Positions 1 through 64,000 of a stretch of 64,000 nucleotides of DNA are shown here, in pieces. The notes under the pieces were generated by a model. That model was given only the letters and a program-made list of their open reading frames with translations. It did not search any database and was not told the DNA's origin. Both the position numbers and the translations under genes were made by a program. This DNA comes from Porphyromonas sp. (GTDB lineage: Bacteria; Bacteroidota; Bacteroidia; Bacteroidales; Porphyromonadaceae), in assembly GCA_030532365.1 (NCBI GenBank), contig JAUNLH010000001.1:1-64000 (forward strand), written 5' to 3'. Positions within the stretch are counted from its first letter, which is position 1; the number at the start of each line of letters is the position of its first letter.

Positions 1-296
1 TATTTTCTGATTGTTATACAAATTCATATTCGATCAATTGATGTTGTAGCGGCATATCCGCTACAGCAAGATATCAAATGTGGCTATTCGCAATATAACA
101 AGATTGTATATAAAATACAAGAATCAGCGCCATAAGCTCAATGTTAATTAAAAAGGGAGGAGCATGAAGTCTCAAAAAGGGGAAGATGAAAGTAGTATCA
201 AACATCAGCCAACAGGCGACGTACATAACACTAAGATCCAGTGAATTGGAGCTTCGCCATAAAGCCTCTGCCGATGCGTGTTCCGAACGTGGTGCG
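1..296. other. Gene-poor left edge
   Basis: AT-rich stretch before the first 23-bp-period element. It holds an 8-bp inverted repeat (45-52 with 58-65, 5-nt loop) and one very short reading frame at 164-244, listed separately. I see no other gene. Whatever gene lies left of the window does not visibly extend into it. Confidence 0.5.
164..244 (+). CDS. Very short ORF or gene remnant with a strong ribosome-binding site
   Basis: A 26-codon frame starts at ATG 164 and ends at TGA 242-244. Its N-terminus is MKSQKGEDESSIKHQP, which is hydrophilic with no signal peptide or membrane segment. It is preceded by GGGAGGAG at 154-161, a far better Shine-Dalgarno match than most genes here have. The frame ends about 50 bases before the first repeat element. 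It could be the surviving 5' end of a gene cut by repeat insertion, a genuine small peptide, or chance. I do not recognise the family. Confidence 0.25.
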   Translation: MKSQKGEDESSIKHQPTGDVHNTKIQ

Positions 297-407
297 TACC
301 GAGCTCCGAACTTAAAAATTCTAAGTTGGGAACTTCGATGTGCCTAAGTTGGGAACTTCGACAACTCTAAGTTCCCAACTTCGATTTACCTAGGTTCGGG
401 TTTCCGA
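297..407 (+). repeat. 23-bp-period palindromic repeat element, copy A
   Basis: Five units start at 297, 320, 343, 366 and 389, exactly 23 bp apart. Each is a 19-bp quasi-palindrome plus a 4-nt linker. Units 2 and 3 carry a GGG centre (CTAAGTTGGGAACTTCGA) and unit 4 the inverted CCC centre. The 111-bp length and unit order match seven other copies in the window. No protein is encoded. Confidence 0.9.
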
Positions 408-456
408 TTTAGCGCACCTACATCTCCGGAATTTCACAACCCCTTTTCGGGAATGT

Positions 457-583
457 ACGACATCCGACCTTCGTCGGAGTCGTGAGGGTTGTCAGACGAA
501 TGCCAATCCAGGGTGGCGCAACGCCCTTTTAGGGCATTGCTTACCCTTCGCTAGGGCATGCAACCCCGACTTCCGTCGGGGTT
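457..583 (-). repeat. Three-hairpin repeat element, copy I (reverse)
   Basis: Stem 1 (457-482) pairs ACGACaTCCGAC with GTCGGAGTCGT. The middle structure has outer arms AGGGT (510-514) and ACCCT (543-547) enclosing GCCCT/AGGGC (523-527 with 531-535). Stem 3 pairs AACCCCGAC (562-570) with GTCGGGGTT (575-583). The conserved core CTTACCCTTCGCTAGG spans 540-555. It matches copies II-IV in architecture and lies in the opposite orientation to II and IV. Confidence 0.85.
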
Positions 584-687
584 GTTTCGTCTCGTGATCG
601 GTGCAAGGGTACATGTAGTCGCGGTGTGCGCTATGACCCAATCAGGGGCGAACTCAACAAAAATAGGGGTTGTTTCGTCTCGTGATC
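581..687 (+). repeat. Direct repeat pair of at least 19 bp
   Basis: GTTGTTTCGTCTCGTGATC occurs at 581-599 and again at 669-687, 88 bp apart, each preceded by GGG. The DNA between them shows no gene. It looks like a local duplication inside the repeat-rich block. Confidence 0.75.
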
Positions 688-733
688 AGTATAAGGGAGC
701 ATTGGGTTGCGATGTGTCCAATACCTCTATTCG

Positions 734-865
734 GGGGATATCCCGACGGATGTCGGAGTTACCACATTCATACACGGACAATGAACGGGCGACCGTATCG
801 GGGCAACCCCAACGGATGTCGGAATTACCGCATTCATACGCGGGCAATGGACGGGCGACCGCATC
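734..865 (+). repeat. 66-bp tandem repeat, two copies
   Basis: Unit 1 is 734-799 and unit 2 is 800-865. Both begin GGGG and share ACGGATGTCGGA, TTACC, CATTCATAC, GGGCGACCG and ATCGGGG with a few substitutions. A third start (GGGG at 866) runs straight into stem 3 of three-hairpin copy II, so the tandem array appears to derive from that element's end. Confidence 0.8.
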
Positions 866-869
866 GGGG

Positions 870-985
870 CGATCCCGACCTTCGTCGGGATCGAAGAGCC
901 TAGCGAAGGGTAAGAGGCGAAGCCTCGCCACCCTGGTACGAACGAAGCCACACCCTTCCTCGACTCCGACGCACGTCGGATGTCG
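870..985 (+). repeat. Three-hairpin repeat element, copy II (forward)
   Basis: Stem 3 is CGATCCCGAC/GTCGGGATCG at 870-893. The core GCCTAGCGAAGGGTAAG spans 898-914. The inner stem is GAGGC/GCCTC (914-918 with 922-926) inside AGGGT (907-911)/ACCCT (930-934). Stem 1 is CGACTCCGAC/GTCGGATGTCG at 961-985. The inner stem sequence differs from copies I, III and IV but still pairs. Confidence 0.85.
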
Positions 986-1060
986 CACCCCTACAGATAT
1001 TGTCTGGGTGAAACATGTGCCATAATTCAACCTCAACGACGTACCCACTGGGGTAGTGGT

Positions 1061-1188
1061 ACGACTCCAACATGCGTTGGAGTCGTATTGCTCTGGAGGA
1101 TCACGTGGTACCAGGGTGGCGCGCCACCTCTACCGAGGTGACGCTTACCCTTCGCTAGGTCATTCGATCCCGCCAGGTGGCGGGATCG
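1061..1188 (-). repeat. Three-hairpin repeat element, copy III (reverse)
   Basis: Stem 1 is a perfect 11-bp hairpin (ACGACTCCAAC at 1061-1071 with GTTGGAGTCGT at 1076-1086). The inner stem is CACCTC/GAGGTG (1125-1130 with 1135-1140) inside AGGGT (1113-1117)/ACCCT (1147-1151). Stem 3 is CGATCCCGCC/GGCGGGATCG at 1165-1188. Relative to the other copies both sides of stems 1 and 3 are changed (CCAAC/GTTGG and CCGCC/GGCGG), so pairing is kept. Confidence 0.85.
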
Positions 1189-1363
1189 CCACACCCCACA
1201 CTCATCATCGGGATATAACGCACGCACACATTACAACATAATACCACCAATGGTCGTCCTTCCCCCACCGCAACCAAACTCGACACAGGACATACACAAC
1301 ACGCGACACCAACACGAACAACCCCGACAACGATGGGTATCGGACGTTACACCACGATACAAA

Positions 1364-1478
1364 CAACCCCGACCTGCGTCGGGGTTGAAGAGCCTAGCGA
1401 AGGGTAAGCCCCGCAGGGGCGTCACCCTGGTACCAAAGGTCGCAGCCCCATCTCGATTCCGACGAAGGTCGGATGTCG
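1364..1478 (+). repeat. Three-hairpin repeat element, copy IV (forward)
   Basis: Stem 3 is CAACCCCGAC/GTCGGGGTTG at 1364-1387. The core GCCTAGCGAAGGGTAAG spans 1392-1408. The inner stem is GCCCC/GGGGC at 1408-1420 inside AGGGT (1401-1405)/ACCCT (1424-1428). Stem 1 is CGAtTCCGAC/GTCGGATGTCG at 1454-1478. It is the last of four copies that alternate in orientation (-,+,-,+). Confidence 0.85.
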
Positions 1479-1549
1479 AACCCCACGAAGAAGGGTACAA
1501 ATTCGCGTGGAGGGGGTGGTCGGTTGGGGCAGGTTTGCGAGAGAGAAAA

Positions 1550-1660
1550 ATCCGAGTTCCGAACTTAAAAATTCTAAGTTCCCAACTTAGATGCATCGAA
1601 GTTCCCAACTTCGACAACTCTAAGTTCCGGTCTCGGATCAATCGAACTTCGGATGTCGAA
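1550..1660 (+). repeat. 23-bp-period palindromic repeat element, copy B
   Basis: Units start at 1550, 1573, 1596, 1619 and 1642. Unit 2 is the perfect core TCTAAGTTCCCAACTTAGA. The last units decay to TCTAAGTTCCGGTCTCGGA and TCGAACTTCGGATGTCGAA, the latter resembling stem 1 of the three-hairpin family. It closes the 297-1660 repeat block on the right. Confidence 0.85.
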
Positions 1661-1848
1661 GCGAAGAGATCACAGAGTTAAGTTTTATGCAAGTCGGATC
1701 GCTTATTCTTGAGACATTCGAGCTTGAGCGTCGATGTGATGGATCGGTTTGGGTCTGGAAGTAGAGGGGCGCTGGAGCCGCCTTGCAATGTGCAAATAGC
1801 AATCAGCGGGACATTTAATAAATAACTATAGTTTAGACATATAGCTAA
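1661..1848. other. Non-coding stretch left of the Lrp promoter
   Basis: No convincing gene, terminator or repeat is visible between the repeat block and the lrp promoter region. Confidence 0.5.
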
Positions 1849-1876
1849 TTTGTTATGAAATATTTTAGTACATTTG
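1849..1876 (+). promoter_or_regulatory. Possible promoter of the Lrp/AsnC gene
   Basis: TACATTTG at 1869-1876 fits the Bacteroidetes -7 box TAnnTTTG. A TTTG lies at 1849-1852, giving a 16-nt gap that is shorter than the usual 19-21. Transcription would start near 1883, about 30 nt before the ATG. Confidence 0.45.
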
Positions 1877-1911
1877 AGGATCTATAGACCACCGGTATAT
1901 AAAGAAGGCTT

Positions 1912-2400
1912 ATGGCAGACATTTACGAACTTGACAAAATAGATACGACCATCCTTAATATCCTATCTCTGGACGCTCGTACTCCATTTAAGGATATTGC
2001 GGAGATCTGTAAGCTATCGCGCGCCGCTGTGCATCAGCGAGTGCAGCGTATGATCGCTAAGGGGGTGATCATCGGCTCGGGCTACCATGTCGATCTGATA
2101 AAGATCGGATACCGCACCTATGCCTATGTGGGGGTGAAGCTGGAGCGTGCCTCGTACTACAAGCGTGTGAGCGAGGAGCTGGTAAAGATCCCAGAGGTGA
2201 TCGAGTGCAACTTTACGACTGGTCTGCACTCGCTCTTTATCAAGCTCTATGCGCGGGATAATAACCACCTGCTAGACATCCTCAATGGCAAGATACAGCA
2301 GATCGATGGCGTGGTCTCTACGGAGACGATGATCACTCTGGAGCGGATATTTCACCGTCCGCTACTGTTGCCTGAGGACTTCGAGGACGAAGAGGAGTGA
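1912..2400 (+). CDS. Lrp/AsnC-family transcriptional regulator
   Basis: This is a 162-residue regulator of the Lrp/AsnC (feast/famine) family. Residues 6-55 form the winged helix-turn-helix (DKIDTTILNILSLDARTPF, then LSRAAVHQRVQRM as recognition helix). Residues 70-150 fit the RAM/AsnC ligand-binding fold that makes dimers and octamers and usually binds an amino acid. The acidic tail EDFEDEEE is not typical of the family core. It stands alone, with a repeat-rich block upstream and tRNA-Pro 60 bp downstream. The target genes and effector cannot be told from sequence. Confidence 0.93.
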   Translation: MADIYELDKIDTTILNILSLDARTPFKDIAEICKLSRAAVHQRVQRMIAKGVIIGSGYHVDLIKIGYRTYAYVGVKLERASYYKRVSEELVKIPEVIECNFTTGLHSLFIKLYARDNNHLLDILNGKIQQIDGVVSTETMITLERIFHRPLLLPEDFEDEEE

Positions 2401-2440
2401 CCTCGAAGTAGGCAAGGGTGGGCTTCTCAAGAAAATAGTG

Positions 2441-2448
2441 TACCTTTG
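2441..2448 (+). promoter_or_regulatory. Promoter -7 box for tRNA-Pro
   Basis: TACCTTTG matches TAnnTTTG and ends 12 nt before the mature tRNA 5' end, as expected for a tRNA promoter in this phylum. No clear TTG -33 box is seen. Confidence 0.6.
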
Positions 2449-2459
2449 CGGGTACCAAT

Positions 2460-2532
2460 CGGGATGTAGCACAGTTGGCAGCGCGCCACGTTCGGGACGT
2501 GGAGGTCGGAAGTTCGAGTCTTCTCATCCCGA
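2460..2532 (+). tRNA. tRNA-Pro (anticodon CGG)
   Basis: The cloverleaf folds by eye. The acceptor stem CGGGATG pairs with CATCCCG and the discriminator is A at 2532. The anticodon stem CCACG/CGTGG holds the loop TTCGGGA, giving anticodon CGG, which reads proline CCG codons. The T arm GGAAG-TTCGAGT-CTTCT is present with one G-T pair. The D stem GCAC/GCGC has one mismatch. CCA is not encoded. Confidence 0.93.
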
Positions 2533-2554
2533 CTCACTAAACCACTGGAATGTA

Positions 2555-2593
2555 AAACATCCGATATGCTCAGCAGAAGCATATCGGATGTTT
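2555..2593. terminator. Bidirectional terminator between tRNA-Pro and the HU/SPOR gene
   Basis: A perfect 16-bp stem (AAACATCCGATATGCT at 2555-2570 with its complement at 2578-2593) and a 7-nt loop. TTT plus CTTTT follows on the plus side and TTTT on the minus side, so it can end both the tRNA and the leftward pheS-nth group. Confidence 0.88.
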
Positions 2594-2658
2594 GCTTTTG
2601 TTATGCCATAAGATACCGTGCGGGGGCGCCCCCTCATCGGTATGCCCTGCTCAGTTGC

Positions 2659-3663
2659 TTACTTTGCCTTATGGATCCAAGCCGTAGCATAGCCTGGCTT
2701 AGTGACCAGGTCGTTGAGCGCTGCCTGCGCCTCTGCCATGGTGTCGAATGCGTCGGCAAAGACGCGGTACCTGCCGCTGTGCGTCTTGTAGATGCCAGCG
2801 TCGGGAAAGTCGGTATACGCTCTATTTTCGTCTAAGAACTTAGTCGCCTCCGCCTCATTACTAAGGCTGGAGATCACCAGCAGGTAGCTTGGCTGTGCGA
2901 GAGGTGCTTCCAGGAGCGGCTTCCCTCCAAGTGTCGGCTGGGCTGGCTCTACCTCTTGGTCGAGTACTGGCTCCTCTGCTGTAATTTCAAAGGGTGCCTC
3001 TTCGTTTGTCAGCTCTACGGGTGTCGCAACAGGCGCCGTGCGGGCAAAGCTCGCCTGGTGCTCAGGGGTAGCGGTCGTAGTATGGCGTGTAGGGAGCTCT
3101 AGGTTGCCCCACGGAATCAGGAAGATGGCAGCCCCGATGACCGCTGCTGCAGCAGTGTAGCGTGCATAGCGTAGGTTGATCGGCAGGTAGACGGTATCGC
3201 CCCTGCGCCGGAGACCCCTCGCCTCCTCGCCCGACACCGGTAGCTGCGCCAGCTGCGTCACTGGCATCAAGCCATAATACTTGATAGAGAATGGGTGGGC
3301 TGGGTTGGGGATAAATGAGATGCGACCCTCGGAGCGCTCCATGGTGAGCTTGCCGATAGAGCCTAGCTGCACGATGCCCCGACTGCGTAGAGCACTCAGC
3401 AACTCCTCGACATCTGACTCCACAAGGGCGAGTGCCCTCTTGTAGCCAAAGGAGTATGCCTGACTGTAGGACTGCACCACAAGACCGTCGTTTTGGCTGA
3501 GCTGACCATTGAAGGAGAGGTCGCACTTGCCCGGAAGGATCAGCCCTCTGGACTCGTCTAAAACGGCCGAGCGGTCGTGACGTATAAATGCCCCAAGCCC
3601 GGGGATCGTGACACACTCCTCCTTGTACAGTAGCTGCTCTATGTGCTTTATCAGTCGTTTCAT
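2659..3663 (-). CDS. HU-like domain protein with membrane segment and C-terminal SPOR domain
   Basis: A 334-residue protein. Residues 1 to about 135 match the Bacteroidetes HU-related domain pair (CCDC81-like prokaryotic HU), with IPGLGAFI and a lysine/arginine pattern. A hydrophobic segment around residues 170-187 (AAAAVIGAAIFLIPWG) is a likely single membrane pass. An acidic proline-rich linker follows, then a SPOR domain (about 258-332, YLLVISSLSNEAEATKFLDE), a fold that binds denuded septal peptidoglycan. This suggests a cytoplasmic DNA-binding-like head joined to a periplasmic division-site domain. It lies 55 bp after the CBM9-like gene on the same strand. The role is inferred from domains only. 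Confidence 0.85.
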   Translation of the reverse strand: MKRLIKHIEQLLYKEECVTIPGLGAFIRHDRSAVLDESRGLILPGKCDLSFNGQLSQNDGLVVQSYSQAYSFGYKRALALVESDVEELLSALRSRGIVQLGSIGKLTMERSEGRISFIPNPAHPFSIKYYGLMPVTQLAQLPVSGEEARGLRRRGDTVYLPINLRYARYTAAAAVIGAAIFLIPWGNLELPTRHTTTATPEHQASFARTAPVATPVELTNEEAPFEITAEEPVLDQEVEPAQPTLGGKPLLEAPLAQPSYLLVISSLSNEAEATKFLDENRAYTDFPDAGIYKTHSGRYRVFADAFDTMAEAQAALNDLVTKPGYATAWIHKAK

Positions 3664-3718
3664 ACTACATCCTTTTTCTTACTTCTCCCCATAGCAAATC
3701 TAGCAATTTTCGGGTAGA

Positions 3719-4414
3719 CTATTCGCGCGGACCCAGGTAGAGGGGCTGGAAGTACTCCGGTCGATGGAAGTCGGGAGTCTCAGTGTGGACGGGCTGCCAT
3801 GTGGCAAAATGGGGCTCCGGAGTGCGGTCGCCACACTTGTAGAGATTGCCCATGAAGTACTCCGGCAGCTGCTCTACACTCTCGATGCCCAGCACCTGGA
3901 AGTCGATCTTGACCGACACATAAAAGGACTGCAGCCCCCGTGGTCGCTCGAAGAGGACATCCCTGCGCTCACTCGCTGCCCTATGGATATGATCGTACTG
4001 TTGTCCGGTGAAGGGGGTGCTCACCTCTCGATTTAGGCGGTGAGAGGCATCGCAAGTGCCGATGCAATTGAACTCGAAGTTATAGTACCGCTCCTGCCCT
4101 GGTAGCTGCAGGAAGATCTCCACACAGCTGTCTTCGTGTACCTTGCTCCCATCCTCTATGTACTGAGCTAAGAGCCCCTTCCCTCTGCTCTGAAAGCGAC
4201 AGTAGAGCCCTGTATCGGAGTAGGCGAGGTCGGCAGCCGTGATCGGGATGTATGGGTACTGGTCGGGCCAGTTGTTGATCATGATAGGTAGCCGGAGTGA
4301 GGTCTGCTCAAGTATGATCTCATTGGACGACAGGTCTAGAGCATCAAGCACTGGCAGGTAGGGGATGGTGTACAGGTGGCGCGGAGATTTATCGCTGATA
4401 GTTTGTTGGTTCAT
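3719..4414 (-). CDS. Carbohydrate-binding family 9-like protein
   Basis: A 231-residue protein resembling the CBM9-like beta-sandwich family of Bacteroidetes. Typical features are INNWPDQYPYIP near residue 47, then YIEDGSKVHEDSCVEIFLQL, YYNFEFNCIGTCDASHRLNRE and a C-terminal HFATWQPVHTETPDFHRPEYF. There is no signal peptide, so it is probably cytoplasmic, and no catalytic domain is attached. It starts 17 bp after nth, so it is probably transcribed with pheS and nth. The ligand is unknown and sugar binding is inferred from family resemblance only. Confidence 0.8.
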   Translation of the reverse strand: MNQQTISDKSPRHLYTIPYLPVLDALDLSSNEIILEQTSLRLPIMINNWPDQYPYIPITAADLAYSDTGLYCRFQSRGKGLLAQYIEDGSKVHEDSCVEIFLQLPGQERYYNFEFNCIGTCDASHRLNREVSTPFTGQQYDHIHRAASERRDVLFERPRGLQSFYVSVKIDFQVLGIESVEQLPEYFMGNLYKCGDRTPEPHFATWQPVHTETPDFHRPEYFQPLYLGPRE

Positions 4415-4431
4415 AGTCTCTTACCCTTTCT

Positions 4432-5100
4432 CTAATCTTCTCGTGGTGTATCATGTATGATGGCATGGCGTGCATGGTACCTGCAGTAGGGGCGGAGCCC
4501 ACACTCAGGGCATTTGGGACTGCGTGCGGTGCAGATGTATCTGCCGTGCAAGATGAGCCAATGGTGCGCTCTTCCTAAAAACTCCTCTGGGATATGGCGC
4601 ATCAGTGCCATCTCAACCTTGAGCGGGGTGTTAGCGGTCTGCGGTGCTAGCCCTATCCGCTTGGAGACTCGGTAGACATGGGTGTCTACGGCGATGCGTG
4701 GCTGATCGTAGATGATGCTAAGGATCACGTTGGCGGTCTTTCGACCGACTCCCGGTAGCTTCACAAGCTCTTTGGGATCCTCGGGAATGGTACCTCCGTA
4801 CTCCTCCACCAGCATCTTGGAGAGCCCGACGAGGTACTTCGCCTTACTATTGGGGTAGGAGCAGGTGCGTATGTACTCGAAGATGACCTCTTCGCGAGCT
4901 AGTGCCATCTCTTCCGCTGTTGGGAAGGCAGCAAAGAGCTCCTTCGTAATGACATTGACCCGCTTATCGGTACACTGCGCGGAGAGAACAACGGCAACAA
5001 GGAGCTGAAATGGGGTATTGTACTCCAATTCAGTCTCAACGACGGTTCGGTGCTCTTCGAACCAAGCCATCACTCCTTTGTATCTCTCCTTGATCGTCAT
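4432..5100 (-). CDS. nth: Endonuclease III, DNA glycosylase/AP lyase
   Basis: This enzyme removes oxidised pyrimidines and cleaves the resulting abasic site in base-excision repair. The helix-hairpin-helix LPGVGRKTANVI is at about residues 115-126 with catalytic Lys121 and Asp139 (IAVDTHVYR). A [4Fe-4S] cluster motif Cys190-x6-Cys197-x2-Cys200-x5-Cys206 lies near the C-terminus. The length of 222 fits the family. The start ATG overlaps the pheS stop by 4 nt (ATGA), indicating translational coupling. Confidence 0.97.
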   Translation of the reverse strand: MTIKERYKGVMAWFEEHRTVVETELEYNTPFQLLVAVVLSAQCTDKRVNVITKELFAAFPTAEEMALAREEVIFEYIRTCSYPNSKAKYLVGLSKMLVEEYGGTIPEDPKELVKLPGVGRKTANVILSIIYDQPRIAVDTHVYRVSKRIGLAPQTANTPLKVEMALMRHIPEEFLGRAHHWLILHGRYICTARSPKCPECGLRPYCRYHARHAIIHDTPRED

Positions 5101-6125
5101 CGTGCCGCGGTAAACTGGTTCAGGAAGCGTAGATCATTCTCCGAGAAGAGCCTCAAATCACTGATGCTGTACTTGAGGTTGGTGATTCGCTCAACTCCCA
5201 TCCCGAGAGCATAGCCTGTATATTTACTGCTATCTATGCCACACGACTCCAACACTGCCTTATCCACCATGCCACATCCGAGTATCTCTACCCATCCGGT
5301 GTGCTTGCAGAAGCTGCAACCCTCACCTCCGCAGATGTTGCAAGAGATGTCCATCTCCGCTGAGGGCTCAGTGAAAGGGAAGTAGGATGGACGTAAGCGG
5401 ATCTTTGTATCCGCGCCAAACATCTCCCGAGCGAAGTGTATCAGCACCTGCCTTAGATCTGCGAAGCTGACACCCTCGTCGATATACAGCCCTTCTACCT
5501 GATGGAAGAAGCAGTGCGCACGTGCCGAGATCGCCTCGTTGCGGTATACTCGACCGGGGCAAATAATACGAATGGGAGGCTTTTGCTCCATCATCACTCG
5601 CGTCTGCACGGATGAAGTGTGGGTGCGAAGTAGGATCGAGTCGGCATGGCTAACGAAGAACGTATCTTGCATGTCCCGAGCTGGGTGGTCGGAGGGAAAG
5701 TTGAGAGACTCGAATACGTGCCAGTCATCCTCGATCTCAGGCCCCTCTGCGACGGAGAAGCCTAGGCGGGCAAAGATCTGTATGATCTGGTCTCGCACGA
5801 TATTGAGTGGGTGCCTACTGCCCAGCGGGATCGGGTAGGCAGTGCGGCTGAGATCGACACTACTGAATGCCTCCTCTTCGGTCGCGGTGTCTAGCTCCTT
5901 CTGGAAAGCCTCCAGTCGAGTTGTAATCAATGTCTTGAGTTCATTCAAGGCGATGCCCACCGCCTTCTTATCCTCTGCCGGCACTCCTCGAAAGAGCCCG
6001 AAGAGTTCATTCATCACACCTTTCTTGCCGATGTACTTAATGCGCAGCTGCTCTAGCACTTCCGCATTTTCTGGTTGCGATAGCGCTTTGATCGTTGCTT
6101 TTAATTCCTCTATTCTCTTCAGCAT
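5097..6125 (-). CDS. pheS: Phenylalanine-tRNA ligase alpha subunit
   Basis: The catalytic subunit of the alpha2beta2 class II enzyme that charges tRNA-Phe in the cytoplasm. An N-terminal coiled coil (about 1-90) is followed by the catalytic core with GSRHPLN near residue 102, motif 2 around FFHQVEGLYIDEG, a cysteine-rich stretch CNICGGEGCSFC near residue 265, and motif 3 GYALGMGVERI near residue 308. The length of 342 is normal. It heads the group pheS-nth-CBM9-HU/SPOR. No pheT is adjacent, so the beta subunit must lie outside the window. Confidence 0.97.
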   Translation of the reverse strand: MLKRIEELKATIKALSQPENAEVLEQLRIKYIGKKGVMNELFGLFRGVPAEDKKAVGIALNELKTLITTRLEAFQKELDTATEEEAFSSVDLSRTAYPIPLGSRHPLNIVRDQIIQIFARLGFSVAEGPEIEDDWHVFESLNFPSDHPARDMQDTFFVSHADSILLRTHTSSVQTRVMMEQKPPIRIICPGRVYRNEAISARAHCFFHQVEGLYIDEGVSFADLRQVLIHFAREMFGADTKIRLRPSYFPFTEPSAEMDISCNICGGEGCSFCKHTGWVEILGCGMVDKAVLESCGIDSSKYTGYALGMGVERITNLKYSISDLRLFSENDLRFLNQFTAAR

Positions 6126-6329
6126 ATATCTTTTTTACCTTACTTCCTATCTTAAAAGGAGAAAATATCCTCCACTTTGCGAAGTTACCTTAAATATCGC
6201 AAGAAGTGGAAAGAATGCTCAATGAATTTAATATTCAGTTATTTTTCTATCGAAATTACAATATCAGCGGTCACTAAGTGGCATCTCGAGAGCGGGTGCC
6301 ACAAGTGATCGCTCAATGCGCTAGCGGGT
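6126..6329. other. Spacer between pheS and the GH2 terminator
   Basis: AT-rich upstream region of pheS. No clean TAnnTTTG promoter was found on the minus strand and no small gene is visible. Confidence 0.5.
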
Positions 6330-6372
6330 AAAAGGGAGGTCGGACCTCCACTCTTTCAAAGATCCGACCTCC
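6330..6372 (-). terminator. Terminator of the beta-galactosidase gene
   Basis: A 10-bp inverted repeat (GGAGGTCGGA at 6335-6344 with TCCGACCTCC at 6363-6372). Read leftward it is followed by CTTTTACC. It lies 20 bp past the stop codon of the GH2 gene. Confidence 0.75.
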
Positions 6373-6392
6373 GACTTATACTTTCACTTCAT

Positions 6393-10059
<3,667 letters not shown>

Positions 10060-10170
10060 AGTCAAGCTCCGAACTCAGAAATTTTAAGTTGGGAACTTAG
10101 ACGCATCGAAGTTCCCAACTTAGATACATTTTAGTTCCGGTTTCCGATCGGTCTAAGTTCCGATCTCTCA
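10060..10170 (+). repeat. 23-bp-period palindromic repeat element, copy C
   Basis: Units start at 10060, 10083, 10106, 10129 and 10152. Unit 2 has the GGG centre (TTTAAGTTGGGAACTTAGA) and unit 3 the CCC centre. The linker before unit 4 is TACA rather than CAAC, a subtype shared with copy D. It lies between the lacZ promoter side and the end of the Fur gene. Confidence 0.88.
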
Positions 10171-10244
10171 TTTGCAGATGTTTCGGTGTATCAATTATAC
10201 AACATACAATTGAAGATTTGTGACAACACTATTTTCGACATCGT

Positions 10245-10343
10245 ACGACATCCGACCTGCGTTGGAGTCGAGATTGGGCTCCTCAGGATCTTATACCAGG
10301 GTGGCGCACCGCGACCCACTCCACATCTTCGTGTGGTGGGTTG
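10245..10343 (-). repeat. Three-hairpin repeat element, copy V (internally deleted)
   Basis: Stem 1 ACGACaTCCGAC/GTtGGAGTCG (10245-10270) and the CCAGGGTGGCGC block (10296-10307) match copies I and III. The inner hairpin and the CTTACCCTTCGCTAGG core are missing. A new stem 3 (10312-10343, CCACA/TGTGG plus ACCCA/TGGGT with a 2-nt bulge) still pairs. It sits 75 bp after copy C of the other family. Confidence 0.75.
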
Positions 10344-10425
10344 TAGGGCGTGGCAAATCCGGAGGGCACTCCTTAATATATATAGGGGGTAATTCTTTGG
10401 CGGCGGACAGGGTGAAAAATTGCGC

Positions 10426-10848
10426 CTAGTGGGCATGCCGCTTTCGTGCACAATCGCCACAGAGCCCTTTGATGACTAGGCTGTATCCCTCCGCGACATG
10501 CCCCTCAGGAAGCGGCTGAGGGGGCAGTGGGTGCGCCTCGAGACAGATGGTCTCGCCACAGCTACGACAGGTGAAGTGCGCATGCGTCTCCGCAGGCTCA
10601 TCAGGCGAATTATAGGAGATCGCATACTTCGCAATACCAGACCCATCTTGTATCTGATGAATGATGCCCGCCTCCATGAAGAGGTGGAGGTTGCGGGAGA
10701 TACTGCTCTTATCGACCGTCTCGAGCCGTGTCTCAAGGTCGGTCAGTGAGAGCGCAATGTCAGCGTGCTCCAGCTCATTGTAGATCAGCTCGCGCACTGG
10801 GGTAAATCGAATATCTAACTGTTCAAGGCGCTTCTTGGGTGAGGGCAT
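10426..10848 (-). CDS. Fur-family metalloregulator (possibly zinc-responsive)
   Basis: A 140-residue Fur-superfamily repressor. The N-terminal winged helix (about 10-75) has LETRLETVDKSSISRNLHLF as the DNA-reading region. The dimerisation part holds the regulatory histidines of THAHF (His89, His91) and two CxxC pairs (Cys94/Cys97 and Cys130/Cys133) that bind structural zinc. It starts 3 bp after the metal-ATPase gene, so the two form an operon. That partner and a palindrome at the shared promoter suggest control of metal export. Fur, Zur and PerR types cannot be separated with certainty. Confidence 0.9.
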   Translation of the reverse strand: MPSPKKRLEQLDIRFTPVRELIYNELEHADIALSLTDLETRLETVDKSSISRNLHLFMEAGIIHQIQDGSGIAKYAISYNSPDEPAETHAHFTCRSCGETICLEAHPLPPQPLPEGHVAEGYSLVIKGLCGDCARKRHAH

Positions 10849-10851
10849 GAA

Positions 10852-12861
10852 TTATATCGTTGGTGCCTTCGCTTTGAACCTCAGTACTCTAATAGAATTG
10901 ACCACAGTCAAGAGTGCCACACCTACGTCTGCCATAATAGCGAGTGCCAAGGAGGCAATGCCAAAGGTAGCTAGGAGCATCACGACGATCTTAAAGCTCA
11001 GAGCGAAGACAATGTTTTGAATAACTATCTTATGTGTAAAGTTAGATATTTCTATCGCTTGAACCAACTTATAAGGATCTGTACCCTGTATCACGATATC
11101 TGCCGCTTCGACAGTGGCATCGCTTGCTATGCCACCCATCGCCACACCTATGTCGCTCATGCTCATCACAGGCGCATCGTTGAGCCCATCACCCACATAG
11201 GTGACCACTTGATCCTCCTTCTCGTGCATTAGTAGCTCCACCTCTCGCATCTTATCTTGGGGTAAAAGCCCGCCTATAGCCCTATCGACCCCCACCTCAG
11301 CACCGACCTGCTCGACGACTGCTTGGCGGTCGCCGGAGAGGATGGTAACCGGTGTGACTCCCTTGCGATGCAGCTCAGCCACGGTCGCAGTGGAGGTGGG
11401 CTTGAGCTTGTCTTGAAGCACCACTGTAAGGATCAGCACTCCGCCTCGAGCGAGATAGACTGTAGTCCCCGTATCAGTCTGGTGATCAGCGATCTCCACT
11501 CCGCTCTCTCGCAGGAGTCGGGCGTTACCCGCGAGGAGCTCAGCGCTATGGCTGTCCTTGGCACGTAGCCCAAAGCCCGCCTGCTCATGCAGCTTGCTCA
11601 CCGCTACTTCCGGCAGTGTCTTCTCCTCGGCATAGCTAAGGATCGCTTGTGCAATGGGGTGTGTACTGCCCGACTCTACAGCCACGAGGAGTGCGAGTGC
11701 CTCTTCTTCGGCCGTCCCACCATAGACCTGCAGGTCTGCCACTTCGAAGCTCCCCTCGGTGATGGTACCAGTCTTGTCGAAGACCACAGCCGTAGTGTGG
11801 CGTAGCTTCTCTATGAATATGGAGCCCTTAAAGAGGAGCCCGTGACGGGAGCTTGCTCCTAAGCCACTGAAGTAGCTGAGCGGCACACTGATGATCAGGG
11901 CACAGGGACATGAGGTGACTAGAAATACGAGGGAACTGTAGAACCACTTGCTGAAGTCATACGTGAAGGTTGGATGAAGCAGGCTCACAAGCCACGGCAC
12001 CGCCACCACTAGGACGGCTAGCACGAGGACGATAGGTGTATAAACACGTGAAAACCGACGTATGAAGTGCTCAGTCTCTGGCTTACGCTCGGCAGCCTCC
12101 TCTGCCATGTGGAGGATGCGTGAGAGGGTGCTATCTTTGTACGGCTTTGTAACTTCCATCTCTATAGGATGCCCCTGCACCACTGCTCCAGCCAGCAGGG
12201 GTTCTCCCCGAAGCACCTCTACTGGCACGCTCTCTCCTGTGAGGGCTGAGAGGTCGAGCGTCGCACTATCAGAGAGCAGTACCCCATCAAGTGCAAGGCG
12301 ATCGCCCACCAGCGCACGCACCTTGTCGCCTACTAGCACCTCTTCTGGAGCCACCTCCTCGCGGGTACCATCGGCATTGAGCCGCTGCACCACCTGAGCG
12401 TGGTCGTTGACCAGATCGGAGATACTCCTCCTCGCACGGGATACCGCCTTGGTCTGCAATACCTCTCCGATAGAGTAGAGTGCCATAAGCATCACAGCCT
12501 CAGGGTAATCCCCAATACTGAAGGCGCCGATCGCCGCCACAGTCATGAGCGTACACTCGTTGAAGTAGTCATGGTGCTCAGTGGTCAGCTCCCATGCCTC
12601 TTGGATCACTGGGAAACCTACGGGGATGAAAGATAGGATATAAAGCCCCAACAGCATCCAATGGGGTACAGCATCGCTGTAGGTGCCGTGTTGTAGCACC
12701 AGAGCAGCGATAAGAATGACGGTCGAGATGATAACATTGGTCCAGAGTCGCCTCACCTCACCCTCCTGGGTACCCCCACTATGGTCGTGCCCATGTGCAG
12801 CTTCGGGCTCCACATGTCCGTTGGCTATGGCGCATGCCTTGCAATTATCGTTATTGTCCAT
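10852..12861 (-). CDS. Heavy-metal-translocating P1B-type ATPase (zinc/cadmium/cobalt/lead type)
   Basis: A 669-residue inner-membrane pump that uses ATP to move metal ions, probably out of the cell. The metal site CPC is at residues 318-320 (VTSCPCALIIS), the phosphorylated Asp362 in DKTGTIT, the actuator motif LTGES at 207-211, the HP pair in GSTHPIA, and the hinge GDGLNDAPV near residue 575. There is no N-terminal HMA domain. Instead a short tail has CKAC and a histidine cluster (HGHDHSGG, about 24-31). ZntA/CadA-type specificity is inferred from family resemblance. First gene of the operon with the Fur regulator. Confidence 0.93.
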   Translation of the reverse strand: MDNNDNCKACAIANGHVEPEAAHGHDHSGGTQEGEVRRLWTNVIISTVILIAALVLQHGTYSDAVPHWMLLGLYILSFIPVGFPVIQEAWELTTEHHDYFNECTLMTVAAIGAFSIGDYPEAVMLMALYSIGEVLQTKAVSRARRSISDLVNDHAQVVQRLNADGTREEVAPEEVLVGDKVRALVGDRLALDGVLLSDSATLDLSALTGESVPVEVLRGEPLLAGAVVQGHPIEMEVTKPYKDSTLSRILHMAEEAAERKPETEHFIRRFSRVYTPIVLVLAVLVVAVPWLVSLLHPTFTYDFSKWFYSSLVFLVTSCPCALIISVPLSYFSGLGASSRHGLLFKGSIFIEKLRHTTAVVFDKTGTITEGSFEVADLQVYGGTAEEEALALLVAVESGSTHPIAQAILSYAEEKTLPEVAVSKLHEQAGFGLRAKDSHSAELLAGNARLLRESGVEIADHQTDTGTTVYLARGGVLILTVVLQDKLKPTSTATVAELHRKGVTPVTILSGDRQAVVEQVGAEVGVDRAIGGLLPQDKMREVELLMHEKEDQVVTYVGDGLNDAPVMSMSDIGVAMGGIASDATVEAADIVIQGTDPYKLVQAIEISNFTHKIVIQNIVFALSFKIVVMLLATFGIASLALAIMADVGVALLTVVNSIRVLRFKAKAPTI

Positions 12862-12903
12862 CTTATATCTTTGTTTTTACTTCTCTATTACTAATATCTT
12901 TAA

Positions 12904-12911
12904 CAAAGGTA
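12904..12911 (-). promoter_or_regulatory. Promoter -7 box of the metal ATPase-fur operon
   Basis: Read on the minus strand this is TACCTTTG, a perfect TAnnTTTG, about 43 nt upstream of the start codon. The -33 area falls in the palindrome at 12924-12938. Confidence 0.6.
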
Positions 12912-12923
12912 AGTGGAAACTCT

Positions 12924-12938
12924 TGCAACTCATTTGCA
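12924..12938. promoter_or_regulatory. Candidate Fur-type operator
   Basis: Perfect inverted repeat TGCAA-CTCAT-TTGCA (5-5-5), lying 12 bp upstream of the -7 box and so over the RNA polymerase contact region. The co-transcribed Fur-family protein is the natural candidate to bind it, giving autoregulation. Binding is inferred. Confidence 0.5.
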
Positions 12939-13027
12939 TGTTTTTGTCTGTACCCATATAAATATTAAATTTGCAGCAGCACGAATAGTCGTCGCCCTGA
13001 TATTGAGGTAAATAGAGAAGCATAACA

Positions 13028-14419
13028 ATGAAAGCATTGATCCCTACTACATTAGCATTGAGTTCGCTCTGCGTGGGCGCTGTCGCGCAGTCACGGCCCA
13101 ACATAATCTTCTTTATGGTTGACGATATGGGCATTGGAGATGTCGGTGCCTACGGTCAGCGCTATATCCCTACTCCGGCACTCGATAGCCTCGCCACCGA
13201 AGGGATGACCTTTACCCAAGCATACGCAGGGTGCTCCGTGAGCGCTCCCTCACGTGGCTCAGTGCTGACTGGGCGACACACCGGTAACGCTTACATTAGA
13301 GGCAACCAAAATGTAGAGAGCACCGATGGTCGCATCTACGACCGTGCCCTCGCACAAGACGAGGTGACGGTAGCTGAAATGCTAAAAGAGGTCGGCTACG
13401 ACACTGCCTGCATAGGCAAGTGGGGCTTGGGCGGTCCGGATACGGAAGGAGCCCCATGGCGTCAGGGATTTGACTACTTCTTTGGCTACCTAGGGCAACT
13501 CAGTGCCCACCGGCATCGTCCCACCTTTTTGCACGAGCAAGATGCTGTGATAGAGCTAGATGGCAAGACCTATGCTCAAGATCTGCTGATGGAGAGAGCG
13601 ATAGACTTCCTCCGCGATGGGCAGCGCAAGGAGTCGCCATTCTTCCTCTACTTTACCCCCACCCTGCCACACGCTGACCTCGACGCTGAGGAGGAGGACA
13701 AGGCAGCATTTGAGGGGCAGTTTTGCGAGCGCCCCTTCAAGGGCGATTGGTATAGGGCTGAGGAGCAACCCAAAGCCACCTACGCCGGCATGGTGAGTCG
13801 GATCGACCGTGATGTGCGACGCATGATAGAAGTGCTCCAAGAGGAGGGGCTGGCTGAGAACACTCTATTTATCTTCACCTCCGACAACGGGGCGCACGAG
13901 GAGGGAGGGCATGATCCTTACTTCTTTGATGGCAACGGGCCTTACAGAGGACTGAAGCGCGCGCTCTACGAGGGTGGCATCAGGGTACCTTTTATAGCCG
14001 TCTGGCCTGGAACGATCAGGGCTAATAGCACCTCATACCATCCGATCGCCTTTTGGGATGTGATGCCTACCCTGCAAGAGCTAGCTGGGGCTAAGGCGCA
14101 GCCACAGAGCGATGGAATCTCTTTTTACCCCACACTAACGGGTGAGGGCGAGCAGGAGCAGCATGACTTTCTCTATTGGGAGTTTCATGAAGAGGGAGGG
14201 CGACAAGCCGTGCGCGTAGGTGAGTGGAAGCTGATCCGCCAGCAGGTGAGGGAGGCAAGCAAGACGCATGACGAGCTCTTTAATCTCGCAGCTGATCCGG
14301 GCGAACTGCGCAATGTCGCTGTGGACTACCCCGAAGTGGTGAAGGAGCTAGGTGCCATCATCGACCGAGAGCACACAGCAAGCCAGGTCTTCCCGCTACT
14401 GCCTGACGAGCAGCGCTAA
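13028..14419 (+). CDS. Exported sulfatase, serine type
   Basis: A 463-residue sulfatase of the alkaline-phosphatase superfamily that removes sulfate esters, probably from glycans. A signal peptide covers residues 1-20 (ends GAVAQS). Metal-binding Asp32/Asp33 lie in FMVDDMG. The maturation motif is SAPSRGSVLTG, with Ser72 at the position converted to formylglycine, so it should need an anaerobic sulfatase-maturating radical SAM enzyme. FTSDNGAHEEGG provides further metal ligands. No such maturase is in the window. Substrate is unknown. It is divergent from the metal ATPase and 700 bp before susC. Confidence 0.93.
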   Translation: MKALIPTTLALSSLCVGAVAQSRPNIIFFMVDDMGIGDVGAYGQRYIPTPALDSLATEGMTFTQAYAGCSVSAPSRGSVLTGRHTGNAYIRGNQNVESTDGRIYDRALAQDEVTVAEMLKEVGYDTACIGKWGLGGPDTEGAPWRQGFDYFFGYLGQLSAHRHRPTFLHEQDAVIELDGKTYAQDLLMERAIDFLRDGQRKESPFFLYFTPTLPHADLDAEEEDKAAFEGQFCERPFKGDWYRAEEQPKATYAGMVSRIDRDVRRMIEVLQEEGLAENTLFIFTSDNGAHEEGGHDPYFFDGNGPYRGLKRALYEGGIRVPFIAVWPGTIRANSTSYHPIAFWDVMPTLQELAGAKAQPQSDGISFYPTLTGEGEQEQHDFLYWEFHEEGGRQAVRVGEWKLIRQQVREASKTHDELFNLAADPGELRNVAVDYPEVVKELGAIIDREHTASQVFPLLPDEQR

Positions 14420-14623
14420 CTTGCGAGCTTCAGATCGAAGCATCTGCATGAAAAAAGCAAATTGCTGGCAAGGAAGTCATACATCGTATAGCATAATAGT
14501 GTCGCTTTACTCCGGAAGTAGCATTTTTCTTTAGTACACTATCAATATCGTCTCTATTTATAGCAAAAACGGCTTAATTGCAGTTTGTTTTCAATCATTT
14601 TCGCATATAAAGCGATTTTTGTT
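14420..14623. other. AT-rich spacer after the sulfatase gene
   Basis: No gene and no clear terminator hairpin is seen here. The sequence becomes strongly AT-rich ahead of the promoter at 14624. Confidence 0.5.
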
Positions 14624-14653
14624 TTGCAATAACGGCAATAATGTATACCTTTG
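14624..14653 (+). promoter_or_regulatory. Strong Bacteroidetes-type promoter far upstream of susC
   Basis: TTG (14624-14626), a 19-nt spacer and TACCTTTG (14646-14653) match the phylum consensus closely. The start point would be near 14660, some 486 nt before the susC ATG, and transcription would meet a terminator-like hairpin at 14778-14813. Confidence 0.75.
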
Positions 14654-14659
14654 TCACAG

Positions 14660-14815
14660 ACTTTCTTTTTACACTCAACAACCAAAGTAGGTCGAAGAAC
14701 TGAAACGGGACACAAGGCATTAGAAGACATTTAGGTAAGAAAAAAGGAAATACATTTTTTTGAATTGTGGTTTAGTGACCGTATGCTCGTGGAGAGCGTA
14801 CGGTTGCCTTTTTAT
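14660..14815 (+). ncRNA. Candidate small RNA or leader RNA upstream of susC
   Basis: A consensus promoter at 14624-14653 and a hairpin with a T-tract at 14778-14813 bracket about 155 nt with no credible reading frame. The interior is purine-rich (runs of A and G near 14735-14750) followed by a T-run at 14755-14761. It could be a free small RNA, like those found beside glycan loci in Bacteroides, or a terminated susC leader. I do not recognise an RNA family. Confidence 0.45.
14778..14813 (+). terminator. Terminator-like hairpin in the susC upstream region
   Basis: ACCGTATGCTC (14778-14788) pairs with GAGCGTACGGT (14794-14804) over 11 bp with one G-T pair and loop GTGGA, followed by TGCCTTTTT. 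Confidence 0.75.
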
Positions 14816-15045
14816 ATACCCCACACCCCGAATGGGGCTCCAGCCGAGCTCGAAAGAAGACTAAACCCTGAATAGGCAAACAAGAGGAAAAACCTCCGCT
14901 TGACAAAAGCTCCGAGTTGGGGCTTAGGAGAAGATTTATTCAAGCCAAACGGCCACTTTCTGTGCAAGATTCTCAAACTTTCACCCTCCCGACCATAAAG
15001 TCCAAAACGGGGTTAAAATTTGTGTTTTATGCAGCTAAAAATCGT
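14816..15045. other. Remainder of the susC upstream region
   Basis: No reading frame is convincing. Only small stems are seen (CCCCgaatGGGG near 14826, GAGGaaaaaCCTC near 14881). This may be leader sequence if the distal promoter reads through. Confidence 0.4.
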
Positions 15046-15053
15046 TAGCTTTG
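15046..15053 (+). promoter_or_regulatory. Proximal promoter -7 box of susC
   Basis: TAGCTTTG matches TAnnTTTG. A TTTG lies 23 nt upstream, slightly far. Start would be near 15060, leaving an 86-nt leader. Confidence 0.5.
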
Positions 15054-15145
15054 CAGTGCAAAATTTAGGTAGATACCACTGATCAAAAATGAGCTTGCAA
15101 CATATTTATACGTTTCATTTATAAAAACAACCTGCTAACATTAAC

Positions 15146-18100
15146 ATGAAGTTTAGAATGTTCCTAAGAGAGCTGACTTTACTGCTGATGACGATGGCTG
15201 TTATCATAGGGGTTTCAAGCCCAGCTATGGCGCAGTCAGAGGTCACCGTGAGCGGTACTGTCTATGACAATTCCCTCCAAGACAACTTCCCTGGAGTGAT
15301 GGTGATGGTCGTGGGTACGACCAATGGCACATACACCGATGGTGAGGGTGCTTTTACAATCAAGGCCCCAGTTGGATCGGTGCTACAGTTCACCTTCCTA
15401 GGGTACAAGACCCAAGAGTACCGCGTCGAGCGTGCTATCTCGGGGCTTCGTATCGCCATGGATGAGGACACTCACGCACTTGACGAGCTCATCATCCTTG
15501 GGTATGGAGTCAACACCCGCAAGCAAGACCTTTCTGCGTCAGTTGGGGTAATCGACAACACTGAGGAGCTTGCCGTTCGTCCGGTCTCCAGCACTGAGGG
15601 CATGCTACAAGGGCAGCTCGCCGGTGTCACAGTTCAGTCTGTCGGTGGCGACCCCACGGGAGTTCCCAACATCGTCATCCGCGGACAAGGGTCGCAGAAT
15701 GGTGACAACGTCCTCTGGGTTGTAGACGGTATCCCAGGAGCGCCAATTACATCTATGAGCGACATCGAGTCCATCGTAGTGCTAAAAGACGCCGCTTCCG
15801 CAGCTATCTACGGTGCACAGTCTGGTGCCGGTGGTGTGGTCTTGGTGACAACCAAGCAAGCTAAAGAGGGCGTCCCCACTCTCTCTTACGACGGCATCTA
15901 TGGCTTTAGACAAGCTGCTAACCTCCCAACTCCGCTCACAGCAGAGGAGCAGCTAAAGATGAGGCAGATGAGCTATAAGAATGCGGGACAGACATTGCCA
16001 GGCGCATGGGATCCTGCTAAGAACCCTTGGATTGCTACAACTCGCACCCAGTGGATGAAGGAGATATTCCGCCCAGCGTTCTATAACCGTCACAACGTTG
16101 CTCTCAACGTAGGTACAGACCGCTCCGCAAATAGGATCTCCTTTGCCTACGAAGACAATAAGGGTATCCTGCTAAATACCTACAGCCGTAACTTCTCTAT
16201 CCGTTACAACGGCAAGTATGACATCAACCGCTACCTTACCATCAGCGAGGACTTGGTTTGGAAGAATACCACTGGCCGCTCTAAGAGCACCAACGATGGC
16301 TACACCGGACCGGTGCTCTCAGCCATCTACATGCCTTCCAGCGCTACAGTCTACAATCCGCTTGATGGCACCTTCGGTGGTACCACCACAGAGGATCCAG
16401 CATACATCGCCAAGTATGGCAGCAACTTTGCAGAAGCCCACGGCGACGCTGTCAACCCAGTTCGACTGCTGACTGCCGACAACTACTTCAACAAGAATAG
16501 TGACCTCTGGACTACGACCACTTTCACACTCTCTAACTTCGTGGAGGGGCTCAAGTATACCGGACGCTTCACATACAATCTCTATAGCTACTACGGTAAG
16601 AACTTCTCTCCTATCCGCGACGAGCCTGGGAAGCCCGACATTTCCAACTCTCTCTATGAGGGCTCCGCACGTGGTGAGGCTTGGAAGACGGAAAACACTA
16701 TCACCTACGACAATACCTTCGGTGATCACACCGTCAGCGCACTCCTCTCTACCACTGCAGATCACTGGGAAGAGATTGGGCACTCTGGCGAGGCAAAGGG
16801 CTTTAGCGATGAGAGCGAGAACCTACAGTTCTTCCCCTTCGCAGATACTACACTCGCAAGGGATTACTTCGGTGGTCCAGATGCCAACGTCTCAATCGTG
16901 AGCCGCCTTGGCTACTCCTACGCCGACCGTTACTTCGCTACTGTATCATGGCGTCGTGACTATGCCGGTCGTCTGCCAAAGAACAACAACTACGGTGACT
17001 TCCCAGCTGTCACTGCTGCTTGGAAGCTCTCCAATGAGTCTTTCTTCCCAGAGAGCGACATCGTCAATCTAGTCAAGCTCCGTGGATCATGGGGTCGCAT
17101 CGGTAACCTCGGTTCTATCCCTGCCAACTACAAGTCTGGTACGCTCAGCAGCACCTTCTGGGATGAGCAAGCTGTCTACGGTGTAGAGGAGGGAGCGCTG
17201 TACAACAACATTGTTTACTACAACAATGCAGTCAACCCATTCCTTACCTGGGAGACCTCTGAGCAGTGGGACCTCGGTATCGACCTAGCCCTCTTCAAAG
17301 AGCGCCTCTCACTATCTGTCGACTACTTCGACAAGCGGACCTTCAATCTCATCCAGGAGCAGACCATGGACTGGCCCGAGACCATCGGACTTAACCCCAT
17401 GCTGATCAACCAGGGCGAAGTGAGCAACAAGGGTATCGAGATCACCGCAGCATGGTCAGATAAGATCACTAAGGACTTTAGCTACTCTATCTCCGGTAAC
17501 GTCTCTTATCTAAAGAATAAGGTAACCAACATCGGTGTGAAAAACGCTGATGGCTCACCAGGCGTCTGGACTAATAGTGGCTCAAAATTCCGCTCAATCC
17601 CCTATATGATGCAGACAGCTGAGGGCGAGCCTCTAGGCTCCTTCTACCTGATCCAGACCGACGGTATCTTCCAGTCTGACGAGGAAGCCGCTGCATATCA
17701 GAAGGATGGTCAGCGCATCCAGCCAAATGCTGTAGCAGGAGACCTGAAGTTTGTCGACATCAACAACGACGGTGTGATCAACGACGATGACCGTCAGTAC
17801 ATGGGCAATGCGATGCCCGACTGGACCTACGCTGGCACCTTCTCAATGAAGTACCGCGACTTTGGCTTCAGCTTGATGCTACAGGGCGTACAGGGAGCTC
17901 AGGCACTTCATGTAGCTAAGTACATGACTCTCAACGACACAGAGGGTAGCTTCAACCGCGATAGCCGCATCCTCGACGCATGGAGCCCAGAGAATCGTGG
18001 TTCGGACATCCCAAGGCTTACTAAAGCGGATACAAATAACAACTTCACTACTCCGTCAGACTTCTACCTGGAGGATGCTTCTTATCTCAGGATCAAGAAC

Positions 18101-18307
18101 GTCACTCTCTCTTACGACCTGACCGAGATGATCCGCAATTGGTCTCACCTAGGCGAGCGCAAGAGCACAGCTCAGATCTACCTGAGTGGAGAGAACCTCT
18201 TCACCTTTACAAAATACACTGGTATGGATCCTGAGACCGGAGGATGGGATGCTATGACCTATCCGGTATCACGAGTGTTCTCTCTTGGTGTCAAACTTAC
18301 ATACTAA
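15146..18307 (+). CDS. SusC/RagA-family TonB-dependent outer-membrane receptor
   Basis: A 1053-residue outer-membrane transporter that imports oligosaccharides or peptides using TonB energy. A signal peptide (ends SPAMAQS, about residue 31) is followed by a carboxypeptidase-regulatory-like domain (VSGTVYDNS.., about 34-115), the TonB-box region DELIILGYG (about 114), the plug (IVIRGQGSQNGDNVLWVVDG, about 176-195) and a long beta-barrel ending in aromatic VFSLGVKLTY. The partner SusD starts 13 bp downstream. The following GH92 and phosphatase genes suggest a mannose-rich ligand, but ligand is inferred. Confidence 0.95.
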   Translation: MKFRMFLRELTLLLMTMAVIIGVSSPAMAQSEVTVSGTVYDNSLQDNFPGVMVMVVGTTNGTYTDGEGAFTIKAPVGSVLQFTFLGYKTQEYRVERAISGLRIAMDEDTHALDELIILGYGVNTRKQDLSASVGVIDNTEELAVRPVSSTEGMLQGQLAGVTVQSVGGDPTGVPNIVIRGQGSQNGDNVLWVVDGIPGAPITSMSDIESIVVLKDAASAAIYGAQSGAGGVVLVTTKQAKEGVPTLSYDGIYGFRQAANLPTPLTAEEQLKMRQMSYKNAGQTLPGAWDPAKNPWIATTRTQWMKEIFRPAFYNRHNVALNVGTDRSANRISFAYEDNKGILLNTYSRNFSIRYNGKYDINRYLTISEDLVWKNTTGRSKSTNDGYTGPVLSAIYMPSSATVYNPLDGTFGGTTTEDPAYIAKYGSNFAEAHGDAVNPVRLLTADNYFNKNSDLWTTTTFTLSNFVEGLKYTGRFTYNLYSYYGKNFSPIRDEPGKPDISNSLYEGSARGEAWKTENTITYDNTFGDHTVSALLSTTADHWEEIGHSGEAKGFSDESENLQFFPFADTTLARDYFGGPDANVSIVSRLGYSYADRYFATVSWRRDYAGRLPKNNNYGDFPAVTAAWKLSNESFFPESDIVNLVKLRGSWGRIGNLGSIPANYKSGTLSSTFWDEQAVYGVEEGALYNNIVYYNNAVNPFLTWETSEQWDLGIDLALFKERLSLSVDYFDKRTFNLIQEQTMDWPETIGLNPMLINQGEVSNKGIEITAAWSDKITKDFSYSISGNVSYLKNKVTNIGVKNADGSPGVWTNSGSKFRSIPYMMQTAEGEPLGSFYLIQTDGIFQSDEEAAAYQKDGQRIQPNAVAGDLKFVDINNDGVINDDDRQYMGNAMPDWTYAGTFSMKYRDFGFSLMLQGVQGAQALHVAKYMTLNDTEGSFNRDSRILDAWSPENRGSDIPRLTKADTNNNFTTPSDFYLEDASYLRIKNVTLSYDLTEMIRNWSHLGERKSTAQIYLSGENLFTFTKYTGMDPETGGWDAMTYPVSRVFSLGVKLTY

Positions 18308-18320
18308 CCCAACTAGAACA

Positions 18321-19967
18321 ATGAAAAAGACAATATATTCGATCATCGTCCTTCTTATCGGACTTGCCGGGTTGACCGGCTGTGAAGACTTCCTTGATGT
18401 ACAGTCAAAGGGCGCCAATACAGTCGACCAATACTTCCAAAACGACTACCAAGCACAAGAGGCACTAGACGGCATCTACGCTTACTACCACCAAGAGGGT
18501 GGCTTTGGTAGAGAGTTTTTCTGGGAGCAGGGTGGTGCTAACGACGTAGTATGGGGCAAGAGCCGCTCATACCCCAGCTTAGCAACCTTCAAGTACACTG
18601 GCGAGGAGGGACCACTGACAGACGTCTTTGAGCGCTTTGAGTACTGCATCCAGCGCGCCAATTGGATCATCGATGGTCTATTGGAGAAGGAGGAGACTCA
18701 GCAGCTCACCAAGATCGAGAATAGAAGCCTTGGCGAGGCATACTTCCTCAGAGGATTCATGCACTTCTACATCGCCTACCGCTATGGTACAGGCGAGCAG
18801 GGTGTCCCTTTCACTCGATGGGAAGATTACCCCGACGGCTACGACAACTCTATCCCCGAGCAGCAAGCCACTGTGATGGAGAATTATAAGCTCATCGTCG
18901 AGGATATGGACAATGCCATCAAGCGCCTACCACGCTTCGAGGAGTACGATGCCGCCAACCGCGGACGTGCACACCAGGCAGCAGCTGTAGGCTACAAGGC
19001 AAAGGTCTATGCCTACTGGGCAGCTTGGGATAAGTCTAAGTGGCAGCAGGTCATTGAGATGGTCAATGAGCTAGAAACCAAGTACGGCAGAGGGCTTGCT
19101 GATACATACAACGAGCTCTTCAGCTCAGACTTCGAGGACTTCTGGGGCAGAGAGTACATCTGGACTATTCCCTCTAACGGAGGATCACAAGGTGGTGGTA
19201 CAGAGTTCCCTGGCGTAGTCCTAGAGAATAAGGGATGGGGTGTCTACAACGGGTGGGGACAGAATAAGCCCTCACTCGACATCTATGAGGAGCTCCTCAA
19301 GGATGGTGTAGGCAATATCCGCCTTACCCGATCTATCCTGGAGTATGGTCAGAAGTTCATGTTCTTCGGCGAGGAAAGACGCTTCTACGGCGCATCCGAT
19401 CTTGAGTCAGGCTTCCAGATCAATAAGTACATGGATCCATTCGGAAAGAAGGATCCGATAGAGAACGGCTTCGTGCACTCCAATGGTAACTTCCCAACAG
19501 CGAGGATCAACTTCCCACTGCTTCGCTTTGCCGACGTCCTCCTGCTCCGTGCTGAGGCGTACCTCATGACTGGCAACGCAGCAAAGGCTACTCAGGATAT
19601 CAATCGAGTCCGCGTCCGCTCTGAGCTGGCTCCTCTAGCAGGTACAGCTACTACTGCAGACCTCTACCACGAGCGTCGCTGCGAGCTGGCATTTGAGTTT
19701 TCAGATCACCTCTACGACCTCAAGAGATGGCACCTCAGCGGTGATGCTACCCTTAAGTCTCTAGCAGAGAAGGAGCTCAACTCTCACCCACGCGTACGCG
19801 TGTACGAGGAGCGCGACAATCCAGACTCGCCCTTCACCGTACAGCCTTACGAGGACTACAGAGATAGAGCTACGTATCAAGACCACATGATTGCTTTCCC
19901 TTACCCATCCTATGTGATCACTAAGTCAAATGGTAAGCTAAAGCAAAATAAGGGTTATGCTCAATAA
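18321..19967 (+). CDS. SusD/RagB-family nutrient-binding outer-membrane lipoprotein
   Basis: A 548-residue surface lipoprotein that caps the SusC barrel and binds the glycan. The chosen start is ATG 18321 (MKKTIYSIIVLL), because the earlier in-frame ATG at 18285 lies inside susC and would hide the signal peptide. The lipobox LTGC puts the lipidated Cys near residue 21. TPR-like helices and the typical C-terminal pattern (INRVRVRSELAPL.., ERRCELAFEFSDHLYDLKRW) are present. It ends in a region with a strong terminator. Confidence 0.95.
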   Translation: MKKTIYSIIVLLIGLAGLTGCEDFLDVQSKGANTVDQYFQNDYQAQEALDGIYAYYHQEGGFGREFFWEQGGANDVVWGKSRSYPSLATFKYTGEEGPLTDVFERFEYCIQRANWIIDGLLEKEETQQLTKIENRSLGEAYFLRGFMHFYIAYRYGTGEQGVPFTRWEDYPDGYDNSIPEQQATVMENYKLIVEDMDNAIKRLPRFEEYDAANRGRAHQAAAVGYKAKVYAYWAAWDKSKWQQVIEMVNELETKYGRGLADTYNELFSSDFEDFWGREYIWTIPSNGGSQGGGTEFPGVVLENKGWGVYNGWGQNKPSLDIYEELLKDGVGNIRLTRSILEYGQKFMFFGEERRFYGASDLESGFQINKYMDPFGKKDPIENGFVHSNGNFPTARINFPLLRFADVLLLRAEAYLMTGNAAKATQDINRVRVRSELAPLAGTATTADLYHERRCELAFEFSDHLYDLKRWHLSGDATLKSLAEKELNSHPRVRVYEERDNPDSPFTVQPYEDYRDRATYQDHMIAFPYPSYVITKSNGKLKQNKGYAQ

Positions 19968-20016
19968 CACGCACTCCCGCTCCGTCTAAGAGATTTGGAG
20001 CAGAGTCGTGATGCAA

Positions 20017-20083
20017 AAGTCTCGGTCTATGGTTTTTCTAAGTTCGACACTTAGATAAGTCTTAGACCGAGACTTCTCTTTTT
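20017..20083 (+). terminator. Terminator after susD with an embedded repeat-like palindrome
   Basis: AAGTCTCGGTCTA (20017-20029) pairs perfectly with 20063-20075 over 13 bp and is followed by CTCTTTTTCT. The loop holds a second hairpin, TCTAAGTTCGACACTTAGA (20037-20055), identical at 16 of 19 positions to the unit of the 23-bp-period elements. Confidence 0.85.
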
Positions 20084-20173
20084 CTAACCTCCTACCTAGG
20101 TCACAAGGAGCTACTATTGACACAAGAGAGTGGTTCCGAAGTTGTAAAAAAGAGTCTTCCGATGCTTAGCAAA

Positions 20174-20284
20174 TCGGAGATCCGAAGTTAGGTCGATCGG
20201 AGACCGGAACTAAAATGTATCGAAGTTGGGAACTTAGACGCATCGAAGTTGGGAACTTAGAAATTCTAAGTTCGGAGGTCCGCC
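20174..20284 (-). repeat. 23-bp-period palindromic repeat element, copy D (reverse)
   Basis: Units at 20174, 20197, 20220, 20243 and 20266, read on the minus strand. Two adjacent units TCGAAGTTGGGAACTTAGA at 20220 and 20243 are identical. The linker TACA (minus strand) groups it with copy C. It is the only copy clearly in reverse orientation and lies inside the glycan locus. Confidence 0.88.
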
Positions 20285-20287
20285 GTT

Positions 20288-20380
20288 ACCACCTTAAGAC
20301 TCCGCACTGGCAGAGGTATCAGGAGACAATGACATTTCCCCCATATATCGGGGGTCGCTCGATACGAGGTGGTTGTTTTT
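20288..20380 (+). ncRNA. Nested-stem structure with T-tract upstream of the GH92 gene
   Basis: Three nested perfect stems are visible: ACCACCT (20288-20294)/AGGTGGT (20367-20373), GTATC (20316-20320)/GATAC (20361-20365) and CCCCC (20338-20342)/GGGGG (20350-20354). TTGTTTTT follows at 20373-20380. The susD terminator already lies 200 bp upstream, so this may be the end of a small RNA or an attenuator. No promoter for it was identified. Confidence 0.4.
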
Positions 20381-20456
20381 AGATAATAGATTTTCCACGC
20401 ATTAGGCACCTACATGTTGGGAAAAGTTTTAGCCATATTCCAGCATGAGTAGTCTA

Positions 20457-20464
20457 TATTTTTG
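20457..20464 (+). promoter_or_regulatory. Promoter -7 box of the GH92 operon
   Basis: TATTTTTG fits TAnnTTTG, 95 bp before the chosen GH92 start. The -33 box is not clear. Confidence 0.45.
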
Positions 20465-20559
20465 ATATATTGGTGATCCTGTTGGAGAGTGCACCGGCTT
20501 TTAGGTCGTCACCGCAAGTCAACGGGTGCAAGACTTTCAATCAGAGACACTTATTTGTT

Positions 20560-23490
20560 ATGAGACAGTATACTACATTATACCTAGCACTATTTTTTCT
20601 ACCTCTGCTCTTGGGCTGTAGCAAGCCGAGTGAGGAGAGGTTAGCTCCTACAGAGGACGACTTAATCTATCTGGTGGATCCCTTTATCGGCACCGGATTT
20701 CATGGGCACACCTATCCTGGAGCAGCGGCACCTATGGGTATGGCACAGCTGAGTCCTGAGAGTCGCTGGGAGGGGTGGGACGCCTGCTCGGGCTACCACT
20801 ACGATGACGACTCGCTCTATGGCTTTGCACACACCCATCTATCGGGCACAGGGTGCAGTGACCTCGGCGACATCATCATGATCCCAACAACAGATAGCGA
20901 GCCCTACCTCCAGAGCATCACCGATGCTAGGCTCCCAAAGATCGGCTTCAAGCACTCCGATGAGCAGGCACATGCCGGCTACTACCGCGTGGAGCTGGAG
21001 AGCGGAGTGGTGGTAGAGCTGACCGCCTCCTCGCTGATGGGCGTACACAGATACACCTTTCCTAGGGAGAGCCGCCGGGCGCACATCGTACTCGACCTAG
21101 TCAATATCAAGGGCGACGAGATCATAGAGGCGGCACTGACCCAGACCTCCGACTCGACCCTAAGCGGGTATACCATCTCAAACGGCTGGGCGCCAGAGAG
21201 GCACATCTACTTTGCCGCCCACTTTAGTCAGCCGATCGAGGAGGGGCAAGTCTACCTCAATGGTGTACCTACGGAGGGGATTGCCAAGGGAGACTCCGTG
21301 CGTGGGATCTTCTCATATACTCCGGTCGAGGGAGCCCCTCTTGAGATCTTCGTAGGGCTATCCCAGACCTCGATGGAAGCGGCTGAAGCAAACCTCCGAG
21401 CAGAGATGAGCAAGAATGGCAACACCTTTGACGCTGTTCGGAAGAGTACAGAGGAGAGGTGGACAGAGGTGCTCTCCAGAGCCAGCATTGCCGAAGGTAA
21501 GCGCGAAGACCTAGTCAACTTCTACACCTCACTCTACCATAGCTTCCTCGCTCCCAATCAGACGAGCGATGCCGACGGTAGCTATAGAGGGATGGACGGC
21601 AACATACAGAAGGGGAGCGGCACCAGCTACTCCACGCTTTCGCTGTGGGATACCTTCCGAGCGCTCCATCCGCTCGTCAACCTCCTCTACCCCGAGGTGA
21701 CACCCGACATCAGTAGGTCGATGATGCAGATGTACAAGGAGCAAGGGGAGCTCCCCATCTGGCCTCTCTTTAATGGCGAGACCGGTACTATGATTGGCTA
21801 CCACGCTGTCTCTGTCCTTGCAGATGCCCATCGCATGGGACTGCTGGGCGACCTAGACCCGCATGAGGTGCTAAGTGCAATGGTGCACTCCTCCAACATC
21901 AATAAGAAAGGCTCTGACTACTACACGAGGCTAGGCTTCATCCCCTCTAATGCGCGCAACGAGTCTGTCTCCTGCACGCTCGAATACTCGTACGACGACT
22001 GGTGCATCGCTCGTATGGCTGAGGCGCTGGGCGATATGGCGACTGCTGAGGAGTACTATGCTCGCGCCTACAATTATCGCAAGGTCTTTGATGGAGATAC
22101 CCGCTTCTTCCGTGGGCGTCATGAAGATGGCTCATGGGCAGCGGACTTCGACCCTTATGAGGTGAGCAAGGACTTCACAGAGGCAACGGCGTGGCACTAC
22201 AGATTTGCACCCATGCACGACGTCAATGGGCTGGTGGCACTCTTTGGTGGCGAGGAACAGCTACTGGAGGCGCTAGATCAGCTCTTTAGCGACCAGACCA
22301 GCGCTGGCGACTTGCAGGACATCACCGGGATCATAGGGCAGTATGCGCATGGCAATGAGCCCAGCCATCACTACGCCTACCTTTACAACTACCTCGGCAA
22401 GCCATGGCGTACTCAGGAGCTGACACACCAGATCATCGACGAGATGTACAGCGCCACTCCGGAGGGGTTGTGTGGCAATGAGGACTGTGGACAGCTCTCC
22501 GCATGGTACGCCATGAGTGCGATGGGGCTCTATCCGTTTGCTCCGGGCAGTGGCGAACTGCTACTCACTTCTCCGCTCTTCCAAGAGGTGACACTCAAGC
22601 TCACGTCTGGCGAGCTTACCATCACCACAGATAAGGATCCGAAGGACTTCCCCTACATCAAGTCGGTCACGCTCAACGGTAAGGAGCTACACCGCCTATA
22701 CGTGAGCACAGACGAGATCGCACAGGGTGGCACGCTCGCCTACCAGCTCTCCAAGGATCCGGTGACTGACTTCGTGATCGAGGAAGCTCCCTATAGCATG
22801 ACTCGGGAGCTCTTTGTCTCACCCGTCTATACTCCCGATGACATCGCACTCTTTGACGGGAAGGTAGAGGTCTCTCTAGCCACAGCAACGCCTGGCGCGA
22901 CCATCTACTTCTCCATCAACGGAGGTGAGCGGGAGCTTTACTCAGAGCCAATCGAAGTGAGTGAGAGCTGCCAACTGACCGTCACAGCAGAGCGGGAGGG
23001 AATGCTCCCTGCTCCTACGACGACTCTCGTCGCGACCCGAGCAGACTACGCCCCAGGCCTCAAGGTGGAGACCGCCAAGAAGGGCACACAGTGGACGCTC
23101 TACGCCGGTAGTGTCGCCACCACAGAGGAGATAGCAGCGCTACCGGTGGTGGGCTCCGGTCGTAGCGATGTCCCCTCTATAGAGATGCGGGATCGGGAAG
23201 ATCTCTTTGCGCTTATCTTTACCGGATACATCGAAGTTCCAGCAACAGATGTCTACGAGTTTAGACTCACTTCGGACGACGGTTCGGTCTTAAAGATACA
23301 CGACCAAGCTGTGGTCCTCAACGATGGCTCACACGCCTACGTCTCAGCTACGGGTAAAGCGGCCCTCGAGGAGGGGTTGCACCCATTTACCCTACTCTAC
23401 TGGCAGGGCTCTGAGGGCAAAGGACTGAAGCTCGAATACCGCCGTCGGAGCGCCACAGAGTACACTTCACCAAACTTCTACACCAAGTAA
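20560..23490 (+). CDS. GH92 alpha-mannosidase lipoprotein with C-terminal PA14-like domain
   Basis: A 976-residue exo-alpha-mannosidase of family GH92, calcium-dependent enzymes that trim alpha-1,2/1,3-mannose from N-glycans or yeast mannan. The start at 20560 (MRQYTTLYLALFFLPLLLGC) gives a lipoprotein signal; the 30 residues before it in frame look non-coding. The N-terminal domain opens with VDPFIGTGFHGHTYPGAAAPMG. The family motif GNEDCGQLSAWY is near residue 637. The tail carries a beta-hexosaminidase C-terminal-like domain (about 765-835) and a PA14-like module (about 890-970, SDDGSVLKI). It leads a tight plus-strand group with the two phosphatases. Confidence 0.92.
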   Translation: MRQYTTLYLALFFLPLLLGCSKPSEERLAPTEDDLIYLVDPFIGTGFHGHTYPGAAAPMGMAQLSPESRWEGWDACSGYHYDDDSLYGFAHTHLSGTGCSDLGDIIMIPTTDSEPYLQSITDARLPKIGFKHSDEQAHAGYYRVELESGVVVELTASSLMGVHRYTFPRESRRAHIVLDLVNIKGDEIIEAALTQTSDSTLSGYTISNGWAPERHIYFAAHFSQPIEEGQVYLNGVPTEGIAKGDSVRGIFSYTPVEGAPLEIFVGLSQTSMEAAEANLRAEMSKNGNTFDAVRKSTEERWTEVLSRASIAEGKREDLVNFYTSLYHSFLAPNQTSDADGSYRGMDGNIQKGSGTSYSTLSLWDTFRALHPLVNLLYPEVTPDISRSMMQMYKEQGELPIWPLFNGETGTMIGYHAVSVLADAHRMGLLGDLDPHEVLSAMVHSSNINKKGSDYYTRLGFIPSNARNESVSCTLEYSYDDWCIARMAEALGDMATAEEYYARAYNYRKVFDGDTRFFRGRHEDGSWAADFDPYEVSKDFTEATAWHYRFAPMHDVNGLVALFGGEEQLLEALDQLFSDQTSAGDLQDITGIIGQYAHGNEPSHHYAYLYNYLGKPWRTQELTHQIIDEMYSATPEGLCGNEDCGQLSAWYAMSAMGLYPFAPGSGELLLTSPLFQEVTLKLTSGELTITTDKDPKDFPYIKSVTLNGKELHRLYVSTDEIAQGGTLAYQLSKDPVTDFVIEEAPYSMTRELFVSPVYTPDDIALFDGKVEVSLATATPGATIYFSINGGERELYSEPIEVSESCQLTVTAEREGMLPAPTTTLVATRADYAPGLKVETAKKGTQWTLYAGSVATTEEIAALPVVGSGRSDVPSIEMRDREDLFALIFTGYIEVPATDVYEFRLTSDDGSVLKIHDQAVVLNDGSHAYVSATGKAALEEGLHPFTLLYWQGSEGKGLKLEYRRRSATEYTSPNFYTK

Positions 23491-23492
23491 GC

Positions 23493-24653
23493 ATGAAAGC
23501 ACTAAGACAACTCACACTCCTACTGGTACTTATACTAGGGCAAAGCCTAGCGCATGCCCAGAGCGACCGCTACCAGAGCGTTACCTTACCCACGACCTAT
23601 GAGAGCGTCGAGGTACGCCCAATAGGAGGGAAGGAGGTCAGGAATGTAGTCTTGATGATTGGTGATGGTATGAGCCTATCGCACATCGCCACACTCTGGA
23701 CTGCCAATGGAGGTCGGATCAACCTATCTAACGCTCAAGCGACCGGGCTGGTGATAACCACCGCTCGCGACCAGCTGATCACGGACTCTGCCGCAGCCGC
23801 AACAGCGATGAGCACTGGACGCAAGGCAAACTACCATACACTCGCAGTGGACACACTTGGGCACCCCCTTGTAACAATCGTAGACATCGCCAATAGAGCA
23901 GGCCTTGGTACGGGGGTTGTCAGTACCTGCAGGCTATACGACGCCACTCCGGCTGCCTTCCTCGCTCACAACAAGGATAGGGATGCGCTCTATGAGATCA
24001 TTGCACAGTTTCCCGAGAGCAACTGCGACCTCATCATGGGCGGCGGTGCACATGCCTTTGAGAAGCGTCCGGACGGGCGCGACATCTTCATGGAGATGGA
24101 GCAGGCAGGCTATCGGGTGACACGTAGCCTGGAGGAGTTTGCCGCGCTGGGCGATGATGCCACTGAGAAGTCGCTATGCGTCTATGCAGAAAAGGACGTG
24201 CCCGAACCTCTAGAGCGCGGCGACTTGCTACCCGATGCTGCCGTACTGGCTCTCAACCATCTGCAGAAGCACTCTCCGGAGGGTTTCTTCTTGATGATCG
24301 AGGGCTCGCAGCTCGATGACTATGGGCACACCAATGACCTTGACCTACTGATGCAAGAGACCGCAGACTTCGACCGCACGGTAGGCGAGGTGATGAAGTG
24401 GGCAGAGCAAGACGGTGAGACACTCGTCATCGTCCTAGCGGATCACGAGACAGGGGGGCTCACACTTGTAGGCGGAGATCTGGAGCGTGGGGAGGTGCAA
24501 GGGCACTTCTCTACAGGTAGCCACAGCGGTACCATCGTACCGGCTTACCTCTATGGTCCAGCTGCGGAGTATTTCACTGGCATCTACCACAATACAGAGA
24601 TCTATCGCAAAATCATGCGACTGCTAGGTCTCTCTGAGCATTGTTCCAACTAA
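23493..24653 (+). CDS. Exported alkaline phosphatase
   Basis: A 386-residue phosphomonoesterase of the alkaline phosphatase superfamily. A signal peptide (about 1-22, ends AHAQS) sends it to the periplasm or surface. Metal ligand Asp58 is in MIGDGMS, the nucleophile Ser99 in ITDSAAAATAMSTG, and further ligands in ADHETGG near residue 315 and in GSHSG. It starts 2 bp after the GH92 stop, so the two are coupled. Beside a mannosidase it may strip phosphate from phosphomannan, or it may be a general phosphate scavenger. Confidence 0.93.
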   Translation: MKALRQLTLLLVLILGQSLAHAQSDRYQSVTLPTTYESVEVRPIGGKEVRNVVLMIGDGMSLSHIATLWTANGGRINLSNAQATGLVITTARDQLITDSAAAATAMSTGRKANYHTLAVDTLGHPLVTIVDIANRAGLGTGVVSTCRLYDATPAAFLAHNKDRDALYEIIAQFPESNCDLIMGGGAHAFEKRPDGRDIFMEMEQAGYRVTRSLEEFAALGDDATEKSLCVYAEKDVPEPLERGDLLPDAAVLALNHLQKHSPEGFFLMIEGSQLDDYGHTNDLDLLMQETADFDRTVGEVMKWAEQDGETLVIVLADHETGGLTLVGGDLERGEVQGHFSTGSHSGTIVPAYLYGPAAEYFTGIYHNTEIYRKIMRLLGLSEHCSN

Positions 24654-24681
24654 ACTTGAGCATAATATTGACTGAAATAGT

Positions 24682-26139
24682 ATGATGAAACGACTTTACC
24701 CTCTTTTATTACTCCTAGCTCTCCCACTCCTCGGTGCCATGGCACAAGAGAGCGAGCTACGGTTTCGTGCAGATGGCACTTTCAAGATCGCCCAATTCAC
24801 AGACCTGCACATCGATGTTAAGTCACCCAATACCGAGGAGAACTTCAATACCATGCGGCAGGTGATTCGTGCCGAACGTCCCGACTTCGTGATGCTCACA
24901 GGAGACATCGTCGTAGCCCGACCTGCGGTAGAGGGATGGCGAATGATTACCGACTTTTTCTCCGAAGAGAAGATCCCTTATGCTATCGTACTGGGCAACC
25001 ACGATGCTGAGGTGATCACGAAAGACTCCATCTATGATCTGGTGGTCGGAGCTCCCTACTCCCTGAGTATCAGAGGTGAAGAGACGATCCACGGACATGG
25101 CAATCAGAAGCTACAGATACTGAGCTCAAAGGGAAGCAACACCGCAGCACTACTGTATCTCCTAGACTCCAACCAATACTATGAGAACCAATTTGTCAGC
25201 CACTACGATATCATTCACTTCGACCAGATAGCGTGGTTAAGGGAGACGCACAGCCATGCCGTAGCCGAGTCAGGTGGCACTCCGCCTCCTTCGATACTCT
25301 TCTTTCACATCCCCACGCCGGAGTTTGCCTTTCTCGGAGATGGAGAGGGGATCTACGGACATGCGAGAGAAGGGGTCTCCGCCCCACGTATCAATAGCGG
25401 CCTCTTTAGTACTATGCTAGAGATGGGTGGCGTGATGGGTGCCTTTTGCGGGCATGACCATGAGAACGACGCTGTAGGGATCTACAACGGGATAGCGCTA
25501 GGATACGGCAGGATCACCGGAGTGCACGCCTACGGACAGAGCACTCGGGGTGGACGTATCTTCCTACTCCATGAGGGCGAAGACCGGTTTGACACTTGGG
25601 TTCACACCCCTGCCGAGGGTCGCCATGGTGTATACTACTACCCATCGGGTTTCAACTCCGACCAAGAGAGACAAGCCTCATATCTCCCTGCTCTCCAAGG
25701 GGTAGAAGCTGGAGATCGGGGTGTAGCGTACCGATACTACACGAGAGAGTTCAAGGAGACCAGTCAAATCCACAACAGCACTCCGGTCAATGAGGGTAAA
25801 ATGCTCTATCCCAGCATCAAAGGAGCTACACAGGAGGATCACTTTGCATACATCTTCGAGTCGCTCATCATGATACCCGTGCGAGGGCTCTACCGCTTCT
25901 ACACCTACTCCGACGACGGCTCTGTCCTCTACATAGATGGGCAGAAAGTGGTCGACAACGACGGAGGTCACAGTGCTCGACTACGGGAGGGCGAAGTGGC
26001 TCTAGAGGCAGGACTCCATCGGCTTCGTATCGATTACTACGAGGACTACATGGGGCAGGAGCTGGAGGTAGGCTACGCTAGCAAGACGATCAAGCGCCAG
26101 CCTCTCCCTGCAGAGATACTGTATGTGCCATCGAAATGA
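24682..26139 (+). CDS. Calcineurin-like metallophosphoesterase with C-terminal PA14-like domain
   Basis: A 485-residue exported phosphoesterase. A signal peptide (ends GAMAQE, about residue 21) is followed by the binuclear-metal domain with FTDLHID (about 38-44), LTGDIV, LGNHD (about 105-109) and a late GHDHENDA. The C-terminal module (about 385-480, YSDDGSVLYIDGQKVVDNDG) is PA14-like and parallels the tail of the GH92 neighbour. Such phosphoesterases act on phosphomonoesters or phosphodiesters; the substrate here is unknown. It sits 28 bp after the alkaline phosphatase gene. Confidence 0.9.
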   Translation: MMKRLYPLLLLLALPLLGAMAQESELRFRADGTFKIAQFTDLHIDVKSPNTEENFNTMRQVIRAERPDFVMLTGDIVVARPAVEGWRMITDFFSEEKIPYAIVLGNHDAEVITKDSIYDLVVGAPYSLSIRGEETIHGHGNQKLQILSSKGSNTAALLYLLDSNQYYENQFVSHYDIIHFDQIAWLRETHSHAVAESGGTPPPSILFFHIPTPEFAFLGDGEGIYGHAREGVSAPRINSGLFSTMLEMGGVMGAFCGHDHENDAVGIYNGIALGYGRITGVHAYGQSTRGGRIFLLHEGEDRFDTWVHTPAEGRHGVYYYPSGFNSDQERQASYLPALQGVEAGDRGVAYRYYTREFKETSQIHNSTPVNEGKMLYPSIKGATQEDHFAYIFESLIMIPVRGLYRFYTYSDDGSVLYIDGQKVVDNDGGHSARLREGEVALEAGLHRLRIDYYEDYMGQELEVGYASKTIKRQPLPAEILYVPSK

Positions 26140-26157
26140 CCTAGATCATAAAGTGAG

Positions 26158-27759
26158 ATGAATAGAATAACACAGCTACTCCTCCTCGCTACTCTGACCC
26201 TCAGCATCTCCGCTCTGGGGCAGGTCTCCTCTGGCAACGACTCGATATACAAGCTCCCATACAAAAACACTTACGTAAAGAACGTATTTGTCACGGAGAA
26301 CCAATATCGCACCATCAAGCCACAGATCACTCATCCCGGTACCTTCGAAGAGGCACAACAGATCCTTCCCAGTCCCCACTGGGATGGGCACGAAGATGCG
26401 ATCAAAATGTACTGGGATGCCTGGAGGATCGCGATTAGGAACATCCGCCAGCCAGAGCCCAACTCCGGCTTCGTCGCTACCTATATCGACACCGCCTACA
26501 ATGGCAATCTCTTCATGTGGGATGACGCTTTCATCCTCATGTTTGCCCGCTACGGTGCACGGTTCTTCCCATTTCAGAACACCCTAGATAACTTCTACGC
26601 CAAGCAGCACCCCGATGGCTTTATCTGCAGAGAGATAAGGGCAGACGGCGCCGACTGCTTTGAGCGGTACGATCCCACCTCCACTGGGCCCAACCTGATC
26701 CCCTGGTGCGAGATGATCTACTACCACCAGTATGGCGACCTCGACCGCCTACACCGCATCTTCCCAGTGCTATGTGGCTACTACGAGTGGCTCAGGGACA
26801 ATCGCACTTGGCGCAATGGCACCTACTGGAGCAGTGGATGGGGCACCGGCATGGATAATATGCCACGCGTCCAAGAGCACTATAGCCCTATCTTCTCGCA
26901 TGGGCACATGATCTGGCTCGATACCAACCTCCAGCAGATCATGACCGCCTACCAACTACTCGAGATGGGCTTTTACACTGAGCGATGGCAAGAGATCGAG
27001 GACTACGAGACCGAAGCTCTAGCGCTGACGAAGTATATTCGGGAAAATCTATGGGACAACTCCACCGGATTTCTCTACGATCAATACCGCGATGACACTC
27101 TATGCGAGACCAAGGGGATAGGCGCCTTCTGGGCACTGCACACCGATGTACTCGAGGAGGCAGAGCTCGACCGACTTGTGGCGCACCTCGAGGATGAGAG
27201 CGAGTTTGCCCGCCCTCACCCAGTCCCCTCCCTCTCTGCAGACAACCCTAAGTACCGACCCAATGGCAGGTACTGGCAGGGTGGCGTATGGCCCAGCACC
27301 AATTATATGGTCATCAATGGTCTGACTAAGAAGGGATACCACACCCTAGCCTACCAGATCGCAGCTCGGCACTACCAAGCTGTGATGGAGGTATATAAGC
27401 GCAGCGGCACCTTCTACGAGTACTATGCCCCTGAGACGATAGAGCCGGGCTTCATGGCACGAGAGGACTTCGTAGGCTGGGGTGGGCTCGCACCGATAGC
27501 GCTCCTCATCGAGTATATGATCGGCATCCGCGCCGACTATGTCGAGAAGACCATCGTCTGGGACCTCCATCAGACTGAGGCACACGGTATAGACCGCTAT
27601 CCATTTGGTCCTGATGGCATGATCGATCTCCACTGCGACGCACGCAAGAGCACTGCACAGAAGCCACGTGTCACGGTCAAGAGCAATGTCCCCTTTACCC
27701 TACTCGTCCGCTACGGAGATGGGCAGGAGGAGCGCATCGAGGTGACTCCCAATAGATAA
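26158..27759 (+). CDS. MGH1/GH63-like glycoside hydrolase
   Basis: A 533-residue exported protein with a signal peptide (about 1-21, ends SALGQ). The body resembles the six-hairpin (alpha/alpha)6 hydrolases of the GH63/MGH1 group: MWDDAFILMFARYG near residue 120, WSSGWGTGMDN near 222 (likely catalytic region), YWQGGVWPSTNYMVINGL near 375 and DFVGWGGLAPI near 437. GH63-type enzymes cleave alpha-glucosides or mannosyl-glycerate. As last gene of the mannosidase group it may remove capping glucose or another alpha-linked sugar. The family call is firm at fold level, less so for substrate. Confidence 0.8.
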   Translation: MNRITQLLLLATLTLSISALGQVSSGNDSIYKLPYKNTYVKNVFVTENQYRTIKPQITHPGTFEEAQQILPSPHWDGHEDAIKMYWDAWRIAIRNIRQPEPNSGFVATYIDTAYNGNLFMWDDAFILMFARYGARFFPFQNTLDNFYAKQHPDGFICREIRADGADCFERYDPTSTGPNLIPWCEMIYYHQYGDLDRLHRIFPVLCGYYEWLRDNRTWRNGTYWSSGWGTGMDNMPRVQEHYSPIFSHGHMIWLDTNLQQIMTAYQLLEMGFYTERWQEIEDYETEALALTKYIRENLWDNSTGFLYDQYRDDTLCETKGIGAFWALHTDVLEEAELDRLVAHLEDESEFARPHPVPSLSADNPKYRPNGRYWQGGVWPSTNYMVINGLTKKGYHTLAYQIAARHYQAVMEVYKRSGTFYEYYAPETIEPGFMAREDFVGWGGLAPIALLIEYMIGIRADYVEKTIVWDLHQTEAHGIDRYPFGPDGMIDLHCDARKSTAQKPRVTVKSNVPFTLLVRYGDGQEERIEVTPNR

Positions 27760-27812
27760 GGAAGATCGGGCAAGTCCTACAAGCAGATGACAAAGAAATA
27801 AGAGAGAATCAT

Positions 27813-27820
27813 TAGCTTTG
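27813..27820 (+). promoter_or_regulatory. Promoter -7 box of the S46 peptidase gene
   Basis: TAGCTTTG fits TAnnTTTG and lies 41 bp before the ATG. No -33 TTG at the right distance. Confidence 0.5.
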
Positions 27821-27860
27821 TAGACAGTAAACCATTAACAAACAGACTAATATAGATCAA

Positions 27861-29969
27861 ATGAAGACAAAGAAAGCACTCCTGCTGCTCTTGACCCTGC
27901 TCATAGCAGCACCGGTAGTACATGCCGATAAGGGCATGTATCTCATTGCAGCACTCCGCCAGGAAAATATGGATCGGATGAAAGAGCTAGGGCTCAAGCT
28001 CGATGCCGACGACCTGTATAACCCCAATGGTGATGCCCTCTCGGATGCCGTCGTCATCTTTGGCAATGGATGTACAGGTATCACTGTCTCTCAGGAGGGA
28101 CTCATCTTCACCAACCACCACTGCGGCTACGGGTCGATCCAAAAGCTAAGTAGTGTAGAGCATGACTACCTGAGAGATGGCTTCGTATCGCACCAGAAGA
28201 GCGAAGAGCTACCCGTCCCAGGGCTTTCTGTGCGCTACCTCAGGGAGTTTGTAGATGTCACCGCACAGGTACTAGCCTCGGTGGCAGACATGCACGACGC
28301 CGATCCTATGGCGCGGTACAGAGCGATCCAGGAGACCATGGAGCAGATAGCTAAGCCTTATGCAGAGATGGACCACACCGAGGCGGATGTCTATCCTTTT
28401 TATGAGAATAACGCCTACTTCCTAGTGATTTATGACGTCTTCACCGACGTCCGCCTTGCCTTTGCACCGCCCACATCTCTCGGTAAGTTTGGTGCCGACA
28501 CCGACAATTGGATGTGGCCACGCCATACCAACGACTTCTCAGTCTTCCGTGTCTATGCCGACGCGAACAATAAGCCGGCCGACTACTCTGCCAACAATAA
28601 GCCCTACAAGCCGCGCTATGTCGCCAAGGTCTCTACAAGCGGGGTCAAGGAGGGTGACTACTCCATGACCATCGGCTTCCCTGGCTCTACAGACCGCTAC
28701 CTCAGCTCTTGGGGTGTGATCAACCGTATGGAAAACCAAAATGAGCCACGTATCTTGGTCCGCGGTATCAAGCAAGAGATCTGGCAGCAGCACATGCAGG
28801 CCGACCAAGCCACACGCATACAGTACGCTTCTAAGTATGCAGGTAGCTCCAACTACTGGAAAAACTCCATAGGCATGAACCGAGGTCTCCGCAAGCTCAA
28901 TGTGGTAGGCAAGAAGCAAGAGATCGAGAGACAGTTTGCCGAGTGGGTGGCACAAGATCCTGCTCGCCAAGCGAAGTACGGTGCAGTCCTATCCCGACTA
29001 GAGTCGAGCCTAAAGGCAAGTGGACCACTTGAGCACGACGCAATGATCCTCACCGAGGCACTCAATGGCATCGAGCTAAGACCTCTCACTGCCATGCCAT
29101 CGTCAGACATCGACGCCTTTGATGCAGAGGTACTCTACAAAGACTTCAGCCCAGAGGTGGCAAAAGCGACACTACCGGCTATGCTGCGCGTGGTGAAGGA
29201 GCATGTAGCACCCGAACACCTGCCCGACATCTACACCGAGATCGACGAGAAGTTTGCAGGCAACTACGAGCGCTATGCAGAGTATGTGTACAACAATTCG
29301 GTCGTCGTACAGAAGCACCGGATCCTCGAAGCACTCAAGAACTACAAGACCTTTAGCGCTGCACACGACAGCGATCCCGCGGTGATCCTAGTCCGTAGCT
29401 TCCAGAAGAGGATCGGAGAGATCTGGCAAAAGGCAAATGGCTATACCTTCGACTACTACGATGCACGCAGGCTCTTCTTTGCCGGACTTCAAGAGATGTC
29501 ACCCACTTATCTCCCGAGCGATGCTAATTTCACAATGCGCCTCAGCTACGGTAGTGTAGGGGGTTACAAGCCCTTTGACGCTGCATGGTACGACTACTAT
29601 ACCACAGAAGACGGTATCCTAGAGAAGCAAGACCCGACCTCACACGAGTTCACCGTACAGCCCGAGATACTCAAGATGCTGAGGGATAAAGACTTCGGAG
29701 ACTACGCCGACGAAGATGGCAAGCTACACATCTGCTTCATCTCCAACAACGACATCACTGGTGGCAACTCAGGCAGCCCGGTATTCAATGGCGATGGCAA
29801 CCTGATCGGACTCGCCTTCGACGGCAACTGGGAGGCAATGAGTGGCGACATTGAGTTTGAGCCCAACCTCCAGCGCTGTATCAACGTAGACATACGTGCC
29901 GTGCTCTGGGCGATCCACAACTGGGGCAAGGCCGACAACCTCATCGACGAGTTGACACTCGTACCCTAA
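27861..29969 (+). CDS. S46-family dipeptidyl-peptidase (DPP7-like)
   Basis: A 702-residue periplasmic serine peptidase that removes dipeptides from peptide N-termini, a key nutrient step in asaccharolytic Porphyromonas relatives. A signal peptide (ends VVHADK, about residue 22) is present. The chymotrypsin-like site shows TNHHCG (residues 84-89) and catalytic Ser637 in TGGNSGSPV. The residue 18 after the catalytic Ser is Gly (FDGNW), the position described as Gly in DPP7 (hydrophobic P1) and Arg in DPP11 (acidic P1). DPP7-like specificity is therefore favoured, by alignment from memory. It has its own promoter and terminator. Confidence 0.93.
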   Translation: MKTKKALLLLLTLLIAAPVVHADKGMYLIAALRQENMDRMKELGLKLDADDLYNPNGDALSDAVVIFGNGCTGITVSQEGLIFTNHHCGYGSIQKLSSVEHDYLRDGFVSHQKSEELPVPGLSVRYLREFVDVTAQVLASVADMHDADPMARYRAIQETMEQIAKPYAEMDHTEADVYPFYENNAYFLVIYDVFTDVRLAFAPPTSLGKFGADTDNWMWPRHTNDFSVFRVYADANNKPADYSANNKPYKPRYVAKVSTSGVKEGDYSMTIGFPGSTDRYLSSWGVINRMENQNEPRILVRGIKQEIWQQHMQADQATRIQYASKYAGSSNYWKNSIGMNRGLRKLNVVGKKQEIERQFAEWVAQDPARQAKYGAVLSRLESSLKASGPLEHDAMILTEALNGIELRPLTAMPSSDIDAFDAEVLYKDFSPEVAKATLPAMLRVVKEHVAPEHLPDIYTEIDEKFAGNYERYAEYVYNNSVVVQKHRILEALKNYKTFSAAHDSDPAVILVRSFQKRIGEIWQKANGYTFDYYDARRLFFAGLQEMSPTYLPSDANFTMRLSYGSVGGYKPFDAAWYDYYTTEDGILEKQDPTSHEFTVQPEILKMLRDKDFGDYADEDGKLHICFISNNDITGGNSGSPVFNGDGNLIGLAFDGNWEAMSGDIEFEPNLQRCINVDIRAVLWAIHNWGKADNLIDELTLVP

Positions 29970-29993
29970 GAGGTTGATACAACCTAAACCCCG

Positions 29994-30030
29994 GAGCCCC
30001 GTACCTAGCGACCCTAGGCACGGGGCTCTC
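29994..30030 (+). terminator. Terminator of the S46 peptidase gene
   Basis: GAGCCCCGT (29994-30002) pairs with ACGGGGCTC (30020-30028), with an inner CCTAG/CTAGG stem, 25 bp after the stop codon; TCTTATTT follows. Confidence 0.8.
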
Positions 30031-30036
30031 TTATTT

Positions 30037-30061
30037 CGATTCCGACGGAGGTCGGACGTCG
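30037..30061 (+). repeat. Solo stem 1 of the three-hairpin family (copy VI)
   Basis: CGAtTCCGAC-GGAG-GTCGGACGTCG followed by CACCCC matches stem 1 of copies II and IV, alone, without the core or other stems. It sits 28 bp before copy E of the 23-bp-period family. Confidence 0.65.
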
Positions 30062-30088
30062 CACCCCACTAGACCTAGAGTAGGTAGA

Positions 30089-30199
30089 AGCTAAGCTCCG
30101 AACTTAAAAATTCTAAGTTCCCAACTTAGATGTATCGAAGTTCCCAACTTAGACAACTCTAAGTTCCCAACTCAGATTTTCCGAAGTTCCCATCTCCAA
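30089..30199 (+). repeat. 23-bp-period palindromic repeat element, copy E
   Basis: Units at 30089, 30112, 30135, 30158 and 30181. Unit 2 is the perfect core TCTAAGTTCCCAACTTAGA. Linkers are TGTA, CAAC and TTTT. It closely matches copies F and H and can serve as the consensus. Confidence 0.9.
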
Positions 30200-30310
30200 C
30201 TTCACGCCGTAGCGAGGTCAACTTTTTGCAAAGTGGATGGGGCATATTTTTACAACCAAGCAAAATAGTGGCTATGAGGGGGCTTGAATCTTCGACCACA
30301 GGGCACACTA

Positions 30311-30341
30311 TTGAAAATCGGTACAAAAAGGGGTATCTTTG
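30311..30341 (+). promoter_or_regulatory. Promoter of the pdxJ-exbBD-tonB operon
   Basis: TTG (30311-30313), a 20-nt spacer and TATCTTTG (30334-30341) fit the consensus well. The start point would be near 30348. The upstream in-frame ATG at 30339 lies inside this promoter, so translation from 30375 is preferred. Confidence 0.75.
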
Positions 30342-30374
30342 AGTTTGGAAACAAAAGGAAAAGGGCAATCAGAG

Positions 30375-31103
30375 ATGACAAAGCTAAGTGTAAACATCAA
30401 TAAGATTGCCACCCTACGCAATGCGCGCGGAGAGAATAACCCCGATGTGGTAGAGGTGGCAAAGGATGTCCAACGATTTGGGGCAAATGGGATCACCGTA
30501 CACCCAAGGCCCGATGAGCGCCATATCCGCTACAGAGATGTCTATGATCTACGACCGGTAGTGGAGACTGAGTTTAACATCGAGGGCTACCCCTCAGAGG
30601 CGTTTATCGATCTTGTGACTGACGTCAAGCCCGAACAGGTGACCCTCGTGCCAGATGCTCCCGATGTGATCACCAGCAATGCCGGATGGCGGGTGAGGGA
30701 GCACTTCGACTTTCTCCGCAAGATCCTCCAGCACTTCAAGAGCCACGGCATCCGCACTTCAATCTTCATCGAGCCGGAGGTACTCGACGACATACGTGCC
30801 AGCCGAGAAGTAGGCGCTGACCGGGTAGAGCTCCGCACGGGTCCCTACGCCATTGACTACAAGAAGGATCGCGAGGCAGCCATCAAGCCGCTCATCAAAG
30901 CAGAGCGATACGCTCATGAGATAGGGCTGGGTGTCAATGCTGGGCACGACCTAGACCTAGACAACTTGCCATTCCTCTCATATCACATCCCCACCATAGA
31001 CGAAGTATCCATCGGGCACGCACTCATCTGCGACGCCCTCTACCTAGGACTAGAGGAGACCGTACACAGGTATCTCGCCGCCCTCGATGTACGATCAAAG
31101 TAA
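30375..31103 (+). CDS. pdxJ: Pyridoxine 5'-phosphate synthase
   Basis: A 242-residue TIM-barrel enzyme that condenses 1-deoxyxylulose 5-phosphate with 3-amino-2-oxopropyl phosphate to form pyridoxine phosphate, the last ring-building step of the DXP-dependent vitamin B6 route. Recognisable parts are [17 protein letters not shown] at the start, [13 protein letters not shown] (about 42-54), QVTLVPD (about 90) and [15 protein letters not shown] (about 185-200). The start is ATG 30375, downstream of the promoter. It is first in an apparent operon with the ExbB/ExbD/TonB genes, an arrangement I believe common in Bacteroidales. Confidence 0.96.
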
Positions 31104-31143
31104 ATATTAAAGACACTCTCCATAACAGACTGATACAGAAAGT

Positions 31144-31857
31144 ATGTTACTACAAATTACTACTGACACACTTGCCGGTGCCGCGTCAGCGATGCCGGAG
31201 CTCTCACCCGTAGGAGTTGCAGAGATAGCACCCTCAATGACCATATGGGATCTTGCGCTCAAAGGAGGCTGGATCATGGTGGTCCTCCTGATACTCTCGC
31301 TCTTTGCTTGCTATATATTTGTCGAGCGGCTTCTACTCTTCAGGCAAGTAGGCAAGACCGATCCTGACTTCCTCCATAAGATCAGGGACTACATACGTGA
31401 GGGCAAGCGACAGTCGGCACTCGATCTATCTGCCAACAACAAGACCATCGGCGCACGAATGATCGAGAAGGGTATTCAGCGCCTTGGACGCCCCGTGAGT
31501 GACATCTCCGCAGCGATAGAAAATGTAGGAAACATCGAGGTTGCAAAGCTCGAGCGTGGGCTACCAGCGATGGCGACCATAGCTTCGGGTGCACCGATGA
31601 TCGGATTTCTCGGCACGGTGACCGGTATGATACGGGCTTTCTATGACATGGCATCGGCAGGTGCCAATATAGATGTCGCACTGCTCTCCTCCGGTATCTA
31701 CGAGGCACTCGTGACCACTGTCGGCGGTCTGGTGGTGGGTATCTTGGCGCTCTTTGCCTACAACTACCTCACCTCGCAGATCGAGACACTGATCAACAAA
31801 GCTGAGTCCGACGCACTAGAGTTTATGGACCTCCTCTACGAGCCGACCTCAAAGTGA
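31144..31857 (+). CDS. exbB: MotA/TolQ/ExbB proton channel family protein
   Basis: A 237-residue inner-membrane protein with three membrane segments (about 38-60, 140-165 and 188-212). The conserved GAPMIGFLGTVTGMIRAF stretch near residues 150-167 is the family hallmark. With ExbD it forms the proton-driven motor that powers TonB. ExbB is preferred over TolQ because a TonB-type gene follows. Gap to exbD is 11 bp. Confidence 0.92.
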   Translation: MLLQITTDTLAGAASAMPELSPVGVAEIAPSMTIWDLALKGGWIMVVLLILSLFACYIFVERLLLFRQVGKTDPDFLHKIRDYIREGKRQSALDLSANNKTIGARMIEKGIQRLGRPVSDISAAIENVGNIEVAKLERGLPAMATIASGAPMIGFLGTVTGMIRAFYDMASAGANIDVALLSSGIYEALVTTVGGLVVGILALFAYNYLTSQIETLINKAESDALEFMDLLYEPTSK

Positions 31858-31868
31858 GATAAAAGCCT

Positions 31869-32285
31869 ATGAAGCTAAAGCGAAAGAGCAAAGCGATGGA
31901 GACCTTTAGCATGTCCTCGATGACGGACGTGGTCTTCCTGCTACTTATCTTCTTTATGGTCACAAGTACCCTCGTGGTGACTAGCGCGATGAAGGTGACC
32001 CTGCCACAGTCCTCCGAGCAGACAGTGGCACGCCCGATGACTCGCATTACGATCGATAAAGACCTCAACTACTATGTCGCCATCGGCAATGATGAGGATC
32101 AGCCGATCGCCTTTGACGAGATCGCTCCTTTCTTACAGGAGACAATCGAAGAGATCCCTGAGATGTTTGTCGCACTCTATGCCGATGAGGAGGTGCCCTA
32201 CCGTGAGGTGGTGCAGATGCTCAACATCGCAGTGGAGAATAACTACCAGATGGTGCTCGCTACGCGCCCAATGGATAGGAAATAA
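31869..32285 (+). CDS. exbD: ExbD/TolR biopolymer transport protein
   Basis: A 138-residue protein with one N-terminal membrane helix (about 20-42, VVFLLLIFFMVTSTLVV) carrying the conserved Asp of MTDVVF that takes part in proton movement, and a periplasmic domain. It partners ExbB upstream and the TonB-like protein 6 bp downstream. Confidence 0.92.
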   Translation: MKLKRKSKAMETFSMSSMTDVVFLLLIFFMVTSTLVVTSAMKVTLPQSSEQTVARPMTRITIDKDLNYYVAIGNDEDQPIAFDEIAPFLQETIEEIPEMFVALYADEEVPYREVVQMLNIAVENNYQMVLATRPMDRK

Positions 32286-32291
32286 TGCTCT

Positions 32292-33122
32292 ATGTGGGGA
32301 AAGAAGTGGAATAAGAACGACCTCATCGCCCTCCTGATAGCACTAGCAATCCACGCCGGACTGATAGTGCTGATACTCTTCATCGTGCTCTCGCCAGCTC
32401 AGTTGCATGAGCGAGGAGGGATCCTTGTGAATATCGGCGACGTCGAGTTTGCATCTGGCGATCCCGCACAAGGGGTCTTTGAGCCCGATGCAGACGCAGC
32501 TCCGCCAGTGCTAGAGGAGCAACCGGCAGAGGAGACACTTCTAACTCAGGAGAGCCCAGAAGCACCTTCGATAGAGACACCACCGGATAATCACCCCACG
32601 CCAGAAGAAGTGGAAGCACAGCGCAGACGGGAAGCTGCACAGCGCGAAGAGCAACGCCGGAGAGCAGCCGAAGAGGAGGCAAAGCGCAAGCGAGACCAGA
32701 TCTCAAAAGCCGTCTCGGGGGCATTCGGCAACGCCGCAAAGGAGGAGCAAGGCGGAGCAGGTAGCACCCCAGAGGCTCCGACAGTGGGCAAAGAGGGCTC
32801 CACAGAGGGCAATGTGCCAAACGGAGGGGCCAACACAGGTGTGGGTGGCTTCGGAAGTTACGACCTCGGAGGACGCTCTATCATGGGTGGCGGACTGCCA
32901 CGCCCGAGCTACAATGCTCAGGTAGAGGGTACCATTCGCATCAAGATCACAGTTGACCCGACAGGCAAGGTGATCCGCACTGCCATAGCACCTGGCACCA
33001 CGATAGATGACTATCAGATGCAAAGTAGTGCCCTCAAAGCCGCAGCGCAGACGCGCTTCAATGCCGTCGATACTTCGCTCAACCAAGAGGGATACATCAC
33101 ATATCGGTACCAACTACGCTAG
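32292..33122 (+). CDS. tonB: TonB-family energy transducer
   Basis: A 276-residue protein anchored by one membrane helix (about 11-35). A proline/glutamate stretch (about 65-105) and an arginine/glutamate-rich coiled segment (about 107-140, REAAQREEQRRRAAEEEAKR) span the periplasm, then a glycine-rich part and a TonB C-terminal-like domain (about 200-275, GTIRIKITVDPTGKVI). It passes proton-motive energy from ExbBD to receptors such as the two SusC proteins here. The coiled segment recalls TolA, so a Tol role cannot be excluded. Confidence 0.87.
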   Translation: MWGKKWNKNDLIALLIALAIHAGLIVLILFIVLSPAQLHERGGILVNIGDVEFASGDPAQGVFEPDADAAPPVLEEQPAEETLLTQESPEAPSIETPPDNHPTPEEVEAQRRREAAQREEQRRRAAEEEAKRKRDQISKAVSGAFGNAAKEEQGGAGSTPEAPTVGKEGSTEGNVPNGGANTGVGGFGSYDLGGRSIMGGGLPRPSYNAQVEGTIRIKITVDPTGKVIRTAIAPGTTIDDYQMQSSALKAAAQTRFNAVDTSLNQEGYITYRYQLR

Positions 33123-33142
33123 TACACTCCCCGCTTTTTCAG

Positions 33143-33150
33143 TATCTTTG
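33143..33150 (+). promoter_or_regulatory. Promoter -7 box of the ferredoxin gene
   Basis: TATCTTTG fits TAnnTTTG; a -33 TTG is not seen at the usual distance. The leader would be about 112 nt. Confidence 0.45.
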
Positions 33151-33268
33151 CCGGGAGAGATGTGGGAACTCAGATCTACCTGAGATACTTGTCGCACGAA
33201 TTTACCTCAAGAGTCGCAGGTCTTTAAGCTCCGACATCACAATTCATCAACTTAGATAATACAAAGCT

Positions 33269-33436
33269 ATGGCACATGTAATTACTGACGAATGCATCGC
33301 TTGTGGCACCTGCATAGATGAGTGTCCGGTAGAAGCTATCTCCGAGGGCGAGATCTACTCTATTGACCCTGATCTTTGCATCGATTGCGGTGCTTGTGCA
33401 GAGGTATGTCCTACTGAGTGCATCGAGGCACACTAA
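33269..33436 (+). CDS. 2[4Fe-4S] ferredoxin
   Basis: A 55-residue protein starting MAHVITDECIACGTCID. Two classic C-x2-C-x2-C-x3-C(P) motifs are present: Cys9, 12, 15 with Cys19-Pro, and Cys37, 40, 43 with Cys47-Pro. This is the small clostridial-type electron carrier with two [4Fe-4S] clusters, usual in strict anaerobes. It is a single gene with its own promoter box and a 20-bp terminator stem. Likely partners are ferredoxin-dependent oxidoreductases elsewhere. Confidence 0.96.
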   Translation: MAHVITDECIACGTCIDECPVEAISEGEIYSIDPDLCIDCGACAEVCPTECIEAH

Positions 33437-33461
33437 CTCGGGAGCCCCGAAGCTCAAGTAG

Positions 33462-33518
33462 AAAAGAGATGTCCCATCCGGCTGAGTCACTGCTCACACC
33501 GGATGGGACATCTCTTTT
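33462..33518. terminator. Bidirectional terminator after the ferredoxin gene
   Basis: A perfect 20-bp inverted repeat: AAAAGAGATGTCCCATCCGG at 33462-33481 with its complement at 33499-33518, ending in TTTT on each strand. Loop 17 nt. It probably serves both ferredoxin and the leftward FKBP gene, with the 22-bp repeats between. Confidence 0.9.
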
Positions 33519-33541
33519 ATAGCCAATTCGCCCCTCACTAC

Positions 33542-33673
33542 ACTACAACTCGCAATGCGCTAAGTTGCAACCCGCGGAGAGTTGGGTTACAACTCGTAAA
33601 GAACGGAGTTGAAACCCGCAGAAAGCTGAGTAACTACCCGCAGAGAGCGGAGTTGCAACCAGCGGAGAGCTGG
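33542..33673 (+). repeat. Six 22-bp tandem repeats
   Basis: Imperfect 22-bp units start at 33542, 33564, 33586, 33608, 33630 and 33652. A typical unit is GTTGCAACCCGCGGAGAGTT plus GG; the pattern GTT-CAACxCGC-GAGAG is kept with substitutions. The array lies between the ferredoxin terminator and the 3' end of the FKBP gene and is not coding. It is unrelated to the 23-bp-period family. Confidence 0.85.
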
Positions 33674-33692
33674 GTTGGGGGCTTACTTGTAC

Positions 33693-34415
33693 TTACTCTG
33701 CAGGCACGTAAGGACGGACCTCAAGTAGCTCGCAGTCAAAGACTATGGTGCTATTTGGCTCGATGCTCCCACCTGCGCCATACTCGCCATACGCCAACTC
33801 TGAAGGGATCCAGAGGGTAAACTTTGACCCAGCTGGGAAGAGAAGTACACCTTCCTGCCATCCCTTGATCACATGCTCTAGGGCAAACGTTGCAGGCTCG
33901 TTGCGATCATGAGAGGAGTCGAACTTGGTACCATCAAGGAGCGTACCTGTATAGTGGATCACCACGGTATCCTGTACGGAGGTCGCCTTGATGCCATCTC
34001 CCATCTCCGTGACCTTGTATTGGAGACCGCTCTCAGTGGTAACTACGCCCTCTTTCTTAGCGTTCTCAGCTAGAAATTTCTCTCCCTCTTCCTTGTTCAT
34101 TGCCTTAGCTTCCTCCACGACGCGTGGGAAGTAATCTTGCAAGAACATCTGAGCTTCCTCCATGGTCATTTGGGTCTTCTCACCCTTCAAGCCCTTAGCT
34201 ATACCATTGAGCAGTATGTCTACATCCAGCTCCGGACCAGGCAGATTCTTAAGCTGCATACCCATGCCCTCTCCGGTTAGGATACCATTGGCATAGGCTG
34301 CACTATCGGCTGCTGTCTTAAGGGATACCTTACCACCTGTTACTCCACCTCCACAAGAGGTAGCCATTAGTCCGAATGTCAGGACTGCTGCGATTGAAAG
34401 TATTACTTTCTTCAT
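33693..34415 (-). CDS. FKBP-type peptidyl-prolyl isomerase lipoprotein
   Basis: A 240-residue Mip/FkpA-like isomerase that helps fold exported proteins. The lipobox ATSC gives lipidated Cys21. An FKBP N-terminal dimerisation domain (about 35-120) is followed by the FKBP catalytic domain (about 140-235) with VVIHYTGTLLDGTKFDSS, GWQEGVLLFPAGSKFTLWIP, YG and FDCELLEV. It follows a related cytoplasmic-type gene by 40 bp on the same strand, suggesting duplication and an operon. Confidence 0.93.
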   Translation of the reverse strand: MKKVILSIAAVLTFGLMATSCGGGVTGGKVSLKTAADSAAYANGILTGEGMGMQLKNLPGPELDVDILLNGIAKGLKGEKTQMTMEEAQMFLQDYFPRVVEEAKAMNKEEGEKFLAENAKKEGVVTTESGLQYKVTEMGDGIKATSVQDTVVIHYTGTLLDGTKFDSSHDRNEPATFALEHVIKGWQEGVLLFPAGSKFTLWIPSELAYGEYGAGGSIEPNSTIVFDCELLEVRPYVPAE

Positions 34416-34455
34416 AGTGTATAAAAAATTTATTGTTATTACTGTGCTTATTTCT

Positions 34456-35046
34456 TTATCCTTCGATGCCTAGCAGTTCGATGTCAAATATAAGCGTGCT
34501 GTAAGGCTCAATTGCTTGCCCGGCGCCATGCGCTCCGTATGCGTGCTGGTAGGGTATCGTCACCCTCCACTTATCACCTACGACCATCATTTGTAGCACC
34601 TCCTGCCAGCCTTGGATCACACCATTGACAGGGAAAGATGCCGGTTCTCCCCTCTCCACAGAGCTGTCAAAGACCGTACCATTGATGAGGGTACCATGGT
34701 AGTGACATGTAACCTTGTCGGTCAGCTTAGGCGACACCTCGCCGCTGCCCTTCTTTAGTACTTGGTACTGCACACCGGAGTCGAGCGTCGTCACATCCTC
34801 ACGATGCCCGTTGACGAGCTGAAACTCAGCCCCCGCTGCCTTGTTATTCTCAAACCTCTCCTCCTGTAGCTTCTGGAAGTATTCATTGATCACCTGCTTC
34901 GCCTCGTCGTAAGAGATGGCAGGCTGTTGCTCATTAAGCACATCCTCCAGACCCTTCAAGAAGTCCCTGGCGTTCAGCTCTTTGATCCCACTAGAGATGA
35001 AGTTATTACCAATGCTAAGCCCTAGGGCATAACTTATCTTATCCAT
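34456..35046 (-). CDS. FKBP-type peptidyl-prolyl isomerase, FklB-like
   Basis: A 196-residue isomerase with the same two-domain plan as its neighbour but no signal peptide, so probably cytoplasmic. The N-terminal helical domain (about 1-85) starts MDKISYALGLSIGNNF, and the FKBP domain (about 105-195) has VTCHYHGTLINGTVFDSS, GWQEVLQMMVVGDKWRVTIP and LIFDIELLGI. First gene of the pair. Confidence 0.93.
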   Translation of the reverse strand: MDKISYALGLSIGNNFISSGIKELNARDFLKGLEDVLNEQQPAISYDEAKQVINEYFQKLQEERFENNKAAGAEFQLVNGHREDVTTLDSGVQYQVLKKGSGEVSPKLTDKVTCHYHGTLINGTVFDSSVERGEPASFPVNGVIQGWQEVLQMMVVGDKWRVTIPYQHAYGAHGAGQAIEPYSTLIFDIELLGIEG

Positions 35047-35105
35047 ATCTTTTTTTATTATTATCCTTATTCTATTATTACAAGTTGCATCTCAGTTATT
35101 CCGTA

Positions 35106-35113
35106 CAAAGGTA
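35106..35113 (-). promoter_or_regulatory. Promoter -7 box of the FKBP gene pair
   Basis: Minus-strand TACCTTTG, 60 bp upstream of the fklB-like start. The divergent plus-strand pepD gene has only a weaker box, TATCTTTA at about 35212. Confidence 0.5.
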
Positions 35114-35260
35114 GGCAAAATAATAGAGATCCGTGTTGTATTGATAATCATTGCCGGTGCTTTGAGCGACAAATTGGCAGTAACCTCAGTGGTTAAAGGC
35201 AAAAAATGGTATCTTTACTAGTAGAATGCAGAATTTTCAAACCTAAAGAGAAAGAAATTT

Positions 35261-36724
35261 ATGATCAATCACGAGCCTAAGATACTTTTCAAGTACTTCG
35301 ACGAGATCACCAAGGTACCACGCCCCTCAAAGAAGGAGGAGAAGATCATCGCTTACATCGAAAACTTCGCCAAGGAGCACAATCTCCCATTTAAGAAAGA
35401 CGCTGTAGGCAATATCCTCATCTCAAAGCCGGCTACTCCAGGATACGAAGATCGCAAGAGCATCGTCATGCAGAGCCACATGGATATGGTGGCTGAGAAG
35501 AATAACGACGTTGACTTTGACTTCGACAACGATGCCATCAAGACCAAAGTGGTAGACGGATGGCTCATGGCTGAGGGCACCACTCTTGGCGCTGACAATG
35601 GTATAGGTGTCGCTACCCAGCTAGCAATCCTCGCCTCCGACGACATAGAGCACGGGCCCATCGAGTGTCTCTTCACCGTTGATGAGGAGACCGGACTCAC
35701 CGGCGCGATGGCACTGGAGTCAGGCTTTTTCGACAGCAAGATCCTGCTCAATCTCGACAGCGAGGACGAGGGCGAGCTCTTTATAGGCTGCTCAGGTGGT
35801 CGTGGCACGATGGCAGAGTTTTATTACGACAAGACCTACGCCGACCCCCATCTCCTCTACCTCGAGATCACAGTCAAGGGGCTCCGTGGCGGGCACTCCG
35901 GTGGCGACATACACGTAGGGCTTGGCAATGCGGTTAAGATCCTAGCGCGCACGCTCTACCAGCTCGACGCTGAGGTGCCATTTATCCTCGCAAGTATCGA
36001 CGGTGGCAACCTCCACAATGCCATAGCACGAGAGGCACACGCCATCATCGGCATCGACCCAAACGACAAGGAGGATGTCGCAGTGTTTGTCAATCAGTTT
36101 AGCGCAGAAGTTCAAAACGAGCTCCACGCCGTCGACCCAGATGTCAAGATCACGGTTAGCTCCACGCAGAAGCCGGAGTTTACCATCGACGACGAGACGA
36201 CAGCCCGACTCATCAACGCCCTCATAGCCTGCCCGCACGGCGTACTAGGCATGAGCCATACGATTGAGAACCTAGTAGAGACCTCTAATAACCTCGCTTC
36301 GGTAAAGATGCACAATAAGGAGGGCGAAGAGGTGATCTTTGTAGAGACCAGCCAGCGGAGCTCCACCGACTCCCTCATCGAGATGGCTGCCAATATGGTC
36401 GAAGCCACCTTTACCAACGCTGGAGCCTTTGTCTACGAGCGCGACGGCTACCCAGGCTGGCAGCCCAATACTGACTCCGAGATCCTGAAGATAGCCAAGG
36501 AGAGCTACGAGAGACTATTCAACAAGGAGCCAAAGATACTGGCTATCCACGCTGGTCTAGAGTGCGGTCTCTTCAAGGAGAAATACCCCTATCTCGATAT
36601 GATCTCCTTTGGTCCGACCATGCGCGATGTACACTCGCCCAATGAGCGTCTGGATCTCCACACCGTCGAGCTCTGGTGGAAGCATCTCCTCGACGTGCTG
36701 AAGCATGCACCTAAGGAGGCATAA
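35261..36724 (+). CDS. pepD: Aminoacyl-histidine dipeptidase (peptidase D, M20 family)
   Basis: A 487-residue cytosolic dizinc dipeptidase that splits dipeptides, including Xaa-His. M20 motifs are visible: MQSHMDMVAEKN (metal His with catalytic Asp two residues later, near 70), TLGADNGIGVA (metal Asp near 111), VDEETGLTGA (catalytic Glu and metal Glu near 141-143), and a late GLECGLF near residue 431. Length is normal for PepD. It fits a peptide-fermenting lifestyle with the S46 peptidase and PepT. Monocistronic with its own terminator. Confidence 0.96.
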   Translation: MINHEPKILFKYFDEITKVPRPSKKEEKIIAYIENFAKEHNLPFKKDAVGNILISKPATPGYEDRKSIVMQSHMDMVAEKNNDVDFDFDNDAIKTKVVDGWLMAEGTTLGADNGIGVATQLAILASDDIEHGPIECLFTVDEETGLTGAMALESGFFDSKILLNLDSEDEGELFIGCSGGRGTMAEFYYDKTYADPHLLYLEITVKGLRGGHSGGDIHVGLGNAVKILARTLYQLDAEVPFILASIDGGNLHNAIAREAHAIIGIDPNDKEDVAVFVNQFSAEVQNELHAVDPDVKITVSSTQKPEFTIDDETTARLINALIACPHGVLGMSHTIENLVETSNNLASVKMHNKEGEEVIFVETSQRSSTDSLIEMAANMVEATFTNAGAFVYERDGYPGWQPNTDSEILKIAKESYERLFNKEPKILAIHAGLECGLFKEKYPYLDMISFGPTMRDVHSPNERLDLHTVELWWKHLLDVLKHAPKEA

Positions 36725-36758
36725 GCCCCCATCGCGGCTCTAAGCTGCAGATATGACC

Positions 36759-36795
36759 AAGTCCGAGGAGTCAGGGTGTCTGACTCCTCGGACTT
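36759..36795 (+). terminator. Terminator of pepD
   Basis: A perfect 16-bp stem (AAGTCCGAGGAGTCAG at 36759-36774 with 36780-36795), loop GGTGT, followed by TCTTATTTTCTTT. Confidence 0.9.
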
Positions 36796-36912
36796 TCTTA
36801 TTTTCTTTGGGGAGAAAACAGTATCATATTTCGTATTAAGGCATTAAGAATACGCAACTCCAGCACACCCTCGAAGGGTCGGCTAATCATGCGGCATCCG
36901 AAGTAGGGCTGA

Positions 36913-37023
36913 GCGAAGCTCCGGAACTTAAAAAATCTAAGTTCCCAACTTAGATGTATCGAAGTTCCCAACTTAGACAACTCTAAGTTCCCAACTCCGA
37001 TTAGCCGAAGTTCCGATCTTGGA
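36913..37023 (+). repeat. 23-bp-period palindromic repeat element, copy F
   Basis: Units at 36913, 36936, 36959, 36982 and 37005. Linkers TGTA and CAAC match copy E. Unit 2 is the perfect core. A T-rich tail (GGATTTTTCC) follows. It lies between the pepD terminator and the small winged-helix gene. Confidence 0.9.
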
Positions 37024-37233
37024 TTTTTCCGGGTTGCGATACACCACTTATACAAGCTCGCACATCCCAAATATATAAAGCGCAAACAGAGCGCACTTCA
37101 TATACAAGTCTCAGCCTCTTCCGATGACTTCGCAGGGGCTTCCTTATGGCAGAGACGTTATTTTTTGGTAAAATTGTGGTACTTAAGGGTTACACCTTGA
37201 GATGAACAATACTTTAAGAAAAAGATTGAAGTT
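37024..37233. other. Upstream region of the small winged-helix gene
   Basis: No gene seen. A possible weak promoter (TACACCTTG, about 37191) lies ahead of the ATG, but it does not fit TAnnTTTG well. Confidence 0.4.
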
Positions 37234-37437
37234 ATGATTGATCAGATTGGAACAAATGCCGGACTAGTGTGGCAGGTACTCAATGCAAGTAAGAAGGGAC
37301 TTACGGTCAAGGAGATAAAGGAGAAGAGTGGTCTATCCACCGAGCGCGATGTATACTACGCTCTAGGTTGGCTCGCCAAGGAGGGCAAGCTATGCTTTGA
37401 GGGTGAGGGTCGCAGCTGTCGTATCTCTCTCTGCTAG
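37234..37437 (+). CDS. Small winged-helix protein (DUF2582 type)
   Basis: A 67-residue single-domain protein. The fold is a compact winged helix: helix LVWQVLNAS, then LTVKEIKEKSGLSTERDVYYALGWLAKEGK as the HTH-like centre, and a C-terminal strand pair. It matches the small DUF2582/winged-helix family common in Bacteroidetes. Function is unknown; DNA binding is plausible but not shown. It is alone, convergent with the MATE gene. Confidence 0.85.
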   Translation: MIDQIGTNAGLVWQVLNASKKGLTVKEIKEKSGLSTERDVYYALGWLAKEGKLCFEGEGRSCRISLC

Positions 37438-37524
37438 GAGTCGGAGCAAGCCACCCACTACTATATCCGCAAAGGACCAACGAGGGTTAGCCCGTGAGAG
37501 CTGGCTCCGTTGTCTCTTGCACTC

Positions 37525-38880
37525 TTATGCGAGGGCGCAGGATAGTCGCCTTTGCTCTACCAGATACCAGGCACCTGCGAGGAGCCCTTTGAGCATAGAG
37601 GAGCCAGCAATGATCCACCAGAGGGTGCTGATACTACCGAAGTAGGGCATCAGGAAGATCGCTAGCGGTATGCGGAGGAGATTACCTCCCATACTGATCA
37701 GTGCAGGAGGTAGGCTCCGGCGAATGCCATAAAAGAAGCCCTGGCATGTGATCTCAAGCATACTGAAGAGCTGTGCCAGCGCCTGGATACGCAGGTAATG
37801 CGCACCCGCCACATACGCCTCCGGCTCGGGCACAATGATAGAGAAGAGCCTCTCCCCTCCGAAGTAAAAGAGGAAAAAACCAGCTATCCCGACCGACAGA
37901 GCTAGGCGAAGCGTGAAGCCAAAGGCTTGCTTCGCTCGGTCTAGCTTGCCCGCTCCATAGTTTTGTGACACAAAGGAGCTGAGCGCTGTAGAGAACCCCT
38001 GTGCAGTATTCCAGCAGACGCCCTCCATCTGCCCTCCGGTCGTCAGCGAGAGCACACCGATATGCCCGCCATACTGAGAGGCGAAGCGTCCGAGGCTCAT
38101 GTTGATAAAGGCAAAGAGGCTATTCATCAGTGCTACAGGGCCGCCAACTCGCAAGATCGGCAGCACGTAAGCCCGCCTAAGTCGCTGGATCACTCTCACC
38201 CCTCCCAGCAGTTGGTCGCAGTAGAGCATCTGCCAGAGAAAGAGGAGGATGCCCACCACTTGGGCTATGACGGTGGCGAGAGCGGCACCCCGTACTCCGA
38301 GATCTAGGACAAAGATAAAGATGGGGTCGAGGATGATATTGAGCATCAGCGATATGGTGCTGATGGTAAAGGGGACCTTGCTATGTCCGGTGGCGTTGTA
38401 TGTGCCGGAGAAGGCTACCAACATAAAGAGCAGCGGGAGCCCAAGCGACACGATCCTCAGATACTCCACACTCATGTCGTGGATGTGGGGCTCGAGCTGG
38501 TAAAAGCCGAGTAAGGGGCCTGCCAGTAGCAGGTACAGAAGCATGAGAGCACTACCCATCAAGAGCCCCAGTGTGGTACCATGGCCTGAGTAGGTGGCAC
38601 CCTCCTTCTGCTCTCCTCGCCCTATGGCATGGGCGACACTCACTTCACAGCCTACTTTATTGACCAAGGAGAGGGATTGGGCGATCCAGACAAAGACCGA
38701 TGCCGCACCGGTAGCGGCGACCGCTTCGCTCCCCAGTCTGCCGAGCCATGCCATGTCTACAAAGCTGTATAGCATCTGCACAAAGGAGGTGCCCAAGATG
38801 GGCAAAGCCAACTGCGTGAGTGGCTTTGAGATGGGTCCTTCTGTGAGGTTCTTGACTTCTCGTACCCTAGTCTGTCTCAA
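37525..38880 (-). CDS. MATE-family efflux transporter
   Basis: A 451-residue inner-membrane exporter with about twelve hydrophobic segments in two homologous halves. Typical MATE stretches are ILGTSFVQMLYSFVDMAWLGRLGSEAVAA near residue 28 and the second-half LSSFVSQNYGAGKLDRAKQAF near residue 300. It exports drugs or metabolites in exchange for Na+ or H+; substrate unknown. It follows rlmN by 15 bp and ends a leftward run from the S41 protease gene or the SUI1 gene. Confidence 0.93.
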   Translation of the reverse strand: MRQTRVREVKNLTEGPISKPLTQLALPILGTSFVQMLYSFVDMAWLGRLGSEAVAATGAASVFVWIAQSLSLVNKVGCEVSVAHAIGRGEQKEGATYSGHGTTLGLLMGSALMLLYLLLAGPLLGFYQLEPHIHDMSVEYLRIVSLGLPLLFMLVAFSGTYNATGHSKVPFTISTISLMLNIILDPIFIFVLDLGVRGAALATVIAQVVGILLFLWQMLYCDQLLGGVRVIQRLRRAYVLPILRVGGPVALMNSLFAFINMSLGRFASQYGGHIGVLSLTTGGQMEGVCWNTAQGFSTALSSFVSQNYGAGKLDRAKQAFGFTLRLALSVGIAGFFLFYFGGERLFSIIVPEPEAYVAGAHYLRIQALAQLFSMLEITCQGFFYGIRRSLPPALISMGGNLLRIPLAIFLMPYFGSISTLWWIIAGSSMLKGLLAGAWYLVEQRRLSCALA

Positions 38881-38895
38881 CGCTCTTACCGCTAG

Positions 38896-39918
38896 CTACT
38901 TACCCTGAATGGTAGACAACATACCGCAAGCGGCGAAGATGTCTTGCCCCCGAGAGCGTCGTGTGGTGGCTCGGATGCCACGGCTGGTCAGATATTCTTC
39001 GAACCTCTCTATCTGCTCCTTGGGAGAGGGACGGAGCGGGATGTCGGGTATGGCGTGGTAGGGGATCAGATTGACCCGACAGTCGAGTGGCTTGAGCAGT
39101 CGCACCAGTGCCTCAGCATGGCGCGGGCTGTCATTCACTCCATCCAGCAGGATGTACTCAAAGGAGAGGCGTCGCTGACCGGAGAAGTCGTACCTGCCAA
39201 GTGTATCGAGCACCTCCTCGATAGGGAACGCCTGCTCCACCGGCATGAGGGAGAGTCGCTCCTCACTAAAAGGGCTGTGCAGACTGACTGCCACGTGGAC
39301 TTCCTGCTCCTCCAAAAGTCTGAGGAGCCCCCGCTTCGGTGCTATCGTGCTGACAGTGATACGTCGAGGGCTCCAAGCAAAGCCGTAAGATGCAGTCATG
39401 ATCTCTAGTGCACGTGCCACCTCTTCATAGTTGTCGAGTGGTTCTCCCATGCCCATAAAGACCACATTGGTGAGCAGGTCGCTATGAGGTACGCTCAGCA
39501 TTTGATTGATGATGTCTGTGGCAGAGAGCTGGGTCTGGAAGCCCATCTTGCCTGTAGCGCAGAAGCTACAATTCATCTTACAACCCACCTGACTGCTGAC
39601 ACAGAGGGTAGCACGCTTGCCATCCGGTATGTAGACGGTCTCGTACTTCAGGTTGGGATTGGCGTGGAGCGGAAAGAGGTACTTCTCAGTTCCATCCTTT
39701 GAGACCTGCGTGACGGCAGGGGCGTGCCTGCCTACTTCATACCGCTCGGAGAGTTGTTCGCGCATCGCCTTGGAGAGGTTGGTCATCTCCTCAAACGATG
39801 CTGCCCCCTTCTGGTAGAGCCACTCCGCTATCTGCTGTGCTCTATACTTGGGTTGTCCGAGCTCCTGAGCCACATCTTGTAGCTCCGTGAGCGTCATGCC
39901 TAGTAGTGCTCTCTTCAT
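38896..39918 (-). CDS. rlmN: Dual-specificity 23S rRNA/tRNA adenine-C2 methyltransferase
   Basis: A 340-residue radical SAM enzyme that methylates C2 of an adenine in 23S rRNA (A2503 in E. coli) and of A37 in some tRNAs. The radical SAM cluster motif is C-x3-C-x2-C in CKMNCSFCATG (about 115-125). The C-terminal ACGML holds the methyl-carrying Cys. The start ATG 39918 is chosen because it overlaps the upstream stop by 4 nt (ATGA) and gives the usual N-terminus MKRALLGMTLTEL; a start 12 codons earlier is unlikely. Confidence 0.95.
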   Translation of the reverse strand: MKRALLGMTLTELQDVAQELGQPKYRAQQIAEWLYQKGAASFEEMTNLSKAMREQLSERYEVGRHAPAVTQVSKDGTEKYLFPLHANPNLKYETVYIPDGKRATLCVSSQVGCKMNCSFCATGKMGFQTQLSATDIINQMLSVPHSDLLTNVVFMGMGEPLDNYEEVARALEIMTASYGFAWSPRRITVSTIAPKRGLLRLLEEQEVHVAVSLHSPFSEERLSLMPVEQAFPIEEVLDTLGRYDFSGQRRLSFEYILLDGVNDSPRHAEALVRLLKPLDCRVNLIPYHAIPDIPLRPSPKEQIERFEEYLTSRGIRATTRRSRGQDIFAACGMLSTIQGK

Positions 39919-42900
39919 AGTTGCACCTCCTCTATATCCTTCATCTGATACCATAGATATCCTTTAACCTTTTCATAACCAGCCAAGTGGAGCAGCTTCA
40001 TGTAGCCTTTCACCTGCGTCTGATAGCCTGGCTGGGGGGCTCCAAACTTGTAGTCGATGATGCTCACCTCGCCACTCTCCCTATTGATCACTAGCCTGTC
40101 GGGGCGTCTTTGATGGGCTCCGCGCTCCACGATGTCCTGCTCCATCAAGATGAGGTTGCGGTCGGGGTCGAACCAATCTGCCACCCTAGGATCAGCGAAG
40201 GCGAGCTCAAAGTTGCTCCGCCACTGCTCTTTCTCCTCCTCAGATAGCAGTGAGGTAGCCTTGAGAGCCATGGCAAAGTCATCTCGCCTGTAGGTCGTCG
40301 CCAACAGAGCATGGAGTGTCGTGCCAAGCGCCATCTCATCTGTCTCCCACTCTTCCTTCTGTAAATCAGTCAGTTCGAGCCCATCGTACTGTGGCGTGGC
40401 TGCGATCTGGGTGAGCTTTACATGGGCACCGGAGGACGCTAAAGCCCCGACCTTAGAGGGGCCTACCATCGTATGTGGCTTGCCTCTTTCATAGATATTG
40501 ACGCTGCCTCCTGGTGCAGCAAGCCTCTGCTGGATCACCGATGACACATATCTCCTAATTCCACTGTCGGGCTTCTCTTTAGCGTACACATAGAGCTGCT
40601 CACTTGCCCTAGTAAAGGCGACGTAGAGCAGGTTAAGGTCATCGAAATAGTCCTTCTCGCGGATGGCTTCGTACGCATCTGAGAGGAGCGAATCTATGTT
40701 CTCTCTCTTGGTTGAGGAGGGGATCAAGAGGTGCGAGAGATCGGTGTCAAATAGCTCGTTACTCGCACGTCTCTGGTCGTCAAGCTCGATCAACTCTACC
40801 CCCGAGGTGGTACTCGACGAGATCTCCCAGTCGGTATAAGGCATCACCACAACCGGAAATTCGAGCCCCTTAGATGAGTGTATCGTGAGGATGGAGATCC
40901 TATTCTGTTGCTCCTCACCCATATCTACCTTAGCATCGAGACCCTTCTCTTGCCACCATTTGCAGAACTGTCCATGTGTGCAAATGCCATGGGAGGAGTA
41001 GCTGTACAGCAGGTCAAGGAAGGAGTTGATGTATAGAAGCTCCTCGTCCGGTAGCTCTCCGAGCGTCTGGACTACCTTGAGAGCGACATCGTAGATCGAA
41101 TCTCCGGAGGAGCGATAGCCCATCAACGCCTCCAGCGTCTCGCCACTCAACCCCTGTTGCCATGCCACTAGGCTGAGCTTTTGCTCGTACAAACGATCAC
41201 CCGAGTTCGAAAAGTAAAAGAAGAGAGCTACGATAAGTCGGACGGTCGGAGAGTTGGTCACAAGGAGCGCTTCACTGGATGTAAAGTCGAACTTCCCTGC
41301 CTCTTCCGGGTGGAGGTGTTGCAGTTCCGTGAGTAGGTTAGCTACCTTTGTCGCTTCCGTCCCCTTGCGGACTAAGATTGCGATGTCACCGGGTCGATAG
41401 CTCCACTTATCTTGCAACTCGATGAGGAGCGACTCCAGCATCTCGCGCATCTGGCTATCCTTCTCATCTCGATCCTCCTTGTATAGCTCGATCCGCACAT
41501 ATCCACCCTCCTCGTTACCGCTAGCCACCTCTTGCCTGACGTTGTGCGCATCTTCGGCACTCTCATACACCGCCTGATGACTCGCTACATCCTGATCTTT
41601 AACACCATAGAGATCCGAATATCCGTAGATGTCAGAGAAGAAGTCGTTGTTAAACTCCACCACACTCTTCAAGCTGCGATAGTTGGTCTCGAGCGTCTTC
41701 TCGATGGTACCCGGCTTGCTGAGCTCTCCAGCCATGATCTCGCTCGAAGCCCCTCTCCATCGGTAGATACTTTGCTTTAAGTCGCCCACGAGATAGCTCT
41801 CATCACCGCCTCCCATGGCTTCCTCGACAAGCGGCTGTAGGTTATCCCACTGCACTTGATTGGTGTCTTGAAACTCGTCGATCAAGTAATGATGTATCTG
41901 ACTTCCAATCCGTTCGTACATAAAGGGGATGTCATCCTCACCGATCACCTGCTTCACCAGGTCATTGATCTCCCCTATGAGCAAGATCCGCTCCTCATGG
42001 AGGTACTCCCTCAGTTCGACCCAGAGATCCCTGAGTATGGGTATCAGGTCGAGGTACCTTAGGAGTATCTTATCGATTGTATAGATGATCCTAAGCTCGT
42101 CTCTCACAGCTTCGTAGTGGCTATCTTCCGCCTCTATCAGATCGCTCAGGCAAGTCAATAGTGCCTCCTTTGCCTCCTCCACCAAAGGGGCTTGGCACTC
42201 AAACTTGATCTTCCCCTCAGGAATCTTCTTACGCACTGTACCATGGATCAGGCTCTTCTCCTTCACAATCTTCTCCATGATCTCCTCCTCCCTTGCTGTG
42301 AGCACCGATGGGAGGAACTTATAGCTTGTACTCAAGGGGTCGACGTCATACCTCTCCACCACCTCTCGGACCGCATCTAACCACTGCCTTATAGCGTTCA
42401 AATGCTTTTGTCTCCTCTCATAGGCTTTCCCCCTGATCTCCAGGAGATGCTTCCGATAGTCCGAAATCAAGAGATCATAGTCCTGCGCGTCTGTCTCGAG
42501 GATCCTCCGACCTACGCCGTAAAAGAACTGCTCTGCTATCTCCGACGTTGCACTATGGACGTTGAAGTTAACCTCCTCCTCAGCCTGCGCCTTAAGTAGC
42601 GCTTCGATCCACTTATAGAGCGCCTCGCCGGCAGACATCTTCAATAGGAGGCGGTCGAGCGATAGCTCTATCGGCAGTCTAGGATTGAGCTCCACGTCTG
42701 CCGTCACATGGTTGCCACTGCCACTTAGCTCAAGAGCAAAGCTCCGCACCACCTCTAGGAAAAAGGAGTCAATCGTCTGAACTCTGAAGGCGCTGTAATC
42801 GTTCAGAATCGCCTCCAGAGCGGCTCTCGCACGTGCTGCCAACTCATCATGAGAGATCCCTAGCTCCTCGCCAAAGTCTTTGGTCATCCCACTCCCAGGA

Positions 42901-43094
42901 TTGGTCGAGGCGTTGTGCAGCTCTCGCAAGATACGGTCACGGAGCTCCTTAGTTGCCTTATTGGTAAAGGTCGCGACCAGGATGTGGCGAAAATAGTCCT
43001 TCTGGTCTGATGCCAGAAGCAACCGCAAGTACTCACGCGTGAGCGTGTAGGTCTTACCACTCCCTGCTGATGCCTTGTAGATTGTAAGACTCAT
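39915..43094 (-). CDS. AddA/RecB-like UvrD-family helicase-nuclease
   Basis: A 1059-residue DNA helicase with a fused nuclease, for resecting double-strand breaks. Start chosen at ATG 43094 (MSLTIYKASAGSGKTYTL), placing the Walker A at residues 8-15; the longer frame would overlap the preceding SUI1 gene. Other helicase motifs are ATFTNKATKELRDR, DEFQDTNQVQWD, LVGDLKQSIYRWRGA, ETNYRS and TIHSSKGLEFPVVV. The C-terminus has a RecB-type PD-(D/E)xK site (RRPDRLVI, then IIDYKFG). No AddB gene is adjacent. Coupled to rlmN by a 4-nt overlap. Confidence 0.93.
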   Translation of the reverse strand: MSLTIYKASAGSGKTYTLTREYLRLLLASDQKDYFRHILVATFTNKATKELRDRILRELHNASTNPGSGMTKDFGEELGISHDELAARARAALEAILNDYSAFRVQTIDSFFLEVVRSFALELSGSGNHVTADVELNPRLPIELSLDRLLLKMSAGEALYKWIEALLKAQAEEEVNFNVHSATSEIAEQFFYGVGRRILETDAQDYDLLISDYRKHLLEIRGKAYERRQKHLNAIRQWLDAVREVVERYDVDPLSTSYKFLPSVLTAREEEIMEKIVKEKSLIHGTVRKKIPEGKIKFECQAPLVEEAKEALLTCLSDLIEAEDSHYEAVRDELRIIYTIDKILLRYLDLIPILRDLWVELREYLHEERILLIGEINDLVKQVIGEDDIPFMYERIGSQIHHYLIDEFQDTNQVQWDNLQPLVEEAMGGGDESYLVGDLKQSIYRWRGASSEIMAGELSKPGTIEKTLETNYRSLKSVVEFNNDFFSDIYGYSDLYGVKDQDVASHQAVYESAEDAHNVRQEVASGNEEGGYVRIELYKEDRDEKDSQMREMLESLLIELQDKWSYRPGDIAILVRKGTEATKVANLLTELQHLHPEEAGKFDFTSSEALLVTNSPTVRLIVALFFYFSNSGDRLYEQKLSLVAWQQGLSGETLEALMGYRSSGDSIYDVALKVVQTLGELPDEELLYINSFLDLLYSYSSHGICTHGQFCKWWQEKGLDAKVDMGEEQQNRISILTIHSSKGLEFPVVVMPYTDWEISSSTTSGVELIELDDQRRASNELFDTDLSHLLIPSSTKRENIDSLLSDAYEAIREKDYFDDLNLLYVAFTRASEQLYVYAKEKPDSGIRRYVSSVIQQRLAAPGGSVNIYERGKPHTMVGPSKVGALASSGAHVKLTQIAATPQYDGLELTDLQKEEWETDEMALGTTLHALLATTYRRDDFAMALKATSLLSEEEKEQWRSNFELAFADPRVADWFDPDRNLILMEQDIVERGAHQRRPDRLVINRESGEVSIIDYKFGAPQPGYQTQVKGYMKLLHLAGYEKVKGYLWYQMKDIEEVQL

Positions 43095-43104
43095 CCTCGC
43101 TCCC

Positions 43105-43458
43105 TCAATTACCGCTTCCCCGCTTACGACTTCCCCGATACCCCCATTCCAGCAATAGCTCATGTACACGATCCACCAGATCGCCCTGCACTATGATCTC
43201 ACCCCCTTTCGCACTGCCGCCGACCCCACAGGCACCCTTGAGTCGCTTCCCAAGCGCCTTCAGATCCTCCTCCGACCCCACAAAGCCGGTCACTAGCGTC
43301 ACCACCTTGCCCTTACGCTGCTTGGTATCGCGCTGTATCCTCAGTGGCTGATCTGCCTCGGGGAGTGTAGGCTGATCGTCGTACTCAGGTCGCTCTATCT
43401 CAGCTTGGTAGTCCGGATTGGTAGAAAATACCATCCCACCCCATTTCCTCTTTGCCAT
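43105..43458 (-). CDS. SUI1/YciH-family translation factor
   Basis: A 117-residue protein of the eIF1/SUI1 fold. A variable basic N-terminus (about 1-45) is followed by the SUI1 domain (about 46-115) with VVTLVTGF, LGKRLKGACGVGGSAKGGEIIVQGD, the signature of bacterial YciH. The proposed role is in initiation fidelity; its importance in bacteria is uncertain. It lies 14 bp after the S41 protease gene and 10 bp before the helicase start, so is probably co-transcribed. Confidence 0.92.
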   Translation of the reverse strand: MAKRKWGGMVFSTNPDYQAEIERPEYDDQPTLPEADQPLRIQRDTKQRKGKVVTLVTGFVGSEEDLKALGKRLKGACGVGGSAKGGEIIVQGDLVDRVHELLLEWGYRGSRKRGSGN

Positions 43459-43472
43459 TGCTCTACTCTCTC

Positions 43473-45152
43473 TTAGGGTTGGAGGATCTCTCGATATCTA
43501 GCTGGGTCGCTCAGCACCTCCAGTGCCGCAGCCATCGTCGGGTCGGTCTCCAGATTCACCGCATACTGACCTGGATTACCAAAGTGATGGGCAGCGAGGA
43601 AGCCCTTCAAGAGCATCTTCACCTGCTCCTTATGGGGTGCGACGTCGCGCATTAAGTCGGGTGTCAGTGCCTCCTCTAGCTGTTTGAATGCCTCCTCACT
43701 ACGCTCCGTGTAACCCTCAAACTCCGCCAACTCTCGCAGCTGCTCCAGAGCAGAGAGGCTCATCTCACCGTAGGTAAAGTCCTTCTCCTCCAGAAAGGCG
43801 ACAAATCGATCAAAGTCCTCGTCAGTCACTACCACGTCACTTAGTTGGTCCGCATTTGGACGCTCAAGGAAGAGCTGATTGGAAAACTGAAAGATCCGCC
43901 CCTCAGCCATCATCGGTATCACACTGGCTCCGAGTGTCTCATCCTTGACCTCTATATCTGGGCGAATGCCACCCCCGTCTCTCACCGGACGCCCCGATGC
44001 GGTATAAAATATCTGAGTAAGGCTATCCGGCACACTCGCCACCGATCCATCGGGGTTGCGGTGGCTGTAGTCGAGCTGCTGGATGCACCGACCACTCGGT
44101 ATGTAATAGCGCGAGATGGTCACCTTGAGTATACCATCATAGGGCACGGGGAGTGTGCTCTGCACCAGACCCTTACCGAAGCTCTTGGTCCCCACGAGTA
44201 CAGCGCGGTCGAGGTCTTGCAACGCCCCAGCCACGATCTCACTTGCGGAGGCGGAGCTTCCATTGATCATCACCACCATTGGCATCTCCGTGTCGAGTGG
44301 CTCCTCTGTCGTGAGGTAGGTCTGTGAAGTCTGCGGCAAGCGCCCCTCGGTATAGAGCACCTTTGTATTTTTGGGCACAAACATGCTCAAGATATCTATC
44401 GCACCATTCATCACACCGCCGCCGTTGCTCCTAAGGTCGAGGATAAAGCTCTTCATCCTCCCGGTCTCCTCGAGCTTCTTGTAGGCACGTCGCACATCCT
44501 CCGCACTCTTGTCGGTAAAGGAGGAGAGCCGCACATACCCGATACTATCTTGATACATACCGGAGTAGAGCACCTGATCAACCACCACATTGCCACGCGT
44601 GATCACCACCTCCGTAGGGGTGTCCTCGCCCAGCTTCAGCACCTTTGCTCTCACATCAGTACCCACAGCTCCCTTGAGCTTGCCACTCACCTTAGAGGGA
44701 GTGCCAGGCACTACGCTCTCTCCGTCGATCTCCAAGAAGGCATCGCCCATCTTAAGTCCTGCCTTCTCCGCAGGTGACCCTGGCATCGGCATTTGCACGT
44801 ATACGATGCTATCGACCTGCTGGATGTAGGCACCGATACCACCGTACTCGCCCGTGGTCATAAAGGCGAAGTCATCCTTAGCCATCTCGGGGATATACTC
44901 CGTGTAGGGGTCCAGCTGCGACAGCATCGATTGGATACCCCGTGTCGACACCTTTTCGATGTCAAATGTATCTACATAATAGCCCGCTGCACCTGTGAGT
45001 ACAGAGCGGTAGACCTCGATAGCCCTACTGAGGTCGAGCTGCTTCTGACCCTCCGGTTTGGGACTTTGACCCCACACCTGCGGTAGTATCATGCAGCTCA
45101 TCAGTAGACCCAGTAGGAGCCGTTGCCCCCACCCTCTCGTATTGTATCTCAT
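43473..45152 (-). CDS. S41-family C-terminal processing peptidase
   Basis: A 559-residue periplasmic tail-specific protease. A signal sequence (about 8-28, ending QVWGQS) is followed by a helical region, a PDZ domain (about 85-170, GIGAYIQQVDSIVYVQMPMP, AGLKMGDAFLEIDGE) and the catalytic domain with SFILDLRSNGGGVM near 235, the nucleophile Ser in NGSSASASEIVAGAL near 297 and the Lys in GTKSFGKGLVQ near 322. Such proteases mature or degrade envelope proteins. First gene of the leftward run; element G lies upstream. Confidence 0.93.
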   Translation of the reverse strand: MRYNTRGWGQRLLLGLLMSCMILPQVWGQSPKPEGQKQLDLSRAIEVYRSVLTGAAGYYVDTFDIEKVSTRGIQSMLSQLDPYTEYIPEMAKDDFAFMTTGEYGGIGAYIQQVDSIVYVQMPMPGSPAEKAGLKMGDAFLEIDGESVVPGTPSKVSGKLKGAVGTDVRAKVLKLGEDTPTEVVITRGNVVVDQVLYSGMYQDSIGYVRLSSFTDKSAEDVRRAYKKLEETGRMKSFILDLRSNGGGVMNGAIDILSMFVPKNTKVLYTEGRLPQTSQTYLTTEEPLDTEMPMVVMINGSSASASEIVAGALQDLDRAVLVGTKSFGKGLVQSTLPVPYDGILKVTISRYYIPSGRCIQQLDYSHRNPDGSVASVPDSLTQIFYTASGRPVRDGGGIRPDIEVKDETLGASVIPMMAEGRIFQFSNQLFLERPNADQLSDVVVTDEDFDRFVAFLEEKDFTYGEMSLSALEQLRELAEFEGYTERSEEAFKQLEEALTPDLMRDVAPHKEQVKMLLKGFLAAHHFGNPGQYAVNLETDPTMAAALEVLSDPARYREILQP

Positions 45153-45371
45153 AGCTTATATCTCATTTGTCGTTAAGGGGAGCACAGCCACGCTTAGGTA
45201 CGGCTGTGCCTGATATTCTATACAAAGTTGCCCTTTTTCCATGAGCTACACAACCGACTCAAAGCTGTTATCAAAAAGAAAACCAGCTGCACCCTACAAG
45301 CGACTCCTTCTCCGAGCAAATAGAGACCTCACCTACCCACTAGTATCTGTGCGGGATCCGAGGGTGGTAAG
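45153..45371. other. Upstream region of the S41 protease gene
   Basis: No gene, clear promoter or terminator is recognised here. Confidence 0.4.
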
Positions 45372-45482
45372 ATCGGAGCCCCGAACTAAAAAAATCTAAG
45401 TTCCCAACTTAGATCTGTCGAAGTTCCGGTCTTAGATGCACCGAAGTTGGGAACTTAGATTTTTTTAGTTCGGAACTCCCAC
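45372..45482. repeat. 23-bp-period palindromic repeat element, copy G, with 36-bp inverted ends
   Basis: Units at 45372, 45395, 45418, 45441 and 45464. Unit 2 has the CCC centre and unit 4 the GGG centre. The left end (45375-45410) and right end (45444-45479) form a near-perfect 36-bp inverted repeat, so the copy is almost fully symmetric around unit 3 (TCGAAGTTCCGGTCTTAGA). It lies between divergent genes. Confidence 0.88.
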
Positions 45483-45584
45483 ATCCCCAAGTTAGCCTCT
45501 ACCTATTATACAACTCCGAAGGTGGCATTTTTATAAGTACAAGCTCTCACTCCAGAAGTAGGCAAGAGCCTGCCAGAAAATAGT

Positions 45585-45592
45585 ATATTTGT
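45585..45592 (+). promoter_or_regulatory. Promoter -7 box of the LysM gene
   Basis: TATATTTG fits TAnnTTTG. Its start point near 45599 leaves no room for a ribosome site before GTG 45605, which supports ATG 45626. Confidence 0.55.
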
Positions 45593-45625
45593 AGCATCGG
45601 AATAGTGGACAACGAGAGGAACACG

Positions 45626-47344
45626 ATGATAGATAAGATGACAAATAAGTGGAGTTCGGTGCTCAGGCTCTCCCTACTCCTGCTCCTGACCCCGCCACTC
45701 TCGAGCGAAGTGACATTCGCTCAGAGCCAGCAAAAGGTGCATGTAGTCAAGGCGGGTGAGACGATGTACCGCATCGGTAAGGACTATGGAGTATCGGTAG
45801 AGGAGCTATTGAAGCTCAATCCAACTGCCCGCGACGGCATACGCCCAGGGCAGGAGATCAAGATCCCGATGGCACCAGCGGAGCCCTCTTACCACGCGGT
45901 ACAGCGCGGTGAGACCCTCTACTCCATCGCTCGACAGTATGGGGTATCGGTAGATCAGATCATGAGGGCAAACCCTCAGATAAAGAGTGAGACAGAGCTC
46001 GCCACCGGTATCGTGCTGAAGATACCTGCAGGGGGCACTATAGCAAGTGCAGAGGCACCCGTGGCTAGTACCCAGCCGACAAATACTCCACCACCCCTAT
46101 CTCCACAAGATGGCTTCGTGGGTCTAAAGGCAGTGACTGTACCTGCCGGAGCCACCATATACTCTCTCGTGCGGAGCACCGGCTGGACAGAGGAGGAGTT
46201 CTTTACCTACAACCCTCAAGCACGTGGTGGGCTCAAGGCGGGGAGCACCATCCTGATACCAGATGTCACACTATCCAATAATAAGGCCTACTCCGATGCT
46301 TCGCGCATCAGGACTACACTGGTACTGGCACTTCCTTTTGATAGCGAGTCGGGGAGCCGTCGCTTCGCTGATTACTACAGCGGAGTGCTGGTAGCTCTGC
46401 TCGAGGCAAAGCAGTCGGGGCACAATATAGACCTACATACGCTCGACTGCTCTGACAGTCAGCTACAGAAGAGCATTGCATACATCAATCAGCTGGAGCG
46501 GGTAGACTACATCCTCGGAGGTGTATCCGAGGAGTCGGTGCTACAGCTGGGAGCGGCAGCTGCCAATAAGGGCGCTGCCTACATCATTCCCTTTACCTCG
46601 CGCGAGTACCCCGAGCTACAGCGTAGGGATAATAAGATATACCAGATCAATACCCCCCATGTGATCCTCTACCGAGTGGCGTCGGACAAGTTTGCACAAG
46701 AGTACCGCGATCATCACGTGCTCCTAGTTCGCCATCCGAGCGACAGCGGTGACAAGGAGGGCTTCATCAATATACTCAAAGGGCGCCTCTCGAGCTCTGG
46801 CATCTCCTACAGCGAAGTGGGCAGTCACGAGCTGAGCACTCCGGCACAGGTACAAGCGATAAGCATGCGATACCCACGTACGGTAGTGGTGCCCACATCA
46901 GCCTCTAAAGTGGTTGCCAACAATACACTCACCCCGATCGCTCATGCCGTAGACAGCCTTGCGGTGACCAATGTGACTGCATTTGGATATCCGGAGTGGC
47001 AGACCTATATGGGCAGTCTGGGCAAGGTCTTCCGTACTACTGAGGCGACCTTTTACACCACATTCTTCGCTGACCCTGGTACAGCTGCGTACAAGTCGTT
47101 TCAGACCGACTTTCGCAATTGGTACGGTCGCGGTGTAGGCAACACCTATCCTAAGTACAGTATCCTTGGCTATGACACGATGAGGTACTTCATCAATCAC
47201 CTAGACGAGCACCTGAGCGGAGAGAGCAAAGGCATACAGTCGAGCTTCCGATTTGAGCCAAGTCGCAACAACCCCTCCTACTTCACCAACGAAGGGATCT
47301 TCTTTGTCCGCTTCCAGCGAGGTAGAGACCAGCTACAGTCGTGA
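45626..47344 (+). CDS. LysM-repeat protein fused to a type-1 periplasmic-binding-like domain
   Basis: A 572-residue exported protein (start ATG 45626; the GTG at 45605 is too close to the promoter). A signal peptide ends near VTFAQS (about residue 33). Two clear LysM repeats (about 37-80, VHVVKAGETMYRIGKDYGVS; about 88-133, HAVQRGETLYSIARQYGVS) and a divergent third (about 163-205) bind peptidoglycan. The remainder (about 225-570) has the layout of a class-1 periplasmic binding fold (TTLVLALPFDSESGS, VDYILGGVSEESVLQLG). No transport permease is near, so a structural or sensing role is as likely as solute binding. Confidence 0.82.
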   Translation: MIDKMTNKWSSVLRLSLLLLLTPPLSSEVTFAQSQQKVHVVKAGETMYRIGKDYGVSVEELLKLNPTARDGIRPGQEIKIPMAPAEPSYHAVQRGETLYSIARQYGVSVDQIMRANPQIKSETELATGIVLKIPAGGTIASAEAPVASTQPTNTPPPLSPQDGFVGLKAVTVPAGATIYSLVRSTGWTEEEFFTYNPQARGGLKAGSTILIPDVTLSNNKAYSDASRIRTTLVLALPFDSESGSRRFADYYSGVLVALLEAKQSGHNIDLHTLDCSDSQLQKSIAYINQLERVDYILGGVSEESVLQLGAAAANKGAAYIIPFTSREYPELQRRDNKIYQINTPHVILYRVASDKFAQEYRDHHVLLVRHPSDSGDKEGFINILKGRLSSSGISYSEVGSHELSTPAQVQAISMRYPRTVVVPTSASKVVANNTLTPIAHAVDSLAVTNVTAFGYPEWQTYMGSLGKVFRTTEATFYTTFFADPGTAAYKSFQTDFRNWYGRGVGNTYPKYSILGYDTMRYFINHLDEHLSGESKGIQSSFRFEPSRNNPSYFTNEGIFFVRFQRGRDQLQS

Positions 47345-48030
47345 TGATGAGTATAAGAAGTAAGATAGCGGCACTCGCCCTCCTCTTTGTAGCAACCACC
47401 ACAGCGGTGGCTCAGGAGTCGAAGTTTCCCCGCCTCCTGATCGGGCCCACCGGGGGTATCAACCTCACGAGCCTTATCTTTCAGCCCAATGTGGAGCAGA
47501 CGCTAAAGATGGGCTACGATGGTGGCATCGTGATCCGATATGATGTCGATAAGGACGCCATGGGACTCAAGGGCGTGGATGCCGGGATATGGCTAGAGAT
47601 AGACTACTCCAGCAGAGGATGGCACGAGAAGCCTGAGGAGCACCCGGACTACTACTATGAGCGGACGCTCAACTTTATTAACGTGCCCTTTATGACACAG
47701 TTCTTAGTGGGTCAAGGGCCCTTTAAGTTTACCGTCAACATGGGTGCACAGTTTGGCTACCTATTATCGGAGCAGAGTAGCACTAACTTCCCAGAAGAGG
47801 GCGTGCCAGTCGTAACCGAACAGCACAACATGCCGGTGGAGAATAAGTTTGCCTGGGGGCTTGGCGGTGGCATAGGTGGAGAGTACCACTTTGGCAAGGT
47901 GGTAGCAGGGCTGAGAGGATCGTACGTCTACGGTCTGGGAGAGATCTATGGCAATAGCCGGAAAGATTACTTTGGGAAGTCGTCCGAGCAGATCATCTCT
48001 GCCAAGCTCTACCTACTCTATGCCTTTTGA
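47344..48030 (+). CDS. PorT-like outer-membrane beta-barrel protein
   Basis: A 228-residue exported protein with a signal peptide ending AVAQES. The mature part has alternating beta strands, a GPTGGINLTSL start and an aromatic C-terminal strand (ISAKLYLLYAF), matching the PorT-like eight-stranded barrel family of Bacteroidetes. PorT itself is part of type IX secretion maturation, but membership here is at family level only. Its ATG overlaps the preceding stop by 1 nt (TGATG), so it is coupled with the LysM protein. Confidence 0.82.
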   Translation: MMSIRSKIAALALLFVATTTAVAQESKFPRLLIGPTGGINLTSLIFQPNVEQTLKMGYDGGIVIRYDVDKDAMGLKGVDAGIWLEIDYSSRGWHEKPEEHPDYYYERTLNFINVPFMTQFLVGQGPFKFTVNMGAQFGYLLSEQSSTNFPEEGVPVVTEQHNMPVENKFAWGLGGGIGGEYHFGKVVAGLRGSYVYGLGEIYGNSRKDYFGKSSEQIISAKLYLLYAF

Positions 48031-48087
48031 GTACAAAGACAATAAATCCGAGAAAAAGAGATACATTTGTTTTAGATAAATAAAAAG

Positions 48088-48708
48088 ATGAATATGAAGA
48101 ATATATCAATCGCCCTTCTATCCCTACTCATGGTATTCTCCTTCACAGGATGCAGGAAGAATACACGGCTCTCCTATGTGGAGATGCTGAAGCGCGAGGA
48201 GTCGGAGATACGCACCTTTATGGACAAGGAGGGCATAGTGATACTGCCCGAAGTACCAGAGGGTAAGGTGATGGAGCCCAATCAATTTGCAAAGATCAAG
48301 GAAGGGCTCTACATCAATATCAAGGATCTGGGAAATGGTAACAAACCGACCTCGGGCAAGACCGTGATACAAGCAAGATTTACCGTTGAGAGCCTGGCAG
48401 ATCAGTCTCGCTTTGAAGTCGAGAACCCCCTCTTTACCAACTACGAGGGAGCAGTGGGCGGTACGAGACCGCTTAACTTTATATACCACAAGGATGGTAT
48501 AGCGATGCACATCGACCCGACCACCCCTTCTGATAATAATCAGATACAGGTGCAATTTGGCTGCGAGGCGCTACTCAGAGCGCTCGAATATGTATCGGAG
48601 GGCGGAGAGGTGAGGATCATCACCTCCTTTAGGACCGGACCTTCGATGATGACAAAAGAGGGTATACCTCTGTATTACAGCGTAGTGAGGTACGAATTCA
48701 AACACTAA
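48088..48708 (+). CDS. DUF4827-type lipoprotein, FKBP-like fold
   Basis: A 206-residue lipoprotein with lipobox FTGC (Cys near residue 22). The body matches the DUF4827 family of Bacteroidales: LKREESEIRTFMDKEGI, then a strand-rich domain that recalls FKBP isomerases. The usual FKBP active-site aromatic set is not evident, so isomerase activity should not be assumed. It lies 57 bp after the PorT-like gene and 17 bp before the phosphohexomutase gene, all plus strand. Confidence 0.83.
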   Translation: MNMKNISIALLSLLMVFSFTGCRKNTRLSYVEMLKREESEIRTFMDKEGIVILPEVPEGKVMEPNQFAKIKEGLYINIKDLGNGNKPTSGKTVIQARFTVESLADQSRFEVENPLFTNYEGAVGGTRPLNFIYHKDGIAMHIDPTTPSDNNQIQVQFGCEALLRALEYVSEGGEVRIITSFRTGPSMMTKEGIPLYYSVVRYEFKH

Positions 48709-48725
48709 GAAAAGAAGATATATAC

Positions 48726-50120
48726 ATGAGCTTAATTACATCAATCTCTGGGATTCGTGGCACCATTGGTGGCAAGGCGAGTGAGGGGTTGCACCCAATT
48801 AACTTAGCAGAGTTTACCGCTGCTTATGCGGCTTTCATCCGAAAGAGTAGCCCGATAGGTAGCAATAAGATAGTGGTGGGGAGGGATGCCCGCATGAGCG
48901 GAGACATGGTTAAGCGCATTGTGATAGGCACGCTACAGGCATGTGGGTTTGATGTCGTGGACATCGACCTTGCCACTACCCCGACCACAGAGCTGGCTGT
49001 CGTACATGAGAAAGCCGATGGCGGAGTGATCCTTACTGCAAGTCACAACCCACGTCAGTGGAACGCCCTCAAGCTCCTGAACCATCACGGGGAGTTTCTC
49101 TCTGCAACAGAGGGCGAGCAAGTACTGGAGCTGGCGAAGAAGCGAGATCTCACCTTTGTCGACGTCGACCACCTAGGTCAGGTGACGGAGAAGAGCCACC
49201 TAGAGCAGCATATAGTCGATGTCTTGGCACTGCCGACAGTCGATGTCGAGGCGATACGAGCTGCGAAGTTTAAGGTGGTGGCAGACACTATCAACTCCGT
49301 CGGAAGTATAGCTCTGCCGCCGCTCTTTAGGGCTCTAGGCGTCGAGGAGGTGCACCTCATCAATGACGATACTACGGGCAACTTCGCACACAACCCCGAA
49401 CCTCTGCCTGGTCATCTTACCGATCTCTCAAGAGCGATCGTTGAGCACAAGGCAGATGTAGGTTTCGCTGTCGATCCCGACGTAGACCGGCTGGCAATCT
49501 TCTGCGAGGACGGAGCTCCCTTTGGCGAGGAGTACACACTCGTGGCGATCGCAGACCACCTATTGGAAAGCGCTCCGATGGGTAGCAGCACTGCCTCCAA
49601 CCTCAGCTCTTCTCGTGCGTTGAGGGATGTCACAGAGCGCCATGGTGGGAAGTACTACTCCGCTGCAGTCGGAGAGGTGAACGTCACCACTAAGATGAAA
49701 GAGGTAGGCGCCATCATAGGCGGAGAGGGCAATGGTGGGGTCATCTACCCAGCTGCCCACTATGGTAGAGATGCGCTTGTTGGGATAGCACTCTTCTTGA
49801 CACTCCTAGCAAAGAGACAGATGAGACCCTCAGAAGTGCGTCGCCAACTTCCCAACTACGAGATGGTTAAGGACCGAATAGAGCTGACTCCAGGTATCGA
49901 TGTCGATCACCTCTTAGACCAGATCAGAGAGCGCTACGAGGGCAGAGCTCAGATCACCACGATAGACGGTGTAAAACTCGACTTCCCTGACCGTTGGGTG
50001 CATCTACGTAAGAGCAACACCGAGCCGATCGTCCGGATCTATGCAGAGGCTGACTCCGAAGATCGCGCGCGCGCTCTTGCTGCGGAGATACACGAGATAT
50101 TCGAACAATTAACACACTAA
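48726..50120 (+). CDS. glmM: Phosphoglucosamine mutase / phosphohexomutase
   Basis: A 464-residue alpha-D-phosphohexomutase. The phosphoserine loop is ILTASHNPRQWNALK (about 99-113), the metal loop DPDVDRLAI near residue 249 (three Asp positions), the sugar loop GGEGNGGVIY near residue 338 and the phosphate-binding RKSNTEPIVR near residue 427. Bacteroidetes homologues are usually called phosphoglucosamine mutase (glucosamine-6-P to glucosamine-1-P for peptidoglycan), but phosphomanno- or phosphoglucomutase activity is possible. It follows the DUF4827 gene by 17 bp. Confidence 0.9.
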   Translation: MSLITSISGIRGTIGGKASEGLHPINLAEFTAAYAAFIRKSSPIGSNKIVVGRDARMSGDMVKRIVIGTLQACGFDVVDIDLATTPTTELAVVHEKADGGVILTASHNPRQWNALKLLNHHGEFLSATEGEQVLELAKKRDLTFVDVDHLGQVTEKSHLEQHIVDVLALPTVDVEAIRAAKFKVVADTINSVGSIALPPLFRALGVEEVHLINDDTTGNFAHNPEPLPGHLTDLSRAIVEHKADVGFAVDPDVDRLAIFCEDGAPFGEEYTLVAIADHLLESAPMGSSTASNLSSSRALRDVTERHGGKYYSAAVGEVNVTTKMKEVGAIIGGEGNGGVIYPAAHYGRDALVGIALFLTLLAKRQMRPSEVRRQLPNYEMVKDRIELTPGIDVDHLLDQIRERYEGRAQITTIDGVKLDFPDRWVHLRKSNTEPIVRIYAEADSEDRARALAAEIHEIFEQLTH

Positions 50121-50140
50121 CCTACAAGTAAGTCCAAGAA

Positions 50141-51373
50141 ATGATACAACACCACGACCCTCTAGTTAACCGTTTCGTAAGATATATATCCATCGACACT
50201 CAGTCTGACCCCAACTCTGAGAAGACTCCGAGTACCGATAAGCAGTTTGACTTAGCTCGACTCTTAGAGCAAGAGCTCAAGGAGATGGGGCTCAAGGATG
50301 TTCTGCTCGACGATAAATGTTACCTCACAGCTACGCTCCCTGCAAATACCGAGGAGCCTCGGCCTACGATCGGGTTTGTCGCACACATGGATACCGCTCC
50401 AGATCTCTCTGGCAAGGATGTCAAGCCGCGCTTTGTACAGTACACCGGTGGCGACATCGTACTAGACGAAAAGGAGGGCATTCGCATCTCCACCGAGTTT
50501 TTCCCTGAGCTTGAGGATTACAAAGGTCAGGAGATCATCGTCACCGATGGGCATACGCTCCTTGGCGCAGATGACAAGGCAGGCGTCACTGCCATCATGG
50601 ATGCGATCCAGCATCTAGTGGATCATCCTGAGATCAAGCATGGGACCATCAAAGTGGGCTTCACCCCAGATGAGGAGATCGGCAGAGGGGCTGACCACTT
50701 CGACGTGAAGCGGTTTGCGGCAGACTTTGCCTACACCATCGACGGAGGTAAGATCGGAGAGCTCCAGTACGAAAACTTCAACGCAGCTAGCGCAAAAGTC
50801 ACCTTCAAGGGGCTCAACGTCCACCCTGGCGATGCCAAAGGTAAGATGGTCAATGCCCAGTTGTTGGCTATGGAGTTCAACAGCTACCTACCCAAGGAGC
50901 TGCCGAGCAACACCGAGGGCTACGAGGGCTTCTATCATCTGATCGAGATGAAGGGCACCGTCGAGGAGGCTTCTATCCAGTATATCCTCAGGGATCACGA
51001 CAGGGCGAAGTTTGAAGAGCGCAAGGAGACCATCCTCAAGATGGCACAGCGCATCAACGAGCTCTATGGAGAGGGGCGCTGCACTGCTGAGGTCACCGAT
51101 TCTTACTTCAATATGCGTGAGGTGGTAGAGCCACAGATGTACATCGTAGAGCATGCTGCGGAGGCTATGCGTTCGGTAGGCGTGGAGCCTATCATCGAGC
51201 CTATCCGCGGCGGCACTGATGGCTCAAAGCTCTCCTTTATGGGTCTGCCATGCCCCAATATCTTTGCGGGCGGGCACAACTTCCATGGCAGGTACGAGTA
51301 CCTACCAGTTCCCTCACTCGTAAAGGCTAAGGAGGTGATTGTCGCCATCGCCTCTCGCCAGGTCGAAAAGTAA
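50141..51373 (+). CDS. pepT: Peptidase T (aminotripeptidase)
   Basis: A 410-residue M20-family dizinc enzyme that removes the N-terminal residue of tripeptides in the cytosol. Motifs are GFVAHMDTAPD (metal His and catalytic Asp, about 78-88), LLGADDKAGVTA (metal Asp, about 140), FTPDEEIGRGADHFD (catalytic and metal Glu, about 174-175) and GGHNFHG near the end. Normal length. It fits the peptidase-rich gene content. It is 20 bp after glmM and 40 bp before gcvT. Confidence 0.96.
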   Translation: MIQHHDPLVNRFVRYISIDTQSDPNSEKTPSTDKQFDLARLLEQELKEMGLKDVLLDDKCYLTATLPANTEEPRPTIGFVAHMDTAPDLSGKDVKPRFVQYTGGDIVLDEKEGIRISTEFFPELEDYKGQEIIVTDGHTLLGADDKAGVTAIMDAIQHLVDHPEIKHGTIKVGFTPDEEIGRGADHFDVKRFAADFAYTIDGGKIGELQYENFNAASAKVTFKGLNVHPGDAKGKMVNAQLLAMEFNSYLPKELPSNTEGYEGFYHLIEMKGTVEEASIQYILRDHDRAKFEERKETILKMAQRINELYGEGRCTAEVTDSYFNMREVVEPQMYIVEHAAEAMRSVGVEPIIEPIRGGTDGSKLSFMGLPCPNIFAGGHNFHGRYEYLPVPSLVKAKEVIVAIASRQVEK

Positions 51374-51413
51374 TCACAAACACAGAAACCATACAACAAA
51401 AGCAGAACTACCT

Positions 51414-52505
51414 ATGACGTTAAAAACAACTCCATTCCATGACCTGCACGTGCAGATGGGCGCCAAGATGAGCGAATTTGCTGGCTACGATATGCCTATA
51501 GAGTATGAGGGCATCAAGGTTGAGCACATGAACGTGATCCAAAATGTCGGAGTCTTCGATGTCTCCCACATGGGCTCCATCGTCGTGAGCGGCCCCAACC
51601 GCCTCGACTTCATGCAGCGGGTCTGCAGCAATGACATCTCCAAGCTCGCACCGGGCAAGGCTCAGTACAACTACATGCCCAACGATCAGGGTGGCATCGT
51701 CGACGACTTCATCGTCTACTGCTTCGATGACCACTATATGCTGGCTGTCAATGCCGCCAATATCGAGAAGGACTACCAGTGGCTCCTGAAGCATCAAATC
51801 GAAGGTGCCGAGATCAACAACCGCTCCGAGCATGTGAGCATCCTCGCAGTGCAAGGGCCAAAGGCTAAGGAGACGCTCCAAAAGGAGACCGATATCGATC
51901 TCAGCGAGATCCCCTACTACAGTTACGCTACGGGCAAGTTTGCAGGCATCGACGCCCTCTTCTCCAATACCGGCTATACCGGTGCTGGAGGCTTTGAGCT
52001 CTACTTCGACGACCTCAAGGATGCTAAGAAAGTGTGGGATGCGCTGCTCTCAGCAGGCGAGGAGTACGGTATCAAGCCTGCCGGACTAGGCGCTAGAGAC
52101 ACCCTGCGACTCGAGATGGCATTTTGCCTATATGGCAATGACATCGACGACACCACCAATAGTCTGGAGGCTGGACTGGGCTGGGTCACAAAGTTGGTTG
52201 AGGGCAAAGAGGAGCTCCCTGGCTTCGATATCCTCCAGAAGACCCGTGAGGAGGGCATCAAAAATCGCCTCATAGGCTTCCACATGACCGGTCGTGGCAT
52301 CCCACGCCATGGCTATGAGATCACAGACAAAGAGGGCAACATCATCGGTCGTGTCACCTCAGGCACCAAGGCTCCTGCTGTCAATGAGGCTATCGGGCTG
52401 GGCTATGTCCCCGTTGCTTACAAAGCACCTGGCACTGAGATCTTTATCAAGATACGCGAGAAGCTGATCCCTGCAGAGGTGGTGAAGACACCGTTCCGCA
52501 AGTAA
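51414..52505 (+). CDS. gcvT: Aminomethyltransferase, glycine cleavage T protein
   Basis: A 363-residue tetrahydrofolate-dependent enzyme that takes the aminomethyl group from the lipoyl H protein and releases ammonia and methylene-THF. The start is ATG 51414 (MTLKTTPFHDLHVQMGAKMSEF), which gives the family N-terminus; an earlier in-frame ATG lies inside pepT. GVFDVSHMGSI (about 45-55) and GARDTLRLEMAFCLYGNDID (about 225-244) are typical. No gcvH or gcvP is adjacent. Ends at a bidirectional terminator. Confidence 0.96.
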   Translation: MTLKTTPFHDLHVQMGAKMSEFAGYDMPIEYEGIKVEHMNVIQNVGVFDVSHMGSIVVSGPNRLDFMQRVCSNDISKLAPGKAQYNYMPNDQGGIVDDFIVYCFDDHYMLAVNAANIEKDYQWLLKHQIEGAEINNRSEHVSILAVQGPKAKETLQKETDIDLSEIPYYSYATGKFAGIDALFSNTGYTGAGGFELYFDDLKDAKKVWDALLSAGEEYGIKPAGLGARDTLRLEMAFCLYGNDIDDTTNSLEAGLGWVTKLVEGKEELPGFDILQKTREEGIKNRLIGFHMTGRGIPRHGYEITDKEGNIIGRVTSGTKAPAVNEAIGLGYVPVAYKAPGTEIFIKIREKLIPAEVVKTPFRK

Positions 52506-52532
52506 GGCGAGCAGACAAGTCGCACACAAAAA

Positions 52533-52569
52533 AGAGCCTAGCTACCAGATTACTGAGTAGCTAGGCTCT
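52533..52569. terminator. Bidirectional terminator between gcvT and pgk
   Basis: A perfect 13-bp stem (AGAGCCTAGCTAC at 52533-52545 with 52557-52569), preceded by an A-run and followed by ATTACTT. It lies between two convergent genes. Confidence 0.85.
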
Positions 52570-52594
52570 ATTACTTATCTATCGGAGTTACCTC

Positions 52595-53860
52595 TTACTC
52601 GCCCCTAATCGCAGCGATACCGGGTAGCGTCTTACCCTCGATCGCCTCGAGGAGGGCACCACCGCCGGTAGAGACATAGGAGACCTGGTCAGCCAGACCA
52701 TACTTATTCACGCATGCTACTGAGTCGCCACCTCCTACGAGAGAAAAGGCGCCATTCTTCTGGGTTGCCTCAGCGACAGCCTCGCCAACTGCCTTAGAGC
52801 CAGCACCGAAGTTGTCAAACTCAAAGACCCCTGCTGGACCATTCCAAAGGATGGTCTTAGAGCCAAGGATCACATCGGCAAATCTCTTTCTAGACTTCTC
52901 ACCAATGTCCATACCCATCCAGCCGTCAGGGATATCCATGCTTGGTACCACCTTATACGGAGTATCATTGGCAAACTCCTGCGTCACCACAGAGTCCTCG
53001 CTGAGCACCAGGTTCACACCATGCTTCTTAGCCTTCTCTTGGATCTCAAGAGCCAGATCTAGCTTATCATCTTCACAGATAGAGGTACCAATGTTACCGC
53101 CATTCGCCTTCATAAAGGTGTAGGTCATCCCGCCGGTGAGGATCAGGTTGTCCACCTTAGTGAGTAGGTTCTCAATGATCTCAATCTTGGTAGACACCTT
53201 AGAGCCACCCATAATCGCTGTAAAGGGGCGCTCCACATTGTCCAAGATCTTCTGTATGGCTGCCACCTCCTTAGCCATCAGGTAGCCAAACATCTTATTG
53301 TCCTTGTCGAAGTGCTCTGCGATAAGAGCCGTAGAAGCGTGGGCACGGTGTGCGGTACCAAAGGCATCGTTTACGTAGCAGTCTGCTAGCTGAGCGAGCT
53401 GCTTCACAAATCCCTTTTGGCGCTCCTTCACCTCCTTCTTCGCTGCTGCCTTCTCCTCATCACTGGCATCCTTGGCCAAACCTCTGGGCTTACCCTCCTC
53501 CTCTTCGTGGAAGCGGAGGTTCTCCAGCAGAAGTGCCTCGCCATCCTTAAGCTCCTTAGACAGCTTTTCGGTCTCCTCGCCGACGCTGTCGGAGGCAAAC
53601 TTCACCTCCACGCCTAGAAGCTCAGAGACGTGTGGCAAGATATGCTTCAGCGAAAGCGACTCATCAACACCCTTGGGGCGACCAAGGTGAGAAGCCATTA
53701 CCAGTCTACCACCGTCAGCCAAGATCTTCTTGAGTGTCGGGAGTGCAGCACGGATACGAGTATCATCAGTGATCTGGCGCTGCTCGTCTAGAGGTACGTT
53801 GAAGTCGACACGCACAAATGCGCGCTTACCTTTGAAGTTGTATGAATCAATGTTTGTCAT
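52595..53860 (-). CDS. pgk: Phosphoglycerate kinase
   Basis: A 421-residue glycolytic enzyme that makes ATP from 1,3-bisphosphoglycerate. Substrate-binding motifs are RVDFNVPLD (about 16-24), SHLGRPKG (about 57-64), and the C-terminal nucleotide-binding part includes WNGPAGVFE near 340 and [12 protein letters not shown] near 375. An internal [26 protein letters not shown] insertion (about 120-145) is longer than in E. coli and makes the protein slightly larger than usual. Single gene with its own promoter box. Confidence 0.97.
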
Positions 53861-53918
53861 CTCTCTTACTGTGGACTTATTTATTGAACTTATCTATTAT
53901 ACCTATGTTATTTACTTA

Positions 53919-53926
53919 CAAATGTA
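53919..53926 (-). promoter_or_regulatory. Promoter -7 box of pgk
   Basis: Minus-strand TACATTTG fits TAnnTTTG; leader about 52 nt. No clear -33 box. Confidence 0.5.
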
Positions 53927-54003
53927 CCTCTTTTTGCTCTATTATCATGAATCACAGGGCAGAGACTTGGGCATCCGTTAGATACAAATAGACACCCGCG
54001 GAA

Positions 54004-54114
54004 AGGGGAGACCCGAACTTAAAAAATCTAAGTTCCCAACTTAGATCTACCGAAGTTCCCAACTTAGACAACTCTAAGTTCCCAACTCGGATTTTCCGAA
54101 GTTCCGGTCTCGAT
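54004..54114 (+). repeat. 23-bp-period palindromic repeat element, copy H
   Basis: Units at 54004, 54027, 54050, 54073 and 54096. Unit 2 is the perfect core TCTAAGTTCCCAACTTAGA; linkers TCTA, CAAC and TTTT. A T-rich tail CGATTTTTCTT follows. It lies between pgk and the 3' end of the TamA-like gene, both leftward. Confidence 0.9.
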
Positions 54115-54129
54115 TTTTCTTGCAATGAA

Positions 54130-54161
54130 AGAGGAAGCTCCCTCCGTTCAGACTTCCCTCT
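54130..54161 (-). terminator. Weak terminator candidate of the TamA-like gene
   Basis: AGAGGAAG (54130-54137) against CTTCCCTCT (54153-54161) with one bulge; leftward continuation is TTTCATTG. It lies 29 bp after the stop codon. Confidence 0.35.
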
Positions 54162-54189
54162 GCCACGACACTGCACCGGCACAAAAACA

Positions 54190-56502
54190 TCAGAAGGGGT
54201 AGCCGATAGAGAGGTGGAAAGCGAGTGGCCAGCCATCTCCAAAGGTGTTGAAATAAGGCTCCTCCTCTAAGCGGGAGGGACTATGGAGCCCGAGTCCGAC
54301 GTCAAATCGCAGGACGAGATAGTTGAGGTCGTATCGGACACCAAGCCCGGTGCCAAGGGCTAGATCTTTCCAAAAATACTCTGCAGAGAGCTCACCATCG
54401 GGGCGGGTTTCATCGGGGTTGAGCAGCCAGACGTTGCCAGCGTCGACAAAGGTTGCCAGCTCCAGCTGTCCTATCACCCGATACCTCAGCTCTAGATTAC
54501 CCTCAAAGCGGACGTCGCCCGTACGGTCGAGGAAGTCCATGGGTCCGGAGACCACAGGGCGGTAGGAGCCGGGGCCCAGTGTCCGCACATTGAAGCCACG
54601 GATACTATTGGCACCTCCGGAGTAGAACTGCTCCTTGTAGGGTGGCACTCGCATCTCGCTATAGCTGTAGATCGCTCCTGCGTAGGCACGTGTCGCCACC
54701 TGCAGTCGGGGAGTAAAGCGGTAGTTGTAGCGAAGCTCCAGTGTGCCCTTGACAAATTGTGCAAAGGGAACACCCTTGATAAAGCTGGGCGCCTCACCCT
54801 TCTCTCTGCTCTTCCAGGAGAGGAGCGACGTAAGATTACCTGCCTCTGACACATACGCCTCTAGGCTAAAGCCATGGGGGCGAAGGGGGTCTTGGTACTG
54901 ATAGCCAAAGAGGTAAGAGAGCTGTGGCACGAACTGATTGCGAAATGAGAGTGCCAGAGCCGGATTTTCCTCCATAGCAGTATCAAAGCGCTCCGAGCTC
55001 TTGATGATATGGTTGTACGAGATACTGAGCGGCGTAATGGTATGTCGGACACGCTTATTGGGCTCTAGGTGGTACGAGAGGTCGTAGGTAAACTGCCCCT
55101 GGCGGTAAAAGTTGGTCCTATTGAGGATCACACCGGAGAGCGCCATACTCGTACTGACGGGGAAGTTGATGGAGCTACTAGAGAGAAATGGGATCAAGAG
55201 CCGCGGGAAGGTGAGAGACGCCTGTACTCCCAGCTCATAGCTATTGATGTCCCACTTATCCACCTTGCTAGAGGAGCGCTGTGTCTCCCACTCGTAGCTT
55301 CCACGGAGTAGGATGCTGAGGAGCTCTCCACCGTGAAATATATTTTTTCGATTGACAGAAAAGGAGGCACCAGGTCCCACCTGATTATTACTCTTGAGCT
55401 TAAAGGTGCCCTCCAACTCTGTAAAGTAGGGCGGAGCAAGGCGCGAGGTCATGAGCACATCGAGGTAGTTGACGCCATCCTCACCGACGCGGGGGGTGTA
55501 GCTCACATCGGTATAGGCAAAAGCGTCTAGCTCAGCCATGCGGTTGAGGGTACGGCTCTCCATCTGCTCTCCGTAGAGCTCTCCCCGCTCGATACGTATG
55601 CGGTTTGCCAGTACTGGTATACGCACTGGGGAGCGACGATGATAGCGGTAGAGGATCCCCTCGTGGTATAGGCTGTCGGTGAGTGGGCCATTCTCAGCAT
55701 CACGCAGGTTGTAGGTGATCTCGCCTATATGCCAGGGCTCATACGCCTCCGGGAGCATACCCTCGGAGAGCTTGACCCGGAGCTGCACTCGCTGGGGCAC
55801 CTGCACTGTATCTGCCTGATATACAATATTCTCAGGGCGAAAGAAGTAATAACCCTCATCTCGCAGTAACTTTGAGATGCGGTTTCTCTCGTTTTGCAAG
55901 GAGACGACACTAAAGGGCTCTCCGCTCTTGATCAGACTCTCCTCTGTGCTATATAGGTCGGGGAGCGACTCCGGCTGTATCGGCACCATATAGCGAATGC
56001 TATCGTAGAGATAGGGCGCTCCCATCACTACGTTGTACGACACTTTTGCCTGCACTGAGTCCTTACTAGAGGGCTCGACCCTAGGGGTGATGTCGGACCG
56101 GAAGTAGCCGTACTCCTCCAATATCTGCCTACCAATGGAGGCCCTGAAGCTAGGGTTGACGGAGGAGATCAGGATAGGCTTGGCGCCAAAGGTCTTGTAG
56201 AGCCACCGCTCGAGGAAGTTTTTACCCTCCGCATAGTGGGTATTGATATAAAATGGATAAGTGACGGGGAGGCGCGTGGAAGCACTACCCAACAGACTAT
56301 TATTTGGCTTGTAGAGGAGCACCCGCTCTAGGTCATTGCGGGCGAGTCGCCCATTGGTGCTCTTGTCCTCATCCTCGTAGTGTAGCTTCTTGACCCCTGC
56401 ATAAAACTGCTCTCCCTCAGGGATGTACTTGCTCACCGAGCACGCAGTAGTGAGAAGGATCAGCAGTGGGAAGAGGAGCGATATGGCTCTAGTTGGTCTC
56501 AT
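54190..56502 (-). CDS. TamA/BamA-type outer-membrane protein, lipoprotein form (TamL)
   Basis: A 770-residue Omp85-family protein. The start is ATG 56502 (MRPTRAISLLFPLLILLTTAC), which gives a lipobox LTTAC and a 14-nt overlap with the upstream tamB-like gene; longer starts overlap more. POTRA-like repeats fill about 35-380 and a 16-stranded beta-barrel the rest, with GGANSIRGFNVRTLGPG near residue 635 (the conserved RGF of strand 12) and C-terminal HLSIGYPF. Bacteroidetes pair this lipoprotein with TamB for outer-membrane assembly or lipid transport. Confidence 0.92.
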   Translation of the reverse strand: MRPTRAISLLFPLLILLTTACSVSKYIPEGEQFYAGVKKLHYEDEDKSTNGRLARNDLERVLLYKPNNSLLGSASTRLPVTYPFYINTHYAEGKNFLERWLYKTFGAKPILISSVNPSFRASIGRQILEEYGYFRSDITPRVEPSSKDSVQAKVSYNVVMGAPYLYDSIRYMVPIQPESLPDLYSTEESLIKSGEPFSVVSLQNERNRISKLLRDEGYYFFRPENIVYQADTVQVPQRVQLRVKLSEGMLPEAYEPWHIGEITYNLRDAENGPLTDSLYHEGILYRYHRRSPVRIPVLANRIRIERGELYGEQMESRTLNRMAELDAFAYTDVSYTPRVGEDGVNYLDVLMTSRLAPPYFTELEGTFKLKSNNQVGPGASFSVNRKNIFHGGELLSILLRGSYEWETQRSSSKVDKWDINSYELGVQASLTFPRLLIPFLSSSSINFPVSTSMALSGVILNRTNFYRQGQFTYDLSYHLEPNKRVRHTITPLSISYNHIIKSSERFDTAMEENPALALSFRNQFVPQLSYLFGYQYQDPLRPHGFSLEAYVSEAGNLTSLLSWKSREKGEAPSFIKGVPFAQFVKGTLELRYNYRFTPRLQVATRAYAGAIYSYSEMRVPPYKEQFYSGGANSIRGFNVRTLGPGSYRPVVSGPMDFLDRTGDVRFEGNLELRYRVIGQLELATFVDAGNVWLLNPDETRPDGELSAEYFWKDLALGTGLGVRYDLNYLVLRFDVGLGLHSPSRLEEEPYFNTFGDGWPLAFHLSIGYPF

Positions 56503-59500
56503 GGGGGATCTCTTGTGCGTTGTTTGTTTCATGGTCCTGCTCCTCCTTGATGGTCGGCTTCCTGCGGAAGTCAAAGATATCACGCAGTCGGTTGAGACGG
56601 CGACGGATCAGGTAGCCCCCTCCGGTCTCTATCACCTCGCCATCCAGGAGGTTCTCAAGGTTGCGACGGTGGAAGAGCTTCAGGAAGCGTGTACCTGCCT
56701 CGTCGAGTCGGTACTCTAGGGTCATATTGTCGATGAAGGACTGCTTCATCCCTGTTGCTGCCTGACCGGTCATCATGCGCCCTCCGACTGTGACATTGAT
56801 CCTATTGTTGTAAAACTTCTTAGCGATACTATAGGTGTAGTCGGTACCGGTACCGTAGGCGTTGGCCGTATTGGATATACCCAGATTGATCTCAGCATCA
56901 AGCGCTTCGCCTGCAATAGAATTGAACTGGCTAGCTGCCAACGAAGCGAGGGCGGAGTTCATATCAAAGCCTGAGGTCGCAGTGCTCCTAGAGCCCATGT
57001 AGAGCCCCGACGTGAGGAGCATGAGTGACTGTCGGTTTTGCTCCTCTGGGCTGAGCGAGGCAAGGGCGTTCTGTACCGCTAGATCGCTAGGTGCAGAGGT
57101 GGTGAAGCGGAGCTTAAGGTCATCAAGGCGGTTCTCTACGTGGAGGGTGACGTCAAACTCCACCGAACGGCTCGGCTCACCCGCAAGGCTCACCTGACTA
57201 CGCATAGAGCTAGTGGCGCTCAGATCGATATAGGGCTCCATGAGAGGTCCGCTCCAGGTGACGTGGCTACCTGGTGTTATATTGAACTGTCTTGTGATCG
57301 GCGGCATACTGATCTTGAGCCCCACACTCCCCTCTATGACACTATAGTCGCCACTGAGATTCATAGCCCCATAGGGTGGTATCTTGAGGTTGAAGTCTCC
57401 CCCACCCTGTAGTGATACTTTATTTTGCTCATCAGGCGAGAGGATCACATTGACCCTAGTTGCGGGGTCGATGTGGATATTGAGCCGGATATCTAGACCG
57501 CTGAGCGACAGGCTATCCACTGCGCTCTTCTTCGCCACGAAGAGGGTGTCGGAGAAGTCTGTAAACTCGACCAGCCCGGCATAGTTATTACGCTTCTTAA
57601 GCTCCGACTTCTGGCTCTTGTAGGTGAGGTCGGTATTGCCCTTTACCGACACATTACCAGTCATTTGGAAGGCTCTTAGGGGTCCTAGGATGTGGAGGTC
57701 GGCATCTGCCTGTAGGGTGCCATAGAGCTCAGTATCAGCGGTCTCGGCGGAGTTAAGTAGCACCAGATCGCGCCCCGTGAGTTGCAGGTCGATGGGATAC
57801 TCTGCTTGATCCAGACGTAGCTCTCCATCAGCATAGAGTTTAGAGTTATTGGAGGTGAGGGCGAAGTTTTCCAGTCTCAACCGCCCCTCTCTGACCAGGA
57901 TGGGTTTCTCATCGAGACCGTAGGTCTCATTTGCTGATGCCACATAGACCTCAGCGTCCTTGAAGCGCACAACTCCCTCATACTCAGCAGTCGTAGCCGT
58001 CTGGATATCTCTTCGGGTGTCGTAATTTGCCAGCTCCGCGCTGACCAATCCTGTAGCCTCGGCATATCGTCTGGGCAAGAAGGGGTTAGCCTTGGTAAGA
58101 GGTAAGTCATTGGCGCGTACCCAGAGCCGGCTCTGCCCCTCTACTGGCTGGAAAGAGATGAGATGGGCGACAGGATCGCCCTCCACGTCTGCATCAGCCT
58201 CGAGGTAGGTCGTCTTATTTCTCCCCTGCGTGGCACTTGCTTGTACTCCCATAGTACCCAAGGGCTTATCTTCGTAGTAGAAGTCATCGACACTGACCTG
58301 AGCCACGTATTCTTGACCTCCAGCATCCTTGATCTGGAGCCACGTCGCCTCGGCATCTACCACCCCCTTAAGGCGCGGTATGATCCGCACCCCCTCGAGC
58401 TGCGATAGCTCTACCTCATTGAGGACAGCTCGGAGCAGGTGCCCTCGCTCATCCGGCACATCTCGTAGAGAGATCGTAGCCCCCTTTCTCGACCTTAGCT
58501 CTAGGTCAGCCTTGACCTCCTCTCTCTTGCCTTGCGGAAAGGTGACCCCGCCGTCGCCTACTGAAGTAAACTCGTTGTGAAATAGCACTATAGGGTCTGG
58601 GGTGAAGTCAAGCGTAAGATCGCCATTGGGCTGGTTCCACAGCTCGAGACCCATCTGCAAGAAGTCCTCCTCCTTGTGGTCAAGCCAATGGAGATAGAGC
58701 TCGCTGCGGTGGACGTTGGTCGTCAGAGACGACATGATGGTAAAAGGCAGCTGGTTGCGAAACTGGTCTTTGTGTATCGAGGAGAAGGCGTAGAAGAAAG
58801 AGGAGTCTTGTCTCAAGATCAGGTCGATATTGTCTATCCTGAAAGTATCCATCTGGAAGTAACTGATCACACCCTCGCCTGTAAGCCCCTCGGAGGTTGT
58901 GGTGCGGAGGTTAAGATGGCTGGAACGGGCTCCTATGCGCATCTCATCGAGGTAGGCACGCAGGAGGTTATTGCGCCCCATGGTGAGCTGGACGTCCATC
59001 GTCGGATAGTGCTCCAGCCAGGGCCGCATATCTATCTTTTGGATAGAGTCAGCCAGTGATGTGGTGATGACCTCTGTGAGCGAAGTGATCCTATGAGTGA
59101 AGTCCTTCAGCCCATTCTCCACATCTACCTTGAGCGAGAGGTCACCCGAGGTGACTTCGCCATACATGCTGGCTTCTGAGGTGCTGGCTATCACGTAGGT
59201 ATTGGTGGGGTGAATGAGGTTTTTATCCGTCTGTATCCAGAAGTTTTCGACCTCACCATCAAAGTCGTAGAACTGATCTAGGTCGCTCCGGACGGTACTG
59301 CGTAGCTCTAGCCGCGCCCCCTGTACGGTAGGGAAGTCTAGCCCGACACGGCTCGGAATGATGGTATCAACAAAGAGATTGACACTACCAGAGATGTCAT
59401 TTCGATGCAGCATCGCATCGATCTGAGCTGTCAGCTTCATCGCATCGTCTGCCGAGTCGAGGGCTCCGAAGAGGTGGCTGTCTTTTAGCTCTGAGAGGAA

Positions 59501-61210
59501 GGTAATTTGATTGAACGTTGCACCTCCGTACTGCACCGAGTCGACATTGGCAAAAATATGTGCCTGCATCTGAGGGTCAAAGGGGTCGCTACCTATCCCC
59601 TCGAGCTGTAGGATCGCATTGATCACGCCGATGGAGTCCTTCGGTAAGAACTGCCCAACATACAGCTGGTCGAGCCTTAACTGCCCTTTGTACCCCACTT
59701 GATCGAGGTTGTACAGCAGATAACCTAGCACTCCGCCCTGTGTGGTATTGAGCACGAAGTCAGTACCCAGTTGCGACCCTCGCATTTCTGCCTTTCCTGT
59801 CAGGCTCATGCCTGCGGGCAGTCGCCATGATGGATTTGCCTCCCTACCTGCATTCGCAAGGCGTGCCACCATAGCCGTAGCCTGCTCCTCTACTTGTAGG
59901 TCGTACTGAGCTGTGATGGGACCACGTTTTTCTTGCAACACTCCAGTTGCTTGTGCCGTAACCCCAAAATCCAGGACTTGGTCGTTACGTAGCTGAAGCT
60001 CCGCTCTAAGTGTCTGATCCATATCCCCCCTGGCAGTGAGAGAGAGCTGGAAGGGGTCTTCTGGCGCACCCTCAACACCTCCTAGGAAGCGGGCAAACTC
60101 GGAGAGATCGACCCTTCCTCTCAGAGCCACGTCTGCCTTACCCTCGGCGGCAGGGATCCACTCATCGAAAGGCAGGATGACATCACCACTGATCCGGCTC
60201 CTAGGGAGCTGCAATTCGATCCCTTGCACGTCAAATCGGGCTGAGTCTTTAGTTGCAAGGAGGCGCCCCTGCTCTACGCTCCAGCCATCGCCCACTTCGA
60301 AGTAGAGATCTATGATGTCTCCACCTACCTTGTGACTACCGCCATAGTACATCTCTCGCCCCTTGACCCTAGCAATCCACGGCATCGGTAGCGCGTCCAT
60401 CTCAAAGCCTAGGCTACTTAGCAAGGCATCGAGGTCGACGCTCTTGGCATGGTAGTAGCCATTGGGAAGGTCTACCTCTCCTCCTATCAACTCCCCTCTC
60501 TCGACATAGGTGTCGATCAGGATGGAGTCTTTAGAAAATACCACAACCTTAGAGGCAACATCCTCTAAGTCAGCTTTATTAAACGTGATGACAAGTGGAC
60601 TAGGAGTTTGGGGCTCTCTCTCCTTTGGGATCGTATCCGTGATGACCTGAACTAGGATATCCGCCTCCTTGATACGGAAGTTGTCGATCGCGAGCAGGGT
60701 AGAATAAATATCGAAGTCTACCATATCGACATCGACCTCCTGCAGGGTGCCGCTGACAGAGACGGAGTCGCCTGCAAGCGAGAGTGCAAGGTCGACCCCT
60801 CGAAGTTTGAAACCAGAGACAGGGATAGATCCGCTCTTGAGAAGAGGCATGATCCCAACTTTTGCTGTTAGCTGCTCCAAGCTAGCTATCAGCTCTCCTG
60901 TGTTCCGGTCCTTCGCCCGTACGTTGCTGATACTGAGTCGAAGGGGAAATCCGACCCGTATTTCACCGATCCCTAACTCATAGCCAGTAGACTTCTCAAC
61001 TGCCTGAGCTGTAGTCTTTATCACCCAATCTTGTATCGGAGGGACATAGAGCAGCGCTGTGAGTAATAGGAGCAATACAACAATCCCCCCCACTATCCCG
61101 AGGATCCATCGAATGAGTCTCCGCCACCATGGCCGATGGACACGCTGCTGCCCCTCCGCTGGCTGTTCAGCTGAGGATTGCTCTTGTATCTCTTTCTTTG
61201 GGCTTGCCAT
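56489..61210 (-). CDS. TamB-like translocation/assembly module protein
   Basis: A 1573-residue protein anchored by one N-terminal membrane helix (about 33-54, LGIVGGIVVLLLLLTALLYV) and spanning the periplasm with a long beta-taco-like body of short repeating strands. The C-terminal DUF490/TamB domain runs from about 1100 to 1500 (SVGLKISMPPITRQFNITPGSHVTWSG is split around residue 1310). AsmA/TamB-family proteins form hydrophobic grooves for lipid or protein delivery to the outer membrane. It is co-oriented and overlapping with the TamA-like gene. Confidence 0.93.
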   Translation of the reverse strand: MASPKKEIQEQSSAEQPAEGQQRVHRPWWRRLIRWILGIVGGIVVLLLLLTALLYVPPIQDWVIKTTAQAVEKSTGYELGIGEIRVGFPLRLSISNVRAKDRNTGELIASLEQLTAKVGIMPLLKSGSIPVSGFKLRGVDLALSLAGDSVSVSGTLQEVDVDMVDFDIYSTLLAIDNFRIKEADILVQVITDTIPKEREPQTPSPLVITFNKADLEDVASKVVVFSKDSILIDTYVERGELIGGEVDLPNGYYHAKSVDLDALLSSLGFEMDALPMPWIARVKGREMYYGGSHKVGGDIIDLYFEVGDGWSVEQGRLLATKDSARFDVQGIELQLPRSRISGDVILPFDEWIPAAEGKADVALRGRVDLSEFARFLGGVEGAPEDPFQLSLTARGDMDQTLRAELQLRNDQVLDFGVTAQATGVLQEKRGPITAQYDLQVEEQATAMVARLANAGREANPSWRLPAGMSLTGKAEMRGSQLGTDFVLNTTQGGVLGYLLYNLDQVGYKGQLRLDQLYVGQFLPKDSIGVINAILQLEGIGSDPFDPQMQAHIFANVDSVQYGGATFNQITFLSELKDSHLFGALDSADDAMKLTAQIDAMLHRNDISGSVNLFVDTIIPSRVGLDFPTVQGARLELRSTVRSDLDQFYDFDGEVENFWIQTDKNLIHPTNTYVIASTSEASMYGEVTSGDLSLKVDVENGLKDFTHRITSLTEVITTSLADSIQKIDMRPWLEHYPTMDVQLTMGRNNLLRAYLDEMRIGARSSHLNLRTTTSEGLTGEGVISYFQMDTFRIDNIDLILRQDSSFFYAFSSIHKDQFRNQLPFTIMSSLTTNVHRSELYLHWLDHKEEDFLQMGLELWNQPNGDLTLDFTPDPIVLFHNEFTSVGDGGVTFPQGKREEVKADLELRSRKGATISLRDVPDERGHLLRAVLNEVELSQLEGVRIIPRLKGVVDAEATWLQIKDAGGQEYVAQVSVDDFYYEDKPLGTMGVQASATQGRNKTTYLEADADVEGDPVAHLISFQPVEGQSRLWVRANDLPLTKANPFLPRRYAEATGLVSAELANYDTRRDIQTATTAEYEGVVRFKDAEVYVASANETYGLDEKPILVREGRLRLENFALTSNNSKLYADGELRLDQAEYPIDLQLTGRDLVLLNSAETADTELYGTLQADADLHILGPLRAFQMTGNVSVKGNTDLTYKSQKSELKKRNNYAGLVEFTDFSDTLFVAKKSAVDSLSLSGLDIRLNIHIDPATRVNVILSPDEQNKVSLQGGGDFNLKIPPYGAMNLSGDYSVIEGSVGLKISMPPITRQFNITPGSHVTWSGPLMEPYIDLSATSSMRSQVSLAGEPSRSVEFDVTLHVENRLDDLKLRFTTSAPSDLAVQNALASLSPEEQNRQSLMLLTSGLYMGSRSTATSGFDMNSALASLAASQFNSIAGEALDAEINLGISNTANAYGTGTDYTYSIAKKFYNNRINVTVGGRMMTGQAATGMKQSFIDNMTLEYRLDEAGTRFLKLFHRRNLENLLDGEVIETGGGYLIRRRLNRLRDIFDFRRKPTIKEEQDHETNNAQEIPHETN

Positions 61211-61244
61211 CGAGGGTTATCTCTCTATTCCACAGTAGTAGCCA

Positions 61245-61252
61245 CAAAGGTA
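61245..61252 (-). promoter_or_regulatory. Promoter -7 box of the tamB-tamL operon
   Basis: Minus-strand TACCTTTG, 34 bp upstream of the tamB-like start codon. No -33 TTG seen. Confidence 0.55.
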
Positions 61253-61404
61253 ACTATTTTTAGTTTCTTTTTAGCAGGGATTTAAGGTGTAATCACACTT
61301 ACATCTCTAGTTGATCCTGTGAGTAGCAAAAGTTTATCGATTTTTAATCCCCTTGCCTCTTTGATGATAAATAGCAATATTTTATCGAAAATATCAAGTT
61401 TTGT
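61253..61404. other. AT-rich spacer between divergent promoters
   Basis: No gene or strong structure is seen. The motif TTTATCGA occurs near 61337 and again near 61382. Confidence 0.4.
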
Positions 61405-61434
61405 TTGGTCAAACATAAAAAAATGTTACCTTTG
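61405..61434 (+). promoter_or_regulatory. Promoter of the second SusC gene
   Basis: TTG (61405-61407), a 19-nt spacer and TACCTTTG (61427-61434) match the consensus closely. The start near 61441 leaves a leader of about 160 nt that shows no strong hairpin. Confidence 0.78.
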
Positions 61435-61600
61435 GCATAACCTGTGGGAGCAATCATCATTCGAGCAGAATACTCGAGGGCTAGATAGGAAGACCACCGA
61501 GTGCCTCAGAAAGAGACAACTCGCGCGCCTACAACCTTTTGTGAAAGCTAACCTACCATTGAGTAACAGTTATTTAATTTACAACCAAACACCTATTTTC

Positions 61601-64000
61601 ATGATGGAAAATAAACATCGTCTAACCAGATGTGCGATGCTTTGTCTCCTCCTACTCGGGATGACAGGTTGGGCAAGCACAGCCTGGGCTCAGAACATCA
61701 CCGTGAAAGGTCTCGTCGTTGATACTACTGATGAACCTATCATCGGTGCATCCGTGCAGGTTGTTGGTCAGAGCTCGTTAGGAGCTGCCACCAATCTTGA
61801 CGGCGAATTTGTGATCAATGGCGTGCCTCAAAACGCCACTCTCCGCGTATCATACGTGGGCTCTAAGACTCAAGATGTGCCCGTGAATGGTCGCACCTAT
61901 ATTAAGATTACACTACTAGATGACACCGAACTCCTAGAGGAGGTCGTAGTGGTCGGCTATGGTACGCAGAAGCGTGAGAACCTCACCGGTGCTGTAGCGA
62001 GTGTAGACGTGGGAAAGACGATCGAGAGTCGCCCAATCGCTGACATCGGTCATGCACTACAGGGTGTCACCCCAGGTCTTACCGTTACTTCGTCTAGCGG
62101 TCAGCTGGGAAATGGTCCAGCGATCAAGCTAAGAGGGTCCTCCGGCTCTCTCAACGCCAGTAGAGGTACAACACCACTGATCCTTGTGGATAACGTACCC
62201 ATCCCAGACCTAACCTTCGTGAACCCCAACGACATAGAGAGCATCTCTGTGCTCAAGGATGCCGCCTCCTCCTCTATCTACGGTACGAGGGCTGCCTTTG
62301 GAGTGATCCTCATCACGACCAAGCGTGGTAAGAAGGGGGACGCTCCGCGCGTTAACTTCTCCAGCAACTTTGCTTGGAACACCCCGACCGTGATGCCTAA
62401 GCTCGCTCCTGCAGCAGATAATGCCCAGATGCTTCTAGACATCGCATCTCGTTACGGTAATACCGAAGTTTCCACTATCGGATTTAACATCGACGCTACA
62501 GCGGTAGAGAAGATGAGGGAGTGGAAAGACAAGTATGGACACATGAGCCAAGAGGAGCTCGGTGAGATGAAGCTCGGAAGAGACCTAGAGCAACGCAACG
62601 GTAAGTGGTACTTCTACAGGGAGTTTGACCCGATCGATATGTTCATGAAAGACTGGTCTCCTCAGCAGAAGCACGATCTCTCCATCAGCGGAGGTAGCGG
62701 CAACACCAACTACAACCTCGGCATGGGCTACCTGACACAGGAGGGGCCACTGCGCTTCAATGCAGACACCAACCGAAGATTTACATTTAATCCTAGCATC
62801 AATACCAGGATCAACGATTACATCTCACTGAGAGGTAATGTAATGTACACCAACGCTACCTACGAGCGCCCATACAGATACAGCTCTGGTACGTACGACA
62901 TGTGGTACTACCTGCTGAGATGGCCATCCTTCTACCCCTATGCTGACTATGATGGGAAGCCCTTCCGCTCTGCCATCACTGAGGTACAGCAGGCAAATAT
63001 GGAGACCACACAGCGCCATTACATTCGTGTCAATGCTGGTGCTACCATCACACCTATCAAGAACCTTGACATCAACTTCGACTACACCTTCGGGATGCTC
63101 AACTACTACTTGAAGCGTCGAGGTGGTCAGGTGTGGGGTCGTGATATCTTTAACACTAACAACCCAATACACTACACTTCTCTCTATAGTAGCTCTCACA
63201 ATAGAGCATTTGAGCAGAGCAACTACGCTATGTCTCATACCTACAAGGCATACGGGACTTACAACCTAGCTCTTGAGGAGGGGCATGACTTTAAGTTTAT
63301 GGCGGGATTTGATGCTGAGTCCAATGAAGGGTACGGTCATACCTCAGACCGCAAGGAGCTGATCTCCTTTATCAAGCCTGAGATCGCCCTGGCTATCGGT
63401 GACCAGTATGTAGATGATGGCCCTTATCACAACCAATCAGCCACAGCCGGGTTCTTCGGACGTATCAACTACAACTACCTCGGCAAGTATCTAGTAGAGT
63501 TCAACGCTCGCTACGATGCTTCATCAAAGTTCCCTCCAGGCAAGCGCTGGGGTTTCTTCCCATCCGGATCCATAGGCTGGCGTGTCTCCGAGGAGAGCTT
63601 CTTTGAGGGTCTAAAGCCCACCTTCAGCGACCTGAAGCTACGTGCTTCGTTTGGTTCGGTAGGTAACCAAGATGTAGCTGCCAATGCGTATCTATCTACG
63701 ATGGGCATGGGTACCACTTCATGGCTGATCGATGGTAAGCAGCTACCTTACTTCGGTATGCCCAATGCTATCTCTCCGATCCTTACATGGGAGCGCGTAA
63801 CTACCTACAACTTAGGATTGGACACCCGCTTCTTCAACAATAAGCTTGGTCTTACCATGGAGGTATATCGTCGTATCACGAGTGGCATGCACTCACCAGG
63901 CGAGACGCTACCGAGCACATTTGGACAAACAGCACCGAAAGTAAATGAGGGAGAGCTGACTGCCAACGGGTTTGAGCTGATGATGGACTTCCACCACGAC
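61601..64000 (+). CDS. SusC/RagA-family TonB-dependent receptor, cut by the window end
   Basis: The first 800 codons are open to the last base with no stop. The signal peptide ends near WASTAWAQN. A carboxypeptidase-regulatory-like domain follows (VKGLVVDTTDEPIIGASV, about 29-45), then the TonB-box region EEVVVVGYGTQK (about 112-123) and the plug (LILVDNVPIPD, KDAASSSIYGTRAAFGVILITTK near residue 222). The beta-barrel is under way at the window edge. Its own promoter lies 170 bp upstream. A SusD partner is expected beyond the window. The ATG at 61604 is an equally good start. Confidence 0.95.
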   Translation, partial: MMENKHRLTRCAMLCLLLLGMTGWASTAWAQNITVKGLVVDTTDEPIIGASVQVVGQSSLGAATNLDGEFVINGVPQNATLRVSYVGSKTQDVPVNGRTYIKITLLDDTELLEEVVVVGYGTQKRENLTGAVASVDVGKTIESRPIADIGHALQGVTPGLTVTSSSGQLGNGPAIKLRGSSGSLNASRGTTPLILVDNVPIPDLTFVNPNDIESISVLKDAASSSIYGTRAAFGVILITTKRGKKGDAPRVNFSSNFAWNTPTVMPKLAPAADNAQMLLDIASRYGNTEVSTIGFNIDATAVEKMREWKDKYGHMSQEELGEMKLGRDLEQRNGKWYFYREFDPIDMFMKDWSPQQKHDLSISGGSGNTNYNLGMGYLTQEGPLRFNADTNRRFTFNPSINTRINDYISLRGNVMYTNATYERPYRYSSGTYDMWYYLLRWPSFYPYADYDGKPFRSAITEVQQANMETTQRHYIRVNAGATITPIKNLDINFDYTFGMLNYYLKRRGGQVWGRDIFNTNNPIHYTSLYSSSHNRAFEQSNYAMSHTYKAYGTYNLALEEGHDFKFMAGFDAESNEGYGHTSDRKELISFIKPEIALAIGDQYVDDGPYHNQSATAGFFGRINYNYLGKYLVEFNARYDASSKFPPGKRWGFFPSGSIGWRVSEESFFEGLKPTFSDLKLRASFGSVGNQDVAANAYLSTMGMGTTSWLIDGKQLPYFGMPNAISPILTWERVTTYNLGLDTRFFNNKLGLTMEVYRRITSGMHSPGETLPSTFGQTAPKVNEGELTANGFELMMDFHHD

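Follow-up and report, generated by a model that had tools for sequence, protein, structure and literature searches.

Compound three-hairpin repeats of a Porphyromonas genome are probable REP-type partners of subclass 1.2 Y1 transposases

The stretch of Porphyromonas sp. DNA analyzed here (64 kb, hereafter the window) holds four copies of a folded DNA repeat of 121-133 bp, each carrying three hairpins. We consider it highly probable that these repeats are non-autonomous, compound three-hairpin elements of the REP type, and that a HuH/Y1 transposase of the subclass 1.2 type processes them, or once did so, as single-stranded DNA. A DNA hairpin recognized by a Y1 protein had been one of two roles proposed for the repeats in a preliminary description of the window, and it is backed by related genomes, in which Y1 genes in single or low copy lie among like units and an N-TAG motif is conserved.

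Each unit consists of hairpin hp1, about 10 nt, a CTAG tetranucleotide, hairpin hp2, about 30 nt and hairpin hp3. As previously described, the four units of the window alternate in orientation: unit 1 lies at 455-587 on the minus strand, unit 2 at 867-988 on the plus strand, unit 3 at 1059-1191 on the minus strand and unit 4 at 1361-1481 on the plus strand, with covariance-model matches of 133.1, 122.4, 121.6 and 115.5 bits respectively, supplemented by the alignment for unit 1. Units 1 and 4 belong to a subtype B, whose hp1 stem reads AACCCC/GGGGTT, and units 2 and 3 to a subtype A, with GATCCC/GGGATC. On the minus strand, alignment pairs and folds place the hairpins of unit 1 at 458-482 (hp3), 510-547 (hp2) and 561-584 (hp1), and those of unit 3 at 1060-1087 (hp3, where a compensated change has put an A-T pair in place of the G-C pair of most copies), 1113-1151 (hp2) and 1165-1188 (hp1). 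On the plus strand, hp1, hp2 and hp3 occupy 870-893, 907-934 and 961-985 in unit 2 and 1364-1387, 1401-1428 and 1454-1478 in unit 4. The CTAG foot 5' of hp2 was read from the sequence of unit 1 (551-554, minus strand) and, from the conservation of NTAG across species, assigned at 900-903 (plus) in unit 2, 1155-1158 (minus) in unit 3 and 1394-1397 (plus) in unit 4. Minimum free energy folds of the copies at 867-988 and 1361-1481 favor other pairings around hp2, so that hp2 in these two copies rests on the alignment. This REP-like hairpin combines an AGGGT/ACCCT lower stem, invariant across the four window copies as had been stated, with a variable inner stem, for which the sequences given earlier (GCCCT/AGGGC, GAGGC/GCCTC, CACCTC/GAGGTG and GCCCC/GGGGC) are correct. 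The core that had been called constant is so in part: the 17-mer GCCTAGCGAAGGGTAAG is exact in two copies and differs by its first base in the two others. The interval between units 1 and 2 (660-866) contains a 66-bp sequence in two imperfect direct copies (734-799 and 800-865), which bear additional CCGAC...GTCGG hairpins.

The window comes from a contig of a 1.69-Mb draft genome in 61 contigs, 90% complete (G000), in which the core pattern was matched 49 times at up to two mismatches, compared to once for a reversed control. The covariance model detected 51 clear units in 26 clusters, that is about 50 copies of 120-135 bases arranged in inverted pairs, in keeping with the many dispersed copies, often inverted dimers, that characterize REPs. 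As many of these copies sit at contig ends, the draft probably undercounts them. Placement outside genes was judged roughly and in the window only, where the next clear gene spans 1912-2400. The repeat sequence itself appears to be species-specific, with only its architecture common to relatives. An exact core-plus-stem match, retrieved from only one contig (Armatimonadetes) in a search of genome contigs, was judged to be due to chance, and the same pattern had no match in viral contigs. The neighboring Lrp-like protein of the relatives is 51-56% identical, and the orthologous flanks are too diverged for an empty-site comparison.

Stem changes on both sides had been taken as a sign that folding matters, and they are indeed in excess in a larger alignment of 42 complete G000 copies with 37 stem pairs: 120 double-change cells were counted, compared to 35.6 ± 8.6 after shuffling, and none of 500 shuffles reached this value. 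The covariation score was 0.201, compared to 0.086 ± 0.005 in the shuffles, and the signal collapsed when the partner was slid by 1-3 columns. Paired stem cells amount to 96.6%, a figure favored by a structure drawn from the same sequences, which does not apply to the comparison of double changes with shuffles. Double-sided changes affect 15 of the 37 pairs and, as earlier proposed, involve both outer stems as well as the inner stem of hp2 (six pairs in hp1, eight in the hp2 inner stem and one in hp3). The shuffles leave the kinship of the copies in place, and the two commonest hp1 changes, present in 20 copies each, correspond to the split between subtypes A and B; the best evidence is provided by the hp2 inner stem, where as many as four kinds of pair occur at a single position. 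The AGGGT/ACCCT arm does not covary within G000, where it is either conserved or broken, and does so across species: the lower stem of hp2 is replaced entirely from one species to another with pairing kept (39 double-change cells compared to 12.0 ± 2.5). Together, folds and pair counts describe the long hairpin, with internal bulge allowed, that is typical of REPs, and the structure of the repeat is under selection.

Outside the stems, the motif retained from one species to another is the N-TAG foot, as expected of REPs. In 28 aligned units from seven species and two genera it stands directly 5' of the bulged hairpin hp2, with T in 26 of 28 units and both A and G in all 28; the preceding base varies (C in 13 units, G in six, T in five and A in four), and exact GTAG is found in units of the relatives G005, G012 and G035. 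The published rules for REPs call for a GT[AG]G tetranucleotide 0-2 nt 5' of the hairpin, whereas the CTAG foot of G000 stands 3 nt from the first pair of the AGGGT stem. Because the foot rule holds only partly, we have not filed these repeats as plain REPs.

The link to Y1 proteins emerged from related genomes. A covariance model built on the G000 copies alone (R1) detected a diverged family in other members of the genus, with 88 matches in G011, six in G005 and a single one in G006; the eight remaining genomes gave no match. Y1 transposase genes (Y1_Tnp, PF01797) were found in the genus in G011, G005, G006 and G001 only. R1 thus matched three of the four Y1-bearing relatives and not one of the seven that lack the gene (hand-calculated Fisher p of about 0.02), and in G001 weaker R1 matches appeared around one Y1 gene when that locus was searched alone. 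Nine clear Y1 genes occur in the family, and units adjoin all eight whose flanks were read. The Y1 gene of G011 (L050, 648-1076) is preceded by a unit and followed by an inverted one, that of G005 lies between two inverted units, and units stand beside one Y1 gene of G001 (C72) and both of G006, as well as, in a second genus, beside the two of G012 and that of G035. Near the second Y1 gene of G001 (C54), units were placed by R2, a model built from several species. Most of the relatives' units fold into hp1, then NTAG followed by a bulged hp2, then hp3. R2 matched 12 of the 38 family genomes, including all seven that are Y1-positive, and none of the 26 genomes without R2 matches has a Y1 gene; as R2 was trained on six of these seven genomes, this co-occurrence is biased and not independent, and for the co-occurrence claim we rely on R1. 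The Y1 gene of G028 has diverged further; the hairpins near it resemble the units more loosely, and this genome has only three weak matches. In that region (L088, 1240-2350) the gene is surrounded by highly regular repeats, which have the stem CCCAGGGT...ACCCTGGG with GTAG within the hairpin and may represent a fourth type of the system.

Outside the family, the one Y1 gene of a Persicobacter plasmid (Cytophagales) has a three-hairpin unit on either side, the two being inverted and having TTAG and ATAG as their feet (fold z of -3.1 and -5.4), and the same record bears the unit at nine places. A cognate Y1 gene flanked by repeats, as in REP systems, is present in G001, G005, G006, G011, G012, G035 and Persicobacter, and was not found in the G000 draft. 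In the flanks of the Bernardetia Y1 gene we saw repeated hairpins upstream and no clear three-hairpin unit; several copies of the hairpin AGTTGCAGAGCAACG lie there on a plasmid (L104, 1280-1454).

The six Y1 proteins that were aligned are 142-154 aa long and share invariant DHxH, WQ and Y---Q--HH motifs, the third residue of the HuH motif being V, I, L or M. Three of four were assigned by NCBIfam to IS200/IS605 above cut-off, and the score for REP-associated transposases remained below cut-off. Their genes are present in one or two copies per genome, and Persicobacter and Bernardetia are Bacteroidota. TnpA_Y1 proteins of subclass 1.2 have been described with DH[IV]H, WQ and Y---Q--HH motifs, about 148 aa and low copy number in Bacteroidota and Cyanobacteria (PMC6006769). 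As judged from sequence, the relatives' proteins match this subclass in motifs, size, copy number and phylum. The subclass was published as the sister group of IS200 transposases and said to be devoid of IS ends and of REPs ("no" for REP in Table 1 of PMC6006769), whereas REP-like units flank the genes described here. The enzyme of the subclass 1.2 type probably has these repeats as its substrate.

Searches of the 90% complete draft of G000 revealed no Y1 gene, the best remnant match having an E-value of 0.19. We infer that G000 has lost the gene or that the gene falls in an assembly gap. Units with no detected Y1 gene also occur in G010, G033, G036 and G037, the last of which is near complete and carries 26 units. 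The cases of G037 and G000 indicate that the repeats can persist without the gene, and G037 offers an orphan population suited to the study of decay after loss of the enzyme.

The other role envisaged in the preliminary description was that of a structured RNA, the repeats being transcribed and acting as small RNAs, stabilizers of mRNA ends or processing sites. Stem covariation suits an RNA as well as single-stranded DNA, and G.T cells outnumber A.C cells on the modelled strand (31 compared to 11), but this excess stems mostly from two inherited changes. With their inverted pairing, the copies lie on both strands and no single strand carries them all; no Rfam family reached threshold, a relaxed search returning weak and unrelated names, and promoter-like matches were not above those of shuffled sequences. 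Since an RNA role would also leave the link to Y1 genes unexplained, we regard this proposal as unsupported and unlikely. Orphan populations such as those of G000 and G037 might instead point to palindromes that serve the host as BIMEs do, by binding gyrase or nucleoid proteins or as terminators, any mobility being past, and in units 1 and 4 hp1 and the T-rich bases after it do score as terminator-like. Nevertheless, the terminator-like count was at chance (three, compared to 1.5 ± 1.5 expected) and the flanking of Y1 genes would go unexplained. A host function in place of REP-type processing is thus very improbable, although it is compatible with it as a secondary role.

If the repeats are REP-type elements, hp2, with its internal loop and 5' N-TAG, would be the binding and guide structure of the enzyme, by analogy with the GTAG-tagged hairpin for TnpA_REP, and hp1 and hp3, which flank it, would complete the unit. 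The Y1 protein would bind and cut hp2, and its activity may have mobilized and spread the copies. In REP, BIME or REPIN systems with RAYT (TnpA_REP) partners, for instance in E. coli, a long bulged hairpin likewise has a tetranucleotide at its 5' foot and occurs in many copies, different subtypes join as inverted dimers (Y and Z in E. coli), and the Y1 gene, or each of a few, has units on its flanks (REPtron). The present units differ in measuring 98-135 bases with two extra hairpins, compared to 20-65 bases, in their NTAG rather than GTAG foot and in a Y1 protein of the subclass 1.2 type and not of class 2. GTAG-tagged palindromic repeats (PMC3733652) also form dimers with the tag inside or outside, with a preference for heterodimers, and have bulged stems with compensatory variants; that survey places GTAG families in Proteobacteria, Cyanobacteria, Chloroflexi and the PVC group, with none listed for Bacteroidetes, and no three-hairpin unit appears in its accessible part.

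The two subtypes combine with great regularity. All 15 facing inverted pairs of G000 join one A and one B unit (counted by hand, one unit being typed by eye). A scripted count over all pairs within clusters gave 30 consistent and four contrary pairs, the latter because the four-unit cluster of the window is made of two heterodimers back to back. In G011, where subtypes were defined by the hp2 stem and differ in sequence from those of G000, all 24 adjacent inverted pairs are A/B; in these counts, pairs within one array are not fully independent. Being complementary but different, the partners of a heterodimer are unable to make up one long perfect palindrome, and the copies probably owe their stability to this. 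A preference for heterodimers has been reported, unexplained, for other REPs (PMC3733652), and a strict rule in two species with unrelated stems makes it testable. We find it evenly balanced whether subclass 1.2 enzymes are general partners, across Bacteroidota, of a distinct compound REP with three hairpins, an N-TAG guide and obligate A/B heterodimers, which would represent a separate REP domestication near the IS200 branch. REPs with their RAYTs belong to a small number of mobile systems of domesticated appearance; a REP-like family beside subclass 1.2 genes would fill a gap in the account of how a Y1 enzyme turns from an IS transposase into a genome-resident REP partner, and provide a defined substrate to test.

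The organized element is larger than first described, as palindrome arrays with a 23-bp period extend beyond hp3 at both ends: a AAGTTGGGAACTT-type array lies just outside hp3 of unit 1 (299-404) and a AAGTTCCCAACTT array just outside hp3 of unit 4 (1552-1657). In many G000 copies, AAGTTCCCAACTT palindromes lie 29, 50-51 or 71-75 nt past hp3, and such arrays occur within 300 nt of 22 of 41 3' sides, compared to four of 41 5' sides. In this species, the composite thus seems to include them as an outer module. BrickBuilt, a MITE of P. gingivalis (PMC4596501), resembles them in genus, abundance and 23-nt period, but was rejected as their source on account of its unrelated 23-nt sequence (AGAYCATARTATCCTCTCRTRTG); its terminal repeats match IS5-family elements. 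That an ordinary DDE transposase mobilizes the repeats as a MITE family, the inverted dimers acting as terminal inverted repeats, would suit the roughly palindromic composite with arrays at its outer ends and the MITEs known in P. gingivalis, but is hardly credible given that units are found in either polarity and also as tandem copies, that the folding of each unit covaries, that the linked gene in relatives encodes a Y1 protein and that the arrays differ from BrickBuilt. Elsewhere in the window, AAGTTCCCAACTT arrays of about 100 bp occur without complete units at 10034-10167, 20171-20316, 30094-30189, 36917-37026, 45372-45478 and 54013-54116, and weak unit remnants adjoin two of these lone arrays, at 10243-10343 on the minus strand and 29933-30064 on the plus strand.
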